DNA from: an uncultured Candidatus Melainabacteria bacterium
GTDB lineage: Bacteria; Cyanobacteriota; Vampirovibrionia; Gastranaerophilales; Gastranaerophilaceae
Direction: 5' to 3'
Length of the DNA stretch: 64,000 bases
Assembly (NCBI GenBank): GCA_949902595.1
Contig: CATLDC010000001.1
Location: 372,001-436,000 of the forward strand
The notes beneath the pieces are model-generated. The model was not told the DNA's origin. It was given only the letters and a program-made list of their open reading frames with translations, and did no database searches. Position numbers and translations under genes: made by a program. This document shows positions 1-64,000 of the stretch, in pieces; the stretch's first letter is position 1, and the number at the start of each line of letters is the position of its first letter.

Positions 1-202
1 CAACGGATTTTTCAAAGGCGTCTTTGTACAGGTGGTTTTGGAGCTGCTCTTTTACGAGCTGTTTTTCAAACGGCCTTCCAAATGCCGGAAGCGTCCCAAT
101 TATTGCTGATGAGACCATGGAGGCGAGTACAAACCCGCTCATACCAGAGCCTTCGCTTCTGGGCATATATTGATTTCCGTTGTAAGAATATGAGTTAACC
201 AT
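1..202 (-). CDS. Hypothetical protein, N-terminal part only (runs off the window)
   Basis: The reading frame starts at ATG 202 on the minus strand, behind a weak GGAAAA Shine-Dalgarno and a TATAAT box at 230-235. It is open to the window edge, giving 67 residues. The N-terminus is polar (MVNSYSYNGNQYMPRS), followed by one hydrophobic stretch (about residues 22-40) and a charged helix beginning near FEKQLVKEQL. I do not recognise the family. The Tyr/Asn/Gly-rich start followed by a hydrophobic helix resembles in style the protein at 11530-12861, but I cannot claim homology. The C-terminus is outside the window. Confidence 0.6.
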   Translation of the reverse strand, partial: MVNSYSYNGNQYMPRSEGSGMSGFVLASMVSSAIIGTLPAFGRPFEKQLVKEQLQNHLYKDAFEKSV

Positions 203-286
203 GCACAATTTTCCAATACTACACTACTTATTATAAAACATCTTGCGGGAAAAAATTGCGCTTATTTTAATAAAACTTAACCAAAC

Positions 287-2359
287 TTAAATCAATTGCA
301 GGGCAATGCTAGGAGTCTGGTTTGCGGTGGCTAATAAAGTCGAAGCTGCCTGCTGCAATATCTGGTTTCTGATGTAGGCAGAGCTCTCCTGTGCAATGTC
401 AGCGTCTCTGATAGTTGAATTTGAAGAAATGAGATTCTCATAATGGATTGAAATTTCGTCGATTGCGCTCTCCAACCTGTTCTGCGCAGAGCCGTATTCG
501 GTTTGCTTGGCAGAAATAGAGGCAATAATTTTGTCGATTGTTTCTAAATAATTGTCATTAGATTCTCCGATGCTTCTCAGCTTGTCTAAATTTGACAGCG
601 CAAATGATGTACTGAGTGTTATTTGAGAACTTTCAGAAGAATTTATTCCGACCTGAAAAAGAATTTCTTTTGATATGTAATTGTTTTCGTCTTCATCTTG
701 AGCTGAGCCAAAATTTTTAAGAAACCCTAACTTATTTGGTTTGTATTCATAAGGTTTGGGTGTATTTGCAGCTATGGCTCCTGAGGTGCTATCCAAAGTA
801 CTACCGGTCTCTTCTTTTCCGATAAAATCTCCAACACTTGTGTTTCCTGTAGGAGTACCGGTTGAATAACTATTGATAACGGAACTACTATTTATTCCTA
901 CAAGCCCTCCGACATTCTCTTTGCCTTGTACGCTTCCTGATGCATAACAACTATTAATAACGCCACTGTTAGACCCGACTAGTCCTCCGGAATCATTATT
1001 CAGTCCTGATACATTCCCTGTTGCGTAACAATTATTGATATTACCACCATTTGCATTGAGTCCAACAAGACCTCCTGCTTTGTACGGCGCTGAAATGTCT
1101 CCTGTTGCATAGCTATTATTGATAGAAACGCCATTTTCTCCAACTAAACCGCCAGCTCTCTCTTCCCCTGTAACATTACAGCTGGAATAGCAATTATCAA
1201 TAGAAGATTTACCAGATTTTTGCATCCACCCTACTAATCCACCAGCCCTGCCTGCCGTTGCTTCAACAGTCCCGGTAGTATATGAGTTTTTAATAGTTAC
1301 TTTGTCTGGACCATAGCCTAGCAAACCTCCTACCAGGTCAAAACCTTTTACATTAGTTTTTGAGAAACATTCTGTGATTGAGAGATTGATGCCATACCCT
1401 ACCAAACCTCCTACATATTGGTGCCCTACGACTTTTCCTTTTGAGTAGCAATTAGAAATTGTATAGCTGGTAATGCGGTAAGGTTCATAATTTTCTCCAA
1501 CAAGTCCTCCAACATAGTTTTTACCATGTACGTCAACATTTTCAAGCCCAAGGTTTTTGATTGTTCCTTTTGTCATTCCAAATAGCCCTTGTATATCTTG
1601 AGTAGGCCTATTAATATACAAATTTTTTATTACATATCCGTTTCCATCAAAAGTAGCAGTAAAGTAGTTTGTTTTTCCAATCGGTATCCATCCTTCTCCG
1701 GTAGAATAAGCGCTTAAATCAATATCATTTGCTAAGACAAACTCTGTATTCTGGCCAATCTTACCATTGTTGGTCATAGTCGCTAGTTTCGCTAACTCTT
1801 CTGCTGTTGAAATTGAATATACTCCACTAGTTAATGATTCTCCTTCACTAACGCTTGCCAATGTTTTCATTGCTGATGTATCCCGCTTTTGTACTTTTAT
1901 AAGAAACTCACCTGCGACTGTCTCTTCAACTTCTTCAGCTGCACCAAACAACTTCAGCCCGTTAAACTCTGTTGTGTTATATAATCTTTCCAATTCGTCC
2001 AATCTTGCATTCACTTCAAGATTAATCGCACTCAATGAAGTCTTTCCGTATGTTCCGTTCTCCACCTGCATTGCTAAATCCCTGATTCTCGCCATGTGAC
2101 CGGACATAACCGAAAGCGAATCACTCGCTGTCGTAATCAAATCCAAACCCATTCCCGCATTGTCCAGTGCAACTTCATACGCGCTGGTTTTTGTCTCCAT
2201 CTTTCTTGAAATGGAATAATTCGCAGCATTGTCCTTCGCCCCGTTTATTTTGTATCCGGCGCTCATTCTCTGAATCGCATTGTTCAAACCACAACCCGAT
2301 TTCTTTAAATTATTCTGCACAATCATTGCAGCCAAATTAGTATTTACCGTGAGAGTCAT
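287..2359 (-). CDS. fliC: Flagellin with GLUG-repeat surface domain
   Basis: Structural subunit of the flagellar filament. Residues 1-150 are a classic flagellin D0/D1 N-terminus (TVNTNLAAMIVQNNLKKSG, RMSAGYKINGAKDNAANYSI) and the last ~120 residues are the matching C-terminus (RDADIAQESSAYIRNQILQQ). Between them, about residues 165-530, the usual D2/D3 region is replaced by eight or nine GLUG-type repeats (GGLVG followed by I-N-x-CY-x-x-G-x-V), preceded by a typical GLUG lead-in (NDIDLSA...WIPIG). Such repeats are normally found in large adhesin-like surface proteins. At 690 aa it is much longer than a minimal flagellin. I start it at ATG 2359 because GGGAG lies 6 nt upstream; an in-frame TTG at 2371 is less likely. 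A sigma70-like promoter and an HLR1-type site lie upstream. The C-terminus ends LQLI instead of the usual LL-R/G. Confidence 0.93.
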   Translation of the reverse strand: MTLTVNTNLAAMIVQNNLKKSGCGLNNAIQRMSAGYKINGAKDNAANYSISRKMETKTSAYEVALDNAGMGLDLITTASDSLSVMSGHMARIRDLAMQVENGTYGKTSLSAINLEVNARLDELERLYNTTEFNGLKLFGAAEEVEETVAGEFLIKVQKRDTSAMKTLASVSEGESLTSGVYSISTAEELAKLATMTNNGKIGQNTEFVLANDIDLSAYSTGEGWIPIGKTNYFTATFDGNGYVIKNLYINRPTQDIQGLFGMTKGTIKNLGLENVDVHGKNYVGGLVGENYEPYRITSYTISNCYSKGKVVGHQYVGGLVGYGINLSITECFSKTNVKGFDLVGGLLGYGPDKVTIKNSYTTGTVEATAGRAGGLVGWMQKSGKSSIDNCYSSCNVTGEERAGGLVGENGVSINNSYATGDISAPYKAGGLVGLNANGGNINNCYATGNVSGLNNDSGGLVGSNSGVINSCYASGSVQGKENVGGLVGINSSSVINSYSTGTPTGNTSVGDFIGKEETGSTLDSTSGAIAANTPKPYEYKPNKLGFLKNFGSAQDEDENNYISKEILFQVGINSSESSQITLSTSFALSNLDKLRSIGESNDNYLETIDKIIASISAKQTEYGSAQNRLESAIDEISIHYENLISSNSTIRDADIAQESSAYIRNQILQQAASTLLATANQTPSIALQLI

Positions 2360-2498
2360 ACAATCTCCCAAGGTCTATAACCTAGTCTACGAGCGGGTTT
2401 ACCCCCCCCTCCGACTAGCTAAAAGCATGCGGCAGCAAGGATTCGGGGCAATTGTAAATGTTTTGGTACACATATCCATAAATTCTATTTCTATACCC

Positions 2499-2527
2499 AT
2501 TATATAGCATTTGTATATACTTTTTAA
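2499..2527 (-). promoter_or_regulatory. Flagellin promoter (sigma70-like)
   Basis: On the minus strand, TTAAAA (2522-2527), a 17-bp spacer and TATAAT (2499-2504) lie about 140 nt before the flagellin ATG. This leaves a long leader. No sigma28-type TAAA/GCCGATAA element is seen. Confidence 0.5.
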
Positions 2528-2544
2528 GTCTTTTGAAAGAAAGT

Positions 2545-2562
2545 TTTACAAATGTTTACAAT
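2545..2562. promoter_or_regulatory. HLR1-like direct repeat upstream of flagellin
   Basis: TTTACAAA TG TTTACAAT: two 8-mers at a 10-bp period, a perfect match to the cyanobacterial HLR1 consensus bound by the response regulator RpaB. It ends 17 bp upstream of the -35 box, a position suited to activation. Confidence 0.55.
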
Positions 2563-2574
2563 GAATATAGTAGT

Positions 2575-3486
2575 TTATTTCCCATGCGGGTGCGCAGTTT
2601 CGTAAACGTCTTTCATGTGTTTCATGGATACATGGGTGTAGATCTGGGTGTTTGAGATACCGGCATGGCCGAGGAGCTCCTGAACGACTCTCAGGTCTGC
2701 GCCGTTTTCGATTAGCTTTGTTGCAAAGCTGTGGCGGAAAACGTGCGGGGTGACTTTTTTAGGGAGCTCGATTTTGTCCACAATCTCGTTTATTACCCGT
2801 CTTATTATTTTGTTCTGGAGTCTGAATCCGGTTTTGTTAATGAAAAGCGGGGTTTTGTCGTCGATTTCTCCAGTGTTGTACCCCGGTGCAATGAGTTTGC
2901 GCGCGGAATTGATGTACTGAATAAGGTAGCCTTTTGCTCTGTCTGAAATCAGTACGATTCTTTCTTTTGCGCCTTTACCGAAAACTCTTATCTCGTTTTC
3001 TTCGATATTAAGGTCGCCGAAGTTGAGGTTGCTGAGTTCTGAAATACGCATTCCTGTTGCCCATAAGAGTTCCAGAATTACTCTGTTTCTGAACCCTGCC
3101 GGTGTTTCAATCTTGACGTTATTCAGGATTTGTTCAACTTCTTCTGGTGTCAGGAATTTAGGCAGTGACTTCGGTCTTTTTGGCGCGTTCAGTGAGATAG
3201 CCGGGTTTGAGTCGATATATCTTTCTCTGAACAGGAATTTGTAGAAGGTTCGGATTGAGGCTGTTTTGCGTGCAACCGTTGTTTTTTTGTAGTCGAATCT
3301 CTGGATAAAGTGCAGGTATTCTCTTAGTTTATTAAAATCGACATCAATGCAGCTTACATTATCGAGCCAGAGAATGAAGCTCACCACATCGGAGCAGTAT
3401 GCGCTAAGTGTGTGTTCAGAAAAATTCTTTTCCACGCTTAAATATGTCTTAAAGCCCTCTATATACTGTTTTGACAGTGTGTCCAA
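2575..3486 (-). CDS. Tyrosine recombinase, XerC/XerD family
   Basis: Site-specific recombinase that would resolve chromosome dimers at dif. The 303-aa length is normal for Xer proteins. All catalytic residues are visible: R147 (ATGMRISEL), K171 (GKGAKER), H248 and R251 (PHVFRHSF), H274 (LLGHAG) and the nucleophile Y283 (IYTHV). Residues 1-95 form the SAM-like core-binding domain. The start is a TTG at 3486 with AAAGG about 10 nt upstream; no closer ATG exists. No integrase-type neighbours, att repeats or tRNA are adjacent, so a housekeeping Xer role is more likely than a mobile integrase. XerC and XerD cannot be told apart from the sequence alone. Confidence 0.9.
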   Translation of the reverse strand: MDTLSKQYIEGFKTYLSVEKNFSEHTLSAYCSDVVSFILWLDNVSCIDVDFNKLREYLHFIQRFDYKKTTVARKTASIRTFYKFLFRERYIDSNPAISLNAPKRPKSLPKFLTPEEVEQILNNVKIETPAGFRNRVILELLWATGMRISELSNLNFGDLNIEENEIRVFGKGAKERIVLISDRAKGYLIQYINSARKLIAPGYNTGEIDDKTPLFINKTGFRLQNKIIRRVINEIVDKIELPKKVTPHVFRHSFATKLIENGADLRVVQELLGHAGISNTQIYTHVSMKHMKDVYETAHPHGK

Positions 3487-3572
3487 AATCCAAACCTTTC
3501 AGAAGTCTGATTTACTTTCTACTAAACTTATTATACAATAGTATGGGAAAAGTTTGAAGCAGTAAAAGAAAT

Positions 3573-3833
3573 ATGAATATTTTTAAGACATTTGAAACAT
3601 TCTTAAAAGAGCCCCTTAGCATTTTAAGGGACAATTTTATTCAGATAGTCAGCATTCAAACCGAAAACATCTTCGAAAACAAGCCATCAATAGATGTCAG
3701 TCTAATGAAGAACAAAGCTCAGCTTACTGTGGTAAACAACGAAAAGGTTTATAACTTGCTTTCAATCGCCCAGCACAGGGCGGAGGTAAAACGCAAGCAA
3801 CAAAAAGAGGTGGAAGAAAGTGAAACAGCTTAA
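3573..3833 (+). CDS. Small conserved-position protein upstream of engB
   Basis: An 86-aa acidic/basic soluble protein that I do not recognise. It has no signal peptide or membrane segment. The C-terminal 25 residues are a charged helix (HRAEVKRKQQKEVEESE). Its last 14 bases overlap the start of engB, so the two are translationally coupled and probably co-transcribed. An AT-rich stretch with TATACA (3532-3537) could be the -10 box. Confidence 0.7.
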   Translation: MNIFKTFETFLKEPLSILRDNFIQIVSIQTENIFENKPSIDVSLMKNKAQLTVVNNEKVYNLLSIAQHRAEVKRKQQKEVEESETA

Positions 3834-4392
3834 TGCAAATTTCATAATCAGCGCAGAAAAGCTTTCGCAGTGTCCGGATTTCCAGCTTCCAGAGTTCCCG
3901 CTTCTCGGGAGGTCAAATGTCGGAAAGTCCTCTTTTATCAATGCGCTTTGCAATAACAAAAAGATTGCAAAAACCTCCAACACGCCGGGGAAGACAAGGC
4001 TCATTAACTTTTTCAATTTTTCAGATAAGTTCACAATCGCGGACTTGCCGGGCTACGGGTACGCAAAAGTTTCCAAAGAAGCGCAGGCAAAGTGGCAAAA
4101 GTATCTGGAAGAATACCTGCTCAACCGAAAGCAGATAAAGTCATTGATACAGTTTATCGACGCAAGGCACGAAATCCAGAAGAACGATTTTCAGATGCGT
4201 GAGTGGGTGGAAAACTACAATTTGCCAATCTTTACGGTCGTGACAAAGATTGATTATGTGCCAAAAGGCAAGGTAAGTAAGGTGCTTGCAGATGTTAAGA
4301 AGAGTTTTTCAGGTGAGGTGTTGCCTTTTAGCTCTGCTGACAGGCGGTATTGTGAAGATACAATTGCATATTTGTTAGATTTATGTCAATAA
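3820..4392 (+). CDS. engB: Ribosome biogenesis GTP-binding protein EngB/YsxC
   Basis: Essential small GTPase that assists late assembly of the 50S subunit. G-motifs are intact: G1 GRSNVGKS (30-37), G2 region TPGKT (about 55), G3 DLPGYG (75-80), G4 TKID (142-145) and a G5-like SSAD near the C-terminus. The length of 190 aa is typical. The GTG start at 3820 is chosen because AGAGGTGG sits just upstream inside the preceding gene and because EngB proteins begin just before this point. It overlaps the upstream small gene by 14 bp. Confidence 0.95.
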   Translation: MKQLNANFIISAEKLSQCPDFQLPEFPLLGRSNVGKSSFINALCNNKKIAKTSNTPGKTRLINFFNFSDKFTIADLPGYGYAKVSKEAQAKWQKYLEEYLLNRKQIKSLIQFIDARHEIQKNDFQMREWVENYNLPIFTVVTKIDYVPKGKVSKVLADVKKSFSGEVLPFSSADRRYCEDTIAYLLDLCQ

Positions 4393-4407
4393 TTAATTAT
4401 ATGAGGG

Positions 4408-5340
4408 ATGCTAGTGTTTAGAATTGCAGATAAAACGGATTTAAATCAAATATCATTGACAGGCGTGAGGTCTCTTTTGCTTTTGAGTTCTTTAATGAAG
4501 AATCCTATGTCTCTTGACGAGATTAAGGCCAAGTTCATTGAATACGGCATTATGGAGCAGTCTCATTCCAATGATATAATAAGAATCGACCTCAACACTC
4601 TTCGTACAATGGGTTGCGAGATTACAAGAGCAAGTGCCAAGACCGGTTACAAGTATGTCTTATTAAAGCACCCGTTCTCATTTGACATTACACCTGAAGA
4701 GATGTCGCTTTTCAAAAAAGTGTACAAAAAGATAAAAGACCGTGCCAATATCAGGACTCTTATTGAGTATGATACTTTGTTTAAGAAGCTTGCAAGCCAT
4801 GTTACTGATAACGATATAAAAGAAGAACTCTACGGTATCTCGGCTCTGAAATATTTCAACATTGATTTTATAAACGAGCTTGACAACGATTGCAATGAGA
4901 ACAAAATTCTAAAGCTGATTTATCAAAAGCCTGACATGGAAGAGTCTGAAAAAGAAGTTCTGGCGCAAAAAATCGTGTTCCAGAATGACAAGATTTATCT
5001 TTACGGGTTTGATATTGCAAAAAGAGAAGCTGTTGTACTTAACATATCAAGAATTAAATCAATCATTGCAAGAATGCTAAACGACGGCGGGATTGAAGTT
5101 AAGACAACCCATATCAAATTCTTCATCAAGAATACTGATATCAACGCCTTGGAAGACGGTGAAACGATTGTTGAACAGCAGGACAATGGCTGTATTGTAG
5201 AGGGTAAGTATCATAACGAATTTGTTGCAGCGCAAAGGATATTATCTTTTGGCCCGAACTGTACTGTGCTTGAGCCGCAGGAGTTTAGGGAAATGATTAT
5301 ACGGAAACTTTTAGAGATGAGGACAAATTATAATGGCTAA
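4408..5340 (+). CDS. WYL-domain transcriptional regulator (first of a pair)
   Basis: A 310-aa protein with an N-terminal helix-turn-helix (LLLLSSLMKNPMSLDEIKAKF) and a C-terminal half resembling a WYL ligand-binding domain (KIYLYGFDIAKREAVVLNISRIKSI). It stands in tandem with a second WYL protein and the genes overlap by 8 bp, the arrangement of PafB/PafC-type heteromeric regulators. The ligand and targets are unknown; PafBC controls DNA-damage genes in actinobacteria, but no target is identifiable here. Start choice: ATG 4408 has GAGGG directly adjacent, too close for normal initiation, while GTG 4414 in the same frame has it at 6 nt and may be the true start. Confidence 0.75.
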   Translation: MLVFRIADKTDLNQISLTGVRSLLLLSSLMKNPMSLDEIKAKFIEYGIMEQSHSNDIIRIDLNTLRTMGCEITRASAKTGYKYVLLKHPFSFDITPEEMSLFKKVYKKIKDRANIRTLIEYDTLFKKLASHVTDNDIKEELYGISALKYFNIDFINELDNDCNENKILKLIYQKPDMEESEKEVLAQKIVFQNDKIYLYGFDIAKREAVVLNISRIKSIIARMLNDGGIEVKTTHIKFFIKNTDINALEDGETIVEQQDNGCIVEGKYHNEFVAAQRILSFGPNCTVLEPQEFREMIIRKLLEMRTNYNG

Positions 5341-6190
5341 ACTGTCTTTAAAAAAGAACATATCTTCTATGCAGGTTATCAAGACTCTGCAAATGCTTCT
5401 TCAGGGTAACTTCACTATGAACGAGCTTATTGAAAAACTCAATGCAGAAGAAAGCGAGCCAATATTCAATAACAGCGTTATAAGCAAGTACATCAACACT
5501 TGCAGGATTTGCGGCATTGATATTCCGAAGATTCATAACAAGTACTTTGTTGCGAGTATGCCTTTCGGCTTAGAACTTACGATTAATGATATAAACCTGC
5601 TTGAAAACTTTCAAAATGTTGTCCGCGGTGAGATGACGAGCCGTTACAACAAGATTTTTGATAATTTTCTGGACAAGCTGAATAGATTCTCAAACAAAAA
5701 GATTGCAAGGGTTGAGAAGGATTCACATCAGGCTTCCACAGAACTTTTTGAGCGCGCGGTTTATGAAAAGAGAAAAATCAAACTCATGTTCAAAAACAGG
5801 ATTGAGCTCGTGTGTATTCCGGTTAAGATAATTGACGGCAAGACAAGGACTTTGTTCCATGTTAACTGCAATGGCAAAGACCGTATGATAGGCACAGAAA
5901 GAGTCTCCGGTATTGAGGTTCTTAGCGAGAAGTTTGTTAAAAACCATGATGAAAAGTCAGTGCTGTTTATCCTCAAAGGTACTCTAGCGCAGAGATACAA
6001 ACTTAGAGAAAACGAACACATTGTTAACCCGTATGACGGTGAGAGCATGACCGTTTCAAACGAGAACAAGCACATTCTGTTTTCAAGATTGCTTAGATAC
6101 GACAAGTACTGCGAAGTGGTTACTCCAAAACCTTATAGAGAAGAAATGTGCCAGCTTATAGACGACATGCTTAGCAATTACGGGGTGTAG
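5333..6190 (+). CDS. WYL-domain transcriptional regulator (second of a pair)
   Basis: A 285-aa partner of the preceding gene. The N-terminal region (MQVIKTLQMLLQGNFTMNELIEKL) is a winged-helix-like DNA-binding domain. Residues about 145-220 form a WYL-type domain (RAVYEKRKIKLMFKNRIELV, then IPVKIIDGKTRTLFHV and ERVSGIEVL). The ATG at 5333 overlaps the stop of the first WYL gene, so the pair is surely co-translated. coaX follows after 4 bp, which puts both regulators and coaX, and perhaps engB upstream, in one operon. Confidence 0.75.
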   Translation: MAKLSLKKNISSMQVIKTLQMLLQGNFTMNELIEKLNAEESEPIFNNSVISKYINTCRICGIDIPKIHNKYFVASMPFGLELTINDINLLENFQNVVRGEMTSRYNKIFDNFLDKLNRFSNKKIARVEKDSHQASTELFERAVYEKRKIKLMFKNRIELVCIPVKIIDGKTRTLFHVNCNGKDRMIGTERVSGIEVLSEKFVKNHDEKSVLFILKGTLAQRYKLRENEHIVNPYDGESMTVSNENKHILFSRLLRYDKYCEVVTPKPYREEMCQLIDDMLSNYGV

Positions 6191-6194
6191 CTAA

Positions 6195-6947
6195 ATGCTT
6201 CTTGCTGTTGATATCGGAAATACCAATATTACACTGGGGGTTTTTGAAAACGAAAGCATACTGGAAACTTTCAGGCTCGCATCCGATAGAGAACTGCCGG
6301 AAGAAGAGTACGAAATCTTGCTTCACACACTTTTCAAAAAATACGATATTGACGGCTGCATAATTGCATCTGTGGTGGATGAACTTAATAAAACATTCAA
6401 AACCGCTGTGGATAATGTGTTCCACATTGATTCTATGCTTTTATCAGATAAACTCAATCTTGGAATAAAATTAAAACTCAAAAACCCGAAAGAAGCAGGT
6501 GCTGACAGGGTTGCAAACGCCTGCGGAGCTTATATGCTCTATTCAAAGCCTGCAATAATTGTTGATTTGGGAACAGCTACAACCTTTGATATTATTGATA
6601 AAAACGGAGATTTTGTGGGTGGCGTGATAATGCCGGGTCTGAATCTGCAATTCAGGGCGCTTAACAGTAACACTTCAAAACTCCCGAGAATAGAGGCTGA
6701 CACAGTTGATAAAGCTATCGGGGATTGCACGGCAGACGCAATACTTTCAGGGGTGATAAGAGGTTCTGCGTGCGCAATTGAGGGGCTGATTAGCCAGTGT
6801 GAGGCAGAGCTCGGTGAAAAGGCGGTGATTGTGGCAACTGGCGGATACAGCCAGCTGATTTCAAAATACATGAGCCGCGGGTTCGACTATGTTAACCCGT
6901 ATTTGACGCTTGAGGGGCTGAGATTTTTGTATGAGTTGAATAAATAG
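6195..6947 (+). CDS. coaX: Type III pantothenate kinase
   Basis: Catalyses the first step of CoA synthesis, pantothenate + ATP to 4'-phosphopantothenate. Family motifs: phosphate-binding DIGNTN (6-11), AGADRVANACGAY (101-113), DLGTATTFD (124-132) and GGVIMPG. The 250-aa length is normal. Type III enzymes lack feedback inhibition by CoA and use a monovalent cation. It is the last gene of the operon that contains the WYL pair and is convergent with parDE, 7 bp away. coaD, the fourth-step enzyme, lies far off at 58209. Confidence 0.96.
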   Translation: MLLAVDIGNTNITLGVFENESILETFRLASDRELPEEEYEILLHTLFKKYDIDGCIIASVVDELNKTFKTAVDNVFHIDSMLLSDKLNLGIKLKLKNPKEAGADRVANACGAYMLYSKPAIIVDLGTATTFDIIDKNGDFVGGVIMPGLNLQFRALNSNTSKLPRIEADTVDKAIGDCTADAILSGVIRGSACAIEGLISQCEAELGEKAVIVATGGYSQLISKYMSRGFDYVNPYLTLEGLRFLYELNK

Positions 6948-6954
6948 CAGGGTG

Positions 6955-7257
6955 TTAGAGCAGAGAACAAATATCTTGATATGCTGTTAATACTCTAAGC
7001 ACTCTCAATGTTTTGTTGTCAATTACTCTGTAGACAATCAGATAGTTCTTTTTAACGATGTAGAATTTTACATCCAAATAAGTAAAATCTTCTCTGGCTC
7101 TTCCAAGATTAGGGTGTTGGCATAGAGTTCCAAATGTTTTATTGAGCAATTTTACCAGTTTAGCCGCTGCACTTTTATTGTCTCGGGCAATAAAATCTGA
7201 AATCAATTCAATGTCTTTAAATGCCTTGCTTGTAATTTCAAGTTCTAAATTATTCAT
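6955..7257 (-). CDS. parE: RelE/ParE-family toxin
   Basis: A 100-aa protein with the RelE/ParE fold signature: an N-terminal helix-rich half (SKAFKDIELISDFIARDN), a central HPNLGRAREDFTYLDVKFYIV and a C-terminal YRVIDNKTLRVLRVLTAYQDI. ParE-type toxins poison DNA gyrase, RelE types cleave mRNA; sequence alone does not settle which. Its start overlaps the antitoxin gene by 8 bp. Antitoxin precedes toxin, the usual ParDE order. Confidence 0.88.
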   Translation of the reverse strand: MNNLELEITSKAFKDIELISDFIARDNKSAAAKLVKLLNKTFGTLCQHPNLGRAREDFTYLDVKFYIVKKNYLIVYRVIDNKTLRVLRVLTAYQDICSLL

Positions 7258-7486
7258 ATTTTTTTATCAATTTTTCCATAGCCGAATGACCGTCTAATAT
7301 TACGGTATCATTCCAACCCTCTTCTATGTCTTTGTTGAATTGCGCGAGTCTTTCCTGTGAAATGCCTTCCTTTGAAGCAAGCAGCCTCAATGCCTCTCTA
7401 ACAACTTCGCTTACCGAATTATATAGCCCTGATGCGACTTTGTCCTGCACAAATTTTTCTAATGTTGGTGTTAAAGATATGTTCAT
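7250..7486 (-). CDS. parD: ParD/CopG-like antitoxin
   Basis: A 78-aa ribbon-helix-helix protein. The N-terminal strand (MNISLTPTLEKFVQDKV) and helices (YNSVSEVVREALRLLASKE) are the canonical ParD DNA-binding module; the acidic C-terminal tail would wrap the toxin. AGAGGC precedes the ATG. ParD normally represses its own promoter, so operator sequence should lie within the AT-rich 7487-7560 region, where TATAAA-like boxes are present. The module fills the gap between two convergent or tandem housekeeping genes, consistent with a horizontally spread insertion. Confidence 0.88.
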   Translation of the reverse strand: MNISLTPTLEKFVQDKVASGLYNSVSEVVREALRLLASKEGISQERLAQFNKDIEEGWNDTVILDGHSAMEKLIKKYE

Positions 7487-7583
7487 GTAATGCCTCTTTT
7501 ATAACAATATATGCCTTTATAATAACAAACTTTGTCATAAATTTCAATCGGGCAATTTTGTTTTATAACACCAACTTTACATT

Positions 7584-7612
7584 TTGCATTTCTCCCGGAT
7601 TTCAAATATAAT
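7584..7612 (+). promoter_or_regulatory. glyA promoter
   Basis: TTGCAT (7584-7589), a 17-bp spacer and TATAAT (7607-7612) precede AGGGAGG and the glyA ATG. A single HLR1-like half (TTTACATT, 7576-7583) abuts the -35 box. Confidence 0.6.
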
Positions 7613-7642
7613 TTAAAAAGAATTTGATATAGGGAGGTAGAT

Positions 7643-8878
7643 ATGAACTTAGATAAAGTTAGAGAAACAGACGCAGATATTGCTCTGTATATTGAGGAAG
7701 AACTCAAAAGACAGCAAAACACAATTGAACTTATCGCAAGTGAAAACTTTACCTCCGAAGCCGTAATGCAGGCCTGCGGCAGCGTTCTCACTAACAAATA
7801 CGCAGAAGGCAAACCTCATAAACGCTACTATAACGGGTGCGAAATTGTTGATAAAGTGGAAGAACTTGCGCAAAAACGAGCTTGCGAATTGTTCGGGATG
7901 GCACACGCAAACGTACAGCCACATTCGGGAGCACAGGCTAACATGGCTGTGTTTGCAGCACTTCTGAAATGCGGTGACAGAGTTCTCGGAATGGACCTGT
8001 CTAACGGCGGACACTTGAGCCACGGCTCACCGGTGAACTTCTCTGGCATGTACTTTGATGTGAAAAGCTATGGTGTTGACGAAAACGGAAACATTGATTA
8101 CGAAGATGTTAGAAAAATGGCACTTGAGCATAAACCAAAACTCATTATCTGCGGTGCTTCTAACTACTCAAAAATAATAGATTTCAAAAAGTTCAGAGAA
8201 ATTGCAGACGAAGTCGGAGCAATCCTTCTTGCAGATATTGCACACATCGCAGGGCTCGTAGCCGGCGGTGTCCACCCGTCTCCTGCGGGTTATGCGCAGA
8301 TTGTAACAACAACTACCCACAAGACCTTGAGGGGCCCGAGAGGCGGGATTATAATGTGTGATGAAGAGTACGCGCTTGCGATTGACAAGGCTGTTTTCCC
8401 GGGGATTCAGGGTGGGCCTCTTGAACACATCATTGCTGGTAAAGCGGTTGCACTCAAGGAAGCTTTGTCTCCTGAGTTTAAGGAATACGCAAAGCAGATT
8501 GTGAAGAACGCAAAAGCAATGGCTCAAGGGCTTATTGACAACGGAATGGAAATCGTGGGCGGGATGACTGAAAACCACCTCATGACTCTTGATTTGAGAA
8601 AGACTGGCAAAACCGGAAAGGACATGGCAAATGTTCTGGAAAGAGTGGGTATTACTGCAAACAAGAACACCGTTCCTAACGATCCTCAAAGCCCGTTTGT
8701 GACAAGCGGCATAAGATTGGGCGCAGCTGCAATGACCACAAGAGGGTTCAAAGAAGAGGATATGAAAGAAGTTGCAAGGATTATATCAGAGGCGATAAAG
8801 CAGTCTGACAACGAGCAAGCGCTCGAAATTTTGAGACAGGCTTCGCTTGAGCTTTGCAAAAAATATCCGCTGTATTAA
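7643..8878 (+). CDS. glyA: Serine hydroxymethyltransferase
   Basis: PLP enzyme converting serine + THF to glycine + 5,10-methylene-THF, the main source of one-carbon units. The 411-aa length fits. Motifs: [11 protein letters not shown] near the N-terminus, [21 protein letters not shown], and the PLP-lysine motif [14 protein letters not shown] (around residue 230). A strong AGGGAGG precedes the start. The downstream transferase gene follows after 11 bp and is probably co-transcribed. Confidence 0.97.
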
Positions 8879-8889
8879 AGGAAACTAGA

Positions 8890-9954
8890 ATGATAATCAA
8901 ACTTACACAGGCACATATAATTGGCGCATTCATTTCATACCTTATTGGTGTGTTTATCGTACCTTTCGTAATAGAATTTTCCCAGAAAGAAGGTCTTGTG
9001 GATGTTCCGAACGAAAGAAAGATTCATAAACTCCCGATATCCAGACTGGGCGGGATTGCTATTTGGACAAGCGCAATGCTTACCTTCCTGTTTCTGGTGC
9101 TTCTAAGCTACTACCCTTACGGAAGCCTGCTTTCAGGTATCTTGCTGGGCGGCTCATTGATGTTTTTGCTCGGACTTGTGGACGATGTTTATAACCTTGA
9201 TGCTAAATTCAAACTTGTGATACAGCTTTCAATCGCAACAATAGTTTATCTTTTGGGCGTTCAGATTGATACAATTTTTAACCCGTTCGGCGGAGTAATC
9301 CACCTTGGAATATTTTCTTACCCGATAACCCTCCTGTGGATTGTCGGTATCTCAAACGCGGTTAACTTTATTGACGGCGTGGACGGACTTGCCGGCTCTG
9401 TAATCACTGTAAGCTCGATTACTCTTGCGCTGATTGCGGTTGCAATGACACCGGCTCAGCCAATCACCGCGCTGATTGCTTTCATTCTTGCAGGCTCTAT
9501 GCTTGCTTTTCTGACCTTCAATTTCAATCCTGCAAAAATATTTATGGGCGATTCTGGCGCGCTGTTTTCAGGATTTTTGCTTGCAACTCTTTCGATTGCG
9601 GGGGTTATGAAAGGGGCGGCTCTTGCGGTGCTGCTGCCGTTTCTGGTGCTTGCAGTGCCAATTATGGACATAACTTATTCAAGCCTTAGAAGGATTATGA
9701 AGGGCAAATCGCCGTTTGTTGCTGACGCTGAACACATCCATCACAAACTCCTGAAAGCCGGATTCTCGCAAAAGAAGACGGTTGCAATACTTACCTCTGT
9801 GGCAATTGTGGGTGGGGCTGTAGCAACGTATTTTACCGGAACATTGAAGAATTATTTTCTGTATATTGCGGTTCTGATACTGATTATGGTTGTTTTGAGC
9901 ATAAGAAGCGTGATGACTAAACCAAAAGAAGAAGAAACAAAAAAAGAGGCATAA
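8890..9954 (+). CDS. Undecaprenyl-phosphate sugar-1-phosphate transferase (WecA/TagO/MraY superfamily)
   Basis: Integral membrane enzyme that loads a (N-acetyl)hexosamine-1-phosphate from a UDP-sugar onto undecaprenyl phosphate, starting a surface glycan. About ten membrane segments are visible in 354 aa. Conserved acidic motifs: VDDVYNLD, NAVNFIDGVDGLAGS and MGDSGAL; HIHHKLL near the C-terminus is typical of the WecA/TagO branch rather than MraY. I start at ATG 8890 because AAAGGA lies upstream; longer versions would overlap glyA. A rho-independent hairpin overlaps its stop codon. Confidence 0.92.
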   Translation: MIIKLTQAHIIGAFISYLIGVFIVPFVIEFSQKEGLVDVPNERKIHKLPISRLGGIAIWTSAMLTFLFLVLLSYYPYGSLLSGILLGGSLMFLLGLVDDVYNLDAKFKLVIQLSIATIVYLLGVQIDTIFNPFGGVIHLGIFSYPITLLWIVGISNAVNFIDGVDGLAGSVITVSSITLALIAVAMTPAQPITALIAFILAGSMLAFLTFNFNPAKIFMGDSGALFSGFLLATLSIAGVMKGAALAVLLPFLVLAVPIMDITYSSLRRIMKGKSPFVADAEHIHHKLLKAGFSQKKTVAILTSVAIVGGAVATYFTGTLKNYFLYIAVLILIMVVLSIRSVMTKPKEEETKKEA

Positions 9955-9964
9955 GCCTCTTTTT
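9941..9964 (+). terminator. Rho-independent terminator overlapping a stop codon
   Basis: AAAAAGAGGC, loop ATAA, GCCTCTTTTT, then further Ts. The loop contains the TAA of the preceding gene. The A-rich left arm may also serve the convergent EF-hand gene. Confidence 0.85.
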
Positions 9965-9967
9965 TTA

Positions 9968-10519
9968 TTAAGATTTATCATCCAGATACCTGTAATCCAT
10001 CATGCTGCCTTCGTATTCCGTGAGGTCGTCACCGTAAAACATCGACATGTTGTTGATTACGCGGTTTGTGTCTGCGATTTTTTGCTTCTCAACACTGGAG
10101 TTTACTCCGTAAGCCTGTATTTCCTGATTTGTGACCTTGCCGTCGTGATTTGCGTCAATGTCATCGAAGTGCGAAAGCACTGTTTCCTGCAAAGAGGTGC
10201 TCATTCCAGAAGAGGCTCCGAGCGACATGATTTGCTCGCGGGTTAAGCCCTGGGTTGCCATGTTGTTCATGAGCTTCTGGATTTCGTCCGCTGAAATGAT
10301 TCCGTCTCCGTTTGAGTCCACACTGTTGAAATTTGTGGTCAGATAAGACGCAAACGTTGAGCCGTAAGCTGTCTGGGTGATGTTTGTGTTTGTGAGCGCT
10401 GCGTTCAGGTTTTCAAGCGTGAGCCCGTCTTTGTACTGGCTTGAAAGCAGCGAAAAAGAGTTTGTTAAGCCGGCGTTGATTCCGGTGAATAATGAAGACC
10501 CGTCTAATCGTTTGCTCAT
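9968..10519 (-). CDS. EF-hand calcium-binding protein
   Basis: A 183-aa protein with two canonical EF-hand loops: D68-E79 (DSNGDGIISADE) and D122-E133 (DANHDGKVTNQE), each with acidic residues at positions 1, 3, 5 and 12. It has no signal peptide, but the first 60 residues are Ser/Thr/Asn-rich and lack charge (LFTGINAGLTNSFSLLSSQ), as in many proteins secreted by non-Sec routes; that is inference. The function is unknown: calcium sensor or calcium-stabilised surface protein. SD AAGGAG is clear. The perfect palindrome ACATGTATACATGT lies 24 bp upstream. Confidence 0.85.
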   Translation of the reverse strand: MSKRLDGSSLFTGINAGLTNSFSLLSSQYKDGLTLENLNAALTNTNITQTAYGSTFASYLTTNFNSVDSNGDGIISADEIQKLMNNMATQGLTREQIMSLGASSGMSTSLQETVLSHFDDIDANHDGKVTNQEIQAYGVNSSVEKQKIADTNRVINNMSMFYGDDLTEYEGSMMDYRYLDDKS

Positions 10520-10542
10520 AATATATCTCCTTGTGTTTGGTT

Positions 10543-10556
10543 ACATGTATACATGT
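10543..10556. promoter_or_regulatory. 14-bp perfect palindrome upstream of the EF-hand gene
   Basis: ACATGTATACATGT, 24 bp before the EF-hand ATG and overlapping a possible TATACA -10 box. A related spaced version (TACATGT-N8-ACATGTA) occurs at 15749-15770. A dimeric repressor site is one reading. Confidence 0.35.
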
Positions 10557-10674
10557 TCAGTTTAAGGTTTTTTAGACGGAAATCAACTATACAAAAATAT
10601 GTTTTTTCTATAACTTTGGTTGTAGATTTCTGCGGCGGTATGTTATAATAGTGATATAAGAAGGAATTCCAATC

Positions 10675-11274
10675 ATGTTTATACGTAAATGTAAAATAAC
10701 TTTTATCACCCATGGTGCGACTGTGCACAGTCAGGAAGGTATTATTTCCGACAATGAAAAATATCCGAAACTTAGCGATTTTGGGGAAGAAGAAGTTGAA
10801 AAAGTCTGCGAATACCTTGATAAGCGTGCAGTTGCTTACGACAAGATTTATTCAAGCCCGTCAACCAGATGCACCCAGTCCGCGCAGATTATAGCAAAAT
10901 TGTTTAAGAAAAAGATTACGACAATCAACCTTCCTGCGCGTAAATACGGCGAGTGGGACGGCTGCTCCTATGCTGATATATTTGAAAAACACGGCACACG
11001 AGTGCTTGCCAACACTCCGGAGGGCGGGGAGTCCCAGGAAGAGTTCAACAAACGCGTATCAGAAATGATTGACAAGCTGGTTGAAGAAAACAAAGGCAAC
11101 CGCGTGATTATTGTTACCACTCCGGATGTGGTACAGTCAGCGCTTGCAAAAACACTCGGGCTTAGCGGGGTAAACCAGTTCAAGAATCTTATAAAGACAG
11201 GCTCTTTGACTCAGATTAGCTATTTTGAGGGCGACTGGTCGAGCGTGATTTATTCTGATTATATGCCTATTTAG
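10675..11274 (+). CDS. Histidine-phosphatase-fold protein, probably inactive
   Basis: A 199-aa member of the phosphoglycerate mutase/histidine phosphatase superfamily. The fold motifs are kept: IYSSPSTRCTQSA (59-70, the conserved S-P-x-x-R), GEWDG (92-96, catalytic acid region) and TPEGGES. Two catalytic elements are changed. The RHG triad reads T12-H13-G14, losing the phosphate-binding arginine. The second catalytic histidine region (normally SHGG) reads TTPD (148-151). This suggests a pseudophosphatase or a binding protein. SD AAGGAA and TATAAT are present upstream. It stands alone between two tRNA/terminator boundaries. Confidence 0.8.
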   Translation: MFIRKCKITFITHGATVHSQEGIISDNEKYPKLSDFGEEEVEKVCEYLDKRAVAYDKIYSSPSTRCTQSAQIIAKLFKKKITTINLPARKYGEWDGCSYADIFEKHGTRVLANTPEGGESQEEFNKRVSEMIDKLVEENKGNRVIIVTTPDVVQSALAKTLGLSGVNQFKNLIKTGSLTQISYFEGDWSSVIYSDYMPI

Positions 11275-11283
11275 TTTTTGTGG

Positions 11284-11289
11284 TATAAT
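11284..11289 (+). promoter_or_regulatory. tRNA-Glu extended -10 promoter
   Basis: TGTGGTATAAT places TATAAT at 11284-11289, 13 bp before the mature tRNA 5' end, with an extended TGn element. No convincing -35 box. The same TGTGGTATAAT string occurs before the gene at 41155-41373. Confidence 0.5.
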
Positions 11290-11302
11290 AGGTGTAGACC
11301 GT

Positions 11303-11377
11303 AGCGGTATCGTCTAGTGGTTAGGACGGGAGATTCTCATTCTCCAAACAGGGGTTCAATTCCCCTTACCGCCGCCA
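11303..11377 (+). tRNA. tRNA-Glu (anticodon CTC)
   Basis: Full cloverleaf with encoded CCA: D-arm TCGTCTAGTGGTTAGGACG, anticodon stem GGAGA/TCTCC with loop TTCTCAT (anticodon CTC, reads GAG), and T-arm GGGG-TTCAATT-CCCC. The acceptor stem pairs at positions 2-7, but position 1 (A) opposes C72, an A:C mismatch. CTC is the minor Glu isoacceptor in most bacteria; the TTC version must lie elsewhere. Confidence 0.92.
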
Positions 11378-11415
11378 ACAAAAAAGCCCGTGTTTGAGGG
11401 CTTTTTTTGTTGAGG
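11377..11415 (+). terminator. tRNA-Glu rho-independent terminator
   Basis: CAACAAAAAAGCCC pairs with GGGCTTTTTTTGTTG around the loop GTGTTTGA. It is followed by an 11-nt inverted copy of the tRNA T-arm (11414-11424 against 11353-11363). Confidence 0.85.
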
Positions 11416-11443
11416 AATTGAACCAGGCATTAATTATTTAAAT

Positions 11444-11461
11444 GTTACATTTTGTTACAAA
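11444..11461. promoter_or_regulatory. HLR1-like direct repeat upstream of the 11530 gene
   Basis: GTTACATT TT GTTACAAA, a perfect consensus match. It lies about 10 bp upstream of a possible -35/-10 pair (TTCAAC 11472-11477, TATATA 11494-11499). Confidence 0.5.
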
Positions 11462-11529
11462 AAGTCAATTTTTCAACCTGAATTAACTTTATATATATAA
11501 GGTTATTTTTATAAAGGTTAAAGCAGGTT

Positions 11530-12861
11530 ATGATTACTCCAATGGGTTCACTTATGAATATGGAATACATGCTCTATGGCGGGGCTTCCGGATGGAATGC
11601 AAATGTTCCGAGCTTTGTTAACGGCTACAGAGCTAACAATGTGAATTTCATGGGAAACTATGGCGGGTATCCGGCTCAATACAATCAGAACCCGTATCCT
11701 CAAACTGTAAATCCAAACTCTGTTTATGATAGCTTCACTCCTCAAAATCAGAACAAAAATCCTCAACAGGTGGGTTTTGGTGCTTCTAAATCAGATTTGG
11801 ATACACTTGGAAAATATTATCTTCAGGGTATGAATCCAAGTGAATCTTTAATGGGAGCTGCAACTGGCGGTGCAGCATTTGCCCTTGTTAATAATACAAG
11901 ATTTATTGCTCACCCTATCAACTCTCTTTCAACAATCGGAAAAGTTGAAAAGATGTTTGCAGGTGTTAAAGACAAAAACTCCAAATTATATGAACTCTGG
12001 AGAAACGGCGACACTCATCAGTTGATGACAGACGCTTATGCAAGAATGCACAAACTCGAAGGCGGGGCAAAGTCCCGTCTTGGTATGTTCAAAGCAAGAA
12101 TTGATGAAGCAACTTACAAAAGCTTGAAATCTGAAATGGAAGCAGCTTTAAAGAGCGGTAACAAAGAGGCAATTGCAACAGCTACAGAAAAAATCAGAGT
12201 TGCAACAAACGCTAAAACCGGCTGGCTGCCTCGCGGATGGAAAAAGGTAACAGGCGGTGAAGTTGCTGATATTTCTAAGAAAATTGCAGATGATGCAGCA
12301 ATCAAAGCTGCTGTTAAAGAAAATGTTGCAAAAAAAGGCAGCAAGACTATTGCAGAACAGATGAAGCACGGATTCAAAGGTCAGGGCGGAATGGGCGGTC
12401 TGTTCTTCATGGGCATCGAATTTTTGATGGATTGGTCTAAGATTAAGAAAGCATTCTCAAAAGACAATTCAACTGGCATGAAACAGCTTGGCCAAACAAC
12501 TATCAAAGGCGCAGGTTCACTAATCGGATGGACAGCAGGTGAAGCAGTCGGCGCATGGGCTGGTGCAAAACTTGGAGCTTTGGCAGGTACAGCAATCGCA
12601 CCTGGTGTCGGTACAGCAATCGGTGCTGTAGCAGGCTTAATCGGTGGCTCAATTGGATGTGCGTTGATGGGCAAACTTACACATAAGATTGTTGGTGAAG
12701 ATGTCGGCTCAAAAGTTGAAGTAGAAGATATGAAAAAGACTGCACAGGGTCAGGTTAAACTCCTTGAACTTACTATGCAGCAGGCTCAGAGCGATAAAAA
12801 ATTAGACCCTAAGGTTATGAACGCTCTTAACAATGTTGCAAATGCTTACTCTCAAGCATAA
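11530..12861 (+). CDS. Unknown protein with C-terminal glycine-zipper
   Basis: 443 aa, family not recognised. Residues 1-80 are low-complexity and Tyr/Asn/Gln/Pro-rich (YNQNPYPQTVNPNSVYDS). The middle is charged and helical. About residues 335-390 are a Gly/Ala-rich membrane-type zipper (AGAKLGALAGTAIAPGVG, AIGAVAGLIGG) such as is found in envelope-inserted or pore-forming proteins. There is no Sec signal. A degenerate glutamine-rich tail ends it. It is preceded by an HLR1-like site, placing it in the same putative regulon as flagellin. Export by a non-Sec route is a possibility, not shown. Confidence 0.75.
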   Translation: MITPMGSLMNMEYMLYGGASGWNANVPSFVNGYRANNVNFMGNYGGYPAQYNQNPYPQTVNPNSVYDSFTPQNQNKNPQQVGFGASKSDLDTLGKYYLQGMNPSESLMGAATGGAAFALVNNTRFIAHPINSLSTIGKVEKMFAGVKDKNSKLYELWRNGDTHQLMTDAYARMHKLEGGAKSRLGMFKARIDEATYKSLKSEMEAALKSGNKEAIATATEKIRVATNAKTGWLPRGWKKVTGGEVADISKKIADDAAIKAAVKENVAKKGSKTIAEQMKHGFKGQGGMGGLFFMGIEFLMDWSKIKKAFSKDNSTGMKQLGQTTIKGAGSLIGWTAGEAVGAWAGAKLGALAGTAIAPGVGTAIGAVAGLIGGSIGCALMGKLTHKIVGEDVGSKVEVEDMKKTAQGQVKLLELTMQQAQSDKKLDPKVMNALNNVANAYSQA

Positions 12862-12902
12862 TTATCCTATTTTAATTAACCTATAATAACAACTCCCTTT
12901 TG

Positions 12903-12911
12903 TGTTAAAAT
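12903..12911 (+). promoter_or_regulatory. ilvD extended -10 promoter
   Basis: TGTTAAAAT (TGn plus TAAAAT) lies 21 bp before the ilvD ATG and is followed by AAGGG as SD. The same stretch can fold CCCTTTTG against CAGAAGGG, which would mask the SD; this might be attenuator-like or a weak terminator for the upstream gene. Confidence 0.4.
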
Positions 12912-12932
12912 CAAACCAGAAGGGTTTTTATT

Positions 12933-14609
12933 ATGAGAAGCGACAATATCAAAAAGGGAATAGCCAGAACTCCGCACAGGAGCCTTCTTATGGCAACAGG
13001 TGTATCACGAAAGAATATGGAATCCCCGTTCATCGGGATTGCAAGCTCGTTCTCTGATTTGGTTCCGGGACATATCGGAATGCGCGATTTGGAGCGCCAG
13101 ATTGAAAAAGGAATCCACTCAAACGGCGGTCAGGCGTTTATTTTTGGAGTGCCAGCCGTGTGCGACGGAATCGCGATGGGACATTCCGGCATGCAGTACT
13201 CGCTTCCATCCAGAGACCTGATTGCTGACTGTATCGAAACAGTTGCAAACGCTCACCAGCTCGACGGACTTGTCCTGCTTTCTAATTGCGACAAGATTAC
13301 CCCGGGAATGCTTATTGCAGCAGCAAGAATAAATATTCCGTCTATTATTGTGACAGCAGGCCCGATGCTCGACGGAGAGAGCAAGTGCGAAAAACTAACC
13401 ATGATTAAGGGAGCCTTTGAAGCTATTGGAAAGTACCGCAACGGCGAAATAACAGAAGAAAGACTTCTTGAACTTGAAGCCACTTCTTGTCCTTCTGCCG
13501 GTGCTTGCCAGGGACTTTATACCGCAAATACTATGGCTTGTCTTACAGAAGTTATGGGAATGAGCCTGCCATACTGCGCAACCTCTGCTGCTGTTTCTGC
13601 TGAAAAACGAAGAATCGCATTTGAAAGCGGTATGCAGATTGTAGATTGGGTAAGGGAGGATAAAAAGCCTCTGGATATCATAACCCGGGATTCTTTGAGG
13701 AATGCGATTATTGCGGATTTGGCAATGGGCGGGTCTACAAACTCGTTTTTGCATATTCTGGCGATTGCGAATGCGGCTGGTATTGGTGAAAGTTCTATGC
13801 TGGCTGACACCTCACCCCAACCCTCTCCTCAAGGAGAGGGAGTGAATTTGAGGGACTTCGAAGAACTTTCGCACAAAATCCACCAGTTTGTAAAACTCGA
13901 ACCGTCTTCTGATATTACTATGACAAAATTTCATCAGGCAGGCGGGATTCCGGCTGTGGTGGATGAACTTACAAGAAGCGTTCCTGAATTTAAAGGCGGA
14001 GAAATAAAAAATGTCTACGCTGACAAAACAATAATCCATGACTACTCTGAACCTTTCACAACCAAACCCGGACTCGGAATCCTCTACGGAAATATCGCTC
14101 CGGAAGGCTCGGTTATCAAAATTTCAGCGGTCGATGAGAGCTGCTACGAATTTGAAGGCACGGCCAAAACCTTTGATTCGGAAGAAGAAGCAATGCAAGC
14201 ACTTGAAAACGACTTAATAAAAGCCGGCGATGTCATTGTCATCCGCTACGAAGGTCCGAAAGGCGGGCCCGGCATGCGCGAAATGCTAGCTCCAACTTCG
14301 CTTCTTGTGGGCAAAGGACTCGGAACAAAGGCTGCGCTTATTACTGACGGTCGTTTTTCCGGCGGAACACGCGGAATCTGCGTGGGACATATCTGTCCGG
14401 AGGCAGCAAACGGCGGTGTAATCGCGCTTATAAAAGACGGTGACAAAATCAGAATCGATATTAACAAGCGCACGCTTGATTTGCTCGTGCCTCAAGAGGA
14501 ACTTGATGAACGAAGAAAAAATCTCAAGCCGTTTGTCTCAAGCGTAAAGGGCTATCTTGGCAAGTACTCGCGCACCGTTCAGGACGCAAGCCATGGAGCC
14601 ATTGTTTAG
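12933..14609 (+). CDS. ilvD: Dihydroxy-acid dehydratase, carrying an in-frame palindromic insert
   Basis: Iron-sulfur enzyme of branched-chain amino acid synthesis: dihydroxyisovalerate to ketoisovalerate. Motifs: [11 protein letters not shown] (the VPGH form found in E. coli-type enzymes, without the cysteine of the CNxH form), [31 protein letters not shown]. The length of 558 aa is usual. About 290 residues in, the protein reads [19 protein letters not shown]: the middle is encoded by a GC-rich palindrome (13811-13842) present elsewhere in the window, and the reading frame is kept. It sits in a loop between domains. No other ilv genes are nearby. Confidence 0.96.
13811..13842. repeat. Dispersed GC-rich palindrome, copy A (inside ilvD)
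   Basis: CTCACCCCAA followed by stem CCCTCTCC (13821-13828), loop TCAA and GGAGAGGG (13833-13840). Translated in frame as [10 protein letters not shown]. Reverse orientation relative to copies B, C, D and E. Confidence 0.85.
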
Positions 14610-14610
14610 C

Positions 14611-15105
14611 ATGAAATCTAAGCTAAGAAATCAGGCGCGAAAAATTAACCGCGCAGAGTGTTCTCAAAAGCTCTGTGAGCTGCTAAGAGAATCCGAAGTT
14701 TATAAGAACTCAAAGAAGATAATGATTTTTTACCCGTTGAAAGACGAAGTAAACCTTCTTTCGCTTCTCAACGACGACTCAAAAGAGTTCTACCTGCCCA
14801 GAATTGATGGTGAAAACCTTCTTTGCTGTCCGTTTTCAGAGGGTGACGAGCTTTGCTTATCCTGTTTTAAAACAAAAGAGCCTCTGAAAGCGCCCGTTGA
14901 TAAGGGTTCAATAGACCTTGTTGTTGTTCCGGCGCTTTGCTGTGACAAAAACAATTACCGTCTGGGTTATGGTGGCGGGTTTTACGACCGGTTTTTAAAG
15001 GATTACAAGGGTAAAACAGTCGTCTGTCTTCCGCAGGAGCTAATCGTTGACACGGTTTATCCTGAGCCGCATGACATTCCCGTGGATTTAGTTATTGTCT
15101 GCTAA
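14611..15105 (+). CDS. 5-formyltetrahydrofolate cyclo-ligase (MTHFS family)
   Basis: ATP-dependent conversion of 5-formyl-THF to 5,10-methenyl-THF, clearing the futile by-product of GlyA. The 164-aa length is typical but at the short end. Diagnostic ATP/Mg motif LGYGGGFYDRFL near residue 130. The N-terminal basic segment KSKLRNQARKIN matches the family start. I choose ATG 14611, one base after the ilvD stop; an ATG at 14593 inside ilvD has no SD. Functionally linked to glyA in the same window through folate metabolism. Confidence 0.9.
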   Translation: MKSKLRNQARKINRAECSQKLCELLRESEVYKNSKKIMIFYPLKDEVNLLSLLNDDSKEFYLPRIDGENLLCCPFSEGDELCLSCFKTKEPLKAPVDKGSIDLVVVPALCCDKNNYRLGYGGGFYDRFLKDYKGKTVVCLPQELIVDTVYPEPHDIPVDLVIVC

Positions 15106-15438
15106 TTAGCTAAAGTTATAAGAGAACGAGTTCTTAATAGCTGCATCAACCGCGCCTTTAGCAGATTGGAGTTCTGCATCAACCATTTGAAGTCTGGTCT
15201 GGTATTCTTGCATTTGCAAATCCAGTTTCTTTTCAAGAACTATCAGTTTATCTCGTCGTGCTTCCAGCTGTTTGACCGCGGGGTTTTCGGGATCCAAATC
15301 GTTTCCGAGAGCCATAATCTCGTCGGAGGATGCAACCAACTCCATCTTTGCAGATGCAATCCACTGAACCTTGGATTCAAGTGATATTTTGTACGCTGTA
15401 AGGTACATCATTCTGAAGCTGGATGCAAGTAATCCCAT
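15106..15438 (-). CDS. Small MGxxASxxR-type helical protein
   Basis: 110 aa, no known family. It begins MGLLASSFRMMYLTAYKIS and ends in a long helix (LEKKLDLQMQEYQTRLQMVDAE) closing with AIKNSFSYNFS. The 529-aa protein at 17008-18597 has the same layout: MGMAASQARYLALVARKS at the start and LQLELRLKQLDTEQNALSTE...NIEKSFKTFSG at the end. This looks like a short paralogue without the variable middle. Terminal helices flanking a variable centre is also the plan of flagellar rod, hook and filament proteins, so a self-assembling or exported surface protein is possible. SD AAGGAA. Operon with 15451-15720. Confidence 0.75.
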   Translation of the reverse strand: MGLLASSFRMMYLTAYKISLESKVQWIASAKMELVASSDEIMALGNDLDPENPAVKQLEARRDKLIVLEKKLDLQMQEYQTRLQMVDAELQSAKGAVDAAIKNSFSYNFS

Positions 15439-15450
15439 AGCACATTCCTT

Positions 15451-15720
15451 CTATCTTGTTTCGTTTAAGTTCTTGCCTTTCAGGAATGTGTGTTCGTTAC
15501 TTTCTGCAATCAGGCTTTCCATTTTGTGAAGCTGGTGCTTGTGATAATTTACCCTGTATTTTGCCATCTTGAGCTTTTGTCTGATGGTAAGCATGTCCTT
15601 TAGGCTTGAAATTAAACTTTCTGCCAGTGACTTGAATGGATTCTTGCGCTTGAAAAACGAGCGCGTAAAATTCATAAAGTTCACTAACCGTTTCATATTA
15701 TCTTGTAGTTCTTCACGCAT
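15451..15720 (-). CDS. Small basic helical protein
   Basis: 89 aa, strongly basic (FKRKNPFKSL, KLKMAKYRVNYHKHQLHK), predicted all-helical, no membrane segment or signal. Not recognised. AGGAG lies 9 nt before the ATG. TATAAT on the minus strand (15756-15761) and an HLR1-like near-match (15804-15821) lie upstream. Probably co-transcribed with 15106-15438, 12 bp away. Confidence 0.7.
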   Translation of the reverse strand: MREELQDNMKRLVNFMNFTRSFFKRKNPFKSLAESLISSLKDMLTIRQKLKMAKYRVNYHKHQLHKMESLIAESNEHTFLKGKNLNETR

Positions 15721-15748
15721 AAGCTTGTACTCCTATGCCATCTGAGCC

Positions 15749-15770
15749 TACATGTATTATAAAACATGTA
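15749..15770. promoter_or_regulatory. Inverted repeat TACATGT-N8-ACATGTA over a -10 box
   Basis: Arms at 15749-15755 and 15764-15770 flank TATAAT (minus strand, 15756-15761), so a dimer bound here would cover the promoter of 15451-15720. Related to the palindrome at 10543. Confidence 0.4.
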
Positions 15771-15803
15771 ATGCCTAATAATTGCCTGTTATTGGGGGAT
15801 ATT

Positions 15804-15821
15804 GTTACATTTGTTAACATA
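15804..15821. promoter_or_regulatory. Near-match HLR1 site
   Basis: GTTACATT TG TTAACATA: the first half is perfect, the second is TTAACA instead of TTACA. It is placed upstream of the 15451-15720 promoter like the perfect sites elsewhere. Confidence 0.3.
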
Positions 15822-16049
15822 TTATTTTGAACTAGTCCTATTGCCGGTGATACTGTTGAAAACAAACCTGTTTTTGTAATACTCGTTGTGCACTACATGA
15901 TTTAACGGCATTTTTCCTAAAAACTTTAGTTCTTTTCGGTTGTAATAGCGCAATTCGTTACAAAAATTTACAACAGACACTATTGTTTTGCAAATAGCGT
16001 TGTCCAAAAAAATATCCAGCATTCTTCTAAAAAATGTACGTCCTTGCAT
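15822..16049 (-). CDS. Doubtful 75-aa reading frame, possible transposase remnant
   Basis: A 75-codon frame whose middle (SVVNFCNELRYYNRKELKF followed by GKMPLNHVVHNEYYKNRF) faintly resembles the C-terminal YN-x-x-R...P-x-x-Y segment of IS3-type transposases. If real, its SD (GGAGG) is supplied by the flanking GC-rich palindrome. No terminal inverted repeats or catalytic DDE residues are present. It may equally be spurious. Confidence 0.3.
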   Translation of the reverse strand: MQGRTFFRRMLDIFLDNAICKTIVSVVNFCNELRYYNRKELKFLGKMPLNHVVHNEYYKNRFVFNSITGNRTSSK

Positions 16050-16059
16050 TTAGTGTCTC

Positions 16060-16092
16060 CTCCCTCTCCTTGAGGAGAGGGGTTGGGGTGAG
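16060..16092. repeat. Dispersed GC-rich palindrome, copy B (intergenic)
   Basis: CTCCCTCTCC, loop TTGA, GGAGAGGG and the tail GTTGGGGTGAG. The best-preserved intergenic copy. Confidence 0.85.
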
Positions 16093-16123
16093 GTGTCAAC
16101 CAGCCCCGAATGATTCATTTAGA

Positions 16124-16981
16124 TTACAGGTCTTGAATATCCTTGCTTGCAGATTCAATATCGTCTTTAAGCATTTTCCTTACAATGTCACCTTGCGTAT
16201 CCAGCATTTTGCATACTGTTTCGATGTTCGCAACTTTTTGGGAGAGGATTGTATCAGCGTTAGCGACAATGTTGCTAGACACTGTCTGATAAGCTGATAA
16301 TGCAGCAGAGGTAGTCCCCTGCATTAAGTTACCCATAACAACTGCAGGAAGCCCGAACTCTCCCAGATAAGGCGCTGCTGCTGTCATGATTCCGCCCCAT
16401 CCGGAAACAATTCCGGCGAGCGGCATTAATATGTTTGAAGCTCCGATTCCGTACCCGTTTGCAGTACCGATACCGTAAGCTGCCGTGCTTGCAATGTCTG
16501 CAATGCTCCCGATTCCGGAGGCAAAACCTGTTGTTTGACCGTTTGAGGAGCCGAATCCGGTGAGCAAATCACCGATTGATGAAGCCCCGCCGGTTGTGTA
16601 TCCGCTTTGTCTGTAGCCAAAGTTGGCTGCATAACCGCTCGGGAATCCTGAATAATTACCAAGGCTGTTTACGCCAAAAGAAGAGTAAGTTCCGGTTGTA
16701 CCGCCTGCACCGCCGCTGTATTGGGTCCAGTAAGACGTGCCCGGAATGTTCATTGCGTTGGTTCCGCCAAGGGTGGTCATAAACGCAGACGGCGCAAACA
16801 AACTTGCAAGCTGGTACAAGAACCCGCCTGCCGCTTCGAACCCTGTGCCGGAGCTTGCAGAGCCTGATACGGTCAGGTCGCGCAATCTGTCGTAGGTTTC
16901 ATAAAGCATAACCTTGGCGTCTGCTGATGCTGAGCCAAATCTGTTTGCTATTACTAAGTATCCGTCGTTTTTGTATGACAT
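16124..16981 (-). CDS. Gly/Ser/Tyr-rich unknown protein
   Basis: 285 aa. A short helical N-terminus (MSYKNDGYLVIANRFGS) is followed by a very Gly/Ser/Tyr/Thr-rich centre (about residues 80-185) and a hydrophobic patch (LPLAGIVSGWGGIMTAAAPY region). The C-terminal ~60 residues are a coiled-coil-like helix (VANIETVCKMLDTQGDIVRK). No Sec signal, no known domain. SD GAGG. It lies 26 bp after the 529-aa protein gene and is co-oriented, so probably one operon. The low-complexity centre suggests an extracellular or structural role; inference only. Confidence 0.75.
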   Translation of the reverse strand: MSYKNDGYLVIANRFGSASADAKVMLYETYDRLRDLTVSGSASSGTGFEAAGGFLYQLASLFAPSAFMTTLGGTNAMNIPGTSYWTQYSGGAGGTTGTYSSFGVNSLGNYSGFPSGYAANFGYRQSGYTTGGASSIGDLLTGFGSSNGQTTGFASGIGSIADIASTAAYGIGTANGYGIGASNILMPLAGIVSGWGGIMTAAAPYLGEFGLPAVVMGNLMQGTTSAALSAYQTVSSNIVANADTILSQKVANIETVCKMLDTQGDIVRKMLKDDIESASKDIQDL

Positions 16982-17007
16982 ATATACCTCTAATTTCAGC
17001 TATTACC

Positions 17008-18597
17008 TTAGCCGCTAAATGTCTTGAATGATTTTTCAATATTGTCTTTAACAACCTTCGATACCGCATCGATTTCTGTTGAAAGCGCGTTCTGCTCTGT
17101 ATCAAGCTGTTTGAGCCTCAACTCCAGCTGCAAATCTTCCTGCTGGATAAGCGATGTCTTTGCGTTGATGTCCTGTACCATTTTGTCATATACGGCGCTG
17201 TCATAATAGTACTGGTTCATTGCGTCTTTGTATGCTGCATCGTCCGTTACAGTCTCCATGTTGAGAGTGTAAGTCACGGTGTCGTTTTCAAACCTCACAG
17301 ATGTAAACCTGCCGTTGCCGTCTGTTTCCAAAAGCGCTCTCTGAGTCTCTTCGATTTTTGTCTTGACGTAAGTCGCGTTGTAATAAGCAAGCTTTGCCTG
17401 ACCGTCAATATGGTTTATGCCCGTTCCGCTTTCGTAAGACTTGTTCAAGTCACTGAATGTGGTGTAATAAGTCACCCCGTTCATTTTGAACGAGTACACC
17501 CCGCCCAGATAGTTTCCTTCCGCGTCGAAACAGTCGTTCATGCTGGAATCAATGCCCTGCTCCTTCATGTCTTTTACAACCTGAGTAAGCTCTGCCATCT
17601 GGTCTTTGGTTAAATCAGTGAGCAGAGTGAGCTCGCAGTTTCCAAGATAAGTCGGACGGCTCAATGAATTGTAAGCAGTCTCTGCTGCTTCGTAAGCCTG
17701 CAAGGCTGTAAACTGCGCTTCTTCAAGCGCTTCAATCTCGTCATCATAGCTGTTTGCAATGTTTCCGATAGAATCCGTGCCGGTAAGATGGTAAACAGGA
17801 CAGATTGTCTTTGTTCCGCTTGAACTACCGTAAAGGTTTCTTAAATCTGACTTGAACGCGATTGTACCATCTGCTGCATTGTAGTAAACATCGCTCATGT
17901 CAATGTCTTCAAGCTTTTTATTAAGAGCGCCCTCTTCAATAAGCCGCGTAACACCCTGAAGCACAAGTGCCTTCTGCGCATCGTCGGTCATTGTGTTGTA
18001 GCCGACATAGGTGTAGTCAGGGTCTGTGTCAGCCAAATCTTTTGTCCTGAAAGAGTAGGTGTCTGTCGCAGCGTCGTAAGAACTTTTGTTGACCCCTGTG
18101 TAGGTGTCGTTGTCAACGTAGTTGCTTAAAGTTGCAGCCTCTGCTTTTTTAGCCTCGGTTGCAGCTTTTGCTTCTTCATAGTCTTTCTTAGTCTGGGTTA
18201 CAAGCCGCATTGCGTTTTCAATTTCGTCAACACTAACGGTTGTACCAGATGAGAACTGGACTTGCGGGTCAGACATTTTTTTCTGGGAGCCGGTGTAAAC
18301 ATCTGCGTAGTAGTGGTGCGTTACAACATAGTTATAATCTTCTTCCGGAGTTGCAAGCTGCTGCCAGCTGTCGATTGTGGATTCGTTTAGGCCGTCAGAA
18401 TATGAGTACTGCTGTTTTGTGTAATCCTGCGTGCTAGGAGGGACAGGAACATTCAGGCCAAGCATCTGGTTGAATAAGTTTGCAGACTGATTGGATAAGA
18501 CAGTACGAGCCTGATTTATTTGTTGTCCTTCGTATTCACAGTTTGATTTTCGAGCAACCAGCGCTAAATATCTGGCTTGTGATGCTGCCATACCCAT
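17008..18597 (-). CDS. Large MGxxASxxR-type protein with variable middle
   Basis: 529 aa, no known domain. N-terminus MGMAASQARYLALVARKSN, then a helical QQINQARTVLSNQSANLF. The middle is Tyr/Asp/Thr-rich with two coiled-coil segments (about 140-175 and 290-315) and soluble beta-like stretches. The C-terminus is again a helix ending NIEKSFKTFSG. The small protein at 15106-15438 matches both ends. The helix-variable-helix plan parallels flagellin-like exported subunits; there is no signal peptide. SD GGAG. A promoter TATAAT lies at 18674-18679. Confidence 0.8.
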   Translation of the reverse strand: MGMAASQARYLALVARKSNCEYEGQQINQARTVLSNQSANLFNQMLGLNVPVPPSTQDYTKQQYSYSDGLNESTIDSWQQLATPEEDYNYVVTHHYYADVYTGSQKKMSDPQVQFSSGTTVSVDEIENAMRLVTQTKKDYEEAKAATEAKKAEAATLSNYVDNDTYTGVNKSSYDAATDTYSFRTKDLADTDPDYTYVGYNTMTDDAQKALVLQGVTRLIEEGALNKKLEDIDMSDVYYNAADGTIAFKSDLRNLYGSSSGTKTICPVYHLTGTDSIGNIANSYDDEIEALEEAQFTALQAYEAAETAYNSLSRPTYLGNCELTLLTDLTKDQMAELTQVVKDMKEQGIDSSMNDCFDAEGNYLGGVYSFKMNGVTYYTTFSDLNKSYESGTGINHIDGQAKLAYYNATYVKTKIEETQRALLETDGNGRFTSVRFENDTVTYTLNMETVTDDAAYKDAMNQYYYDSAVYDKMVQDINAKTSLIQQEDLQLELRLKQLDTEQNALSTEIDAVSKVVKDNIEKSFKTFSG

Positions 18598-18714
18598 AAA
18601 GGCGTCTCCTATTTGTAAGTGTTTCTATGATTGTTTTAATGGGATATTACTAAAAGTCAATCATTCTACTTGTATTATATAGTATTTTTAAGGAAATAAA
18701 TTATGCGCATAATT

Positions 18715-18761
18715 AAAAATCATACGAATGATGTAGATGTTTGAGAAAAAATCATACGAAT
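18715..18761. repeat. 15-bp direct repeat, 32-bp period
   Basis: AAAAATCATACGAAT at 18715-18729 and again at 18747-18761, three helical turns apart, between the end of the 20265 gene and the promoter of the 18597 gene. Confidence 0.7.
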
Positions 18762-18768
18762 AAAGTAT

Positions 18769-20265
18769 CTAATACTGTTTGTTTTTTAGAGAAGCTACTA
18801 TATAATCAAGTCTTTCTGATAAGTTTTTTAGATACCCGCGTAAGCCGGATTTTTTGATTTCTTCATTTGTATAATAATTAAATTTGTTGTCGTTGCGCTT
18901 GCTTCTTCCAAGAGTCTTTGCTTCAAATTTTACCAGTTTGTCGCCCTGCATAAGGAATGATTTTTTAATCTGATTATCACCTTTGAGCGCAAGGATTTTT
19001 GTGCAGCGCTCCTTGTTGATAACCGGAAAGCTTATTTGCAAACTTTCATTATTAGGAGTTGCGTTTTTCAAAATCATAGACGGGCTGCCCTTTTTGCATT
19101 CTATATCCAATGCATCTTTGGCACGATTCTTTAAATCAGATTCATTTAACTTTGCAAGCTCATCTTTACATTCCATATATTTTTTATGAACAAGATTTGC
19201 GCGCTCGAGGTTGAGGCTGCCTATTGTTCCGACCTCTGTTGTTGAAAGCCTTTGCTTTGTCTTATTAAGATTCTCTATTCTGTCAAGAATATAATCACTA
19301 TACTTTTGTAACTCTTGTTTCACATTAACAAGAGTTTTTTCGACCTCAGGGTTTTCTAACTCTTCTTTAGAATATAATACCGATTTATTGCCTGTATTTG
19401 AAAGGCTTTGAAGAGCTTTGCTTTTATAAACAGTGTATCCGGGAGTTATAATCATATTTTTAAAACTCCCGTCTTCCTGTCTTAACTGGATTACAAGCTG
19501 TCTGATATCATGGTCGAAGACCTGGTTTACCCGAAACCCGTTTTTCAGAGATTTTGTTCGAACAAAATCCAGCATTCTTGAGCCTTTGCTACCTTGATTT
19601 ATACCCGGGTATCTGTTTTTCACCTTTGAACGATTCACAACATTATTAATTTGACCGAGGTTTTTGAAAATATCTTCATATATGCTTTTTATCTGATTTA
19701 CTGTTTCTCTGTTGGCAAAGCTTAAGCCCTCTTTCTTTATCGGATAATAAACTGGTGCTGCAAGTACTTTATCAATCAAAGCCTGTGTCTCACAATTATC
19801 TAAAATCCTTCTAAGCTTTAAAATCGGAAAATCCACATCATTTAAGGCTTTCTCAAGAAAGGCTTCTGCTTCAGATACATTTTTAATCTTGCCGCCTTTT
19901 TCCATAAGCATACGGTCTCTTACAACTACACTTTTAAGTGTCTTATTATTCACAGGTTCTTGTTCCTTGCATTCAAGCCCTTTAGGACTTGAATGCAAAA
20001 CAATATTGTTTTGTCCGTTATTAAAAATAATTGCCCCTGCATTATTCAGTCCCTTGATAGACGCGTTTTGCTCTATATTCTGAATTAACCTTGATATACC
20101 ATTGACATTTGCCAGCCTGTATATTATTTTCAAAGCGGATTGCACATTGCCTATAACAGGTGCAAGACTATTAACACTCCTGAATAGTTCGTAATTAATA
20201 AACTCCGGACGTTCGTAAGATTTTATTTCGTTAATCTGTTTCGGTCTGATTTTTGCTATTTTCAT
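18769..20265 (-). CDS. Unknown 498-aa soluble protein
   Basis: Basic, helix-rich, no signal or membrane segment, no family I recognise. It has long charged helices (KQELQKYSDYILDRIENLNK) and a more folded region around residues 240-290 (VFDHDIRQLVIQLRQEDG, then MIITPGYTVYKS). It is divergent from the malQ-like gene, with 115 bp between. Upstream is an A/T-tract element like those before 22341 and 31550 (see findings). It lacks the F-K motif of the downstream cluster. The start ATG at 20265 has AGGGGG about 12 nt upstream. Confidence 0.75.
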   Translation of the reverse strand: MKIAKIRPKQINEIKSYERPEFINYELFRSVNSLAPVIGNVQSALKIIYRLANVNGISRLIQNIEQNASIKGLNNAGAIIFNNGQNNIVLHSSPKGLECKEQEPVNNKTLKSVVVRDRMLMEKGGKIKNVSEAEAFLEKALNDVDFPILKLRRILDNCETQALIDKVLAAPVYYPIKKEGLSFANRETVNQIKSIYEDIFKNLGQINNVVNRSKVKNRYPGINQGSKGSRMLDFVRTKSLKNGFRVNQVFDHDIRQLVIQLRQEDGSFKNMIITPGYTVYKSKALQSLSNTGNKSVLYSKEELENPEVEKTLVNVKQELQKYSDYILDRIENLNKTKQRLSTTEVGTIGSLNLERANLVHKKYMECKDELAKLNESDLKNRAKDALDIECKKGSPSMILKNATPNNESLQISFPVINKERCTKILALKGDNQIKKSFLMQGDKLVKFEAKTLGRSKRNDNKFNYYTNEEIKKSGLRGYLKNLSERLDYIVASLKNKQY

Positions 20266-20276
20266 ATTTGTTACAA

Positions 20277-20304
20277 ACCCCCTAAAAATTTTTTTTGCTA
20301 TTAG
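20277..20304 (-). promoter_or_regulatory. A-tract/T-tract upstream element (20265 gene)
   Basis: On the minus strand: TAGC, A8, T5, AGGGGG, then TTTGTAAC just before ATG. Same layout as 22302-22337 and 31574-31606. Confidence 0.4.
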
Positions 20305-20380
20305 TTTTGTTTGTGATATTATTTGTATATCAAATAACTATCGCTAGGTTATATGTGTGTATGAGTTTTAGAGGTATATC

Positions 20381-22294
20381 GTGAGAATATCCAAAGTCGA
20401 CAACTCCCCGACATTTAAAAGAAAACCCGTGGGGAGAGAAATGAAGGTTTACACAGAATCCCTTAATCAGGGGTTAGAGCTTCTGGGTAAAAAAGTAGAA
20501 TTGATTCTTCACAATTCTTCTGCTCCGGCTGTGAAGTCTGAAAACACAGGAATCGGGTCTCTGTTTTCTACTACCACGGCAAAAAAACTGTTCCCGTTTT
20601 TGAAACAACACTCAATCTCCAGTATCCAGCAGGAGCCGAACAATTTGAGACAGGTGATTGACGACTCGCCTTATGTTTCGGAATCCAACGCGAGAAATGT
20701 TTTCATGATTCCTCTGGAAAAACTTGCCTCCAAAGAATACGGTAATATCCTGTCTGCAAAAACACTCCAAGAGATTGTAGAACACAATCCGGATAAGGAA
20801 AACGTTAATTATCCTTACGTGCGCAGAAGCTACGAAAAGGCGCTCCGTGAGGCATTCAAGTATTCCAAAAACAATGAAGCAATTCAGGCTGATTTTGCAA
20901 AATTCAAACTGGAACAGGGCGCTAAATATGAACAGGGCGCGATTTTTAGGGTGCTGAACAAAATCAGAGGCAACGACAACGCGCTTGTCTGGGAAAATGT
21001 TTCAGGTAATCTTGGAGCCGACGAGCTTGTTGCGCTCAAGAAATCTGCGAAATGGGAAGACTGGGACGGTATTGATAAAAACCTGTTTGCTCCGAAAAAT
21101 GCAAAACAGGCAAAGGAAGCTCAGGCGAGAATTGATGAATTGAAATCAACTTATGCTGATGAGATTGATTACTACTTGTTCCAGCAAATGATTCTGGATA
21201 AAGAAGTCAAAGCTGCAAATAAACTAAGCAAGGAAACAGGGATAAGAGTAATCGGAGATTCTCCTGTTGCAGCTCCTGCTTCAGAAGAATGGGCTCACCA
21301 GAATCTGTTCCTGAAAGGGCTGGCAATCGGCTGCCCTCCTGATTATTTTTCAAAAACAGGCCAGAGATGGAATTTCATGTATTTCAATCCTGAAAAAATA
21401 TTCAACAAGGACGGCTCGCTCGGAGAAGCCGGAAAAGTGCTTCAAAAAAGATACGAAGACTATTTTGCAGCCTGCCCGGGCGGGGTTAGAATTGACCACG
21501 TTATCGGGCTGATTGACCCGTTCTTGTACACAATTAGCAGCAAGGAGATGACTCCTTCTAATTCCGGAAGAATCTATTCACAATTCACCGGCAAGTTCAA
21601 GAAGCGCAACGACGATGAGTACGCTTCAATTCTTACAAAAATAATCATTCCGGCAGCAGAAAAACACGGACTCGACAAGTCTGCAATCATCTGCGAGGAT
21701 TTGGGTGACAAGAATCTTCCGACAGAGCGGGTAATGAAAAAGCTCGGGCTTAGCGGGATTTCGGTTACGCAGTTTGACCACAGGGGTGCAAAGGCTAAGC
21801 CTGAAAATGTTATCATGCTGGGCTCTCATGATAACCCGTCGTTTATAGAGTTTGTGGAAGATTTGTTCAAGGACAAAAAATCAAAACGGTTTATGAACAA
21901 AACAAGGCTTCTTGCTCAAGATACTGCGCCAAAGGGGACTTCAAAAGCAGATTTGAAAAACTATCTCAAAGAGCTTCGCTCGGATAAGTTAAAATTCATA
22001 GCAGCAAGTTTTGCCGAGCTATTTACAAGCCCTGCAAAGCGCGTTCAGATATTCTTTGCTGATTTCTGGGGCACGGGAAAAACCTACAACAAACCCGGAA
22101 CACTAACAGGCAACTGGGCAACGCGGGTTGGTGAAGAGTTTGAGTCTGATTATTACAAGGCTGCTTCTGATGGCAGGGCTCCGAATTTTCCGAAGACGGT
22201 TGCGTCAGCTTTGCGCCAGAGAGGTCTGGACAAGGGAAACGAAGGGCTAATGAAGGATTTGGACGATTCTGCAAAAATCATTGACGAAGCTTAG
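20381..22294 (+). CDS. malQ: 4-alpha-glucanotransferase (GH77) with N-terminal F-K motif
   Basis: Amylomaltase transferring maltooligosyl units, part of glycogen/maltodextrin turnover; glgC is in the same window. GH77 motifs: GIRVIGDSPVAAPASEEW, GGVRIDHVIGL (nucleophile Asp in R-I-D-H), IICEDLGDKNLPTERV (acid/base Glu in E-D-L-G) and VIMLGSHDNPSFIEF (third Asp). The length of 637 aa is somewhat long because of N- and C-terminal additions. Residues 1-14 (MRISKVDNSPTFKR) carry the x-F-K motif shared by six other proteins downstream, which is not a normal part of GH77. The GTG start at 20381 has GAGG upstream. Confidence 0.9.
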   Translation: MRISKVDNSPTFKRKPVGREMKVYTESLNQGLELLGKKVELILHNSSAPAVKSENTGIGSLFSTTTAKKLFPFLKQHSISSIQQEPNNLRQVIDDSPYVSESNARNVFMIPLEKLASKEYGNILSAKTLQEIVEHNPDKENVNYPYVRRSYEKALREAFKYSKNNEAIQADFAKFKLEQGAKYEQGAIFRVLNKIRGNDNALVWENVSGNLGADELVALKKSAKWEDWDGIDKNLFAPKNAKQAKEAQARIDELKSTYADEIDYYLFQQMILDKEVKAANKLSKETGIRVIGDSPVAAPASEEWAHQNLFLKGLAIGCPPDYFSKTGQRWNFMYFNPEKIFNKDGSLGEAGKVLQKRYEDYFAACPGGVRIDHVIGLIDPFLYTISSKEMTPSNSGRIYSQFTGKFKKRNDDEYASILTKIIIPAAEKHGLDKSAIICEDLGDKNLPTERVMKKLGLSGISVTQFDHRGAKAKPENVIMLGSHDNPSFIEFVEDLFKDKKSKRFMNKTRLLAQDTAPKGTSKADLKNYLKELRSDKLKFIAASFAELFTSPAKRVQIFFADFWGTGKTYNKPGTLTGNWATRVGEEFESDYYKAASDGRAPNFPKTVASALRQRGLDKGNEGLMKDLDDSAKIIDEA

Positions 22295-22301
22295 CAAAAA
22301 T

Positions 22302-22337
22302 CTTACTAACAAAAATTTTTTTCACGGGGTTTAGAAT
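22302..22337 (+). promoter_or_regulatory. A-tract/T-tract upstream element (22341 gene)
   Basis: AACAAAAA then T7, CACGGGGT, TTAGAAT and, after AGT, the ATG. The spacing of 20 nt from the start of the A-tract to the TT[AG]NAA box equals that in the other two copies. Confidence 0.4.
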
Positions 22338-22340
22338 AGT

Positions 22341-23534
22341 ATGATAAATCTTCAGTCAAACATTGCTAAAATCCCGTCATCAATCAAGAACTCAGGATTC
22401 CCGCTTACAAAAATCAAACCGGAGGTGATAGAGGGAATCCAGAAGGGCATACCACTTTTTGACGGTGAAAGATTTGTTAAGCTTGATGACATAGCTTTTA
22501 TAACCAAAAACCTTGAGACTCTAAACCTGTTTCGCGGCTGCACTGTGGGTTGCACCCACTGCTTGAAGAACGCTAAACCGGATAAAAAGAGAACGATTCT
22601 TTTTGAGGATTTGGAAAGGTTTACAGACGGGTTCAGGAGTCTTAGCCAGAGGTTGGGGTTTGATGTTCTAAACGGGAACAAGTATTTGAGCATTGTTGAC
22701 GATTCAAACCCGTCGGATTTTCCTATTGAAGGTTTGAACTCGAAGCACAGCGTGGTTGATGCAATGCAGCTAATCTACAAAAAGCTCAACATTCCAACCC
22801 TGTTTGTGACATCCGGCTGGAGCAAGGCTTCAAAATATGCGCAGGAAAATGCCGAAAAATTGGTGAAGGAAATAAAAAGCAATCCGGATTCTGTAAAAAA
22901 AGTCGAAATTTCGATAAACCCGTTTTTGAATATCATGGAAAACTCACGTCAGGCTTTGAAAAACGGAGAGAAAGATAAGTCCGTTTTCTTTAGAAACATT
23001 TACACATCAAGAATGGCGAATGTGATTTCAACCTTCATTGATTTGTTTAGCGAGGACAAGGCGTCAATAATTTACAGGCATGCTGCAAATGGAGACGGTG
23101 TTAATGAAGTTGAGACAAAAAAGCTTTATGAAGAGATTTACGACAAGCTAAGAGGAATCATCGGCTCAAGGATAGAGGAGTTTCCAAGCCTGAGTCCGGA
23201 AAACTTAACACGCTTTGACAAATCCCATCTCATAGAGCCAAGCGGTCGTGCAAGAAAATATTTTTCCAAAGAAGAGAACATGAGGCTTCAATCAGAGCTT
23301 GCAGAAGAATACCTCGCTTGGCAGGAGCTCACACCAGAAGAGAAGAAAGCCGAATTGAGAGACGCAGCAGTTAAGTGCGTTGATATAAACGGCAGGGTGT
23401 ATGCTACAAAGCCGGCTTCAAGGGTGTCTTTTGTTAATACACCAATCGAGATAACGACTCCAACGGATATTCAACTCAATTACATCAATAGCCGAGAAAC
23501 AAATCCGGTTTTCAGTGATATTGAGTTAGATTAA
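22341..23534 (+). CDS. Radical SAM protein of unknown specificity
   Basis: 397 aa. The Fe4S4/SAM motif is CTVGCTHCLKNA (C-x3-C-x2-C, around residues 67-74), preceded by ETLNLFRG. Downstream are Ser/Asp-rich SAM-binding-type strands (YLSIVDDSNPSDFP, then IPTLFVTSGWSKAS). There is no B12-binding or SPASM-type cysteine cluster. The substrate is unknown. It lacks the F-K motif, although both flanking genes have it. The position next to malQ may reflect only proximity; the gap is 46 bp. Confidence 0.85.
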   Translation: MINLQSNIAKIPSSIKNSGFPLTKIKPEVIEGIQKGIPLFDGERFVKLDDIAFITKNLETLNLFRGCTVGCTHCLKNAKPDKKRTILFEDLERFTDGFRSLSQRLGFDVLNGNKYLSIVDDSNPSDFPIEGLNSKHSVVDAMQLIYKKLNIPTLFVTSGWSKASKYAQENAEKLVKEIKSNPDSVKKVEISINPFLNIMENSRQALKNGEKDKSVFFRNIYTSRMANVISTFIDLFSEDKASIIYRHAANGDGVNEVETKKLYEEIYDKLRGIIGSRIEEFPSLSPENLTRFDKSHLIEPSGRARKYFSKEENMRLQSELAEEYLAWQELTPEEKKAELRDAAVKCVDINGRVYATKPASRVSFVNTPIEITTPTDIQLNYINSRETNPVFSDIELD

Positions 23535-23537
23535 TAA

Positions 23538-25166
23538 TCAGAGCGGAAAATACTTGCCGTATTTGACTTTTATATACGCGAGCATAGAAGGACTTGAGTC
23601 TTTTATCAGGTCTTTATCCAGATGGCATTTATATAGCGGTGATTTTAACTGGTTAGAAGCTTTATCAAAAGCTGTTTTTGAGGATAATCTTATTGCATCT
23701 TCTATATCAGGAAATTTTAAAACTAAAAGATCAACATTTCGTTTAAAAATAGGGTCGCTAATGTTTGCATAAGTATAATCAAGCTCCGGATAGTAATTCA
23801 GGCGCTGATTATTAATTAGGGTCAACAACATAGCATCTTCGGCGTTCATAACTTTTTCCAGTATAGAAATACCGTTGTCATCTTTTTTATTGAAATCAAC
23901 ATAGTTTTTAATATCTCTTAATTTATCGACAATTGAATTTTTTTCTTCCGGTGTTGCCTTCGTCATTATAAAATCTATAACATTAGAGAGAAATTTTTCA
24001 CTATTTTTTATGGAATCAAGAGGGGTATCGTTTAATGTCGACATAATATTATCATAAGTTACAGACATATTATCCAATTTTTCAGCTTCGTGTGTGATTG
24101 CTGCCGGTAGCATATTATTGATACTTGTTTTTAAACTATTGCAAGCTATTTTATATGACGTCGTTTCAACTAAAACCGTATTCAAATTATACTTTACTTC
24201 TAACAACAATTTTACATTATCTTTTATTAAATCAAAATAGTGATTAATGATATCATTATGCCCATATGCTTTTAGCTGCACAATGTGCATCCTGGATTTT
24301 TCAAGACGCGACGTAGAATGTAACATTAGATCTGTATAGTTTTCTATGTCTCCTTGTTCGTATATTGCATGTATCTTTTTTAGGTCTTTATGACTCAAAC
24401 AATTTATATCAATATTACTAAATTTTTTTAAAGCGTTATCTAATATTGCAGGATATTTTGATAACAAGTCCCAATTTTCTACTATGCCTGATTCATCCGT
24501 GATTCTATATATAAGAGCAGAAGCTTGTTTTCTTTCAATCTCTAATCTTTCTTTTTCCACAGCTTCGTATTCTGCAAACGTTTCATCCCCCAATACTTTT
24601 TTAAAAATCGGAGCAAGCTCTTTATCAGATACAAACCGCTCTACAATATTCAAATCGTCCTTATCATTATTAACAGGCCTGAATGTAAAAATTTCTTTCA
24701 TAACTTCAGGCTTGTCTTGAAGTGCAATAGAAATTTCTTTAACCTCATCTGCAGTAATTTTTTTGACATCCAAATGCCCGTCTCTAAGAAGTGTTTCAAA
24801 TTTATTTGGCTCTGGTTTGATAATCTTTTCACCCGGCTCTAAATTGATATCGTCTTTAATATCTTCTTCTGATTTAAAGAGGTATTTTTCAGATTTAGCC
24901 CCCGTTAATATTAGAGTCCCGAACAGTCCTTTTTTGATACCTTCACCGGCCTGCGCAGTTATCCCCAAAATATTTCCAAAGAAATGTTTCAGTTTTAAAA
25001 TAACCTCGTATTTTGCAGCAGCTTCCTGGATATTTTTATTTTCTATTATTTTTTTGCTTAAATCCCAAAGCGCGCCTTTTTGAAGCCTCTTGTCAAGGTA
25101 CAAAGCCCTGAAGCTCGGTTGCCGCTTTTGTATTGAATATGTTTGCTGATTGTTTGTAATTATCAT
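23538..25166 (-). CDS. Ankyrin-like family protein with N-terminal F-R motif (paralogue 3)
   Basis: 542 aa, last gene of a five-gene operon. The N-terminus has QPSFRALYLDKR (F19). The C-terminal 130 residues match the two paralogues upstream: VDFNKKDDNGISILEKVMN, then YYPELDYTYANI and FPDIEDAIRLSSKTA. That block contains one ankyrin-like repeat. The central 300 residues are helical and not shared with the shorter paralogue. The segment around 60-75 (GNILGITAQAGEGIKKGLFG) aligns in place with the membrane/EVGEEAKKGILGNTK region of the paralogues but is less hydrophobic. Function unknown. Confidence 0.8.
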   Translation of the reverse strand: MIITNNQQTYSIQKRQPSFRALYLDKRLQKGALWDLSKKIIENKNIQEAAAKYEVILKLKHFFGNILGITAQAGEGIKKGLFGTLILTGAKSEKYLFKSEEDIKDDINLEPGEKIIKPEPNKFETLLRDGHLDVKKITADEVKEISIALQDKPEVMKEIFTFRPVNNDKDDLNIVERFVSDKELAPIFKKVLGDETFAEYEAVEKERLEIERKQASALIYRITDESGIVENWDLLSKYPAILDNALKKFSNIDINCLSHKDLKKIHAIYEQGDIENYTDLMLHSTSRLEKSRMHIVQLKAYGHNDIINHYFDLIKDNVKLLLEVKYNLNTVLVETTSYKIACNSLKTSINNMLPAAITHEAEKLDNMSVTYDNIMSTLNDTPLDSIKNSEKFLSNVIDFIMTKATPEEKNSIVDKLRDIKNYVDFNKKDDNGISILEKVMNAEDAMLLTLINNQRLNYYPELDYTYANISDPIFKRNVDLLVLKFPDIEDAIRLSSKTAFDKASNQLKSPLYKCHLDKDLIKDSSPSMLAYIKVKYGKYFPL

Positions 25167-25177
25167 AACCGCTGTTC

Positions 25178-25912
25178 CTATTTTTTCAATTTCTTTGCTA
25201 TCTGGTTCATATCAAGGTTTCGAACCTGCACTGGAGGTACGAATCCCAGATTCAGCTTTTTAGAATTTAACTTGTCAACGAGCGCTTTGAGCTCTTTTTC
25301 TATCCCGAATCTGATACTGTCAGAGTCCTCCACCTTTTGCACCAGAGTCAAAATTGTGTATTTGTCAGCATCTTCAAATCGGGAAAAATCTGCACCGCGT
25401 ACAATTGTGGAGATTGTTGATTTTATTCCGTTAACAAAGCTGGCCTGCTGTTCGTTTGTCAGGATGCCTTCTTTTGGCGCAAACTTCTGCATTCTGTTTG
25501 CGCATATAAGCGCCATTACAGGGTCTTTGACTTCCTGAAGTTTTTGAACCTCTTTTCTCAGACCAATACTGTCTGCCTGACATTCAGGTGAAAGATTTTT
25601 GCGCAATTCCTTGGCGGTTTCTTCGTCTCCAAAAAATTCCATTAAGTCGTGCTCCGATGCATTCTGGATTGCGCAGGTGAACTGGGACAAGAATCCTGCA
25701 ACTTTTGTGCTAACAGGGTTATCCAAATCAGGATAGGAATTTACGCGCTCAATCAGAGCTGCTTTATCTGCCAGCCTTTTCTGCTCAGCCTGTCTCTTGC
25801 GTTCCAGCTCCTGCTGGCGCTGTAGTTCCTGCTGGCGCTGAAGCTCGCGAAGGCGTGCCATTTCTTGTTCTCTATGTTTATTTGATTTGAATGTAATGTT
25901 ACTGACTAGCAT
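25178..25912 (-). CDS. Coiled-coil protein with N-terminal F-K motif
   Basis: 244 aa. It begins MLVSNITFKSNK (F8-K9-S10), then a highly charged coiled coil with tandem ELQRQQ units (about 18-50), then a helical domain (about 60-240) that I do not recognise. No membrane segment. SD AGGAAG. It is 11 bp upstream of the last operon gene and 15 bp after the paralogue at 25928-27421. Confidence 0.8.
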   Translation of the reverse strand: MLVSNITFKSNKHREQEMARLRELQRQQELQRQQELERKRQAEQKRLADKAALIERVNSYPDLDNPVSTKVAGFLSQFTCAIQNASEHDLMEFFGDEETAKELRKNLSPECQADSIGLRKEVQKLQEVKDPVMALICANRMQKFAPKEGILTNEQQASFVNGIKSTISTIVRGADFSRFEDADKYTILTLVQKVEDSDSIRFGIEKELKALVDKLNSKKLNLGFVPPVQVRNLDMNQIAKKLKK

Positions 25913-25927
25913 TGTTCTTCCTTTTTG

Positions 25928-27421
25928 TTATTTTGTTCCATACAAAAGCATTTTTTCTGCATAATCCGGCATGTAATTTATGTATTTGGCAAAAAAGTAC
26001 GCTTTCACTATCTTGTCTTCTATTTTATACGCCTGTTCAAAGATAGACTTACTGATATTCTCATTGAAAAATCGTGACTTAAACTGTGGCTCCAGCTTGT
26101 CTATCGCTTCTCTTGAGCTCAATCTTATTGCCTCTTCAATGTCATTAAATTTCAAATTCAGTTTGCCTGCTTCTGATTTGAATCCCGGGTTTATAATTCC
26201 GTCATAAACGTAGTCCAGCTCAGGATAGTATACCAGAGACTTATCCTTTAAAAGCTCCAAAAGTTCTTTGTCTTCTGAATTTAGTATGATTTCAAGCGGA
26301 GTTATCCCGTTTTCATCTTTGAGGTTGTAATCCATGTATTTGTCCGCACTCTTTAGCTTGGAAATCAAGAGAGACTTTTCTTCCGGTTTAATATCACCTA
26401 ATAAATAATTTAGAATCTCGAAGATTTTTTTACCATCCTGATTATTGAATGTGTAATTTTTTTCCAAAAATCTTGATTTCTGGTTTTTGGCCCAGTTTTT
26501 ATAGCTTTCCTCATTCTTGATGGTTTCATAATATGCTTCATGATACTTTTCATCGTCATCCAAAATACATCTGTTTGTGTCATCATTTTTTGTGGTAAGC
26601 ACTTCTGATAGAACCTCCGGATTGTATCTCAGCAGGTAAAGAAGAGTATCCTTATTGCCCTGATGAACAGGAAGTTCACCTTTTTTGTTTTTTGTAAGGT
26701 TTATTTTTATGATGGTATCAATATCATTCAAATCTACCAGAACTCCGAGATATAAAGCTGCGTCCAACGCGTCCTTACAGAGGTGTAATGGCAAATTTCC
26801 ATCTTTGTCCGGTGTTAGCATTTTTTTAGAATAAAATTCTTTAACAGCCCGTCGGTCTTCCGGAGTTAGTTTTTCTAAACAATATTTGTTATTGAGAGCT
26901 AAATCTATCTTTCCGTTTAGTATATAATCTCTTATCTTGGACGAAGGAGAGGTTTCTACAATTTTTTTTACCAAATCTGAATAGTAATATCGGTTTGGCC
27001 AAAAATCTGCTTCATATTCTACTTTGTTGCCTTTTATCTTTGTATTTCCCAGTATACCTTTTTTAGCCTCTTCTCCAACTTCTATTTTGCACTTATAGTC
27101 GTAAAATTTGAGCCAGCGAATCATGTTAGCTATTACAAAAACTCCGCTTAATGCCAACGGAAAAATATTTTCAGTAATAACTCCGGCTGCCACAGAAATA
27201 CCGGCAGCACTAAAAAGGGTTGACGGTAAAAGCATTTTACTCATTTTTTTTTGTTTGACCTTTACTTCAAAATTCTTTACAGCCATCTTAAATTCCTTGT
27301 TTCCATGAGCTAAAAGACTGTCTTTTGTAAAAACATCGTCCATACAAAGTCTGACTTTCTTCTTCATGTGCAAAGCTTTGAAAGCCGGAGCTGCTGTATT
27401 ATTAATATTATCTATTTTCAT
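25928..27421 (-). CDS. Ankyrin-like membrane protein with N-terminal F-K motif (paralogue 2)
   Basis: 497 aa. MKIDNINNTAAPAFKALHM (F14-K15-A16), then a hydrophobic hairpin around residues 62-100 (LFSAAGISVAAGVI, FPLALSGVFVIANMI) and the block VGEEAKKGILGNTKIKG. Several ankyrin-like repeats occur in the C-terminal half (DKDGNLPLHLCKDALDAALY, KGELPVHQGNKDTLLYLLRY, DENGITPLEIILNS). The last ~150 residues are closely similar to the gene at 27408-28484. Its start overlaps that gene by 14 bp. Tandem duplication is evident. Confidence 0.82.
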   Translation of the reverse strand: MKIDNINNTAAPAFKALHMKKKVRLCMDDVFTKDSLLAHGNKEFKMAVKNFEVKVKQKKMSKMLLPSTLFSAAGISVAAGVITENIFPLALSGVFVIANMIRWLKFYDYKCKIEVGEEAKKGILGNTKIKGNKVEYEADFWPNRYYYSDLVKKIVETSPSSKIRDYILNGKIDLALNNKYCLEKLTPEDRRAVKEFYSKKMLTPDKDGNLPLHLCKDALDAALYLGVLVDLNDIDTIIKINLTKNKKGELPVHQGNKDTLLYLLRYNPEVLSEVLTTKNDDTNRCILDDDEKYHEAYYETIKNEESYKNWAKNQKSRFLEKNYTFNNQDGKKIFEILNYLLGDIKPEEKSLLISKLKSADKYMDYNLKDENGITPLEIILNSEDKELLELLKDKSLVYYPELDYVYDGIINPGFKSEAGKLNLKFNDIEEAIRLSSREAIDKLEPQFKSRFFNENISKSIFEQAYKIEDKIVKAYFFAKYINYMPDYAEKMLLYGTK

Positions 27422-28484
27422 TTTTCCCTCCCTGGTTATAATACAGCAGTTGAGTTTCCATATATTCAGGTAGGAATTTCATGTGTTTTGCAAAGAAATA
27501 CGATTTGAATTTGTTGTCCTTAATATCGAGCGCAGAATCCGCAATTTTTGTCGCTGCGTTCTTAAAGAACGGTGACTTGAATTGCGGTTCAAGTTTTTCC
27601 ATTGCTTCTTTTGATTCTAGTCTTATGGCTTCTTCAATATCTCTAAATCTTAAATTCAATTTTCTGGCTTCTGATTTAAATCCAGGGTTTGTAATTCCTT
27701 CGTAAACAAAATCCAGTTCCGGATAATAGAGTAATTCCTTGTCACTAAGAAGTTCCAAAAGTTCTTTGTTTTCTGAGTTCAGAATGATTTCCAGCGGCGT
27801 TATTCCGTTTTCATCTTTGAGGTTGTAATCAATATTCTTATCTTTTTTTATTTCATTTATAATTCTGTTTTTTTCCTTCGGCTTTATATCACCAAATAAT
27901 TTGTTGAGTTTTTCAAAAATCAGGTATTTTTGAGCTTCTTTTTGCTGCTTCCTTTCCTCGATGATAGATTTGATTTTTTCGGTTGATATTGCAGCTGAAA
28001 CCATGTAGTCTAGTGCATGAATTTCATTTAAAGACTCGATTAATATTGGCTCGGTTTTTGCGCCATGTAATTTTGTTTGTCCAAAAATATTCTTGACTGC
28101 TTTTTCTCCAATCTGGACAGTAAATCCGTCTTTCTCTTCGCACCACTTGTAAAGTGCTACAGCACTAACTGCAGTAATGCCGGCAAGGAGAGAGACTCCG
28201 CTACTATAAGCGGAAATAGTACCCACTGCAGCCAATAAGCCCATAGGAATTATTAATATCGGATGGGTTTTACATTTTTGTTTAACCAGAACTTCATATT
28301 TTTTAGCAATTTCTTCCAGTTTTGGAGAATATCTGAACAAATCTTTGGCAGTGTATTTTAAGTCTTTGCTTGCATATTTGTCAATTTGTTGCTGCACTAT
28401 TACAGAATCTTTCATGTGAATAGCTTTGAAAGCCGGTTGTTTTTGATTGTATAAGTTATATTTTGTATTATCTGTAATCTTCAT
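27408..28484 (-). CDS. Ankyrin-like membrane protein with N-terminal F-K motif (paralogue 1)
   Basis: 358 aa. MKITDNTKYNLYNQKQPAF then KAIHM (F19-K20-A21), two membrane-type stretches (about 95-132), the block IGEKAVKNIFGQTKLHG and the C-terminal ankyrin-like block DYNLKDENGITPLEIILNSE followed by YYPELDFVYEGI. The shortest paralogue: it lacks the central ankyrin array of 25928-27421. It follows the AAA+ gene by 15 bp, SD AGGAAA. Function unknown; membrane anchor plus protein-interaction repeats is what can be seen. Confidence 0.82.
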   Translation of the reverse strand: MKITDNTKYNLYNQKQPAFKAIHMKDSVIVQQQIDKYASKDLKYTAKDLFRYSPKLEEIAKKYEVLVKQKCKTHPILIIPMGLLAAVGTISAYSSGVSLLAGITAVSAVALYKWCEEKDGFTVQIGEKAVKNIFGQTKLHGAKTEPILIESLNEIHALDYMVSAAISTEKIKSIIEERKQQKEAQKYLIFEKLNKLFGDIKPKEKNRIINEIKKDKNIDYNLKDENGITPLEIILNSENKELLELLSDKELLYYPELDFVYEGITNPGFKSEARKLNLRFRDIEEAIRLESKEAMEKLEPQFKSPFFKNAATKIADSALDIKDNKFKSYFFAKHMKFLPEYMETQLLYYNQGGKNENR

Positions 28485-28499
28485 CTTTGTTTCCTGTAT

Positions 28500-31400
28500 C
28501 TAGTAAAAGCATTTTACTTTTGATTTAAACACACTCATCATTTTTTCAAAAGTAATATTTTCTTTCTTTTTTACAGCCTGCGTAATTGTCTTGTCAACGT
28601 AATCTGAAATCTCACCAATGGAGAGACCTTTGCTAATAAACGCAAGCTCGTTTATCATTTCTTGTGTAAAAGGTGCTGCAAGAATTGGAAGCCCGGTAAG
28701 AAGAGTGGTAAACAAATTAATCCTGTCTTCATCGTTTGGATTTCCGCAGTGGATTACTGTTCCCATCCTGCGAGGATTTCCGATAATTTCCTGATTGACC
28801 TTATCGATGTGGTTTGTCGCACCTACAAGAATAATGTGGTTGTGAGAAGCCGTGTTCATGAGTTCTTTGTAAGTATTAACTTCTTCAATCTGGTGCCTTT
28901 CAGCAAACCTCGGGAAGAATTTTTCAGCCTCGTCAAAGAAAAGCATTACCGGTTTTTTGATAATCTTGGCCTCAAGAGCAAGCCTGTTAAAGATATCGGT
29001 AACGTTGCGTGCAACGCCGTGGATATACTCATTTCCTTTCTGGGAGTAATTCATCTTGTAAAGAGGAACACCCATCTGTCTTGCAAGAGTCTCAATAATG
29101 GTTGTCTTACCCGTGCCCGGAGGGCCTTCCAGAATAACCCCGCCCGGTAATTTTCGCTTGTTGGCAATAAGAGCCTGTCTTATTTGGGGATTCCAGATAT
29201 CTATTACGTTTTCGGTGAGCGCCTGTTTAACATCGCTCATGCCTCCGAGTTCATCGAGGGTTTTGAAATCCCAGTCGTTATATTGGTGCGGTTTAAGTCC
29301 GGCTTTGTTACAAAACTCTGCCATCTCTCGTTTCGTGTGGATATCAAGGCAGGCTTTAATTGAGGAGATAAAGTCCTGATTTTCCAGGATGGACATTCTC
29401 TTTGCATCTGTCAAGACTGACACAATAGAGGAATTGGAGCTTCCTTCAAATTCTTTTGCCAGATAATTTATCACGTCTGATTGTTTGGACATTTCAGATG
29501 TGTATTTTGATTTCCTCAACTCTTTTGATATCAAGTCGGCTCTTTCGTCAAAGTCAGGGTTTGAAAACGGAATCCAGTTTCCTAATCTTCCGCGTCGTTT
29601 CAGAGCAGAGTCAATCCCGTTGATATCGTTTGTTGCAACAATCAGGATGAATCCGCGCTCCTGAGGGTTATTAAATTCCTGAAGCAGTGCATCTGTAAGT
29701 TCTTTGTTATGCTGAGAAGCGTCTGTTCTTTCGCTCCCCATTGAATCAAATTCATCCAGGAACCAAACTGACCTTTCTCCGGTAGCTTTGAACTTGTCGT
29801 CAAGCTGCTTTGCGAGTTTTTTGATAGCTTTTCCTTCTTCATGAACATAAGAAGTCCCGATATCAGAAAGCTTTGTCTCATAAAACGGCAGTTTCAGCTC
29901 TCTTGCAAGAGTCTTGGCTGTCAAAGTTTTACCGTTTCCTGCCGGCCCGTAGAAAATCGCACCGTCAGGTATGGCTGAAAACCCGAGCTCTTCGGTCAAT
30001 AGTTCAAGATTTTTCATTGGTTTGATGTACAGATTGTTAAGCATCTCCTTGACTTCCGGCATGCCACCGAGCTCATCAAGCTTCATAGGCTCGTTTTCTG
30101 TTACAGGCACCCTTGAAAACTCCGGAGTATCGTACATTGCGGTTTTGTTGAAATCGTTTATAGGTGCAATACCCGCGTCTCTTGAATATGCTTCGAGCTC
30201 CTGCTTGATTTGTTCAAGTGACACCGTGGATTTGTTATCAGAAATTGCTGTTCTTGCGGATTCGTCCAGGATTTGTTTGATGTTCTGGAAGCTAAAACCT
30301 TCTGTCAACTCAGCAATAGTCTTAATATTTTCTTCGTTATTAATTTCTGAATACAGGTGCTTATCTTTAAAGTTTTTCTCAAGGTATTCAATCCTGTCGT
30401 CCAGCTCCGGCTTTTTAATCTCCAGAACTTTGTCGAGGATACCTGAATCAATAAAATCGTTACATATTTCATTCTTGTCAAAAGAGGTTGCCACAAAGAG
30501 AATCCCTTTTTCAGCACAGTTTTCTAACGCAAGTTTAAAATTATACTCCTCAAGTGGGTTGGAGTGGCCTTTAAAGAATTTGTCAAAACCTTGAGCCAGT
30601 ACGATTGTTTTATTCCCTGATTCTTTATAGTGATTCTGAATATCATGCAGCATCGGAGCAAATCCATTTGGCTCGAACAGTTGCAGAACTGGCATATTCG
30701 CTTCGGAAGAAATCGCTTTAACCAAGTCAAGCGGGTTGTCAAAAGAGTTGAGAAGAATCCCGTTTGGAATATCGATGTCGTTTGCTTTTAAGGTAACATT
30801 TGCGCGGCTATCGTTAAGCGGGATGATGATGTTTTCTCGAAGCTCCTGCTTTACGTTATCTAAACCGATAATGTCATCCAGACTTTTCGGGTCATTCGGT
30901 TTCACAACCAGAGGGTTGTAGTTGTTAAATGAACCTGGCATGGATTTTTCTTTTTCAGCAGGTTTTTCGTTTGCTTGTTCGTCAGTGCTAACTTCCGGTG
31001 TTTCTTCCACTTCTTCAAAGGAATCAAAATAATCAACTTGCTGTTCTTCATTATGTATTACCGGAGGGGTTTCGACCGGTTTTTTAATTTCTTCTCTGAC
31101 TTCCGGCTTAGTTTCTTTTGCTGCCGGAATCACAGGCACGGGTTTTGCAACAACAGGATTGGACATAAATATTTTAGCCGCGGTTTCTCTGGCATCTGCC
31201 GGTAATTTTTTGTAAGGAACAGCCCCTCTTGAGCGCAGAAGGGTGCGCATATTATCAGATTGCGCGCAATCCAGAGGTGTCTTGTTGTTGGAGGGATAGT
31301 TTATGAAATCTTTAATTTTGTCTTTTTTAGCCGTTAAATAGTTAACCGCACTAAAATAGTCGTTTCTTACGATGTACTGAAACAAGGTCTCGCCATCAGC

Positions 31401-31550
31401 GTTTACGCCATTGGGCTCAAATTTGTTGCTCCTGATTGCGGCCAGAATTTCTTTTTCGCTTATATAAGATTTGGAAGTGTTTTCAGAGTTGGTGTGATTT
31501 TGGGATTTAAAACCGACCTGAAAACAGGATATTTTGCTATTTACATTCAT
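28500..31550 (-). CDS. Triple AAA+ ATPase with ankyrin N-terminus and F-K motif
   Basis: 1016 aa, first gene of a five-gene operon. N-terminal SCFQVGFKSQN (F14-K15-S16), ankyrin-like repeats (about 45-110: NADGETLFQYIVRNDYFSAV, NNKTPLDCAQSDN), an acidic Pro/Glu linker (135-215), then three Cdc48-like AAA+ modules. Each begins with an LDE/DL-G-G/L-x-x-V-K-x-x-L block (224, 491, 765). Module 1 has lost Walker A and B (GILLNSFDNP, TIVLAQGFDKF). Module 2 has GPAGNGKT (535-542) and WFLDEFD (596-602). Module 3 has GPPGTGKT (809-816) and FFDEAE (871-876). It is probably a hexameric remodelling ATPase; the substrate is unknown. Confidence 0.9.
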   Translation of the reverse strand: MNVNSKISCFQVGFKSQNHTNSENTSKSYISEKEILAAIRSNKFEPNGVNADGETLFQYIVRNDYFSAVNYLTAKKDKIKDFINYPSNNKTPLDCAQSDNMRTLLRSRGAVPYKKLPADARETAAKIFMSNPVVAKPVPVIPAAKETKPEVREEIKKPVETPPVIHNEEQQVDYFDSFEEVEETPEVSTDEQANEKPAEKEKSMPGSFNNYNPLVVKPNDPKSLDDIIGLDNVKQELRENIIIPLNDSRANVTLKANDIDIPNGILLNSFDNPLDLVKAISSEANMPVLQLFEPNGFAPMLHDIQNHYKESGNKTIVLAQGFDKFFKGHSNPLEEYNFKLALENCAEKGILFVATSFDKNEICNDFIDSGILDKVLEIKKPELDDRIEYLEKNFKDKHLYSEINNEENIKTIAELTEGFSFQNIKQILDESARTAISDNKSTVSLEQIKQELEAYSRDAGIAPINDFNKTAMYDTPEFSRVPVTENEPMKLDELGGMPEVKEMLNNLYIKPMKNLELLTEELGFSAIPDGAIFYGPAGNGKTLTAKTLARELKLPFYETKLSDIGTSYVHEEGKAIKKLAKQLDDKFKATGERSVWFLDEFDSMGSERTDASQHNKELTDALLQEFNNPQERGFILIVATNDINGIDSALKRRGRLGNWIPFSNPDFDERADLISKELRKSKYTSEMSKQSDVINYLAKEFEGSSNSSIVSVLTDAKRMSILENQDFISSIKACLDIHTKREMAEFCNKAGLKPHQYNDWDFKTLDELGGMSDVKQALTENVIDIWNPQIRQALIANKRKLPGGVILEGPPGTGKTTIIETLARQMGVPLYKMNYSQKGNEYIHGVARNVTDIFNRLALEAKIIKKPVMLFFDEAEKFFPRFAERHQIEEVNTYKELMNTASHNHIILVGATNHIDKVNQEIIGNPRRMGTVIHCGNPNDEDRINLFTTLLTGLPILAAPFTQEMINELAFISKGLSIGEISDYVDKTITQAVKKKENITFEKMMSVFKSKVKCFY

Positions 31551-31573
31551 TAATAAGGATTCCTTTATCTGTT

Positions 31574-31606
31574 ATAAAACGTGTAAAAAAAATTTTTGCT
31601 ATTTAT
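31574..31606 (-). promoter_or_regulatory. A-tract/T-tract upstream element (AAA+ operon)
   Basis: Minus strand: ATAGC, A5, T8, ACACGTT, TTATAAC, then a 30-nt leader with AAGGAA before the ATG. Most promoter-like of the three copies (-10 TATAAC). Confidence 0.45.
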
Positions 31607-31626
31607 AACCTGGAATGCTCATAATA

Positions 31627-31656
31627 AAAGTCCGCTGTAGAAAAACAGCGGACTTT
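31627..31656 (-). terminator. tRNA-Ser terminator
   Basis: AAAGTCCGCTGT (31627-31638) pairs perfectly with ACAGCGGACTTT (31645-31656). It lies just 3' of tRNA-Ser and could act in both directions. Confidence 0.8.
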
Positions 31657-31663
31657 ATTAATT

Positions 31664-31753
31664 CGGAGACGGTGGGATTCGAACCCACGATACAGGTTGC
31701 CCCATATAACACCTTAGCAGGGTGCCGCCTTCAGCCTACTCGGCCACGTCTCC
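31664..31753 (-). tRNA. tRNA-Ser (anticodon GCT)
   Basis: Class II tRNA of 90 nt. The acceptor stem GGAGACG pairs with CGTCTCC, anticodon stem CACC/GGTG with loop CTGCTAA (GCT, reads AGC/AGU), a long variable arm, T-arm GGG-TTCGAAT-CCC and discriminator G. CCA is not encoded, unlike the tRNA-Glu at 11303, so the genome needs a CCA-adding enzyme. Confidence 0.95.
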
Positions 31754-31800
31754 ACGGCAACAAATTTATCATATCATAAATATTTTATTTTTCAAAATAA

Positions 31801-31827
31801 AATCCTGATTTATATTAAATCAGGATT
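31801..31827 (-). terminator. Terminator of the small gene at 31874
   Basis: AATCCTGATTTA, loop TAT, TAAATCAGGATT, then TTTATTTT on the minus strand. Confidence 0.75.
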
Positions 31828-31873
31828 ACTTTTTATACTCTCAACCATCTTATCCAAGACAGCCTTTTTCGCT

Positions 31874-32029
31874 TTACTTCACAGCTTGTAGCTTAACCTG
31901 AATCCCTGATTCAGCGTTAATCGCAACTGCGTTTGATACTGCCATTGCCCTGCGTTTTTTGGCCCCTCTTAATATAAATTCAACTCCGCTAAATGTGTTG
32001 TTTGTTGGGGTTGCAATCTTCTTTAACAT
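31874..32029 (-). CDS. 51-aa protein of the putative HLR1 regulon
   Basis: Small basic protein (MLKKIATPTNNTFSGVEF..., GAKKRRAMAVSNAV), not recognised. I start at ATG 32029 because the sequence before it (GGACAAAAAGGATATG) closely matches the start of the sister gene at 49619 (GGGACAAAGGATATG). An in-frame ATG at 32083 would add 18 residues but has no SD. A 35-bp promoter/leader repeat shared with 49650-49684 and an HLR1 site at 32126 lie upstream. Confidence 0.6.
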   Translation of the reverse strand: MLKKIATPTNNTFSGVEFILRGAKKRRAMAVSNAVAINAESGIQVKLQAVK

Positions 32030-32082
32030 ATCCTTTTTGTCCTTTCCGATAAATGTATATTCTTGAGTCTTCGTAATATACA

Positions 32083-32117
32083 TATCGGCATTTTTTTCAA
32101 AAACTTTAGGATTTTAG
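32083..32117 (-). repeat. 35-bp promoter/leader repeat, copy 1
   Basis: Identical over 35 bp to 49650-49684. On the minus strand it begins with a TAAAAT -10-like box and continues into a leader containing GAAAAAAATGCCGATA. The distance to the HLR1 repeat is also identical in both copies. Confidence 0.9.
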
Positions 32118-32125
32118 ACTAAACT

Positions 32126-32143
32126 TTTACAATTGTTTACAAT
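32126..32143. promoter_or_regulatory. HLR1-like direct repeat
   Basis: TTTACAAT TG TTTACAAT: both halves are perfect. It sits where a -35 box would be relative to TAAAAT (32111-32116), as expected for an activator-dependent promoter. Confidence 0.55.
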
Positions 32144-32949
32144 TCGAGCGCCCTTTTGTAAACCTCGTTCTTATTCAAACCAAATAAAACCGCAAGAATC
32201 ACGGCAATCTCCTTGTCCTTGAACCCCTTGGACTTGAGCTCCTGTATCCTGAACCCGATTTCTGAATCCTCTGAATCAGCCTCAGCATAAACCATGCAAA
32301 CAATCTCGCCCTTGATTCCATCCTTAAAATGTTCCAAAACATTCGGTATTGTGTCGTAAACGACCTCTTCAAAAAGCTTGGAAAGCTCACGCCCGAGCGC
32401 GATTTTTGCCTCCGGCCTCACTGAATGAATAGCCTTCAAAGTCTTTAATATCCGCTCCGGTGAATCGTAGAACAGAAAATTTGAGCCGGCGTATTTTTTT
32501 GCAACCTCTGTGATTTGCTTCTCACTTCTCGGTATGAACCCGATGAAGGTGAACTCTTCGCCGCCTCTTGGAACCTGCGAGAGGAAAGTTGTGACAGCGC
32601 ATGCACCGGGGAGCGAGTTTACGCTGAACCCGTTTTTCAAAAGCTCCTCTACAATTACACTTCCGGGGTCGCAAATCATTGGCGTGCCGGCGTCAGAAAC
32701 CAGCGCTACGGTTTTTCCTTCTCTAAGTTCGTTCAGGAAGAAATCAACCCGCTCACGCTCGTTGTACTTGTGATAAGAGACGCACTTTGTCTTGATTTCA
32801 TAGTGATTAAGGAGTTTTTGCGTTACCCGGGTGTCTTCGCACGCAATAATATCGACCTCTTTAAGAACCTCGATTGCTCTTAAAGTGATGTCTTTGATAT
32901 TCCCGATAGGGGTCGGAACGATGTAGAACTGGTATTTGCGTGCTGTCAT
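32137..32949 (-). CDS. rsmI: 16S rRNA 2'-O-ribose C1402 methyltransferase
   Basis: SAM-dependent methyltransferase that modifies the decoding centre of 16S rRNA. Family motifs: FYIVPTPIGNIKDITLRA, ACEDTRVTQKLL, VALVSDAGTPMICDPG and NSLPGACAVTTFLS. 270 aa. The start MTARKYQ at 32949 has no SD; a TATAAT box ends 7 nt upstream, so the mRNA would begin at the ATG. An alternative ATG at 32967 lies inside that promoter. Divergent from the phosphatase-like gene with 20 bp between start codons. Confidence 0.93.
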   Translation of the reverse strand: MTARKYQFYIVPTPIGNIKDITLRAIEVLKEVDIIACEDTRVTQKLLNHYEIKTKCVSYHKYNERERVDFFLNELREGKTVALVSDAGTPMICDPGSVIVEELLKNGFSVNSLPGACAVTTFLSQVPRGGEEFTFIGFIPRSEKQITEVAKKYAGSNFLFYDSPERILKTLKAIHSVRPEAKIALGRELSKLFEEVVYDTIPNVLEHFKDGIKGEIVCMVYAEADSEDSEIGFRIQELKSKGFKDKEIAVILAVLFGLNKNEVYKRALEL

Positions 32950-32955
32950 ATTTAT

Positions 32956-32963
32956 ATTATAAT
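32956..32963. promoter_or_regulatory. Shared bidirectional -10 element of two leaderless genes
   Basis: ATTATAAT reads TATAAT on both strands, offset by two bases. On each strand it ends about 6-7 nt before an ATG (32949 minus, 32970 plus). No -35 box is clear on either side. Confidence 0.55.
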
Positions 32964-32969
32964 TCAAAT

Positions 32970-33764
32970 ATGAAAGTGTATCGCATTAATCAATATATCC
33001 CCAATTTCAAGTCTCAAGATAAGCCTAAGGTCTTCGGATATGATGATGAAATCTCAAAGCAGCGCAGAGCAGCTATAAGAGAGCACTATAGCAATCAAAC
33101 AATGCCTTATTACGGGATTCTGGAAAAAGAAGGCAGGCTTGAAAAATACGAGCTGGACAAACTTATAAATGATTTGTGCAAAGTTCCAAAAGTTGATTAC
33201 AATCTTATGAACTGGAACAACTTAAGACTTTACAATGTTAAGCCAATTCAGAGTAAACTAACACCTAATTCATATCGAGGGCAATCCCCGTTTGAAAACC
33301 CTTCCAGCCTTAAGACAATTAAAAAAGCCGGAGTTAAAACAATAGTTGACTTGTGCGGTTATTCAGGTTTTGAAGATGTTGTGCGCAAAAACGGACTTGA
33401 ATACCATTTTTTCAGAGTAGACGATGATTTTCTTGATGGAATGGGATTCTCAACAGATAACGACCTTGACAATTTTGTAAAATTTATCCGGACAATGCAA
33501 AAGGATCATGTCTATATTGGCTGTGAATACGGAAAATACAAGACGGATAACGCTTTAATGCTAAACCATTTTTTTAATCCGGCGTTTGAAGATGGAAGCA
33601 GCTATGTTACAATGTTTAACAAACTGTTTTTACCGGATTTGGTTGGTTTATACAACAAATTGAGACCGGAGCATAAAAAGCTTATGGGCTGGACAAAAGA
33701 ATTTGATGCAAATTTCATGCCTAAACTCAAAAAAGTGATGAAAGAACTCAATGTGTGGTATTAA
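32970..33764 (+). CDS. Dual-specificity-phosphatase-like protein with F-K motif
   Basis: 264 aa. N-terminus MKVYRINQYIPNFKSQDK (F13-K14-S15). From residue 98 it reads like a tyrosine/dual-specificity phosphatase: PNSYRGQSPFENPSSLKTIK, AGVKTIVDLCG and YHFFRVDDDF. The signature loop is GCEYGKYKTDN: Cys185 and Gly188 are kept, but the preceding His is Gly and the essential Arg is Lys191. Activity is therefore doubtful, though substrate binding is possible. The start at ATG 32970 is leaderless-type (TATAAT at 32958-32963). Its stop codon overlaps that of the convergent gene. Confidence 0.8.
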   Translation: MKVYRINQYIPNFKSQDKPKVFGYDDEISKQRRAAIREHYSNQTMPYYGILEKEGRLEKYELDKLINDLCKVPKVDYNLMNWNNLRLYNVKPIQSKLTPNSYRGQSPFENPSSLKTIKKAGVKTIVDLCGYSGFEDVVRKNGLEYHFFRVDDDFLDGMGFSTDNDLDNFVKFIRTMQKDHVYIGCEYGKYKTDNALMLNHFFNPAFEDGSSYVTMFNKLFLPDLVGLYNKLRPEHKKLMGWTKEFDANFMPKLKKVMKELNVWY

Positions 33765-34174
33765 TACCGCGTTTTGTCCAAAAAAGCCTTTACAGCGTCT
33801 GTAATGCTGTCAGGTGTTACAAGCGATGTCTCACCTTCCTGTGTCTCCGCAGGTGCCGCAAGAACCCCGCGAACCCTGTTGTAGAGGCTCAATAATACAA
33901 AAAGTATTATTGAAGAAATCGCCACCCCGCACATTGCGAGCAAAAACTTCTTCGCAATCTTGCGTTTGCTAACGGGTTGCTTGTAGCTGTTAGGATTAAG
34001 CTCGTTTGCCGGAAGATTAAGTACCGGCGGTTGCTCTGGCTGTTGTGTATCAGGTATCGCAGCTTCCTGCTGCACCTCCGCCGTGTTTTGCTCCAATGAC
34101 ACCAGATTTTCTGCGAAAACCGGTGTCATTAAAGTCAATACTATCAAAATTGCGAAAATTCTATTCTTCAGCAT
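33761..34174 (-). CDS. Small secreted/membrane protein downstream of rne
   Basis: 137 aa with a Sec signal peptide (MLKNRIFAILIVLTLMTPVFA, cleavage after VFA), a Pro/Gln-rich linker and a second membrane segment around residues 78-96 (LLAMCGVAISSIILFVLLSL). The C-terminus is short. No family recognised. It overlaps the 3' end of rne by 14 bp, so it is co-translated. A membrane anchor or partner for the RNase is conceivable from position only. Confidence 0.75.
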   Translation of the reverse strand: MLKNRIFAILIVLTLMTPVFAENLVSLEQNTAEVQQEAAIPDTQQPEQPPVLNLPANELNPNSYKQPVSKRKIAKKFLLAMCGVAISSIILFVLLSLYNRVRGVLAAPAETQEGETSLVTPDSITDAVKAFLDKTRY

Positions 34175-35903
34175 CTTTCTTTACAGTCCTTCTTGTTCGT
34201 TTTTGAGAATTTCTGTTTGGTCTGCGTGATTTCTTTGCAGGCTTAGCCTCGCCCTCTTCCTGCGGAGCCTCTGCCGGTTGTTCTACAGGCGCCTGCTCTG
34301 CCGGAGCTTCTTCCACAACCGCAACCTTCGCTGCGCCGGCTGCCACAACAGGAGCGATTTCTGCACCCTCTGTTACAACTGTGAGCGCCAGAGATTCGGA
34401 GCTAACGTCTGCTTCTTTTACTTTTCTTGTTCTGCCCTTGCCTCTTGCACGGGATTTTTTAACTTCTTTTTCTTCCTGAACCTCTTTTACTTCTGCCTCT
34501 GCTGTTACGGAAGGGTTTTCAATCATTTCAAGCTTTTCTTCCTGAACCGGCTGCTGTTCTTTAAGGTCGTTATTTACCCCTTCAGGCTTGTTGTTAAACT
34601 TGTTGTTGAATTTTTTCTTTCCGCCCATTGGAAGCTTAATCTTTGCAGCTTTTGCTCTGTATTCGCCCTCAGAAGTTGCAGACGCGAACTTGATGTCTTC
34701 CATAATGTAGCCGTTACCCTGACAGTGAGGACAGCGTTTCGCAAAAATCTCGCTGATTGCCTGACCCTGCCTGTGACGTGTCATCTCAACAAGACCCAAA
34801 TCAGAAAGCTGGCCAACCTGCGGTTTTGCTTTGTCTGATTCTACAGCCATCTCAAGCTCTTCCATCATTGTAAGCTTGTCAACGCGTGAAGTCATGTCAA
34901 TGAAGTCGATAATAATCATACCGCCGATGTTTCTAAGACGAAGCTGGCGCGCGATTTCGTGTACTGCTTCAATGTTTGTTTTCAGGATTGTCTCATCCTG
35001 AGTAGCAGAGTTTGTAAACTTACCGCTGTTTACGTCGATTACAGTCAACGCCTCTGTTGTCTGGATGAACAAGTATCCGCCTGACGGAAGGTTAACCTTC
35101 ATCTGGAGCGCTGCCTTGATTTCTTTGTGGATATCTGTTGCAACAAGAAGCGGCTCTGACCCCTTGTATAATGTTACATTAATGTTCTTGTTCATGTGCC
35201 AGTTTTGAAGGATATTCTGAACCCTGTTGAGCGCAAACGCTGTGTCAACAACGATTTCCTGAGTGTCCTCGTTGCAAGCTTCTCTTATAACCCTGTAGAG
35301 CAAGTCCTGATCACGGTACAAAAGGCTTGGAGGTGTAAGGCTTTCTGCTGATGTAACAATGTTGTTCCATTTTTCAAGAAGGATTTCTAAATCCTCTTGG
35401 ATATCAGCTTCTGTCTGACCTTCAGCTTCTGTTCTTACAATAACTCCTACTCCGACTGGTTTTAGGAGGTTAACTACTGATTTTAGTCTGGCACGTTCTT
35501 TTGCAGAAGTAATTTTCTTACTTACGTTAATCCCTGCTTCGTTTGGCATAAGCACTAAGAATCTGCCAGGGAGCGAGATTTCTGTGGTAACGCGCGGACC
35601 TTTGTGACCAACTGGTTCTTTCACTACCTGAACAACGATTTTTTGTTTTGGTTTCAATTTGTCCTGCAAAGCGCCTTTGCCTGTAACATCCTGAGCGTGG
35701 AGGAATCCCATTCTGTCGGTGCCTACGTTAACGAAGGCTGCTTCGATTGACGGGAGGATGTTTTCAACCTGCGCGAGGTAAACATCGCCGAGGATGATTT
35801 CCCCTCTGTGTACATAAAATTCTGCAACCTTGCCTTTTTCTACAACCGCAGCAATATTGTCGCGCTCAGCAATGATTATTTTGTTAGCGTTATTATCTTT
35901 CAT
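34161..35903 (-). CDS. rne: Ribonuclease E/G family endoribonuclease
   Basis: 5'-sensor endoribonuclease for mRNA decay and rRNA/tRNA processing. S1 domain at residues 35-115 (RGEIILGDVYLAQVENILPS), catalytic Asp290 (TVIDVNSGKF) and Asp333 (MIIIDFIDM), and the Zn-link CPHCQGNG (391-398). These correspond to D303, D346 and C404/C407 of E. coli RNase E. The C-terminal 170 residues are low-complexity, with acidic, Ala/Pro and Arg/Lys-rich blocks (SRARGKGRTRKVK, KKSRRPNRNSQKRTRR), a likely RNA- or protein-binding tail. It is adjacent to the radical SAM gene, as I recall for cyanobacteria. Confidence 0.95.
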   Translation of the reverse strand: MKDNNANKIIIAERDNIAAVVEKGKVAEFYVHRGEIILGDVYLAQVENILPSIEAAFVNVGTDRMGFLHAQDVTGKGALQDKLKPKQKIVVQVVKEPVGHKGPRVTTEISLPGRFLVLMPNEAGINVSKKITSAKERARLKSVVNLLKPVGVGVIVRTEAEGQTEADIQEDLEILLEKWNNIVTSAESLTPPSLLYRDQDLLYRVIREACNEDTQEIVVDTAFALNRVQNILQNWHMNKNINVTLYKGSEPLLVATDIHKEIKAALQMKVNLPSGGYLFIQTTEALTVIDVNSGKFTNSATQDETILKTNIEAVHEIARQLRLRNIGGMIIIDFIDMTSRVDKLTMMEELEMAVESDKAKPQVGQLSDLGLVEMTRHRQGQAISEIFAKRCPHCQGNGYIMEDIKFASATSEGEYRAKAAKIKLPMGGKKKFNNKFNNKPEGVNNDLKEQQPVQEEKLEMIENPSVTAEAEVKEVQEEKEVKKSRARGKGRTRKVKEADVSSESLALTVVTEGAEIAPVVAAGAAKVAVVEEAPAEQAPVEQPAEAPQEEGEAKPAKKSRRPNRNSQKRTRRTVKKDAEE

Positions 35904-35922
35904 CTTTCTCTAAATCCTTTAT

Positions 35923-38547
35923 TTATAACTCGTTTAAATTCTCGCTAAGAAATCTGACTCTTGTTATATCGAAAATTTGGTTTTCATTCACAAGTTTCAT
36001 CAAATCATCCGCCCTCAAGGCAGGAATGTCAGACCCTTGACCGGTTTTTAGGCATATGAACAGACTGTCATCTTCAAATCTGTGTGTTCCGATAGATTTC
36101 TTAAAATCTGTTGTTTTTTCAAAACCTTTTTTGTTTTTCTTTGTGATTAAAATCTCATCACAAGATAAAACCTTATCTATATCATACCGGAATTTTTCAA
36201 AATTGTAAAGCATATTCTGATTTGACTTCAAATACGGCTTTATCCTGTATTCAGCCCAATGAGCCGCAATGTCTACGGCTGTTGCGTACCTCTCAACCTG
36301 CTTAACCCCCACAATTTTCGCCCCTTCCGGAAGCTTAGGATTAATTATGTCACGCACCTCGTCACAGGTCAGATTATCATAAATCTCAATATCAACAAGC
36401 TCGCCTTCTGATTCTGCAAACAGCGGAAGCGCAATCCCCATTGAGACCTTCATAGTAGGGTTGAACCCGAGCGTAAACGCCATATTTAAACCGGTTCTTG
36501 CCAAAACCTTGTGGAAAGTTCCCTGCCAGTCAAGGTGCGAAAAATACCTCAGCAACCCTTTTTTCGTCACCTTAAGCCTGTACCTGTAAACAGGTATGTT
36601 CGGGTCAACATGCGCCCTTGTCGGGTCGGCAGGCTCTTTGTTAAGCACCTTCTGCGCCTCATCAGACGCGGTATACGGCTTTGCCATAACCTTGTGTGTC
36701 CTCAAAGACGGGCAAACCCCGCAGCTTACGCACTTGTTCTCGCAGGTTGGCTGGTGGTTGAACTCGCAGCCCTGCGCAAACGCTTCTTTGTATTCCTGCT
36801 GAAGCCATAATTTTTTCAGCCCGACATTGATGAAATCCCACGGAAGCTCATCATCAAGTCCGTATTCTTTTTTAGCCAGCTCTTCAAGTGAGAACCCGCA
36901 TTCTTCTGCTGTTTCACGCCATACGTTTTTGTCGAAATATTCGCCCCACGCATCAAGATAGCAGCCTTTTTTGTAGAGTGCTTCTATGTATTTACAGAGG
37001 CTGGAATCCCCACGTGTAAGCACTGCCTCGATTTGGGAGACAAACTTTTCGTGGTAATTAATCTTCAAGCCCTTGATGTGTTTTGTTTTTTCTTTGAGGT
37101 AATTAATATGTTCTGTGACTTCGTCTAAATCCATTTGAGGGCACCACTGGAACGGCGTAAACGGTTTTGGAACAAATATTGAGAGTGTGCAGGTTATTTC
37201 AAACCCGTGGTTCAAGCCTTTTTCGCGTTTGATTAGTTTTGAGCGGTACTTGATTTTGTTCAGAAGCTCCGCCATCTCGTCCATGTCTTCGAGGGTTTCG
37301 GTTGGAAGCCCTGCAATAAAGTAGAACTTAATCTTTGACCAGCCGTTTTCGTAAAGCGTCAAAGCCGCGTTAATAATCTGTTCTTCTGAAATATTTTTCT
37401 TGATAACGTTGCGCAGGCGCTGGCTTCCGGCTTCCGGCGCAAGTGTCATCGCGGATTTTCGGATTGATTGAACAAGGTTTGCAAGTTCGAGGTTGAATCC
37501 GTCAATACGCTGGCTCGGGAGCGACACGGAGATTTTGCGTTTGTTAAAATCAACAGCAAGCTCCTTTATTACCTCTCTGATATTGGAATAATCGTTTGAA
37601 GAGAGAGAAAGCAGCGAATACTCGTCATATCCGGTGTTATCAACGAGTTTTTTAGTAATTTTTATTATGTCTTCTGCTTCGCGTTCTCTAACCGGCAGCG
37701 TTACGTGACCCGGCTGGCAGAATCTGCACATGCGTCCGCACCCGCGGCGGATTTCAACGATTGCTCTATCATGGACGGAGCTTGAGAACGGGATTGGATA
37801 GGAGGTTGAAGCGTAGTCTGTGATAAGGGGGGCAATGCGTTTTTCAACGCTGCGTACCTCGCCGGTTGACCCCTCACCCCCGACCCCTCTCCCACAAGGG
37901 GCGAGGGGAGCCATTGCGCTCCAACATCCCTTGATTTCGCATAATTTTTCAATTCTTTCTTTTCTCGGAAGTCCTTTTGTTTTTTCTAAAACCTCGCAAA
38001 CTTCCACCATCATTTCTTCGCCGTCTCCAATACAGAAAACGTCAATAAAATCAGCCATTGGAAGCGGATTGAACGTACAAGGACCGCCTGCAAGAACAAT
38101 CGGCTCTTCATCCCGTCTCTCGTCGTTTCTTACAGTAATTCCCGACATCTCAAGCATTTTCAAAACAGTAGGATAAGAAAGCTCGTACTGGAGCGAAAAT
38201 CCAACCCCATCAAAATCTTTAAGCGCTCTTTTCGACTCCACACCATACAAAAACTCCGGCTTAAAATCCGGCTCCGGCGCATAAGCTCTGTCCGCCATCA
38301 GGGGGTAAATGTATTGGTCTGGATTATCACTACTAATCGGGCGTTTGTATGCATTCACCCTGTCATAAATTATTCTAACCCCTAAGTTGCTTATCCCGAT
38401 TTCATACTTATCAGGAAAAACAAACGCAAATCTGACTTTTGCAGAGTCAAAATCTTTATTATATGACAAAAACTCCCCCCCCACGTACTGGTAGGGTTTT
38501 GTGGCTTTGAATAAAGCTTCGTGCTGATCTCTAAAAAAACAATTCAT
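35923..38547 (-). CDS. B12-type radical SAM protein fused to DUF2344, with palindromic insert
   Basis: 874 aa. The first ~600 residues are the TIGR03960-type radical SAM family: KYEIGISNLGVRIIYD, AGGPCTFNPLPMADF and cluster motif CGRMCRFCQPGH (C-x3-C-x2-C, about residue 270). The last ~230 residues are the TIGR03936/DUF2344 partner domain (YRLKVTKKGLLRYFSHLD, FTLGFNPTMKVSMGIALPL). A cysteine cluster lies between (CENKCVSCGVCPS). Its substrate is unknown; it is typically linked to RNase E/G. Around residue 218 the protein reads APLAPCGRGVGGEGS, encoded by palindrome copy C and kept in frame. It lies 19 bp upstream of rne in one operon. Confidence 0.9.
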   Translation of the reverse strand: MNCFFRDQHEALFKATKPYQYVGGEFLSYNKDFDSAKVRFAFVFPDKYEIGISNLGVRIIYDRVNAYKRPISSDNPDQYIYPLMADRAYAPEPDFKPEFLYGVESKRALKDFDGVGFSLQYELSYPTVLKMLEMSGITVRNDERRDEEPIVLAGGPCTFNPLPMADFIDVFCIGDGEEMMVEVCEVLEKTKGLPRKERIEKLCEIKGCWSAMAPLAPCGRGVGGEGSTGEVRSVEKRIAPLITDYASTSYPIPFSSSVHDRAIVEIRRGCGRMCRFCQPGHVTLPVREREAEDIIKITKKLVDNTGYDEYSLLSLSSNDYSNIREVIKELAVDFNKRKISVSLPSQRIDGFNLELANLVQSIRKSAMTLAPEAGSQRLRNVIKKNISEEQIINAALTLYENGWSKIKFYFIAGLPTETLEDMDEMAELLNKIKYRSKLIKREKGLNHGFEITCTLSIFVPKPFTPFQWCPQMDLDEVTEHINYLKEKTKHIKGLKINYHEKFVSQIEAVLTRGDSSLCKYIEALYKKGCYLDAWGEYFDKNVWRETAEECGFSLEELAKKEYGLDDELPWDFINVGLKKLWLQQEYKEAFAQGCEFNHQPTCENKCVSCGVCPSLRTHKVMAKPYTASDEAQKVLNKEPADPTRAHVDPNIPVYRYRLKVTKKGLLRYFSHLDWQGTFHKVLARTGLNMAFTLGFNPTMKVSMGIALPLFAESEGELVDIEIYDNLTCDEVRDIINPKLPEGAKIVGVKQVERYATAVDIAAHWAEYRIKPYLKSNQNMLYNFEKFRYDIDKVLSCDEILITKKNKKGFEKTTDFKKSIGTHRFEDDSLFICLKTGQGSDIPALRADDLMKLVNENQIFDITRVRFLSENLNEL
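37871..37910. repeat. Dispersed GC-rich palindrome, copy C (inside the radical SAM gene)
   Basis: CCCTCACCCCCGA, then CCCCTCTCCC, loop ACAA and GGGGCGAGGGG. One mismatch in the stem. Read in frame on the minus strand as APLAPCGRGVGGEGS. Confidence 0.8.
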
Positions 38548-38631
38548 AAACCAATGATACCACGCTGAATTTGTGAAAACAAAAAACCGGCTGCTTTCGC
38601 ATCCGGCATATTTTGCTTAAATTTGATAACA

Positions 38632-38928
38632 CTATTCTACTTCGGCATTATCTGTGGCTTGAAGCTGTTTTGACTTGTAATTGTGGATAACCGCATCCAC
38701 CAGTAAGTCGTAAGAAGAACTCTTTTCAATATTCGGAAATTCTTCTTTTAATTGTTGTCTGACCATTGCTTCCAGCCTCTGTTCGTCAGCTTTTGTTTTG
38801 AGTTCATTGCTCGACAATGACTCTATATAATCTTCGTTTGCCTGCTTCTGCGCACTCGCAAACGTCAATAAATTCGCTTTTGGATCTAGTGCCTGTCTTA
38901 TTGATTTTAAAAACTTCAGGTTGAACAT
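38632..38928 (-). CDS. 98-aa protein of the putative HLR1 regulon
   Basis: Soluble, helical, mixed-charge protein (MFNLKFLKSIRQALDPKANL..., LEAMVRQQLKEEFPNIEKSS) that I do not recognise. SD AGAGG. An HLR1 site (39008-39025) lies 80 bp upstream, followed by a TAATTA box at nearly the same distance as TAAAAT in the duplicated promoters. It stands between glyS and the radical SAM gene, all on the minus strand. Confidence 0.7.
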   Translation of the reverse strand: MFNLKFLKSIRQALDPKANLLTFASAQKQANEDYIESLSSNELKTKADEQRLEAMVRQQLKEEFPNIEKSSSYDLLVDAVIHNYKSKQLQATDNAEVE

Positions 38929-39007
38929 AACGACCTCTTTATTTTTACTACACTTGTATTTTATTAAAGTCCCATAAAAGTAAAAATTGCCTAATTAGTA
39001 GAAAGTT

Positions 39008-39025
39008 GTTACAATTATTTACAAT
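39008..39025. promoter_or_regulatory. HLR1-like direct repeat
   Basis: GTTACAAT TA TTTACAAT, a perfect consensus match, straddling the 3' end of glyS and upstream of the 38928 gene. Confidence 0.5.
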
Positions 39026-41007
39026 TTAGAGAAATCTGTTAATATTATATACTTATTTTTCAAAGTGTTCAATAGCGCAAGTCTGTTATTTTTAATCTTT
39101 TCGTCCTTATCCATGACAAGCACATCATCAAAGAATTTTGTAACAACAGGGTTGATTCTTGTTATTGCATCCAGATACTCTCTGTAATCACCGCTGAAAC
39201 TTATTCCCTGAACCGCCTTGTACAACTCTTTTTCAGCCTCAAGCGAGAACAAGCTTTCGTCAACAGCTCCTGCTTCTTCTTTCAAAATTCTAAGCACGCG
39301 GTTTGCGTTCTCAAGCAGCTTTTCATCCACTCCACTTGAAACAGCCTTAACCCTTTGAACGTAGTCGCACAAATCCTTGCAAGGGTTGATTGCTGCACAA
39401 GCTTCAAGAATGTTCTTCGAATAATCGCTGTTAAGGAAAATAATCAATCTCTGAACAAAGAACTCTTCAACATCAGCCTTAACGTCAGCTTTTACCGGAA
39501 GAAGCTCCAATGTTTCTTCTATAAGCTTAGATAAATCAAGCTTGAGGTTGTGCTCCAGAATTGTTTTGATAATCCCGAGCGCTGCACGTCTTACGCCCAG
39601 CGGGTCAGAAGAGCCGGTCGGCTTTTTGCCTGCTGCAAACACCGCACAGATTGTGTCGATTTTATCAGCAATCCCGACAACCTGACCTTCTATGCTTTTT
39701 GCTGTTTCAGAATCAGCGTTGAGCGGGAAGTAGTGCTCTTTTATACCTTCTGCAACTTCTGCGCTTTCTCCTGAAACTCTTGCGTAATCAGCTCCGATGA
39801 ATCCTTGAAGCTCAGTAAATTCAAACACAAGGTTTGTAGCCAGGTCTGCTTTGCAAAGCTCTGCAGCTCTTTTTATTGAAGGTTTGGAAACCCCGAGAGC
39901 GTTAGAAATCTTTTCAGAAAGCTTAACAATTCTGCCGGTCTTGTCGTAAACAGAGCCCATGCCTTTTTGGAATGTCATGCCCTTGAGGTTTTCAACGTAA
40001 GCCTCAAGCGGTTTTTTGGTGTCTTCGTTGAAGAAGAATACCGCGTCATCAAGACGAGCCTTGATAACTCTTAAATTTCCGGCTTTGATGTTCTCAAATT
40101 CGTTTCCAATGTAGTTTGTGATTGTAACAAACTTGTTGGTGAGCTTTCCGTCTTTTGAATAGAGCGCAAAATATCTCTGGTGTGTTTCCATAACCGTAAC
40201 CGCAACTTCCTGCGGGATTGTAAGATAAGCCTCGTCAAAGTTGCAGGTAACAGCAACCGGATACTCGCAGATAAACGTAACTTCTTCCAACAAATCGTCA
40301 GAAATCTTTGTCACTGCGTTAAGCTTCTCAGCTTCAATCTTAGTAAGCTCTAAAATTCTTTGTTTTCTCTCCTCCGGGTCAACAATAACCTTTGCCTCGC
40401 TGAGTTTTGAAACATATTCATCAGGGTTCTTGATGACAATATTCTGTTCAGAGAACCTGTGTCCGTTTGTGATGTTTGAAGAAGTTTTGTCAATCAAAGT
40501 GATTTTAACTTCTTCGCTGTCAAGGATTGAGAGTACCCATCTAATCGGGCGTGAGAACTTCACATCGTTATTTCCCCATCTCATGAAGTGCGGCCCTTGA
40601 AGCTTTGCAAAGATTTGTGGAACATTTTCCTGAAGCAAATCTTTTGTGTTCTTGCCCTTTATTGAAATTTTTGCGTAAAGATAATTGTCTTCAACATATA
40701 AATCGTCTTTTGAGACCCCGTTTTTGTTTGCAAAACCTTCACCTGCTTTTGTCAGGTTGTTGTTTTCGTCAAACGCGACTTTTGCAATAGGGCCTTTGAC
40801 AACTTTTTCAACATCGGGCTGTGAGTTTGCAAGCCCGTCAACGATTACGGCAAGTCTTCTTGGAGTTGCCATAACTTTAATATCATCAAATTTAACATTG
40901 CTGTTGTTTAAAAAAGTCTCAAAACCTGTTTTAAGTTGTGAAATCGCCATTGGTATAAACTTGTATGGTAATTCCTCAACACCTACTTCCAATAAATATT
41001 TACTCAT
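39019..41007 (-). CDS. glyS: Glycyl-tRNA synthetase beta subunit
   Basis: Beta chain of the alpha2beta2 bacterial-type enzyme, binding tRNA-Gly and carrying the HD-like and anticodon-binding parts. N-terminus LLEVGVEELPYKFIPMAISQ is diagnostic, as are ATPRRLAV, ETHQRYFAL and DPLGVRRAALGI. 662 aa, slightly shorter than E. coli GlyS. The alpha subunit gene glyQ is not beside it, which is unusual since the two are often adjacent. A TATAAT box and SD GGAG are present upstream, with a 20-bp palindrome further up (41085-41104). Confidence 0.96.
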   Translation of the reverse strand: MSKYLLEVGVEELPYKFIPMAISQLKTGFETFLNNSNVKFDDIKVMATPRRLAVIVDGLANSQPDVEKVVKGPIAKVAFDENNNLTKAGEGFANKNGVSKDDLYVEDNYLYAKISIKGKNTKDLLQENVPQIFAKLQGPHFMRWGNNDVKFSRPIRWVLSILDSEEVKITLIDKTSSNITNGHRFSEQNIVIKNPDEYVSKLSEAKVIVDPEERKQRILELTKIEAEKLNAVTKISDDLLEEVTFICEYPVAVTCNFDEAYLTIPQEVAVTVMETHQRYFALYSKDGKLTNKFVTITNYIGNEFENIKAGNLRVIKARLDDAVFFFNEDTKKPLEAYVENLKGMTFQKGMGSVYDKTGRIVKLSEKISNALGVSKPSIKRAAELCKADLATNLVFEFTELQGFIGADYARVSGESAEVAEGIKEHYFPLNADSETAKSIEGQVVGIADKIDTICAVFAAGKKPTGSSDPLGVRRAALGIIKTILEHNLKLDLSKLIEETLELLPVKADVKADVEEFFVQRLIIFLNSDYSKNILEACAAINPCKDLCDYVQRVKAVSSGVDEKLLENANRVLRILKEEAGAVDESLFSLEAEKELYKAVQGISFSGDYREYLDAITRINPVVTKFFDDVLVMDKDEKIKNNRLALLNTLKNKYIILTDFSKL

Positions 41008-41084
41008 TTATATTTCTCCAATTTGTTTTTTCTTGATTATACCATGAAAGTTTTTTCGCGCGGACTCCCTCCCTTTCTATGATA

Positions 41085-41104
41085 AACTTACAAGCTTGTA
41101 AGTT
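41085..41104. promoter_or_regulatory. 20-bp perfect palindrome upstream of glyS
   Basis: Centred on AAGCTT within ACTTACAAGCTTGTAAGT. It lies about 45 bp upstream of the glyS -10 box; a symmetric operator is one possibility. Confidence 0.4.
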
Positions 41105-41125
41105 CGATTCCAAACTTGTTTTATT

Positions 41126-41152
41126 TACCCCGGGAGGGCTGGGGTGGGGGTG
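41126..41152. repeat. Degenerate or half copy of the GC-rich palindrome (copy F)
   Basis: CCCCGGGAGGGCTGGGGTGGGGG keeps the asymmetric tail (GGTTGGGGTGAGG-like), but the palindrome is reduced. Intergenic. Confidence 0.45.
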
Positions 41153-41154
41153 CA

Positions 41155-41373
41155 TCATTTCTGGTGTTTCCACTTCCAGTGATTGTACTCAATAAGTGCG
41201 ATGTGAATCGCTGTAAGCACAGCGCTGATGTACGCAAACGGCTTGTGCGTTTTTCTTATTGACCGGTTCTTTGTAATCCCGCTGTACACAGCAGCTCCGA
41301 GCGCTGTTGTTGCGGCGTAGCCGGTCGTCTTTGGTGTAATAATTCTGTTGGATTTAACCTGTGATACTTGCAT
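41155..41373 (-). CDS. Small membrane-associated protein, leaderless-type
   Basis: 72 aa starting MQVSQVKSNRIITPKTTGY. There are two weakly hydrophobic stretches (TTALGAAVYSGI, AYISAVLTAIHIALIEY) and a basic tail. Not recognised. I start at ATG 41373 rather than an upstream TGG-rich extension because the extended -10 box TGTGGTATAAT ends 9 nt before this ATG, leaving at most a 2-3 nt leader and no SD. Confidence 0.6.
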   Translation of the reverse strand: MQVSQVKSNRIITPKTTGYAATTALGAAVYSGITKNRSIRKTHKPFAYISAVLTAIHIALIEYNHWKWKHQK

Positions 41374-41382
41374 AACACGGCT

Positions 41383-41388
41383 ATTATA
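41383..41388 (-). promoter_or_regulatory. Extended -10 promoter for a near-leaderless transcript
   Basis: TGG-TATAAT, the -10 ending 9 nt before ATG 41373. No -35 box. Confidence 0.5.
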
Positions 41389-41431
41389 CCACAATCTTGA
41401 CCAAACTTCACACAGGTGAGATAATTGGTTT

Positions 41432-42304
41432 ATGAATTATTACAAAAAATACACGCCTTATCTCTTTTTGCTGCCGGCTGCAGCGGTTTTGATTGTGTTT
41501 TTCTTTGTCCCGTTTTTTCAAACCTTCGGACTGAGTTTTTTTGATTACTCCTCAAGTATTTATCACCCGACTTTTAACGGTGTTGATAATTACGTGAAAC
41601 TCTTTAAAGAACCCATTTTTTATAAGGTTATGTTTAATACTTTTATGTACCTTGTAATCGCGGTGCCGTTTCTTGTGACCTTTCCGCTTTTTCTGGCAAT
41701 ACTTATTAACCAGAAAATCAGAGGAATTACGCTTTATAAAATTCTCCTCTACCTTCCGGTAATCGTCTCAATAGTTGTGGCTGCAATTGCTTTTAAATGG
41801 CTCTACGCACAGCAGGGAATTTTGAACTATCTTCTTTCTATCTTTGGCATAGATTCAATCGGCTGGCTTGTTGACCCTAAGTGGGCGCTTTTTTCTGTGG
41901 CACTTGTTACTATCTGGAAAGGCGTCGGGTATTACATGATGATTTATCTTGCCTCGCTGATGAGCGTTCCGCAAGATTTGTACGAAGCTTGTGATATTGA
42001 CGGAGCAAATTTTGTTACAAAACACCTGACCGTCACAATTCCGCATATAATGCCTACGATTGCGCTTGTCTCAACCATAAGCACAATCTCTGCGATGAAA
42101 GTCTTTGCAGAAATCTATGTTATGACAAAAGGCGGGCCTCTGAACTCAACCAAAACAATTGTTTATTATATCTATGAACGCGCGTTTGAAAACCTTGATT
42201 TGGGCTACGCTTCCGCACTCGCTGTGGTGCTTCTGGTTGTTGTAATGCTGTTTTCTCTAATAAATATTCTCTGTTTTGAAAAAAACAAATACGGAGATAT
42301 CTAA
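41432..42304 (+). CDS. Sugar ABC transporter permease (MalF/UgpA type)
   Basis: 290-aa inner-membrane permease with six membrane segments. The EAA loop contacting the ATPase is clear: YEACDIDGANFVTKHLTVTI. The signature RGITLYKILLYLPVIVSIVV and the C-terminal VMTKGGPLNSTKT fit carbohydrate-uptake family 1. The usual partners (second permease MalG type, binding protein, ATPase) are not beside it: the next gene is a glycosyltransferase overlapping by one base. The transporter must be completed from elsewhere. Confidence 0.9.
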   Translation: MNYYKKYTPYLFLLPAAAVLIVFFFVPFFQTFGLSFFDYSSSIYHPTFNGVDNYVKLFKEPIFYKVMFNTFMYLVIAVPFLVTFPLFLAILINQKIRGITLYKILLYLPVIVSIVVAAIAFKWLYAQQGILNYLLSIFGIDSIGWLVDPKWALFSVALVTIWKGVGYYMMIYLASLMSVPQDLYEACDIDGANFVTKHLTVTIPHIMPTIALVSTISTISAMKVFAEIYVMTKGGPLNSTKTIVYYIYERAFENLDLGYASALAVVLLVVVMLFSLINILCFEKNKYGDI

Positions 42305-43344
42305 TGAAAATCCTTGTTATTACAGACCTGTATCCCGTGCAAGAGGATGAAAAATACACCCCCAAAACGATTTACAGCTTTGTAAAAAGCTGGGAAGAAC
42401 TCGGACACGAAGTCAGAGTGATTAAACCTAATTTCCTGCTGAACTCGTTTTTGCGCGGAAAACCCTTCTACAAAAGCGGAATTTACGCCGGTGTAGAGAA
42501 TGTTAACTACTTCCTCCCGTTTCTGGGTGATGTCAGCAAAAAGATAAAAACCGATTTTGAACCGGATGTTACAGTCGCTCACATGCCAAGCGGATTGATT
42601 GTTGCAAACAAACTCGGGCGCCCGTTTATAGCAGGTGTTCATGTTTCGGATTTGGAGGTTTTGACAAATCCTCTTTATTCGGTTTATTTCAAAAAACAGC
42701 TTGAGCTTGCTTACAAAAACTCGTCAAAAATCGCCTGCCGTTCGGAAGTTTTGAGGCAAAAATTTCTGAAACTCTATCCTGAATACGAAAATAAGACCTT
42801 TGTTGCCTACTCGGGAATTGATAAAAATGTGGTAACAAAAAGATACCTAAAAAAAGGGGGTAAATATAAGGTTGTGACTTGCGCTAATCTGATTCGACGA
42901 AAAAACGTGGATAAAGTGATTCTTGCATGCGAAAAATTTGATAATCTGGATTTGACTGTTATCGGAGACGGCAATGAATTTGCGCGTTTAAGAGCTCTTT
43001 CGAATAAGCCAGAGTTCTTGGGTCACTTATCAAACGCACAGGTCTTGGAAAAAATGCGCGAGTCTGATATTTTTATCCTGCCGAGCGAAAACGAGACTTT
43101 TGGGATGGTTTATCTGGAGGCAATGGCGTCGGGGTGCATCACTGTCGGGCTCAAAAAGGACGGGATTGACGGGATTATTAAAGACGGAGTTAACGGGTTC
43201 TTGACTGAAAAAGACGGGGTTGAAAAAACTCTGGTGCGGATTTTAAATTTTGATAACCTTGATGAGATACTGGAAAATTCTTACAACACGATTCTGAACT
43301 ACACAAAAGAGGCTGCTGCAATAAATTATTCCTCATTTTTTTAA
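42304..43344 (+). CDS. Glycosyltransferase family 4
   Basis: 346-aa GT-B retaining glycosyltransferase. N-terminal ILVITDLYPVQEDEKYTPKT, acceptor-domain YSFVKSWEELGHEVRVIKP, and the nucleotide-sugar motif PSENETFGMVYLEAMASGC with the E-x7-E spacing. The donor and acceptor are unknown; surface glycan or glycogen-type elongation are both possible. The ATG overlaps the permease stop (TAATG), so the two are coupled. Confidence 0.9.
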   Translation: MKILVITDLYPVQEDEKYTPKTIYSFVKSWEELGHEVRVIKPNFLLNSFLRGKPFYKSGIYAGVENVNYFLPFLGDVSKKIKTDFEPDVTVAHMPSGLIVANKLGRPFIAGVHVSDLEVLTNPLYSVYFKKQLELAYKNSSKIACRSEVLRQKFLKLYPEYENKTFVAYSGIDKNVVTKRYLKKGGKYKVVTCANLIRRKNVDKVILACEKFDNLDLTVIGDGNEFARLRALSNKPEFLGHLSNAQVLEKMRESDIFILPSENETFGMVYLEAMASGCITVGLKKDGIDGIIKDGVNGFLTEKDGVEKTLVRILNFDNLDEILENSYNTILNYTKEAAAINYSSFF

Positions 43345-43371
43345 GTGCTATACTTTAGAGGGGGACGGATT

Positions 43372-44058
43372 ATGTCAAAGAATATTTTTATAACAGCAAC
43401 CGGTACAGATGTTGGAAAAACTTATGTTTCAGCGCTTCTTGTAAAAAAAATGCGCGAATCAGGTTTTGATTGCGGGTACTTCAAACCCGTGTTGAGCGGT
43501 GTGGAAGAAAAAGACGGCAAACTTATCCAGAGTGACGCGAATTACGTTACCTCGACTGCCAAAATTCCCTCAAGCGCGGACGAGTGCGTTGCTTTTTGGT
43601 GGAAAGAAGCTGTCTCACCTCACCTTGCAGCAAAAAGAGCCGGTGAAAAGATTGATATAGAAAAAATAAAAGAACATTTTGAAAAATTACAGGCAAAATA
43701 CGATTATCTTCTAATCGAGGGCGCTGGCGGGATTACCTGTCCTTTGAGGCTTGATGAGGGCGAAAAATACTTGCTTAAGGATTTGATAAAGGATTTGGAT
43801 ACAAACATTGTTATAGTTGCAGACGGAGGGCTCGGAACGATAAATTCAACCCTGCTTACTGTTGAATACGCGCGTGCAAACGGGATTGGGATTGAAGGGA
43901 TTATTCTGAATAATTTCGAGTCTCAAAACTTCATGCACCAGGATAATTTGAAGCAGGTTGAGTACTTAACAGGAGTGAAAGTCGTTGCAACTGTTGGAAG
44001 AAATCAAAAAGACATCGAGCTTTTGGAGGAATTATGGACTGGCAAAAAGAAGATTTAA
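43372..44058 (+). CDS. bioD: Dethiobiotin synthetase
   Basis: ATP-dependent carboxylation/ring closure of DAPA to dethiobiotin. P-loop TATGTDVGKTYVSA (8-21), FKPVLSG, EGAGGITCPL. 228 aa. The start at ATG 43372 is chosen for GAGGGGG just upstream; the conserved IFITATGTDVGKT begins four residues later. It overlaps bioA by 25 bp. bioB and bioF are not in the window. Confidence 0.95.
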   Translation: MSKNIFITATGTDVGKTYVSALLVKKMRESGFDCGYFKPVLSGVEEKDGKLIQSDANYVTSTAKIPSSADECVAFWWKEAVSPHLAAKRAGEKIDIEKIKEHFEKLQAKYDYLLIEGAGGITCPLRLDEGEKYLLKDLIKDLDTNIVIVADGGLGTINSTLLTVEYARANGIGIEGIILNNFESQNFMHQDNLKQVEYLTGVKVVATVGRNQKDIELLEELWTGKKKI

Positions 44059-45437
44059 AATACATCTGGCACCCGTGTTCGCAGATGAAGGATTATGAAA
44101 CCCTACCGCCTATTGTAATCGAGCGCGGCGAAGGGATTAATCTCTATGATGTCAACGGAAAATGCTACAAAGATGTTATAAGCTCATGGTGGTGTAATCT
44201 TCTCGGTCACTGCAACCCGAGGATTAATGCGGCTGTAAAAAAACAGATTGACTCACTGGAGCACGTAATTTTTGCCAACTTCACCCACAAGCCTGCAATT
44301 ACGCTCTGTCAGGAGCTTATGAAGGTTATTCCGGAAGGTTTGTGCAAGTTCAATTTTGCGGACAACGGCTCTGCTGCGATTGAGATGGCTTTAAAGATGA
44401 GTTTTCAGTACCATTACCAGACCGGAAACCCACAGAAGAAACGCTTTATGGCACTTTCTGACGCGTATCATGGAGAAACTCTTGGTGCGCTTGCTGTTGG
44501 CGGGGTGGATTTGTATTCAGAGCTTTACAAGCCTTTGCTTCTGGATGTTATAAGGATTGACGCGCCGGATTGTTTCCGCTGTCCGTACGGGAAAAGGTGT
44601 GAAGGGCATTGCTCTTTCGCTCCCTCTCCTCAGGGAGAGGGTTGGGGTGAGGGGGCAACCTGCCACTGCGAGTGTTTTGAAAAAGCCGAAAAAACTTTTG
44701 CAAAACACGCTCACGAAGTCGCTGCAATCATTGTTGAGCCGCTGCTTCAAGGCTCTGCCGGCATGAAGGTTTATCCGCCTCTGTATCTAAAAAAACTGCG
44801 CGAGCTCTGTGATAAATACAATGTACACCTGATAGCTGACGAAATCGCAACAGGCTATGGAAGAACAGGGAAAATGTTTGCGTTCAATCATGCTGGCGTG
44901 AGCCCAGACATAATGTGTCTTTCAAAAGGGCTGACAGGCGGCTATATGCCTATGGCGATTGCTGTTACAACACAAAAGATTTATGACGCATTTTATGATG
45001 ATTACTTGAAGGGAAAAGCCTTCATGCATTCTCACACTTACGCAGGAAACCCGCTTGCCTGCTCTGCTGCAATCGAGGTGCTTAAGATTTTGAAAGACGA
45101 GCAGATAATCGAAAAAGCAAACAAGCGTGCGGTTTATTTCAATAAGATTATCAGAGAGAAATTCCTTCCGCTAGAAAATGTGGGTGAGGTGCGCTCAATC
45201 GGGCTTATAAACGCAATCGAGCTTGTAAAAAACAGAGAAACAAAAGAGCCTCTGGATTCTTCAAAAAGAACAGGATACCAGATTTACCAAAAGGCGCTCG
45301 AAAAGGGTGTTTTACTTCGTCCGCTCGGTGATGTGATTTACTTCAACCCGCCGTTGATTATTGAGGAGGAAGATATGGACTTTGTAACCGATGTTGCGCT
45401 TGCTTGTACAAAAGACATATTATGTGATATAATTTAG
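44034..45437 (+). CDS. bioA: Adenosylmethionine-8-amino-7-oxononanoate aminotransferase, carrying an in-frame palindromic insert
   Basis: PLP transaminase making DAPA from KAPA with SAM as amino donor. Motifs: IWHPCSQMKDYE, SSWWCNLLGHCNPRIN, DNGSAAIEMALKM, DAYHGETLGALAVGG, LIADEIATGYGRTGKMFA and the PLP lysine in CLSKGLTGGYMP. 467 aa, about 15 longer than usual. The extra residues SFAPSPQGEGWGEGAT come from palindrome copy D and sit between a cysteine-rich CPYGKRCEGHC and CHCECFEKAEK, with the frame intact. bioD precedes it with overlap. Confidence 0.96.
   Translation: MDWQKEDLKYIWHPCSQMKDYETLPPIVIERGEGINLYDVNGKCYKDVISSWWCNLLGHCNPRINAAVKKQIDSLEHVIFANFTHKPAITLCQELMKVIPEGLCKFNFADNGSAAIEMALKMSFQYHYQTGNPQKKRFMALSDAYHGETLGALAVGGVDLYSELYKPLLLDVIRIDAPDCFRCPYGKRCEGHCSFAPSPQGEGWGEGATCHCECFEKAEKTFAKHAHEVAAIIVEPLLQGSAGMKVYPPLYLKKLRELCDKYNVHLIADEIATGYGRTGKMFAFNHAGVSPDIMCLSKGLTGGYMPMAIAVTTQKIYDAFYDDYLKGKAFMHSHTYAGNPLACSAAIEVLKILKDEQIIEKANKRAVYFNKIIREKFLPLENVGEVRSIGLINAIELVKNRETKEPLDSSKRTGYQIYQKALEKGVLLRPLGDVIYFNPPLIIEEEDMDFVTDVALACTKDILCDII
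44620..44655. repeat. Dispersed GC-rich palindrome, copy D (inside bioA)
   Basis: Stem CCCTCTCC (44622-44629), loop TCAG, GGAGAGGG (44634-44641), then TTGGGGTGAGGGGG. Translated as PSPQGEGWGEG. Confidence 0.88.
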
Positions 45438-45458
45438 CCAATATAAGGAGTATTTCAC

Positions 45459-45968
45459 ATGAAAGTATCGATGAAAACATTTATGCCGGTTGCGGCAGCA
45501 GCTTTGTTAACCCTTGGGGCATGTGAGCGTGTGGTTTCTCGTGCCGAAAGATATATGGAAAACAGGCCGCAAAAAGAGTTAGATATGCTTTTAGTTGGAA
45601 ATGACGGTTCCTACAAAGAGCATGCAAAAATTCAATCACGTCTGGATTCGACTGCTTTCAGAGATATTTTTAACGGAACGGCTGCGGCGAAAGATTCTGC
45701 CACGGTAGAAGAATTTAATAAAATTGCAGCTTCATATAGAGCTGATGAGGCTGCTACAACAGATGGTAAAATTGTACAGTCAATTAGGAACAAACTTATT
45801 GACAAAGGTATTACAGTTAAAGAACTAGGTGATATATATACTCCTGCTGTAACAAAGTTTCAGCATAAAGCTGATGCCTGGGCTTACAGAAATTTCTTCA
45901 ACAAACTTGGAATATGGCACGATGTTGAGAAAAGTTTCAATGATGCTTCTACCATAATTTGTCCGTAG
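45459..45968 (+). CDS. Putative lipoprotein
   Basis: 169 aa. N-terminal signal MKVSMKTFMPVAAAALLTLG with lipobox LGAC (Cys22), so lipid-anchored after cleavage. The mature part is soluble, charged and helical with no known domain. SD AAGGAG. It follows bioA by 21 bp and may be transcribed with it, though a functional link to biotin is not implied. Confidence 0.8.
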   Translation: MKVSMKTFMPVAAAALLTLGACERVVSRAERYMENRPQKELDMLLVGNDGSYKEHAKIQSRLDSTAFRDIFNGTAAAKDSATVEEFNKIAASYRADEAATTDGKIVQSIRNKLIDKGITVKELGDIYTPAVTKFQHKADAWAYRNFFNKLGIWHDVEKSFNDASTIICP

Positions 45969-45974
45969 TAATGT

Positions 45975-47210
45975 TTACAGCCTAGCGTTCTTCGGAACAA
46001 CTGTCACTCCGCCTTCTGAAACGTAAAACCCGCGAGCAATGTCTTCTTCACGGTTTACACCTATTTTGGTGTAAGGCGGGATGTCAACGTTTTTGTCAAT
46101 GATGGCTTTTCTGATTTCAGAATACCTGCCAACATTTACATTTTCCATCAAAATGCTGTCTGTAACCTGTGAATAACTGTTGATTTTTACTTTTGGCGAG
46201 AGCACGCAGCGTGAAAGCATTCCGCCTGATACGATACAGCCTTCTGACACCATTGAGTTTGTTGCCATACCGACTCTATCACCCTGTTGCCAGATGAATT
46301 TAGCAGGCGGATAGTTGTAATTGAAGGTTCTTATAGGCCACTCTTTGGAGTACAAATTCAGTTCCGGCTCGTAGTCCAGCAAATCCATGTTTGCCTGCCA
46401 GTACGCGTCAATACAGCCGACATCGCGCCAGTAGCCTTTTTCCTTTTCTGTCATACCCGGAAAATGGTTTTCGTTAAAATTGTAGATGAAAACATTCTTT
46501 CCCTCTCTTAATAGCATCGGGATAACGTTTTTGCCAAAATCGTGGTTGGAGTTTTCTATTTTTGAATCTTCCTCAAGCGCGTTCAGCAGAATTTCTTTGT
46601 TGAAAATATAGTTCCCCATTGAAGCAAGGCACATATTAGGGTTGTTCGGCATTGCTTTGGGCGGGGTTTGAGGTTTTTCTACAAAACCCGTAAGCCGCCA
46701 GTTTTCGTCGACTTCAATGATTCCGAACTCATGCGCTTCTTCAATCGGAATCGGGATTGCTGAAATAGTCAAGTCAGCGTGGTTTTTCTTGTGGTATTTC
46801 AGCATCTGACCCACATCCATTTTATAAATATGGTCACCGCCGAACACGCAAACATAGTCAGGCTCTTCGTCGTGGATATGGAATGCGTTTTGGTAAACCG
46901 CGTCAGCCGTGCCTTGATACCATGTCCCGCCTGTTCTCATCTGTGCGGGTACAAGGTCAACGTACTGGTTCAAAAACGGGGAGAGTGCCCAGCCTTTTGA
47001 GATGTGTTTATTCAGGGAGTCTGATTTGTACTGGGTCAGGACTTTGATTTTGAAGAATCCGGAATTGATGAAGTTGTTCAGCACAAAATCAATGATTCGG
47101 TATCTTCCTGCAAATGGTACTGCGGGTTTTGCTCTATCTTGTGTAAGCGGAAACAAGCGTTTTCCTTCGCCGCCTGCTAAAATCATAACCAATGCATCAT
47201 CAAATGACAT
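45975..47210 (-). CDS. glgC: Glucose-1-phosphate adenylyltransferase
   Basis: Makes ADP-glucose, the committed donor for glycogen synthesis. Motifs: MILAGGEGKRLFPLTQDRAK (nucleotide-binding loop), KPAVPFAGRYRIIDF, WYQGTADAVYQN, FGGDHIYKMD, FVEKPQTP, and the C-terminal left-handed beta-helix (GCIVSGGMLSRCVLS). 411 aa is typical. Together with the GH77 glucanotransferase in the window it points to a glycogen-storing organism. Convergent with the lipoprotein gene. Confidence 0.96.
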   Translation of the reverse strand: MSFDDALVMILAGGEGKRLFPLTQDRAKPAVPFAGRYRIIDFVLNNFINSGFFKIKVLTQYKSDSLNKHISKGWALSPFLNQYVDLVPAQMRTGGTWYQGTADAVYQNAFHIHDEEPDYVCVFGGDHIYKMDVGQMLKYHKKNHADLTISAIPIPIEEAHEFGIIEVDENWRLTGFVEKPQTPPKAMPNNPNMCLASMGNYIFNKEILLNALEEDSKIENSNHDFGKNVIPMLLREGKNVFIYNFNENHFPGMTEKEKGYWRDVGCIDAYWQANMDLLDYEPELNLYSKEWPIRTFNYNYPPAKFIWQQGDRVGMATNSMVSEGCIVSGGMLSRCVLSPKVKINSYSQVTDSILMENVNVGRYSEIRKAIIDKNVDIPPYTKIGVNREEDIARGFYVSEGGVTVVPKNARL

Positions 47211-47524
47211 AACCCCTCCTGAATAATCTGTACAATTATTTTATCAAATTTGAAGAGGGAATGCACTACTCCTTTAGGACGATGTGTTTCTACTTTCTTG
47301 TGTCAACAAGAAAGTAGAGCAAAGAAGCTCGCCGCCTCACATTTCGTTCGCTAATCAATTGTAGCGCTCAGGGGTAAATGAAAACTGACCGGGTGAACTC
47401 GCGGTTTGGGCGTAGGGTTTGGGGGTTAAAATTCTACAACCGCTCAAACAGCACCCGGGTTGTTGTTTTTTCGCTTACATTGATTGCTCACTTCATTAAG
47501 GGCGGCTGTTGGCGCGGGAAGTGT
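47211..47524. other. 314-base intergenic region with a long perfect hairpin
   Basis: Between glgC (upstream side) and the 3' end of the nitroreductase gene. Contains the 13-bp-stem hairpin at 47289-47318 and GC-rich sequence of different composition from its surroundings. A plus-strand frame here (47378 onward) is antisense to the nitroreductase and I do not accept it. Confidence 0.6.
47289..47318. repeat. Second palindrome type, 13-bp perfect stem
   Basis: TCTACTTTCTTGT, loop GTCA, ACAAGAAAGTAGA, followed by GCAAAGAAGC. No T-run follows, so it is not a standard terminator. It resembles ACTTTCTT/AAGAAAGT-type dispersed palindromes I recall in other bacterial genomes. Confidence 0.6.
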
Positions 47525-48391
47525 TTATCTGATGAAATTGGTGACAATTCTTTTTGCTTTGCAGAAGAAGCAGGAGTCTTTTTCTTTTATCTCTCTTATT
47601 TCAGAGATTTTGTAAGGCTCGGGTTGCGGTGTTCTCTGGTATTTAACAGCAGGATAGCCCAAAAGCATTGCATAACCCGGTGCGTAGCCGGATGGAATAT
47701 CCAGAAGCTCACAAAGCTCAGGAAATATTTTTATGCAGAGTTGTGCATAGCCGCACCAGCAGGTGCCGAGTCCGAGATGTTGGGCGTAGAGTTCGATATA
47801 TGAAAGTGCAATAATCGGGTCAACTGTTGCGCATGGAGCTGTAACAGGTGAAGAGACAACAACAAGGTGCGGAGCGCCTCTGAATATCACGTCTTCGCCA
47901 TCCATAAAGGCTTTTTTATAGCGTTCAAACTTGTCCACAATCGGAGAGAAGGCTCTGCTTTTTATGACTTTTAGGATTTTGTCGTTGGTTTTCTTGCGCA
48001 GTACATCCATTATTTCTTTCTTTTCAACAATCGAAAAATGCAATGAGTGCGAGTTGCAGCCGGTCGGGATGTAAGGTAGCATTGATTTGAGTTTTGCAAA
48101 TGTTTCTTCGCTAACATCCTCGTCTTTGTACTGTCTTACGCTTCTTCTGGATTTGATGAGGCTTAAAATGTCATCGTAGTTTACCCCTTCGGAGTTTTCA
48201 GGGTGTTTATCATTGAATGACAGAGCGCCTGTCGGGCAGATTGCAAGGCAGTGTTCGCAGGAGATACAGCTTTTTTCGTCTTTCATTTCCGGAAAGTTAT
48301 CGTCGTCAAAGCCAATACAGGATGAGACACAGTCGCTTATGCAGAGTCCGCAGCGGATACATTTTTCTTTATCGATTGTGATTGTTTTCAT
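47525..48391 (-). CDS. Nitroreductase fused to 2x[4Fe-4S] ferredoxin
   Basis: 288-aa oxidoreductase. Two ferredoxin clusters are complete: C11, C14, C17, C21 and C42, C45, C48, C52. An FMN-binding nitroreductase domain follows from residue ~75 (IKSRRSVRQYKDEDVSEE, YIPTGCNSHSLHFSIVE, LGLGTCWCGYAQL). Electrons would pass from ferredoxin clusters to FMN; the substrate is unknown. The C-terminal CFFCKAKRIV is an extra cysteine pair. SD GGAG. Such fusions are common in anaerobes, which supports an anaerobic lifestyle. Confidence 0.92.
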   Translation of the reverse strand: MKTITIDKEKCIRCGLCISDCVSSCIGFDDDNFPEMKDEKSCISCEHCLAICPTGALSFNDKHPENSEGVNYDDILSLIKSRRSVRQYKDEDVSEETFAKLKSMLPYIPTGCNSHSLHFSIVEKKEIMDVLRKKTNDKILKVIKSRAFSPIVDKFERYKKAFMDGEDVIFRGAPHLVVVSSPVTAPCATVDPIIALSYIELYAQHLGLGTCWCGYAQLCIKIFPELCELLDIPSGYAPGYAMLLGYPAVKYQRTPQPEPYKISEIREIKEKDSCFFCKAKRIVTNFIR

Positions 48392-48442
48392 AAAAAGCTC
48401 CTTTTTTATTAAGATAGCATAAAGAAAAACGGCTTGTAATGC

Positions 48443-48471
48443 TTGACAGGGGAATTTTTTTATAATAAATT
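48443..48471 (+). promoter_or_regulatory. rpmI-rplT promoter region
   Basis: A consensus TTGACA (48443-48448) is followed by TATAAT only 12 bp later (48461-48466), too short; TAAATT at 48466-48471 has a 17-bp spacer. A ~70-nt leader follows, containing a possible 14-codon frame, and may host L20 autoregulation. Confidence 0.45.
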
Positions 48472-48544
48472 AATCATGCCGAAGTATAGTGCTGTGGTAT
48501 GCCTTGCTCGGTTAAAGTAATAACTTTTACAAAGGAGACAAAAA

Positions 48545-48754
48545 ATGCCAAAACTAAAAACACACCGTGCAGCAGCTAAGAGATACAAAGTTACTGGCAC
48601 AGGTAAAATCACAAGAAGACATGCAGGTATTGGCCACTTGCTTCAACACAAGTCAGAATCAAGAAAACGTAAGATTTTCGGAGATGTAGTGATTTCTGAA
48701 ACTCACGAAAAATTGATTTCTAAAGAGTTACCTTACAAGAAGTATGCCAGATAG
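48545..48754 (+). CDS. rpmI: 50S ribosomal protein L35
   Basis: 69 aa, PKLKTHRAAAKRYKVTGTGK start and HAGIGHLLQHKSESRKR are diagnostic. Strong SD AAAGGAG. Followed by rplT after 12 bp. infC, which often precedes rpmI, is absent; a separate infC is the arrangement I know from cyanobacteria. Confidence 0.97.
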   Translation: MPKLKTHRAAAKRYKVTGTGKITRRHAGIGHLLQHKSESRKRKIFGDVVISETHEKLISKELPYKKYAR

Positions 48755-48766
48755 GAGTGTTGAACA

Positions 48767-49117
48767 ATGAGAATTAAACGTGGAAATGTATGTCGCAACA
48801 GACACAAAAAAATATTAAAGCTTGCTAAAGGTTTTAAAGGCGCAAGAAGCAGAATCTTCAAGGTAGCTAACATTGCTGTTATGAAGGCTCTTAAATATGC
48901 TTACAGAGACAGACGCGCTACAAAACGTAACATGCGCAGACTCTGGATTGTTAGAATTAACGCAGCTGTTAGAGAACAAGGAATGAGCTACTCAAGATTT
49001 GTTAACGCTTGCAAAAAAGCTAACATTCAGGTTAACAGAAAAATGCTTGCAGACCTTGCAGTTAACGACAAAGAAGCTTTCTCTATCGTTGTAGAAACAG
49101 CAAAAGCAGCTTTATAA
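48767..49117 (+). CDS. rplT: 50S ribosomal protein L20
   Basis: 116 aa, early-assembling 23S rRNA-binding protein. Motifs [34 protein letters not shown] and [18 protein letters not shown]. In several bacteria L20 represses translation of its own operon through the leader. SD AGGAG. Confidence 0.97.
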
Positions 49118-49145
49118 TTTAATAGGTCTTAAAAAAAAGAAAAAG

Positions 49146-49176
49146 ACTGCCGTTGATTTAATTAGCGGCAGTTTTT
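49146..49176 (+). terminator. rplT terminator
   Basis: ACTGCCG pairs with CGGCAGT around TTGATTTAATTAG, followed by TTTTT. Confidence 0.8.
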
Positions 49177-49205
49177 CAATAGGTTATTAGATAAAAGGAG
49201 TGGAG

Positions 49206-49619
49206 TTACATATCATAGACAAAGTTTTGTCCTGTCGTGTTTTCAGAAGCTTCCTGCCTCATGGCTTGAGAAGCGAAGAACATCTGTTTTGCATAACTCT
49301 GGATTTCGGTGTTGTAAACTCTCTGGTCAAATATGTTTTCGTATTTTTCCAGATAGTCGCCGATTGGATTTACAATGTCCGTAATCAAGCCTGTTGCTGT
49401 ATCTGCAACCTGCTGCAACACTCTTTCTCCAATTCCGAGTTCTGCCATTTTTTCAGACAAAGTAAGAGTCAGAAATCCGTTGCCCTGAACCGCCTCTTCA
49501 GCTTTTTCCTGTAAACGCGATTCCATCCTCTCCGCTGCAGCTGCGTGCTGCTTGGTAGGATCATATGTCTGGGTTTTATAGGTCTGTAAAAAACGATTTA
49601 GGTTAAATGATTCTGCCAT
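49206..49619 (-). CDS. 137-aa protein of the putative HLR1 regulon
   Basis: Helical soluble protein (MAESFNLNRFLQTYKTQTYD..., ERMESRLQEKAEEAVQGNGF, IFDQRVYNTEIQSYAKQMFF), not recognised. There is no signal. I start at ATG 49619 because AAGGG lies 9 nt upstream and the context (GGGACAAAGGATATG) is shared with the 32029 gene. Upstream starts at 49658 and 49667 fall inside the 35-bp repeat. It carries the only triple HLR1 array in the window. Confidence 0.7.
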   Translation of the reverse strand: MAESFNLNRFLQTYKTQTYDPTKQHAAAAERMESRLQEKAEEAVQGNGFLTLTLSEKMAELGIGERVLQQVADTATGLITDIVNPIGDYLEKYENIFDQRVYNTEIQSYAKQMFFASQAMRQEASENTTGQNFVYDM

Positions 49620-49649
49620 ATCCTTTGTCCCTTGTTCTTGTATTAATGT

Positions 49650-49684
49650 TATCGGCATTTTTTTCAAAAACTTTAGGATTTTAG
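49650..49684 (-). repeat. 35-bp promoter/leader repeat, copy 2
   Basis: Exact duplicate of 32083-32117, with TAAAAT at the same distance from an HLR1 array. Confidence 0.9.
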
Positions 49685-49692
49685 GATAAAGA

Positions 49693-49720
49693 TTTACAAT
49701 TCGTTACATTAATTTACAGC
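49693..49720. promoter_or_regulatory. Triple HLR1-like array
   Basis: TTTACAAT TC GTTACATT AA TTTACAGC: three half-sites at exact 10-bp periods; the first two form a perfect HLR1, the third is partial. It overlaps the 3' end of the 50701 gene. Confidence 0.55.
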
Positions 49721-50701
49721 TCCGATTCCGTAAAATTGCCCGAGCACAGTGAAAGCACCGCTTCGAGCCGAATCCTTGATTATTCTTGCAGATGTGTTGG
49801 TTAAAACAACCTGGGTTTGGACGCATTCAAACTTGTTGTCAACAAAGGTTTGTTCGTATTTTTCTGCAAGCTGGGTGTATTTTTTTGTCTTGATAAAGAG
49901 GTTGAAATTCTTCTTGCGCTTGTGAATTTGTGCGCTTGCAAAACTTATCACAGTGTTGATGTCGATTTCTACCCAGGAAGATTGGATGATGTCCACAATG
50001 TAATTCTCGTTGTCGCTTGTCTGGATTGAGATGTAGCCTGTGATGTTCTTTGATTTAGGATCTTCAATTACAAATTTGTATTCGCTAAAATACGAAAGCC
50101 CTTTGAATACAGTCTCTTTAAACTCTTTCGGGTCGCGCCCTAAAAGCAGCCTGAAATGCGGGAGTAAAGACTCGTTGTAGAGATTTGCAACAACTTGCGA
50201 GTCTGCGTTTCTGAACGGGCGGAAAGACTTGCGGTTATACTCTTGAGGCTGGACGGGTTTTGCTTTCCAGAGTTTTTCGTAAGAAAGCTGGCTGAAGCCG
50301 CAGCGTGAGACAAAGAGTTTGATAAGCTCCGGAAGGTAGTCGTCAACCCGAACAATAAAAGATGTCACGCCTTTTGCTTTGTATTTTGAGACAACGTACT
50401 GGATAAGCTCCCCCCCTGCTTCGTAGCAGTTTTGTTCAAAAAGCAGTTTTTGGATTTCCATTTTCTTTTGCGGGCATCTTGACGGCGCAACTGTTATAAG
50501 CCCTTTCACGTCTTTTTTGTCTTTGAGAATATAGGATTCCGGCAAAAACTTGAATCTGAGCGGGATAAGGTGGTGCAGGGCAATAAGCGGATTGAACATA
50601 ATGTGGTTTATGTATGTGTCATTCGCGCTGTTGTTCAGAAATGATATCATCTCCTGAGTATTGTTTTTGTCAAAATAATAAAGCTTTCTTATCTTACTCA
50701 T
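49709..50701 (-). CDS. GNAT-like acetyltransferase-fold protein, leaderless-type
   Basis: 330 aa starting MSKIRKLYYFDKNNTQEMIS. Two halves look like acetyltransferase domains: YESYILKDKK-type strands with GLITVAPSRCPQKKMEIQKL, and SFRPFRNADSQVVANLYNES with FVIEDPKSKNITGYISIQTS. The match is at fold level; the acetyl-CoA loop is not clear. The start at 50701 is chosen because a consensus promoter (TTGAAA, 17 bp, TATAAT) places the transcription start at that ATG; a longer frame to 50779 would run through the promoter. Confidence 0.65.
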   Translation of the reverse strand: MSKIRKLYYFDKNNTQEMISFLNNSANDTYINHIMFNPLIALHHLIPLRFKFLPESYILKDKKDVKGLITVAPSRCPQKKMEIQKLLFEQNCYEAGGELIQYVVSKYKAKGVTSFIVRVDDYLPELIKLFVSRCGFSQLSYEKLWKAKPVQPQEYNRKSFRPFRNADSQVVANLYNESLLPHFRLLLGRDPKEFKETVFKGLSYFSEYKFVIEDPKSKNITGYISIQTSDNENYIVDIIQSSWVEIDINTVISFASAQIHKRKKNFNLFIKTKKYTQLAEKYEQTFVDNKFECVQTQVVLTNTSARIIKDSARSGAFTVLGQFYGIGAVN

Positions 50702-50707
50702 AAGAAA

Positions 50708-50736
50708 ATTATATCCTCGTGAAGCGCAAGTTTCAA
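50708..50736 (-). promoter_or_regulatory. Promoter for a leaderless transcript
   Basis: TTGAAA (50731-50736), 17-bp spacer, TATAAT (50708-50713), then 6 nt to ATG 50701. The transcription start is predicted at the A of ATG. Confidence 0.65.
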
Positions 50737-50789
50737 GTATTTTGGGGAAGGTCGAAAACACCCCTCTTTTGAAACTCAAGCGTATATGT

Positions 50790-50795
50790 TATAAT
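50790..50795 (+). promoter_or_regulatory. MntA-HepT -10 box, leaderless-type
   Basis: TATAAT ends 6 nt before the ATG at 50802; TTGAAA upstream (50769-50774) has a short 15-bp spacer. No SD is present. Confidence 0.5.
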
Positions 50796-50801
50796 TAGTT
50801 T

Positions 50802-51110
50802 ATGCAAGATGATAAAATTTATTCGGTAGAAGAAATTAGAAATATATTGAATGAGCATAAAGTTTTTTTTGAGACGAAATATTTTGTCCAAAACTTTCTT
50901 TTGTTTGGTTCTTATGCGAAAAATCAGCAAACCCAGGCTAGTGACATTGATTTGCTGGTAAATTTTACGCAGCCAATAGATATGTTTGATTTTATTGACT
51001 TGCAGGATTATCTTACTGGTATTTTTAATAAGAGAATCGATTTGGGAACGCTCAATGGTTTAAAGAGTTTTGTGAAAAGCTCTATTCTTAAAGAAGCAAT
51101 AGCATTATGA
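50802..51110 (+). CDS. mntA: MNT-family nucleotidyltransferase antitoxin
   Basis: 102 aa. Minimal nucleotidyltransferase with the GSx10DxD active site intact: G36-S37 and D48-x-D50 (FGSYAKNQQTQASDIDLLV). In characterised HepT/MntA (type VII) systems this enzyme AMPylates a tyrosine of the HEPN toxin and silences it. The HepT gene follows with a 4-bp overlap. The gene appears to have no ribosome binding site. Confidence 0.88.
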   Translation: MQDDKIYSVEEIRNILNEHKVFFETKYFVQNFLLFGSYAKNQQTQASDIDLLVNFTQPIDMFDFIDLQDYLTGIFNKRIDLGTLNGLKSFVKSSILKEAIAL

Positions 51111-51457
51111 AGAAAAAAGCAACAATATTTTTTTTACAAGATATAGAAAACTCGCTGGAGAAAATTTTTAGATACACAGATGGGATGTCTTATGATGAGT
51201 TTATCATTGATGATAAAACCAAAGATGCCGTTGAAAGAAATTTTGAAATTATTGGTGAGGCTGTTAAGAATTTATCAGAAGAATACCGGATAAAGCATCC
51301 TCATATACCATTTAAACAAGTAGCCGGTATGAGAGACAAGCTGATTCATGATTACTTTGGCGTGGATTATGAACTTGTATGGAAAACAATTAAATCAAAA
51401 CTCCCGAAGTTCAGTTCAGAAATTAAGAATCTGATTGAAAAAGAAAAGATTTGTTGA
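51107..51457 (+). CDS. hepT: HEPN-domain toxin HepT
   Basis: 116-aa RNase-type toxin. The catalytic/regulatory motif R-x4-H-x-Y is complete: R76, H81, Y83 (GMRDKLIHDYFGVDYELVW); Y83 is the residue AMPylated by MntA in studied systems. ERNFEIIGEAVKNLSEEYR is the typical HEPN helix. ATGA overlap with mntA ensures coupled synthesis. The module sits between chromosomal genes with no other mobile signs. Confidence 0.9.
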   Translation: MKKKATIFFLQDIENSLEKIFRYTDGMSYDEFIIDDKTKDAVERNFEIIGEAVKNLSEEYRIKHPHIPFKQVAGMRDKLIHDYFGVDYELVWKTIKSKLPKFSSEIKNLIEKEKIC

Positions 51458-51534
51458 CAAATCCCACACCTTAACTACTGGAAAATCTTTCCGAAATATA
51501 TTATCATTAGAAAAACTGGTGAGGATAATATATT

Positions 51535-54111
51535 ATGAAGAGTTTAAAAAATTTTTTGGTCGTTCTTGTTATGCTTGTTTGCACCGCTGCTTTTGCCGCA
51601 GATTATACGGTGCAGAAACTTCCGAACGGCCAAACGGTTGTTGTGTACGAGATAAAAAATAACCCGATTGTGACAATCGATACCTGGATAAAAACCGGTT
51701 CTGTCAACGAGACCGACACTAATAACGGCGTGGCACACTTTTTGGAACACCTTTTCTTTAAAGGTACAAAGGCACATCCTGTAGGCGATATGGACAGGAT
51801 TCTGGAATCCAAAGGCGCAATTGTGAACGCAGCTACGAGCAAGGATTTTACGCACTACTATATAACAATTCCTTCCGAATACTTTGATACAGCCATGGAA
51901 CTGCATTCTGATATGCTTCTTAACCCGCAGATTCCGCGCAAAGAATTGGAAAAAGAACGCAAAGTCGTGCTTGAAGAGATTGCAAAAGACGGCAACACAC
52001 CGGCAAAGAAGGTTTATGACAATCTTAATGATATGATGTATACAACCCATCCTTACAAACGCAAGGTTATCGGCTCAGCGGATATTATCGGAACAATAAG
52101 ACGCGAGGAGATTCTCGACTATTTTAATAACTACTACGCACCTTCAAACATGGTTACCCTTGTTGTGGGCGATGTTGATACGGCGAAAGCTGTTTCTAAG
52201 ATTCAGGCCTGCTTTAATCAGGAATACAAAAAGCCGGTTAAGAAGAATTTCAGAAGAGAAAACCCGCTTCAAAACCAGAAACGCAAAATCGAATACACTG
52301 ACACGCAGTCAGGCTACATGATGATTGGGTTTAGAGGTGCAAGTATTTGCGACAAAGATACTTACGCGCTCGATGTTCTTGCAGAAGTTCTCGGTGGCGG
52401 AAAATCGTCCAAACTCTTTAGAGATATCAAGGAACAAAAGGGACTCGCTTATTCGATTTCGGCTTCCAACGGAAGCTTCCGTGATGACGGGATTTTCTAT
52501 ATAAGCGCAAACTTCACCCCTACAAGCATGGACAAACTAGAAAAAGCAATTTTTGAAGAAATATGCTACATCCAAAAATACGGTGTAACAGACGAGGAGC
52601 TTGAAAGAGCTAAGAAAATGATTGTTCAGGACACTTATTATTCCAGAGAATCAACCTCCAATATCTCGTCAGAGCTCGGGTATATTATGGCGCTTACAAA
52701 CAGCTCTGAAATTTATAACACCTATGTTGATAATATTAAACGCGTAACAGCAGAGGAAGTCAGGGCTGCCGCGCAGAGATACCTCGGTGTTAACAGAAGC
52801 GCAGTCTCAATTGTGCTTCCAAAATCAATGGAAAAAATGGAAACAAAAGCAGAGGTAAAACACAGCGCACAAAAGGTTTCTGAATACAACGGGACGGTAA
52901 AATACGCGATTGATAACGGTACAACGCTACTGATTAACGAAAACAAAAACAACGACATTATTGCTATGAGCATAATCGCGCGCGGCGGCGAATTTTTAGA
53001 GCGAGTTGCGGGCGAAGGCACTTTGATGGCAGGCACAATGCTTAAGGGAACTAAAAAGTATTCAGCGCAGGAGCTTGCCCAGATTCTGGATGAAAACGGG
53101 ATACAGATTCAGCCTTCTTGCGGCGAAGATTATTTTGTAATAAATGTCCAGACAACGACCGCTCAAATCGACAAAACACTTGATATTATTGATGAAATCG
53201 TTAACAACGCGGTCTTTGATGATTATGAGTTGGAGAAAAAACGCTCTGAAATCTTGAGCAAGATTAAGCAGAGTCGGGACGTACCGATGAATATTGCGCT
53301 TGAGAACTTCAAGACATCAATCTTTGAAAACAGTGTTTACTCTCACTCAAACAAGATTCTTGAAAAATCATTGCCGCAGGTTCAAAGAGAGGATGTTGTG
53401 AGCTACTACAACAAAGCTCTTGATTCAAAGAATGTGGTTGTCTCAATCACGGGTAACGTCGACCCTGACAAGATGATTAGCGCGTTTGGCTCAATCTTGA
53501 ACAACACGCCTAATCCGAAGTTTGATTATTCGAAATACCGCGTCACCAAACTTAACGCTCCGAAGACTATTTCGCAGCCTGTAAAGGATTTGCAGACTTC
53601 TTGGGTGTTTATGGGATGGCAGGCGTCCGGTGTTTCTAACCACAAGGATTTTGTTACTTTGAAGGTTATTAACACAATTTTGGGTTCCGGCTTAAGCTCA
53701 AGGCTTTATAAGAACCTTAGAGAGCAGGACGGGCTTGCATACCAGCTCGGCTCCAGCTATTCTCCTAAGATGCTCGGCGGAATATTTATGACTTACATTG
53801 GAACAAATCCGGATACTTTGGATTATTCCAAGAAGAAGATTATGAAGGAAATCGAGCGTTTGAAAATGGAGTTCGTATCAGATAGCGAGCTTCAGGACGC
53901 AAAAGACAGGCTCAAAGGCGGGTTTGTAATCGCGATGGAGACAAACTCTGAAAAGGCTTCAAATATCGGGCTTTTTGAAACGACCGGATTTGGCTACGAC
54001 TTTTTGGACAAGTACACCAAAATGGTTGATGAAGTGACCGCTTCGGATATTATAAGGGTTGCAAACAAGTACTTCAACGCTAATCTTGTTCAGTCGCAGG
54101 TTGTGAAATAA
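51535..54111 (+). CDS. Secreted M16 zinc metallopeptidase (tandem domain)
   Basis: 858 aa with Sec signal peptide (MKSLKNFLVVLVMLVCTAAF-A). The first M16 domain has the inverted zinc motif H68-F-L-E71-H72 (VAHFLEHLFFKGT) and a downstream ERKVVLEEIAKDG glutamate. The second half (from about 455) is the inactive partner domain found in PqqL/pitrilysin-like double-length enzymes (GLSSRLYKNLREQDGLAYQL). It would act in the periplasm on small peptides. SD GAGG is about 12 nt before the start. surE follows after 91 bp with its own promoter. Confidence 0.93.
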   Translation: MKSLKNFLVVLVMLVCTAAFAADYTVQKLPNGQTVVVYEIKNNPIVTIDTWIKTGSVNETDTNNGVAHFLEHLFFKGTKAHPVGDMDRILESKGAIVNAATSKDFTHYYITIPSEYFDTAMELHSDMLLNPQIPRKELEKERKVVLEEIAKDGNTPAKKVYDNLNDMMYTTHPYKRKVIGSADIIGTIRREEILDYFNNYYAPSNMVTLVVGDVDTAKAVSKIQACFNQEYKKPVKKNFRRENPLQNQKRKIEYTDTQSGYMMIGFRGASICDKDTYALDVLAEVLGGGKSSKLFRDIKEQKGLAYSISASNGSFRDDGIFYISANFTPTSMDKLEKAIFEEICYIQKYGVTDEELERAKKMIVQDTYYSRESTSNISSELGYIMALTNSSEIYNTYVDNIKRVTAEEVRAAAQRYLGVNRSAVSIVLPKSMEKMETKAEVKHSAQKVSEYNGTVKYAIDNGTTLLINENKNNDIIAMSIIARGGEFLERVAGEGTLMAGTMLKGTKKYSAQELAQILDENGIQIQPSCGEDYFVINVQTTTAQIDKTLDIIDEIVNNAVFDDYELEKKRSEILSKIKQSRDVPMNIALENFKTSIFENSVYSHSNKILEKSLPQVQREDVVSYYNKALDSKNVVVSITGNVDPDKMISAFGSILNNTPNPKFDYSKYRVTKLNAPKTISQPVKDLQTSWVFMGWQASGVSNHKDFVTLKVINTILGSGLSSRLYKNLREQDGLAYQLGSSYSPKMLGGIFMTYIGTNPDTLDYSKKKIMKEIERLKMEFVSDSELQDAKDRLKGGFVIAMETNSEKASNIGLFETTGFGYDFLDKYTKMVDEVTASDIIRVANKYFNANLVQSQVVK

Positions 54112-54166
54112 TATTTCTCAACCTCTCTGAGATTGGGTTTGGCTTTTCAATCCGGCAAAAAGCTGT

Positions 54167-54172
54167 TATAAT
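54167..54172 (+). promoter_or_regulatory. surE -10 box
   Basis: TATAAT, with a poor -35 (TTTTCA, 54144-54149), 30 nt before the surE ATG and its GAGGAC SD. Confidence 0.45.
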
Positions 54173-54202
54173 GAAGTGTAAATATTAGAAGAGGACTTTT
54201 TG

Positions 54203-54994
54203 ATGAAAATTCTTATTTCCAATGACGACGGGATTCTGTCCAATGGTATCCGCGCGCTTATTGAGGCTCTGGCTCCTTGCCACGACGTCTATGTAGTTGC
54301 GCCGGATAGAGAAAGAAGCGCAGCAGGACATTCGCTAACGCTTCATACCCCGCTAAGAGTGGAAGAAGTAGACCCGAAATACGGCGCAAAACGCTGCTGG
54401 ATGACAACCGGAACCCCGGGTGACTGCGTAAAACTTGCGATAAACGCAATTCTATCCGAAGAGGAAAAGCCTGACCTTGTCATCACAGGGATAAACCATG
54501 GGCCAAACCTCGGCGCTGATATACTTTATTCCGGAACCGTAAGCTGCGCAATGGAGGGCGCAATGATGGGGTATCCGAGTATCGCGACTTCGCTTGCAAG
54601 TATGAGAAATGAGTACGAGGATTTTCATTTTACGGCAGCTTTTATTGCGGAGCTGTTGAACAAGCTTGACACGTACAAGATTCCGCCAAAAACGATTCTG
54701 AACATCAATGTTCCCGGTTTGGAAAAAGAAGACATTGCGGGTATTGCAATAACCGAGCTTGGAAGCAGAATGTTTACAGACGCATACGAAAAAAGAATCG
54801 ACCCGCGTGGCAAGGTTTATTACTGGATGGCAGGTGAGCTAATTAACGAGCCTGACAATGCCTCAACAGACATTGCTGCTGTAAGGAATAACAAGATTTC
54901 CATAACCCCTGTGACTTATGAGATGACACGGGTTAATATTATGAAAGACCTTAGTGACTCGCTCTGCAACGAAAATGTTTGTGAGTGGTTTTAA
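54203..54994 (+). CDS. surE: 5'/3'-nucleotidase SurE
   Basis: Metal-dependent survival protein dephosphorylating nucleoside monophosphates. Motifs MKILISNDDGILSNGIRALI (metal Asp pair), APDRERSAAGHSLTL, TTGTPGDCVKLA and ITGINHGPNLGADILYSGTV. 263 aa. The start at ATG 54203 (an upstream in-frame TTG is ignored) has GAGGAC 6-7 nt before it. A palindrome (copy E) follows its stop by 6 bp. Confidence 0.96.
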   Translation: MKILISNDDGILSNGIRALIEALAPCHDVYVVAPDRERSAAGHSLTLHTPLRVEEVDPKYGAKRCWMTTGTPGDCVKLAINAILSEEEKPDLVITGINHGPNLGADILYSGTVSCAMEGAMMGYPSIATSLASMRNEYEDFHFTAAFIAELLNKLDTYKIPPKTILNINVPGLEKEDIAGIAITELGSRMFTDAYEKRIDPRGKVYYWMAGELINEPDNASTDIAAVRNNKISITPVTYEMTRVNIMKDLSDSLCNENVCEWF

Positions 54995-55000
54995 CATAAT

Positions 55001-55036
55001 TCCCTCGCCCTACGGGAGAGGGTTAGGGTGAGGGGG
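55001..55036. repeat. Dispersed GC-rich palindrome, copy E (after surE)
   Basis: CCCTCGCCC, TAC, GGGAGAGGG with one mismatch, tail GTTAGGGTGAGGGGG. It may also help terminate surE. Confidence 0.8.
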
Positions 55037-55133
55037 CGAATCAATTGTACTAGTCCTAATGTCTTATATATACTTTGCTAAAATTACACCAACCGATGAT
55101 TTACCGTTTTGGTTTCAGTGTAACTATATAGTT

Positions 55134-55295
55134 ATGAACATAAAAAGTTTTTTTAAACTAGTGAATAGAAAAATAAATAAGTATGACAAAGCAGCAACAA
55201 ATCCGTTTGAAGCAATACCTCTGTCAATCACACTCGTATGGGTGGAAGAAGACAACGAGGAAAAGGAAGAATACAAGCGCTACGATTTGAACTAA
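55134..55295 (+). CDS. Small 53-aa protein, start uncertain
   Basis: MNIKSFFKLVNRKINKYDKA...PFEAIPLSITLVWVEEDNEE: basic N-terminus and acidic C-terminus, soluble, not recognised. A rho-independent terminator lies 30 bp downstream. TATATA ends 3 nt before the ATG. A longer frame from 55059 would add MSYIYFAKITPTDD..., but it has no SD and unlikely composition. Real but start unsettled. Confidence 0.45.
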   Translation: MNIKSFFKLVNRKINKYDKAATNPFEAIPLSITLVWVEEDNEEKEEYKRYDLN

Positions 55296-55324
55296 GCTAT
55301 ATTGCTTGCAGGCTTATGCAGCTA

Positions 55325-55351
55325 GCTCTTCCTTTTTAGGAAGGGCTTTTT
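55325..55351 (+). terminator. Terminator after the small gene
   Basis: GCTCTTCC, loop TTTTTA, GGAAGGGC, then TTTTT; one G-T pair in the stem. Confidence 0.8.
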
Positions 55352-55360
55352 AAATAAAGC

Positions 55361-56710
55361 TTAATTCAACTTCGACTTCAAAATCCTTGCCGCAGAAATC
55401 AAAATATCAATACTCGTTGAAAACGGCGGAGCGTAGGTTAAATCTACGTCAAGCAAATCTTCCACTGTCATACCGCGGATAAGCCCTACAGACACTGTGT
55501 TAACCTTCTTGTCTGCATCACTCGAGCCGATAGCCTGTGCGCCGAGAATTTTGTGCGAGCGCCTGTCCGCAACCAGTTTCAGGGTGACGTTTTGGACTTC
55601 CGGCATGTAGCCGGCCTTGTCGCGCTTGGTTATAACAACAGAAACAGCGTCAAAGCCAAGTTTTTGAGCGACTTTTTCAGTAAGTCCGGACATTGATATG
55701 CTCATAGCCTTGTATCTTACAACTGCAGAGCCCAGGATTCCTTCAAAATCTTCTACGCCGCCGCAGGCGTTAATCGCAGCAACGCGCCCTTCTTTGTTTG
55801 CTGTGGAGCCCAGAGGAACCCACATTGGCGTATTGGATATCATGTTAATCTTTTCTGCGCAGTCACCGCAGGCGTAAATATCGGGAATGTTCGTTTGCAT
55901 TCGGCTGTTTACCTTGATTGCACCGGTGGGGCCAATTGCGATTCCCGCCGCTTCTGCAATGTCTACAACAGGCCGAACGCCTGCCGCGATTATGACCATG
56001 TCAGTTTCAAACCCGAAGCCGTTTGCTGTTACAACGCCTGTGACAGTGTCTTCGCCGATAAACTCGCTTGCCACATCGTCGTTAAGAATATTTACTTTAT
56101 GCTCAGAGTTTTCGATAATGAAAGTCTGAATCTGCGCGGAAATGTCTTCGTCAAAAACCGGTAAGATAAAGGGTGCGCGTTCAATCAGGGTGACATTTTT
56201 GTCGTTTTTGATTAACGCCTCAACAAGCTCAATGCTAATATAGCCGCCGCCGATTATTGTGACGTTTTGGGCGTTTTGCATTGCCTCTCTTACAGCAATA
56301 CCGTCTTCAAGGTTTCTGATTGTAAAAATGTTTTTCAAATCTTTGTTCGTAATATCCGGAATTATTGGTACAGAGCCTGTTGCAATGATGAGTTTGTCAT
56401 ACTCAACAAACTTGCACTCTCCGTTTTGCGTATCACGGACAACAATTTTTTTATCAGCAGGAAGAATCTTTGTGACTTTGTGAAGCGTGTGAATATTTAC
56501 CCCGCTCTTTTCAAACTCTTCTTTTGAGCGCACAATAAGCTTGTGCCAGTCTTCAAAATCACCTGCAATATAATAAGGAATACCGCAGGACGAGTATGAA
56601 ACGTATTCATCCAATGTGTAAATATGGACTTCCGCATCCGGAAGCAGTCTTTTTGATTTCGCTGCAGCCTTGGCTCCGGCCGCAACCCCGCCGATAATAA
56701 TTATTTTCAT
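55361..56710 (-). CDS. CoA-disulfide reductase / NADH oxidase-like flavoprotein
   Basis: 449-aa FAD/NAD(P)H disulfide oxidoreductase. FAD-binding IIIIGGVAAGAKAAAKSKRL, single redox cysteine C42 (SYSSCGIPYYI), NAD-binding VTIIGGGYISIELVEAL and C-terminal FAD loop DIYACGDCAE. A single active-site Cys marks the CoA-disulfide reductase / Nox group, active in thiol balance or O2/peroxide removal. No rhodanese domain is attached. Likely cytosolic. Confidence 0.9.
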   Translation of the reverse strand: MKIIIIGGVAAGAKAAAKSKRLLPDAEVHIYTLDEYVSYSSCGIPYYIAGDFEDWHKLIVRSKEEFEKSGVNIHTLHKVTKILPADKKIVVRDTQNGECKFVEYDKLIIATGSVPIIPDITNKDLKNIFTIRNLEDGIAVREAMQNAQNVTIIGGGYISIELVEALIKNDKNVTLIERAPFILPVFDEDISAQIQTFIIENSEHKVNILNDDVASEFIGEDTVTGVVTANGFGFETDMVIIAAGVRPVVDIAEAAGIAIGPTGAIKVNSRMQTNIPDIYACGDCAEKINMISNTPMWVPLGSTANKEGRVAAINACGGVEDFEGILGSAVVRYKAMSISMSGLTEKVAQKLGFDAVSVVITKRDKAGYMPEVQNVTLKLVADRRSHKILGAQAIGSSDADKKVNTVSVGLIRGMTVEDLLDVDLTYAPPFSTSIDILISAARILKSKLN

Positions 56711-56766
56711 ATCTGGATTATGTATTGGTTGGACGAGGAAAACAATTGGTAGGGTGGGGAAGCCTG

Positions 56767-58128
56767 TTATTTTCTCACAAGCAGCGTAATATCATTAAAC
56801 ACAACAAAAATCATCAAAATAATCAGGAGCGAGAAGAATATCTGCGAGATTATCTCAATAACTTTTTCATCCAGCGGCTTGCCTGTAATTTTTTCAATCA
56901 ACAGGAACATCAAATGCCCGCCGTCAAGCGCCGGAATCGGAAGAATGTTCAAGATTGCAAGGTTCATTGAAATAAGTGCAGCAAGCAGGATTCCTGATGA
57001 TTTGCCGCTCTTTTCTATCATGTCGCCACCGATTTTTGTGATAGCAACAACACCGTGCATGTCCTTAAGCGGAATGTTGCCTGTAAAAAGCTGGCCGAGA
57101 GAGTACATCATCATGTAAGTATTGTCCCACAGATAGTCGCAGCTTCCCTTGATAATTGTTGGAATGGTGTTTGTTTTAATCATTGTCTGCTTTTGGCCTA
57201 GCCCGATTCCAATAATTCCCTTTTCGTCAGGATAAATCGGGTTAAGTTCCAGCACTTTGCCCTCTCTTTCAACAACAAGGTTAATCGGATGAACTCCGTT
57301 TGAGATTGCTTTTGCAACATCGTACATTGTGTAGTTGCCATCTGATATGTAAACATTTTTTCCGTCGATTAATTTTTCAAGCGCTTTAATCCTGTCATCA
57401 ATCGTTAAGCCTTCTTTCTTGAAGTACTTAGCACCTTTTGCAGCGTATTTGTCCATTGTAATCACGTCGCAATGAGCTTCTTCCGGAAGCCTTATAGACA
57501 AGTCTTTCGGTATAATTTCATCCTTTGATAAACCAGGGTTTAGAGCTTTAAGTTTTGCAAAGTTTTCGTCAATTGTCTGCTGGGTAACGACTCCGTTGTC
57601 TTTTGCGCTGTTTTTTACGATTGTTATAAACGAATAAGCATTGTTTATATCGCATCCGTTTGCTTTGAGGATTCTGTCTCCTTCTTTAAGCCCTGATTTC
57701 CAGATACTTGCGTTTTCCGGGGCGTTGATTTCTCCGGCGTATATCTCGTAATCTCCTGACGGAAGCTGTTTTGTCCAGATTGCAACAAACATCACAAGAG
57801 CGATTGCGCACAGAACGTTTGCAATAACACCCGCTGAAACAACGATTGCTCTTTGCCATGCAGGCTTGTTAACGAATCTTTCAGGAGAATCCTTCGGAAG
57901 CTCGCAGTCTTTCTCGTCGTCAGGAAACGAAACATACCCGCCAAGAAGCAGCGCATGAACGAGGATTTCCAAATCCCCGAACTTTTTCCTGAAAAGCGTT
58001 GGTCCGACCGGAAGCCCGAATCCGAACTTATCAACCCTGATGCCGAATGCGCGTGCAGCAGCAAAGTGCCCGATTTCATGCACAAGAATCAACAAGCTTA
58101 ACAACAAAATCATTATAATAATTGACAT
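56767..58128 (-). CDS. rseP: RIP-type site-2 zinc metalloprotease RseP
   Basis: 453-aa membrane protease cleaving membrane-anchored anti-sigma factors or signal peptides. Zinc motif H17-E18-x-x-H21 (LILVHEIGHFAAARAFGI) in the first membrane helix, third ligand in NILPIPALDGGHLMF, and a PDZ-like region (GLKEGDRILKANG). The periplasmic segment between about 125 and 345 is longer than usual and contains a non-PDZ insert (residues ~170-260). Divergent from coaD. Confidence 0.93.
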   Translation of the reverse strand: MSIIIMILLLSLLILVHEIGHFAAARAFGIRVDKFGFGLPVGPTLFRKKFGDLEILVHALLLGGYVSFPDDEKDCELPKDSPERFVNKPAWQRAIVVSAGVIANVLCAIALVMFVAIWTKQLPSGDYEIYAGEINAPENASIWKSGLKEGDRILKANGCDINNAYSFITIVKNSAKDNGVVTQQTIDENFAKLKALNPGLSKDEIIPKDLSIRLPEEAHCDVITMDKYAAKGAKYFKKEGLTIDDRIKALEKLIDGKNVYISDGNYTMYDVAKAISNGVHPINLVVEREGKVLELNPIYPDEKGIIGIGLGQKQTMIKTNTIPTIIKGSCDYLWDNTYMMMYSLGQLFTGNIPLKDMHGVVAITKIGGDMIEKSGKSSGILLAALISMNLAILNILPIPALDGGHLMFLLIEKITGKPLDEKVIEIISQIFFSLLIILMIFVVFNDITLLVRK

Positions 58129-58158
58129 AAATTCTCCCTTATTTTTATTTTTCTCATT

Positions 58159-58188
58159 TTAACATAAAATCAACTGTTATGTTATAAT
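58159..58188 (+). promoter_or_regulatory. coaD promoter
   Basis: TTAACA (58159-58164), 18-bp spacer, TATAAT (58183-58188), then AGGAGA SD and ATG 58209. Confidence 0.55.
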
Positions 58189-58208
58189 AGGAAAAAAGCA
58201 GGAGAACT

Positions 58209-58694
58209 ATGACTATTGCAATTTATCCGGGGAGTTTTGACCCGATTACAAACGGACACATTGATATTTTGAAAAGCGGCGCTGAAATTTTTGACAAAGT
58301 TATAATCGCAGTTTCTTATAACGCCCAAAAACAGGGCTTTCTGCCGATTGAAACGCGGGTAAAACTAATTGAAGAATGCACAAAAGATTTTCATAATGTC
58401 GAAGTCGATTTTTTTGAGGGGCTGACAGTGGATTATGCAAGAAAACGCGGTGCTTCTGTGCTTTTAAGAGGACTCCGGACTTCTTTTGACTTTGAATACG
58501 AACTCCAGCTTTCGCAAACAAACCTCGCTTTGTACAAGGATATTAAAACAGTATTTTTGATTACAAAGCCTGAATACAACTTCATTTCGTCCTCCTGTGT
58601 GCGCGAGATTTTGATGAACAAAGGTGACATCACGAATTTTGTGCCGGAGTCTGTTTGCAGGTATCTTATGGAGAAGTATTCTAAAGTTATCTAA
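58209..58694 (+). CDS. coaD: Phosphopantetheine adenylyltransferase
   Basis: Fourth step of CoA synthesis. Nucleotidyltransferase motif YPGSFDPITNGHIDI (T/H-x-G-H), RGLRTSFDFEYELQ and the ATP-binding EYNFISSSCVREI. 161 aa. The last 8 bases overlap the 3' end of the convergent fic gene. Confidence 0.97.
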   Translation: MTIAIYPGSFDPITNGHIDILKSGAEIFDKVIIAVSYNAQKQGFLPIETRVKLIEECTKDFHNVEVDFFEGLTVDYARKRGASVLLRGLRTSFDFEYELQLSQTNLALYKDIKTVFLITKPEYNFISSSCVREILMNKGDITNFVPESVCRYLMEKYSKVI

Positions 58695-59811
58695 ATATTT
58701 TTATATACTCCTCAAAAACGTAAAACCTGTTTCGATTATATCCCGTTTTTTCTTCAAGGATTCCCTGCTCAACAAAAGCTTGAAGCAAACCGTTCGCTGT
58801 CGCAGGAGTTACACATAATTCAGTACTTATTAGCTTTGAATTAACTTTTGGCTGTGAATACAAAAATTCTAACAATCTTTGACCGTTTGCAGATTTCTTA
58901 CCAATTTTTGCAAGCTTGGATTCAACACCTTTTTTGAGCTTGATTATTTGTTCAAATGTCTTAATACTATTTTTCGATGTTTCTACAATCCCGCTCAAGA
59001 AAAACTTCAACCACTGGGTCATATCGTCTCTCTGTTTAACCATTGATAGCGAGTCATAATAGGACATCCTGTTGCGCTCAAAGAAGTCTGAAATATACAG
59101 TACTGGCTTACTTAAAAGTCCGGTGCTAATCAAATAAAGAATGATTAAAAGCCGTCCTGTTCTTCCATTACCGTCTAAAAAGGGGTGGATTGTTTCAAAT
59201 TGATAATGCACAATTCCCGCTTTAATTAGTTCCGGCACTTGCAAATCTTCATTGTGCAGAAATTTTTCAATGTCAGTTAACAAATCCGGCAACATATTAG
59301 GCTCCGGCGGAATGAAAAATGCGTCTTTTAAAGATGAACCGCCAATCCAGTTCTGGGTCTTGCGAATTTCCCCCGGAGTTTTGTGCTCGCCTCTTACTCC
59401 CTGCAATAAAATTTTGTGAGCCTCTTTTATGAGCCTCATTGAAATAGGAAGTTCTTTAAGCCTTGAAATAGAATAACTTATTGCCTCAATGTAATTCTGA
59501 ACCTCATGCCAGTCATCCCTGAGCTCCGGCTTAATTTGTTCAACCGGCGTAATTGCGTCCTCAAAAGTTGTCCTTGTGCCTTCTATTCTGTTTGAATTTG
59601 TTGCTTCTTTTGTGGCATACATCTTGATGAAAAAAACTATGTCCGGAATCAAATCCGCATAAGAGTTCAACTTGCCAAGCCATAAACTCGCTTCCTGTAA
59701 TAACGGCGCAAGCTCTTCTAAATTCCAATCAATATCTTCGTTGATAAATGATGGGTTAAAAGGCTTGTAGCCCTTGTGTAATATATAAGTGCCTGCTTTA
59801 AATTCCTTCAT
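58687..59811 (-). CDS. Fic-domain AMP transferase with HTH tail
   Basis: 374-aa Fic protein. Core motif HPFLDGNGRTGR (209-220) is complete, so AMP transfer to a hydroxyl side chain is expected. An N-terminal inhibitory helix S73-x3-E77-G78 (SNRIEGT) marks class II, self-inhibited Fic proteins. A Fic_N segment precedes it and the C-terminus is winged-helix-like (SKLISTELCVTPATANGLLQ). Such proteins often repress their own promoter; an inverted repeat covers the -10 box (59826-59853). SD AAGGAC. Confidence 0.92.
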   Translation of the reverse strand: MKEFKAGTYILHKGYKPFNPSFINEDIDWNLEELAPLLQEASLWLGKLNSYADLIPDIVFFIKMYATKEATNSNRIEGTRTTFEDAITPVEQIKPELRDDWHEVQNYIEAISYSISRLKELPISMRLIKEAHKILLQGVRGEHKTPGEIRKTQNWIGGSSLKDAFFIPPEPNMLPDLLTDIEKFLHNEDLQVPELIKAGIVHYQFETIHPFLDGNGRTGRLLIILYLISTGLLSKPVLYISDFFERNRMSYYDSLSMVKQRDDMTQWLKFFLSGIVETSKNSIKTFEQIIKLKKGVESKLAKIGKKSANGQRLLEFLYSQPKVNSKLISTELCVTPATANGLLQAFVEQGILEEKTGYNRNRFYVFEEYIKIFR

Positions 59812-59825
59812 TATAATTTGTCCTT

Positions 59826-59853
59826 ATTATAGGGAAATCGCTTTTCCTATAAT
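59826..59853. promoter_or_regulatory. Inverted repeat over the fic promoter
   Basis: ATTATAGGGAAA, TCGC, TTTTCCTATAAT: 12-bp arms with one mismatch. The left arm is the minus-strand -10 box of fic. Suggests autoregulation by the HTH tail. Confidence 0.5.
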
Positions 59854-59895
59854 ATAACATGTTTTTATTATAATTTCACCCCTATAACTTTCCCA

Positions 59896-62868
59896 CTAGC
59901 TATGAAACTTCGTCAGCACCTTCTTAACCTGCTGCAAAAATTCAGTTTGATTGAAATTGTCTTTTGGCATGTAATATTCGATGCTGAACCGGTTAAGCTT
60001 CTGGTACGCGTTCTTTTCAGGTAGCGAACTCATGACAATAATCGGAATGTCCATGTACATCTCGTCGGTCTTTAAACGCTCAATGAACTCGTAACCGTCA
60101 ATCTTCGGCATGGTTAAATCGGTTACAATCAGGTCATAATGGGTCAATTTAAGCTTGACGAGCGCCTCCTGCGCATCAAGCACAGCGTCTACCATGTAGC
60201 CGATGTTCAGAAGAATGTTCTTTATCATTGTGCGGGTGGTGATTGAATCGTCCACAATAAGAATCCGCTTGTAAGACAAAACATCCGTAGGCAGAAGCTT
60301 CGGCCCGTTTGACGAAGTTATTGCCTTGTTGAAATCGTAGTGCATAATATCCTGCATGTTCAGGATTAAGCACAACTCGCCTGAGGCAAGGTTTGTGATA
60401 CCTGAAATGTTTTTGACCTTGTAAAGCGGCGGAGAAAGCTTCTTCTGCAAAATGTCCTGGTCGCCGAGAAGCTTGTCAACAACAAGCCCGATGGTCTTTT
60501 CGTCCGCCTCAAGAATGAGGATTGTTTCCTTGTCACCGCGAGGCACAGGCTCAAGCTTGAGTATGTCTGAAAGGTAATAGAGCGGAATGATTTTCCCATT
60601 GTAAACAATCGAACGCGCGCCGTTGTTGGTGTTTATCTCATCCTGACGCTTTAGAATGAATGTTGTAATAACCTGAATCGGGATTGCAAAAATCTGTTCC
60701 GAAATCTTAACAAGGAACACGCGAAGCGTCGTAAGCGTTACAGGGATTTCAATGTGGACGCAACTTCCCTTGCCAAATTCTGAAATAACCTTAACCTTGC
60801 CGTTGAGCTGTGAAATCTTGGTCTTAACAACGTCTAGCCCGATTCCGCGCCCCGAAATGCTTGTGATTGAATCACCAGTGGTGAATCCCGGCCAGAAAAT
60901 GATGTTCATGATGGCTTCGTCAGTCATGGAATCAATGTCTTCCTGGGTTAAAAATCCTCTTGAAACAGCCCTGTCCTTGATTTTGTCAAGGTTGAACCCG
61001 TGCCCGTCATCCACAACGTCAATGATAACCTTGTTGTCGTCCTGTTTCGCAGAAAGAAGAATCTTCCCGATAGGGCTCTTGCCGTTTGCAATACGCTCCT
61101 CTTTTGTCTCAATCCCGTGGTCGATTGCGTTTCTCAAGATGTGAATGAGCGGAGTCTTGATTTCTTCAATAATCTTTTTATCAGCGCAGGTCTCCTTGCC
61201 TTCGATTTCAAAATCAATGTCCTTGCCCTTCTCGTTCGCAATATCACGAACCATGCGCGAGAAAGAATTGAACACGGTTGAAATCGGTAGCACACGGATG
61301 TTTTTGACCATTGATTCCATTTCGTCAATAATCAGGCGCATCTTCATGTCGTCCTCTTTTGAAGAACGGTAAAGCGAATTTAGGTCATAAATCGTTCTTG
61401 AAACATTCTGCGTGATGTCTGAAAGCAGCGAGAAAACCTGTTTTACAAACGCACTTGTATACTGCTCGGTGTTTCCTGCCTGCAAATACTTTCTGTTGTA
61501 GTATCTAAGGTAGTTTGAAGTCTTAAGCAGGTCTTTCTGACAGGTTTCGTTCGCGTTCTTGATAGAATCGATTTTCTCAAGATTCTTCTCTGTCTTAATC
61601 TTGGTTATGATAAGCTCTCCAAGCTGGTTAACAAGCAGGTCAAGCTTTTGAGCGTTAACGTGAAGCGTCTTGATTTCTGTTGAAGAAGAAGCCTTGCTGT
61701 TGCTTGAAGTCTGGGTGGAGAGGTTCTTTATCTCGCTGACTCCGGAATCCTTCTTGTAGTTCAAATCAAGAAGCTGCTTCATAATCTCAAGCTGCTGCAC
61801 GATTAAGTCGCTGTCAATGCTCTCATTCGGGGCTGCGCAGTATTCTATCCCGCTTTTGAGGGTAAGAACCATCTGCTCTTCAAGCTGGACGGAGTTTTCA
61901 AGGATGAAGTCCAGAATCTCAAGCACCATGTTTATGACTTCTAAGATGTTGTTGTCGTCAACCTTTTCTTTGAGGTGAAGAATGTCCTCTTTTATTTCGC
62001 TTGTGTAAACGCTGCTTCCCTGAAGCATGTTGATTTTTTCCGCAACATCAAAGAATGTTATTCCGGAATCCTCGGTCTCAATGCAAGAGGTCGTGAATTT
62101 AGAAGCCGCTGAACTCAGTTCGTTTCTAAGCTCCAAAATCTCACTGATTGTAAACGCGTTTGTTGCGTTCATGACAAAGTCAAGCTTTGTTAGAATGTTC
62201 TCGAGCGCTGATTTCACCTCGTAAAGATTGGTGTCCTTGAAGTATTCGTAAATATTCTGGACTTCTTCTCTTAATATTACGATGTCCTGTGATTCTTCTT
62301 CCGGTACGATTCCGTCGATTATTTCAAAACAGTTGTTGAATAAGAGGTTGATTGCTTCCTGATTCGCAGACAAGTCTTCTGAAACAGTGTTCTGCTCTGC
62401 TTCTGCAACAGAGGCAATGCTTGCTGCGGGTTTTGGGGTGTTGGCGGCTTCCGGAATTTCTACGTCGATTATGTATTCGAGGTTGGAAATCGTTGCGCCG
62501 TATTCTTCTCCGATGATTTCGCGACTGTTCTTGATGGATTCCTGCAAGTACTTTGAGACGATTTCGAGCGTGCGTGACATCAGCATGATTACGTTTTGCT
62601 CAAACACGTACTGGTCGTTGTTTACAGCATCAAAAATATCTTCCATCTTGTGGATTAGGTTCTGAATGTTGTTGAAGCCGACCATTCTTACTGCGCCTTT
62701 GAGACTGTGCAGGTCACGATAAACAGCGCCTATTATTTCTTTGTTAGCAGTGGTGCTTTCTAATGAAAAAAGGTTGCTGAAAATTCGCTCAATAATGTCT
62801 TCTGATTCTACCTGAAAGATAGACATTACTTCTTTGTTATTGCTGTTGTCGTTGTCTAAAAAATCCAA
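59896..62868 (-). CDS. cheA: Hybrid chemotaxis histidine kinase (Hpt-CheA-CheW-REC)
   Basis: 990 aa. Hpt domain with His54 (RDLHSLKGAVRM), a long helical linker (about 150-400) that could hold a second degenerate Hpt, dimerisation helices (LHVNAQKLDLLVNQLGELII), HATPase with N-box HILRNAIDHGIETK and G-boxes (DVVDDGHGFNL, GRGIGLDVVK), a CheW-like domain, and a C-terminal receiver (RILIVDDSITTRTMIKN, phospho-Asp in LIVTDLTMPKIDGYEF, Lys in YYMPKDNF). Hybrid CheA of this order is typical of pilus/phototaxis-type systems in cyanobacteria and PilL/ChpA. It follows the MCP gene by 29 bp. Confidence 0.94.
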   Translation of the reverse strand: MDFLDNDNSNNKEVMSIFQVESEDIIERIFSNLFSLESTTANKEIIGAVYRDLHSLKGAVRMVGFNNIQNLIHKMEDIFDAVNNDQYVFEQNVIMLMSRTLEIVSKYLQESIKNSREIIGEEYGATISNLEYIIDVEIPEAANTPKPAASIASVAEAEQNTVSEDLSANQEAINLLFNNCFEIIDGIVPEEESQDIVILREEVQNIYEYFKDTNLYEVKSALENILTKLDFVMNATNAFTISEILELRNELSSAASKFTTSCIETEDSGITFFDVAEKINMLQGSSVYTSEIKEDILHLKEKVDDNNILEVINMVLEILDFILENSVQLEEQMVLTLKSGIEYCAAPNESIDSDLIVQQLEIMKQLLDLNYKKDSGVSEIKNLSTQTSSNSKASSSTEIKTLHVNAQKLDLLVNQLGELIITKIKTEKNLEKIDSIKNANETCQKDLLKTSNYLRYYNRKYLQAGNTEQYTSAFVKQVFSLLSDITQNVSRTIYDLNSLYRSSKEDDMKMRLIIDEMESMVKNIRVLPISTVFNSFSRMVRDIANEKGKDIDFEIEGKETCADKKIIEEIKTPLIHILRNAIDHGIETKEERIANGKSPIGKILLSAKQDDNKVIIDVVDDGHGFNLDKIKDRAVSRGFLTQEDIDSMTDEAIMNIIFWPGFTTGDSITSISGRGIGLDVVKTKISQLNGKVKVISEFGKGSCVHIEIPVTLTTLRVFLVKISEQIFAIPIQVITTFILKRQDEINTNNGARSIVYNGKIIPLYYLSDILKLEPVPRGDKETILILEADEKTIGLVVDKLLGDQDILQKKLSPPLYKVKNISGITNLASGELCLILNMQDIMHYDFNKAITSSNGPKLLPTDVLSYKRILIVDDSITTRTMIKNILLNIGYMVDAVLDAQEALVKLKLTHYDLIVTDLTMPKIDGYEFIERLKTDEMYMDIPIIVMSSLPEKNAYQKLNRFSIEYYMPKDNFNQTEFLQQVKKVLTKFHS

Positions 62869-62897
62869 GAGAACTACCTTCTTTTTTTTTGTTTTAA

Positions 62898-63944
62898 TTA
62901 ATTATCAACCGCACAGTTTTTGATTTCGTTTGAAAGCTCTGTGAGCTTGGAAATCTTCTCAGTGTTGGTGCCCATAATTTGAACAAGGTTCTCTGCAATC
63001 TTGTTGTTTTCTTCGTCAATAACGTTCAAACGCTCAATGATGTCGTTCTGCTTCTTGGCATTCTGGTTGATTGCATCCAAAGACTCAAGGATTTCTCTAA
63101 TCAGGTTGAGAAGTACCTCTGAATTAGAAGAAACAGCGTTGATGTCTTTTACCACTGATTCGATTTCTTTTGAGCCTTCCTCTGTCGCCATTACAGTGGA
63201 GTTTGTGGTGTACTGAATGTTGCTTGTGAGCGATGTAATCTTTGTGATTGCCTGCTTTGATTCATCCGCAAGCTTTCTGATTTCACCTGCAACAACAGCA
63301 AAACCCTTACCATGCTCACCAGCTCTTGCTGCTTCAACCGCTGCGTTAAGCGCAAGCATGTTTGTCTGCTCTGCAATGTCGTCTACAACGCTGATTGAAT
63401 TTCCGATTTGCTGTGAGTGCTCTGAAAGCTCAAGGATAAGCTCTGCAATCATCTGGATTTTTTGTCTCAAGACTAACATTTTATCTGCGTTGGAAGAAAT
63501 AGCTTCATGTTCTCTTTCAGAAAGGTTGATTGACTGGTTAACCTGTTTTTCGGTGTTTTTGGAAGTTGTAACAGATTCTTCTGACAGACTTTTAAGCTTT
63601 TCAATAAGAGATGAGATGCTCTTGGTGTTTGCTGTAAGGTTTTCAAACACTTTTTTCTGGGAATCAATTGAGAGCATGATTTCACCTGTTGTGTCAGCAA
63701 GCGAGTCAGACTGGGTTGTCATGGACTTTCTGATTGCCTTCATAATCCACTGCTTTGTAATAAAGTGCACTGCAAGGTTAAGCGCAAGCACAACCGTTAA
63801 AAATACAAACGCATCATAAGGCACTACCTGATTCATTCTTGCAAAGAACAAGAAAATCATACATGTTATCACAAAGGCTGCCAGGTCAATAAGGCATTTA
63901 ATATTAAACTTCTGTTTCAATCCAAAATTCCAATCGTTAAGCAC
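62898..63944 (-). CDS. Methyl-accepting chemotaxis protein without sensor domain
   Basis: 348 aa. Two membrane helices near the N-terminus ([33 protein letters not shown]) are joined by only a few residues, so there is no periplasmic ligand domain and no HAMP. The signalling hairpin tip is canonical ([38 protein letters not shown]). Expected to signal to the hybrid CheA downstream, perhaps sensing membrane state or acting with a partner. GTG start at 63944 with GGAGA 6 nt upstream; TATAAT at 63977-63982. Its regulatory region is cut by the window end. Confidence 0.93.
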
Positions 63945-64000
63945 TTCTTCTCTCCTATAGTTTTTTTTAAGTATTTATTATATAATCATTTTATAATAAA

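Follow-up and report, generated by a model that had tools for sequence, protein, structure and literature searches.

The bioA locus and motif copies in the window

The window, the whole 64,000-nucleotide stretch analyzed here, comes from the genome of a Gastranaerophilales gut bacterium (G000, 99.8% complete) and carries an intact bioA gene with a short G/C-rich motif lying in frame inside it. Further copies of the motif occur in two other protein-coding genes of the window and between genes, as listed below. Other genomes and individual loci are designated by G and L numbers, respectively; all genomes compared were assemblies, mostly MAGs.

44034..45437, + strand: bioA, 467 aa, complete
44620..44661, + strand: motif core inside bioA, 42 nt
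12933..14609, + strand: ilvD, 558 aa, intact
13801..13842, − strand: motif copy in frame inside ilvD, which lies on the + strand; read as 13 residues
35923..38547, − strand: TIGR03960/TIGR03936 radical SAM gene, 874 aa, intact
37866..37909, − strand: diverged copy inside the TIGR03960 B12-binding radical SAM gene, in frame; read as APLAPCGRGVGGEGSTGE
16060..16104, + strand: intergenic copy
55001..55042, + strand: intergenic copy just 3ʹ of an ORF ending at 54994
41064..41150, + strand: diverged intergenic relative, CTCCCTCCC..GGGAGGGCTGGGGTGGGGG, with a long loop

A search of the window with the hairpin pattern gave six matches, against 0.00 in shuffles. A sequence-only reading of this DNA had placed copies in ilvD, in a radical SAM gene, and at three intergenic positions, and all of these were located, those at 41064–41150 and 37866–37909 in diverged form. 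The window also holds a 59-nt intergenic repeat at 32083–32141 and 49650–49708 (90% identity; TATCGGCATTTTTTTCAAAAACTTTAGG...TTTACA), and AT-rich stretches similar to it flank the composite motif copies at L005 and L007.

The BioA protein is otherwise complete, as that reading had proposed: the 467-aa ORF is uninterrupted and scores 553 bits against the NCBIfam profile TIGR00508, for which the cut-off is 405. The insert sits between the Cys-rich stretches CFRCPYGK.. and CHCECF. At the DNA level, the palindrome proper spans 44622–44641 with GGGTTGGGGTGAGG directly 3ʹ of it; the core comprises a hairpin, CCCTCTCC-TCAG-GGAGAGGG, followed by the TTGGGGTGAGGGGGCAACC strand (hairpin, then TTGGGGTGAGGG). 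Single-strand folding predicted an 8-bp duplex hairpin for this copy. Translation of the bioA copy would give PSPQGEGWGEGAT, which includes PSPQGEGWGEG. The extra segment had been put at 16 residues; an insert is indeed present, but G000 BioA is 18–22 residues longer than insert-free orthologues (467 versus 445–449 aa), and the excess departs from 16 since the sequence flanking the insert has been altered as well. In an AlphaFold2 model (20 sequences, mean pLDDT 72), the insert region, residues 180–211, is modeled as coil, and its pLDDT stays under 50. BioA has another site prone to insertion, FAFDHAG^VSPD, at which two species, G013 (L049) and G067 (L313), have 15–18 additional residues.

The motif matches a known intrastrand triplex motif

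The G000 genome contains 43 copies of the motif (at most three mismatches to a 20-nt half), while a reversed-pattern control gave none. Column conservation over the 43 copies has sharp edges and delimits a 42-nt core, CCCCCTCTCC-loop-GGAGAGGGTTGGGGTGAGGGGTCAACC. Judged by its make-up, this is the known G/C-rich intrastrand triplex motif (TM; potential intrastrand triplex elements), reported by Holder et al. 2015 from more than 260 bacterial genomes, cyanobacteria among them, in which a hairpin is joined through a few spacer nucleotides, TTA or CCG in E. coli, to a third strand of purines (PMC4666352). The layout is shared and the letters are nearly identical, CCCTC[T/G]CC(C)-loop-GGGAGAGGG-NNN-GGGTGAGGG, and our core logo agrees with the consensus of Table 1 in that paper, CCCTC[T/G]CCC..GGGAGAGGG..GGGTGAGGG. 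Inverted pairs and presence in many bacteria, including cyanobacteria, are further likenesses. Differences lie in the inner stem, here often T-A (CCCTCTCCT..GGAGAGGG), and in the second loop, here mostly TTG or CTG.

Applying a triad rule of C-G-G or T-A-A/T, we found that 39 of 41 distinct cores had at least seven of eight stem pairs together with at least seven of eight third-strand triads, against 0 of 20,000 shuffles; by these sequence rules the core is predicted to be able to form an intrastrand triplex. Across 84,980 species genomes, the exact core pattern was found in Gammaproteobacteria, Bacteroidota, Verrucomicrobia, Chloroflexi, cyanobacteria, and Candidatus Gastranaerophilales.

Location sets the present copies apart. 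In E. coli K-12 the TM copies are always intergenic (PMC4666352), whereas here about a fifth lie in frame inside proteins and new copies are still arriving. Restriction to intergenic DNA, a habit of the motif in E. coli and no part of its definition, does not hold in G000, where 8 of the 43 copies are in frame. The sequence-only reading is refined in this respect: the motif DNA has already been described, and what is new is its occurrence inside proteins. Nothing relevant was found in the literature on a PSPLGEGWGEG peptide or on palindromic repeats in Gastranaerophilales.

In-frame copies in conserved proteins

The eight in-frame copies of G000 lie in BioA, IlvD, LipA, asparaginase II, an MBL-fold hydrolase, an LD-carboxypeptidase of family S66, FliO, and an AsmA-like protein. 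All of these hosts are recognized by Pfam except the AsmA-like protein, which is 808 aa long. The more diverged copy in the TIGR03960 radical SAM protein is a ninth, and another copy forms the C-terminal end of an MMPL/SecDF-like protein. The encoded peptides differ from one another because strands and frames differ, and the use of different frames means that it is the DNA, and not a peptide, that spreads. A specially open-framed core (five of six frames open) was considered and rejected: 54% of frames were open against a background of 55%, and only 7 of the 43 copies had five or more open frames. As frame openness is ordinary, it is no mark of a core that evolved for proteins.

Empty sites in relatives bear out the proposal that a dispersed palindrome has been tolerated as an in-frame insertion. 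Insert-free orthologues were found for the MBL hydrolase (GIRPNPDVKVVM versus GIRPDMGQTLTPTLSLGEGARTQLVM, +14 aa), for IlvD (GIDVTLKDF versus a stretch of 27 residues), and for LipA. Several host sites carry other inserts in relatives. The S66 site holds a different insert in each of G065, G068, and G102 and is empty in G054; relatives carry other inserts at the radical SAM site, with up to two motifs, and at the asparaginase site, where they reach 135 aa (G044). That 135-aa in-frame insert (L145) consists of several different repeats and lies at the position of the G000 motif. In IlvD, GVNAGVN-type tandem repeats stand in G019, G051, G068, and G044 (L118–L121) where G000 has the motif. The AsmA-like loop and IlvD vary among relatives even without the motif, which counts against the insertion reading at these two sites.

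Of 33 copies examined in five other genomes of the genus, 8 were in frame, all inside Pfam proteins, for example LpxK, CoaBC/DFP, RmlD, and an ABC ATPase; these 33 copies derive from the 30 best-matching loci and are a non-random sample. The ABC ATPase copy occupies an identical site in two species. Outside the genus, 87 copies yielded seven candidate ORFs, one of which was a genus BioA and one other had Pfam support, so that in-frame copies look rare there. The latter is an in-frame copy in an N6 DNA methylase of Methylomonas sp. LW13 (L223), and on this sequence evidence the motif also enters genes outside Gastranaerophilales.

The BioA site across the genus

Alignment of BioA with its relatives gave 34 of 55 genus proteins with a short loop, CPYGKCRDNCNCECF or similar, and no insert, and the insert was absent from every outgroup BioA compared. 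The motif in the window's orientation was present in two of the 55, G000 and G038, and in the opposite orientation in nine (12 residues), of which G054 retains a trimmed remnant and G010 has a longer insert. The remaining ten carry other or decayed inserts in the same place. All genus BioA inserts keep the reading frame. On a BioA tree computed without the loop region, in which many inner branches are weak, G000 and G038 form one clade with 99% support; accounting for the four insert states takes at least 12 changes, and accounting for presence or absence alone takes eight. With at least 12 state changes, the BioA site has been repeatedly hit or remodeled. The empty sites expected by the sequence-only reading are real, and the bioA site is a repeatedly altered hot spot rather than a single clean insertion. 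The two orientations may have arisen either by reversal in place or by independent insertion.

These distributions bear on whether the segment is instead a protein loop selected for itself, for instance around the cysteines, with a merely secondary resemblance to the repeat. The Cys-rich flanks are conserved, and a longer loop starting KxCxGH is common to much of one clade, as such selection would have it. Against this, most genus BioAs do without the loop, those that have it elsewhere show unrelated letters or the reversed motif, and in other proteins the same motif DNA is read as different peptides. We regard a self-selected loop as very improbable.

Recent gains and their junctions

Two copies were gained recently. 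LipA is 13 aa longer in G000 only and lacks the insert in G038 and five further relatives; the DNA flanking lipA is nearly identical in G000 and G038. Between ffh and pth, about 65 nt are present in G000 only and absent in G038 and eight other relatives (a count that leaves out G068), in which the ffh stop and the pth start are 0–24 nt apart, mostly 0–3 nt. Movement of the motif is recent, as neither G038, the nearest species, nor any other relative read has the LipA or ffh-pth copy.

Comparison of G000 with G038 also revealed how these sites changed. In lipA, 66 nt replace 27; at L020, ~64 nt replace ~6; and at ffh-pth, ~65 nt replace 1. None of the three sites has a target duplication. The filler beyond the core matched no flank of any other copy, and carriage of donor flanks to these sites was rejected on that basis. 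Because the junctions are not clean, there is no target duplication, and no sequence outside the core is shared, the copies may have entered otherwise than as discrete units.

Junctions of this kind raise the possibility of spread without a transposase, whereby the hairpin or triplex would stall replication and template switching or error-prone repair would make the copies. Such a process would explain both the replacement of flanks and the missing target duplications; the presence of non-homologous filler and the replacement of bases at the three recent sites, filler unlike the flanks of other copies, and the instability of TM loci in E. coli (PMC4666352) are all in keeping with it. Direct copying events were not observed, however, three junctions are few for such a model, and duplications would likewise be missing if a transposase, of the HUH or another type, acted in trans. 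We consider this route a possibility to be taken seriously, though not the probable one.

Search for a mobilizing enzyme

A RAYT (TnpA_REP) transposase, present here or formerly, would be the expected mover if the motif were a REP or REPIN, and the sequence-only reading had named such an enzyme as one to look for. Resemblance to REPs is plain: the copies are small palindromes, single and in inverted pairs, both genic and intergenic. Y1_Tnp (RAYT) genes, moreover, are present in 36 of 65 genus genomes. Yet none was found above the Pfam threshold in G000 or in G038, the genomes with the most copies and with recent gains, and TM copy number was independent of RAYT number (Spearman 0.13, p 0.34, 58 genomes). 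At eight RAYT loci read, no full TM adjoined the gene. Only one TM adjoins a RAYT, and the gene in question is degraded and has GGTAGGGTG ends of its own. The core is without a GTAG or CGTC tag. Movement of the motif by a RAYT is, on this evidence, unlikely, and a resident RAYT was rejected as the mobilizer, none having been found in G000 and no association in the genus.

The degraded RAYT gene (L063, 1390–2090) is flanked by GGTAGGGTG inverted repeats, which suggests that the RAYTs of the genus have GTAG-type repeats of their own. A further observation concerns a composite unit of ~300 bp at L009 (~1380–1690) and L021 (G000 C1:46.4 kb and C3:171.5 kb), in which near-perfect terminal palindromes, ATGTAACACAATACCTATTGTGTTACATT, enclose two triplex motifs in inverted order; its sequence is suggestive of a composite MITE or a cassette of REPIN type.

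Phage carriage was also rejected, with a single 19-nt partial match among 50,697 phage records. Plasmid matches occurred in 117 records; on those with annotation, none of the 19 best matches coincided with an annotated gene. The mobilizer could be a transposase acting in trans, a recently lost transposase, or template switching at hairpin or triplex DNA.

Discussion

Short palindromes inside reading frames have precedents. Rickettsia palindromic elements (RPE) were described by Ogata et al. 2000 and reviewed in PMC2229807; the RPE-1 type is 105–146 bp long, has terminal inverted repeats, and is limited to Rickettsia (PMC2229807). Both systems comprise dispersed palindromes that lie in frame in conserved proteins as well as between genes and appear as tolerated extra loops, and the parallel drawn by the sequence-only reading holds in the sense that the motif would work like an RPE. 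It is not one: the core here is 42 nt, adds a third strand to the hairpin, occurs across phyla, and lacks the size and repeat features of RPE-1. Intragenic GTAG/CGTC REPs, palindromes of 20–40 nt, are sometimes found in ORFs, in one case in recB of two Xanthomonas at about the same site (Di Nocera et al. 2013, PMC3733652). The motif resembles them in being a short palindrome sometimes inside ORFs and differs in core conservation, which includes no GTAG or CGTC tag, and in that no RAYT was found in G000. REPINs, in which two REPs in inverted order form the mobile unit (Bertels & Rainey 2011, PMC3116915), find a likeness in the inverted pairs at some intergenic copies (L009, L021, L005–L007); the genic copies, in contrast, are single, with no pair in bioA, ilvD, or lipA, and are not associated with a RAYT.

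Alongside the observed copies, empty sites, recent gains, recurrence, and intact frames, we think it very probable that the bioA segment represents one copy of a small mobile motif, non-autonomous, that arrives repeatedly and is translated as a spacer where it falls in genes. This Gastranaerophilales genus would still be acquiring new copies, in either orientation. Intergenic copies would persist freely, and genic copies, as far as the loci read here go, would be seen only where they are in frame, stop-free, and within length-tolerant loops. There they would act as Pro/Gly/Glu-rich spacers of 13–18 residues without a common peptide function. Loops of BioA, the radical SAM protein, LD-carboxypeptidase, asparaginase, and IlvD would be hit or remodeled repeatedly and then decay by in-frame deletion. 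Purifying selection would account for the in-frame pattern, and the proteins hosting the motif presumably remain active. Mobilization would probably occur in trans or via DNA repair or replication, and not through a resident RAYT. A bolder extension, which we hold to be rather doubtful, is that a pan-bacterial triplex-forming motif acts as a transposase-free mobile element through template switching in replication or repair, generating length variation of housekeeping enzymes at recurrent sites in this gut lineage.

A triplex motif long known as an intergenic repeat is here caught in recent movement, at lipA and ffh-pth, and its in-frame entries into conserved enzymes often fall in the same loop. 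Its filled and empty sites are a tractable set from which its mode of movement might be worked out, and it adds to Rickettsia a second, unrelated system in which to study the effects of palindromic inserts on proteins. In this Gastranaerophilales gut bacterium, a small mobile piece of DNA would thus be reshaping at least nine conserved proteins, BioA included.
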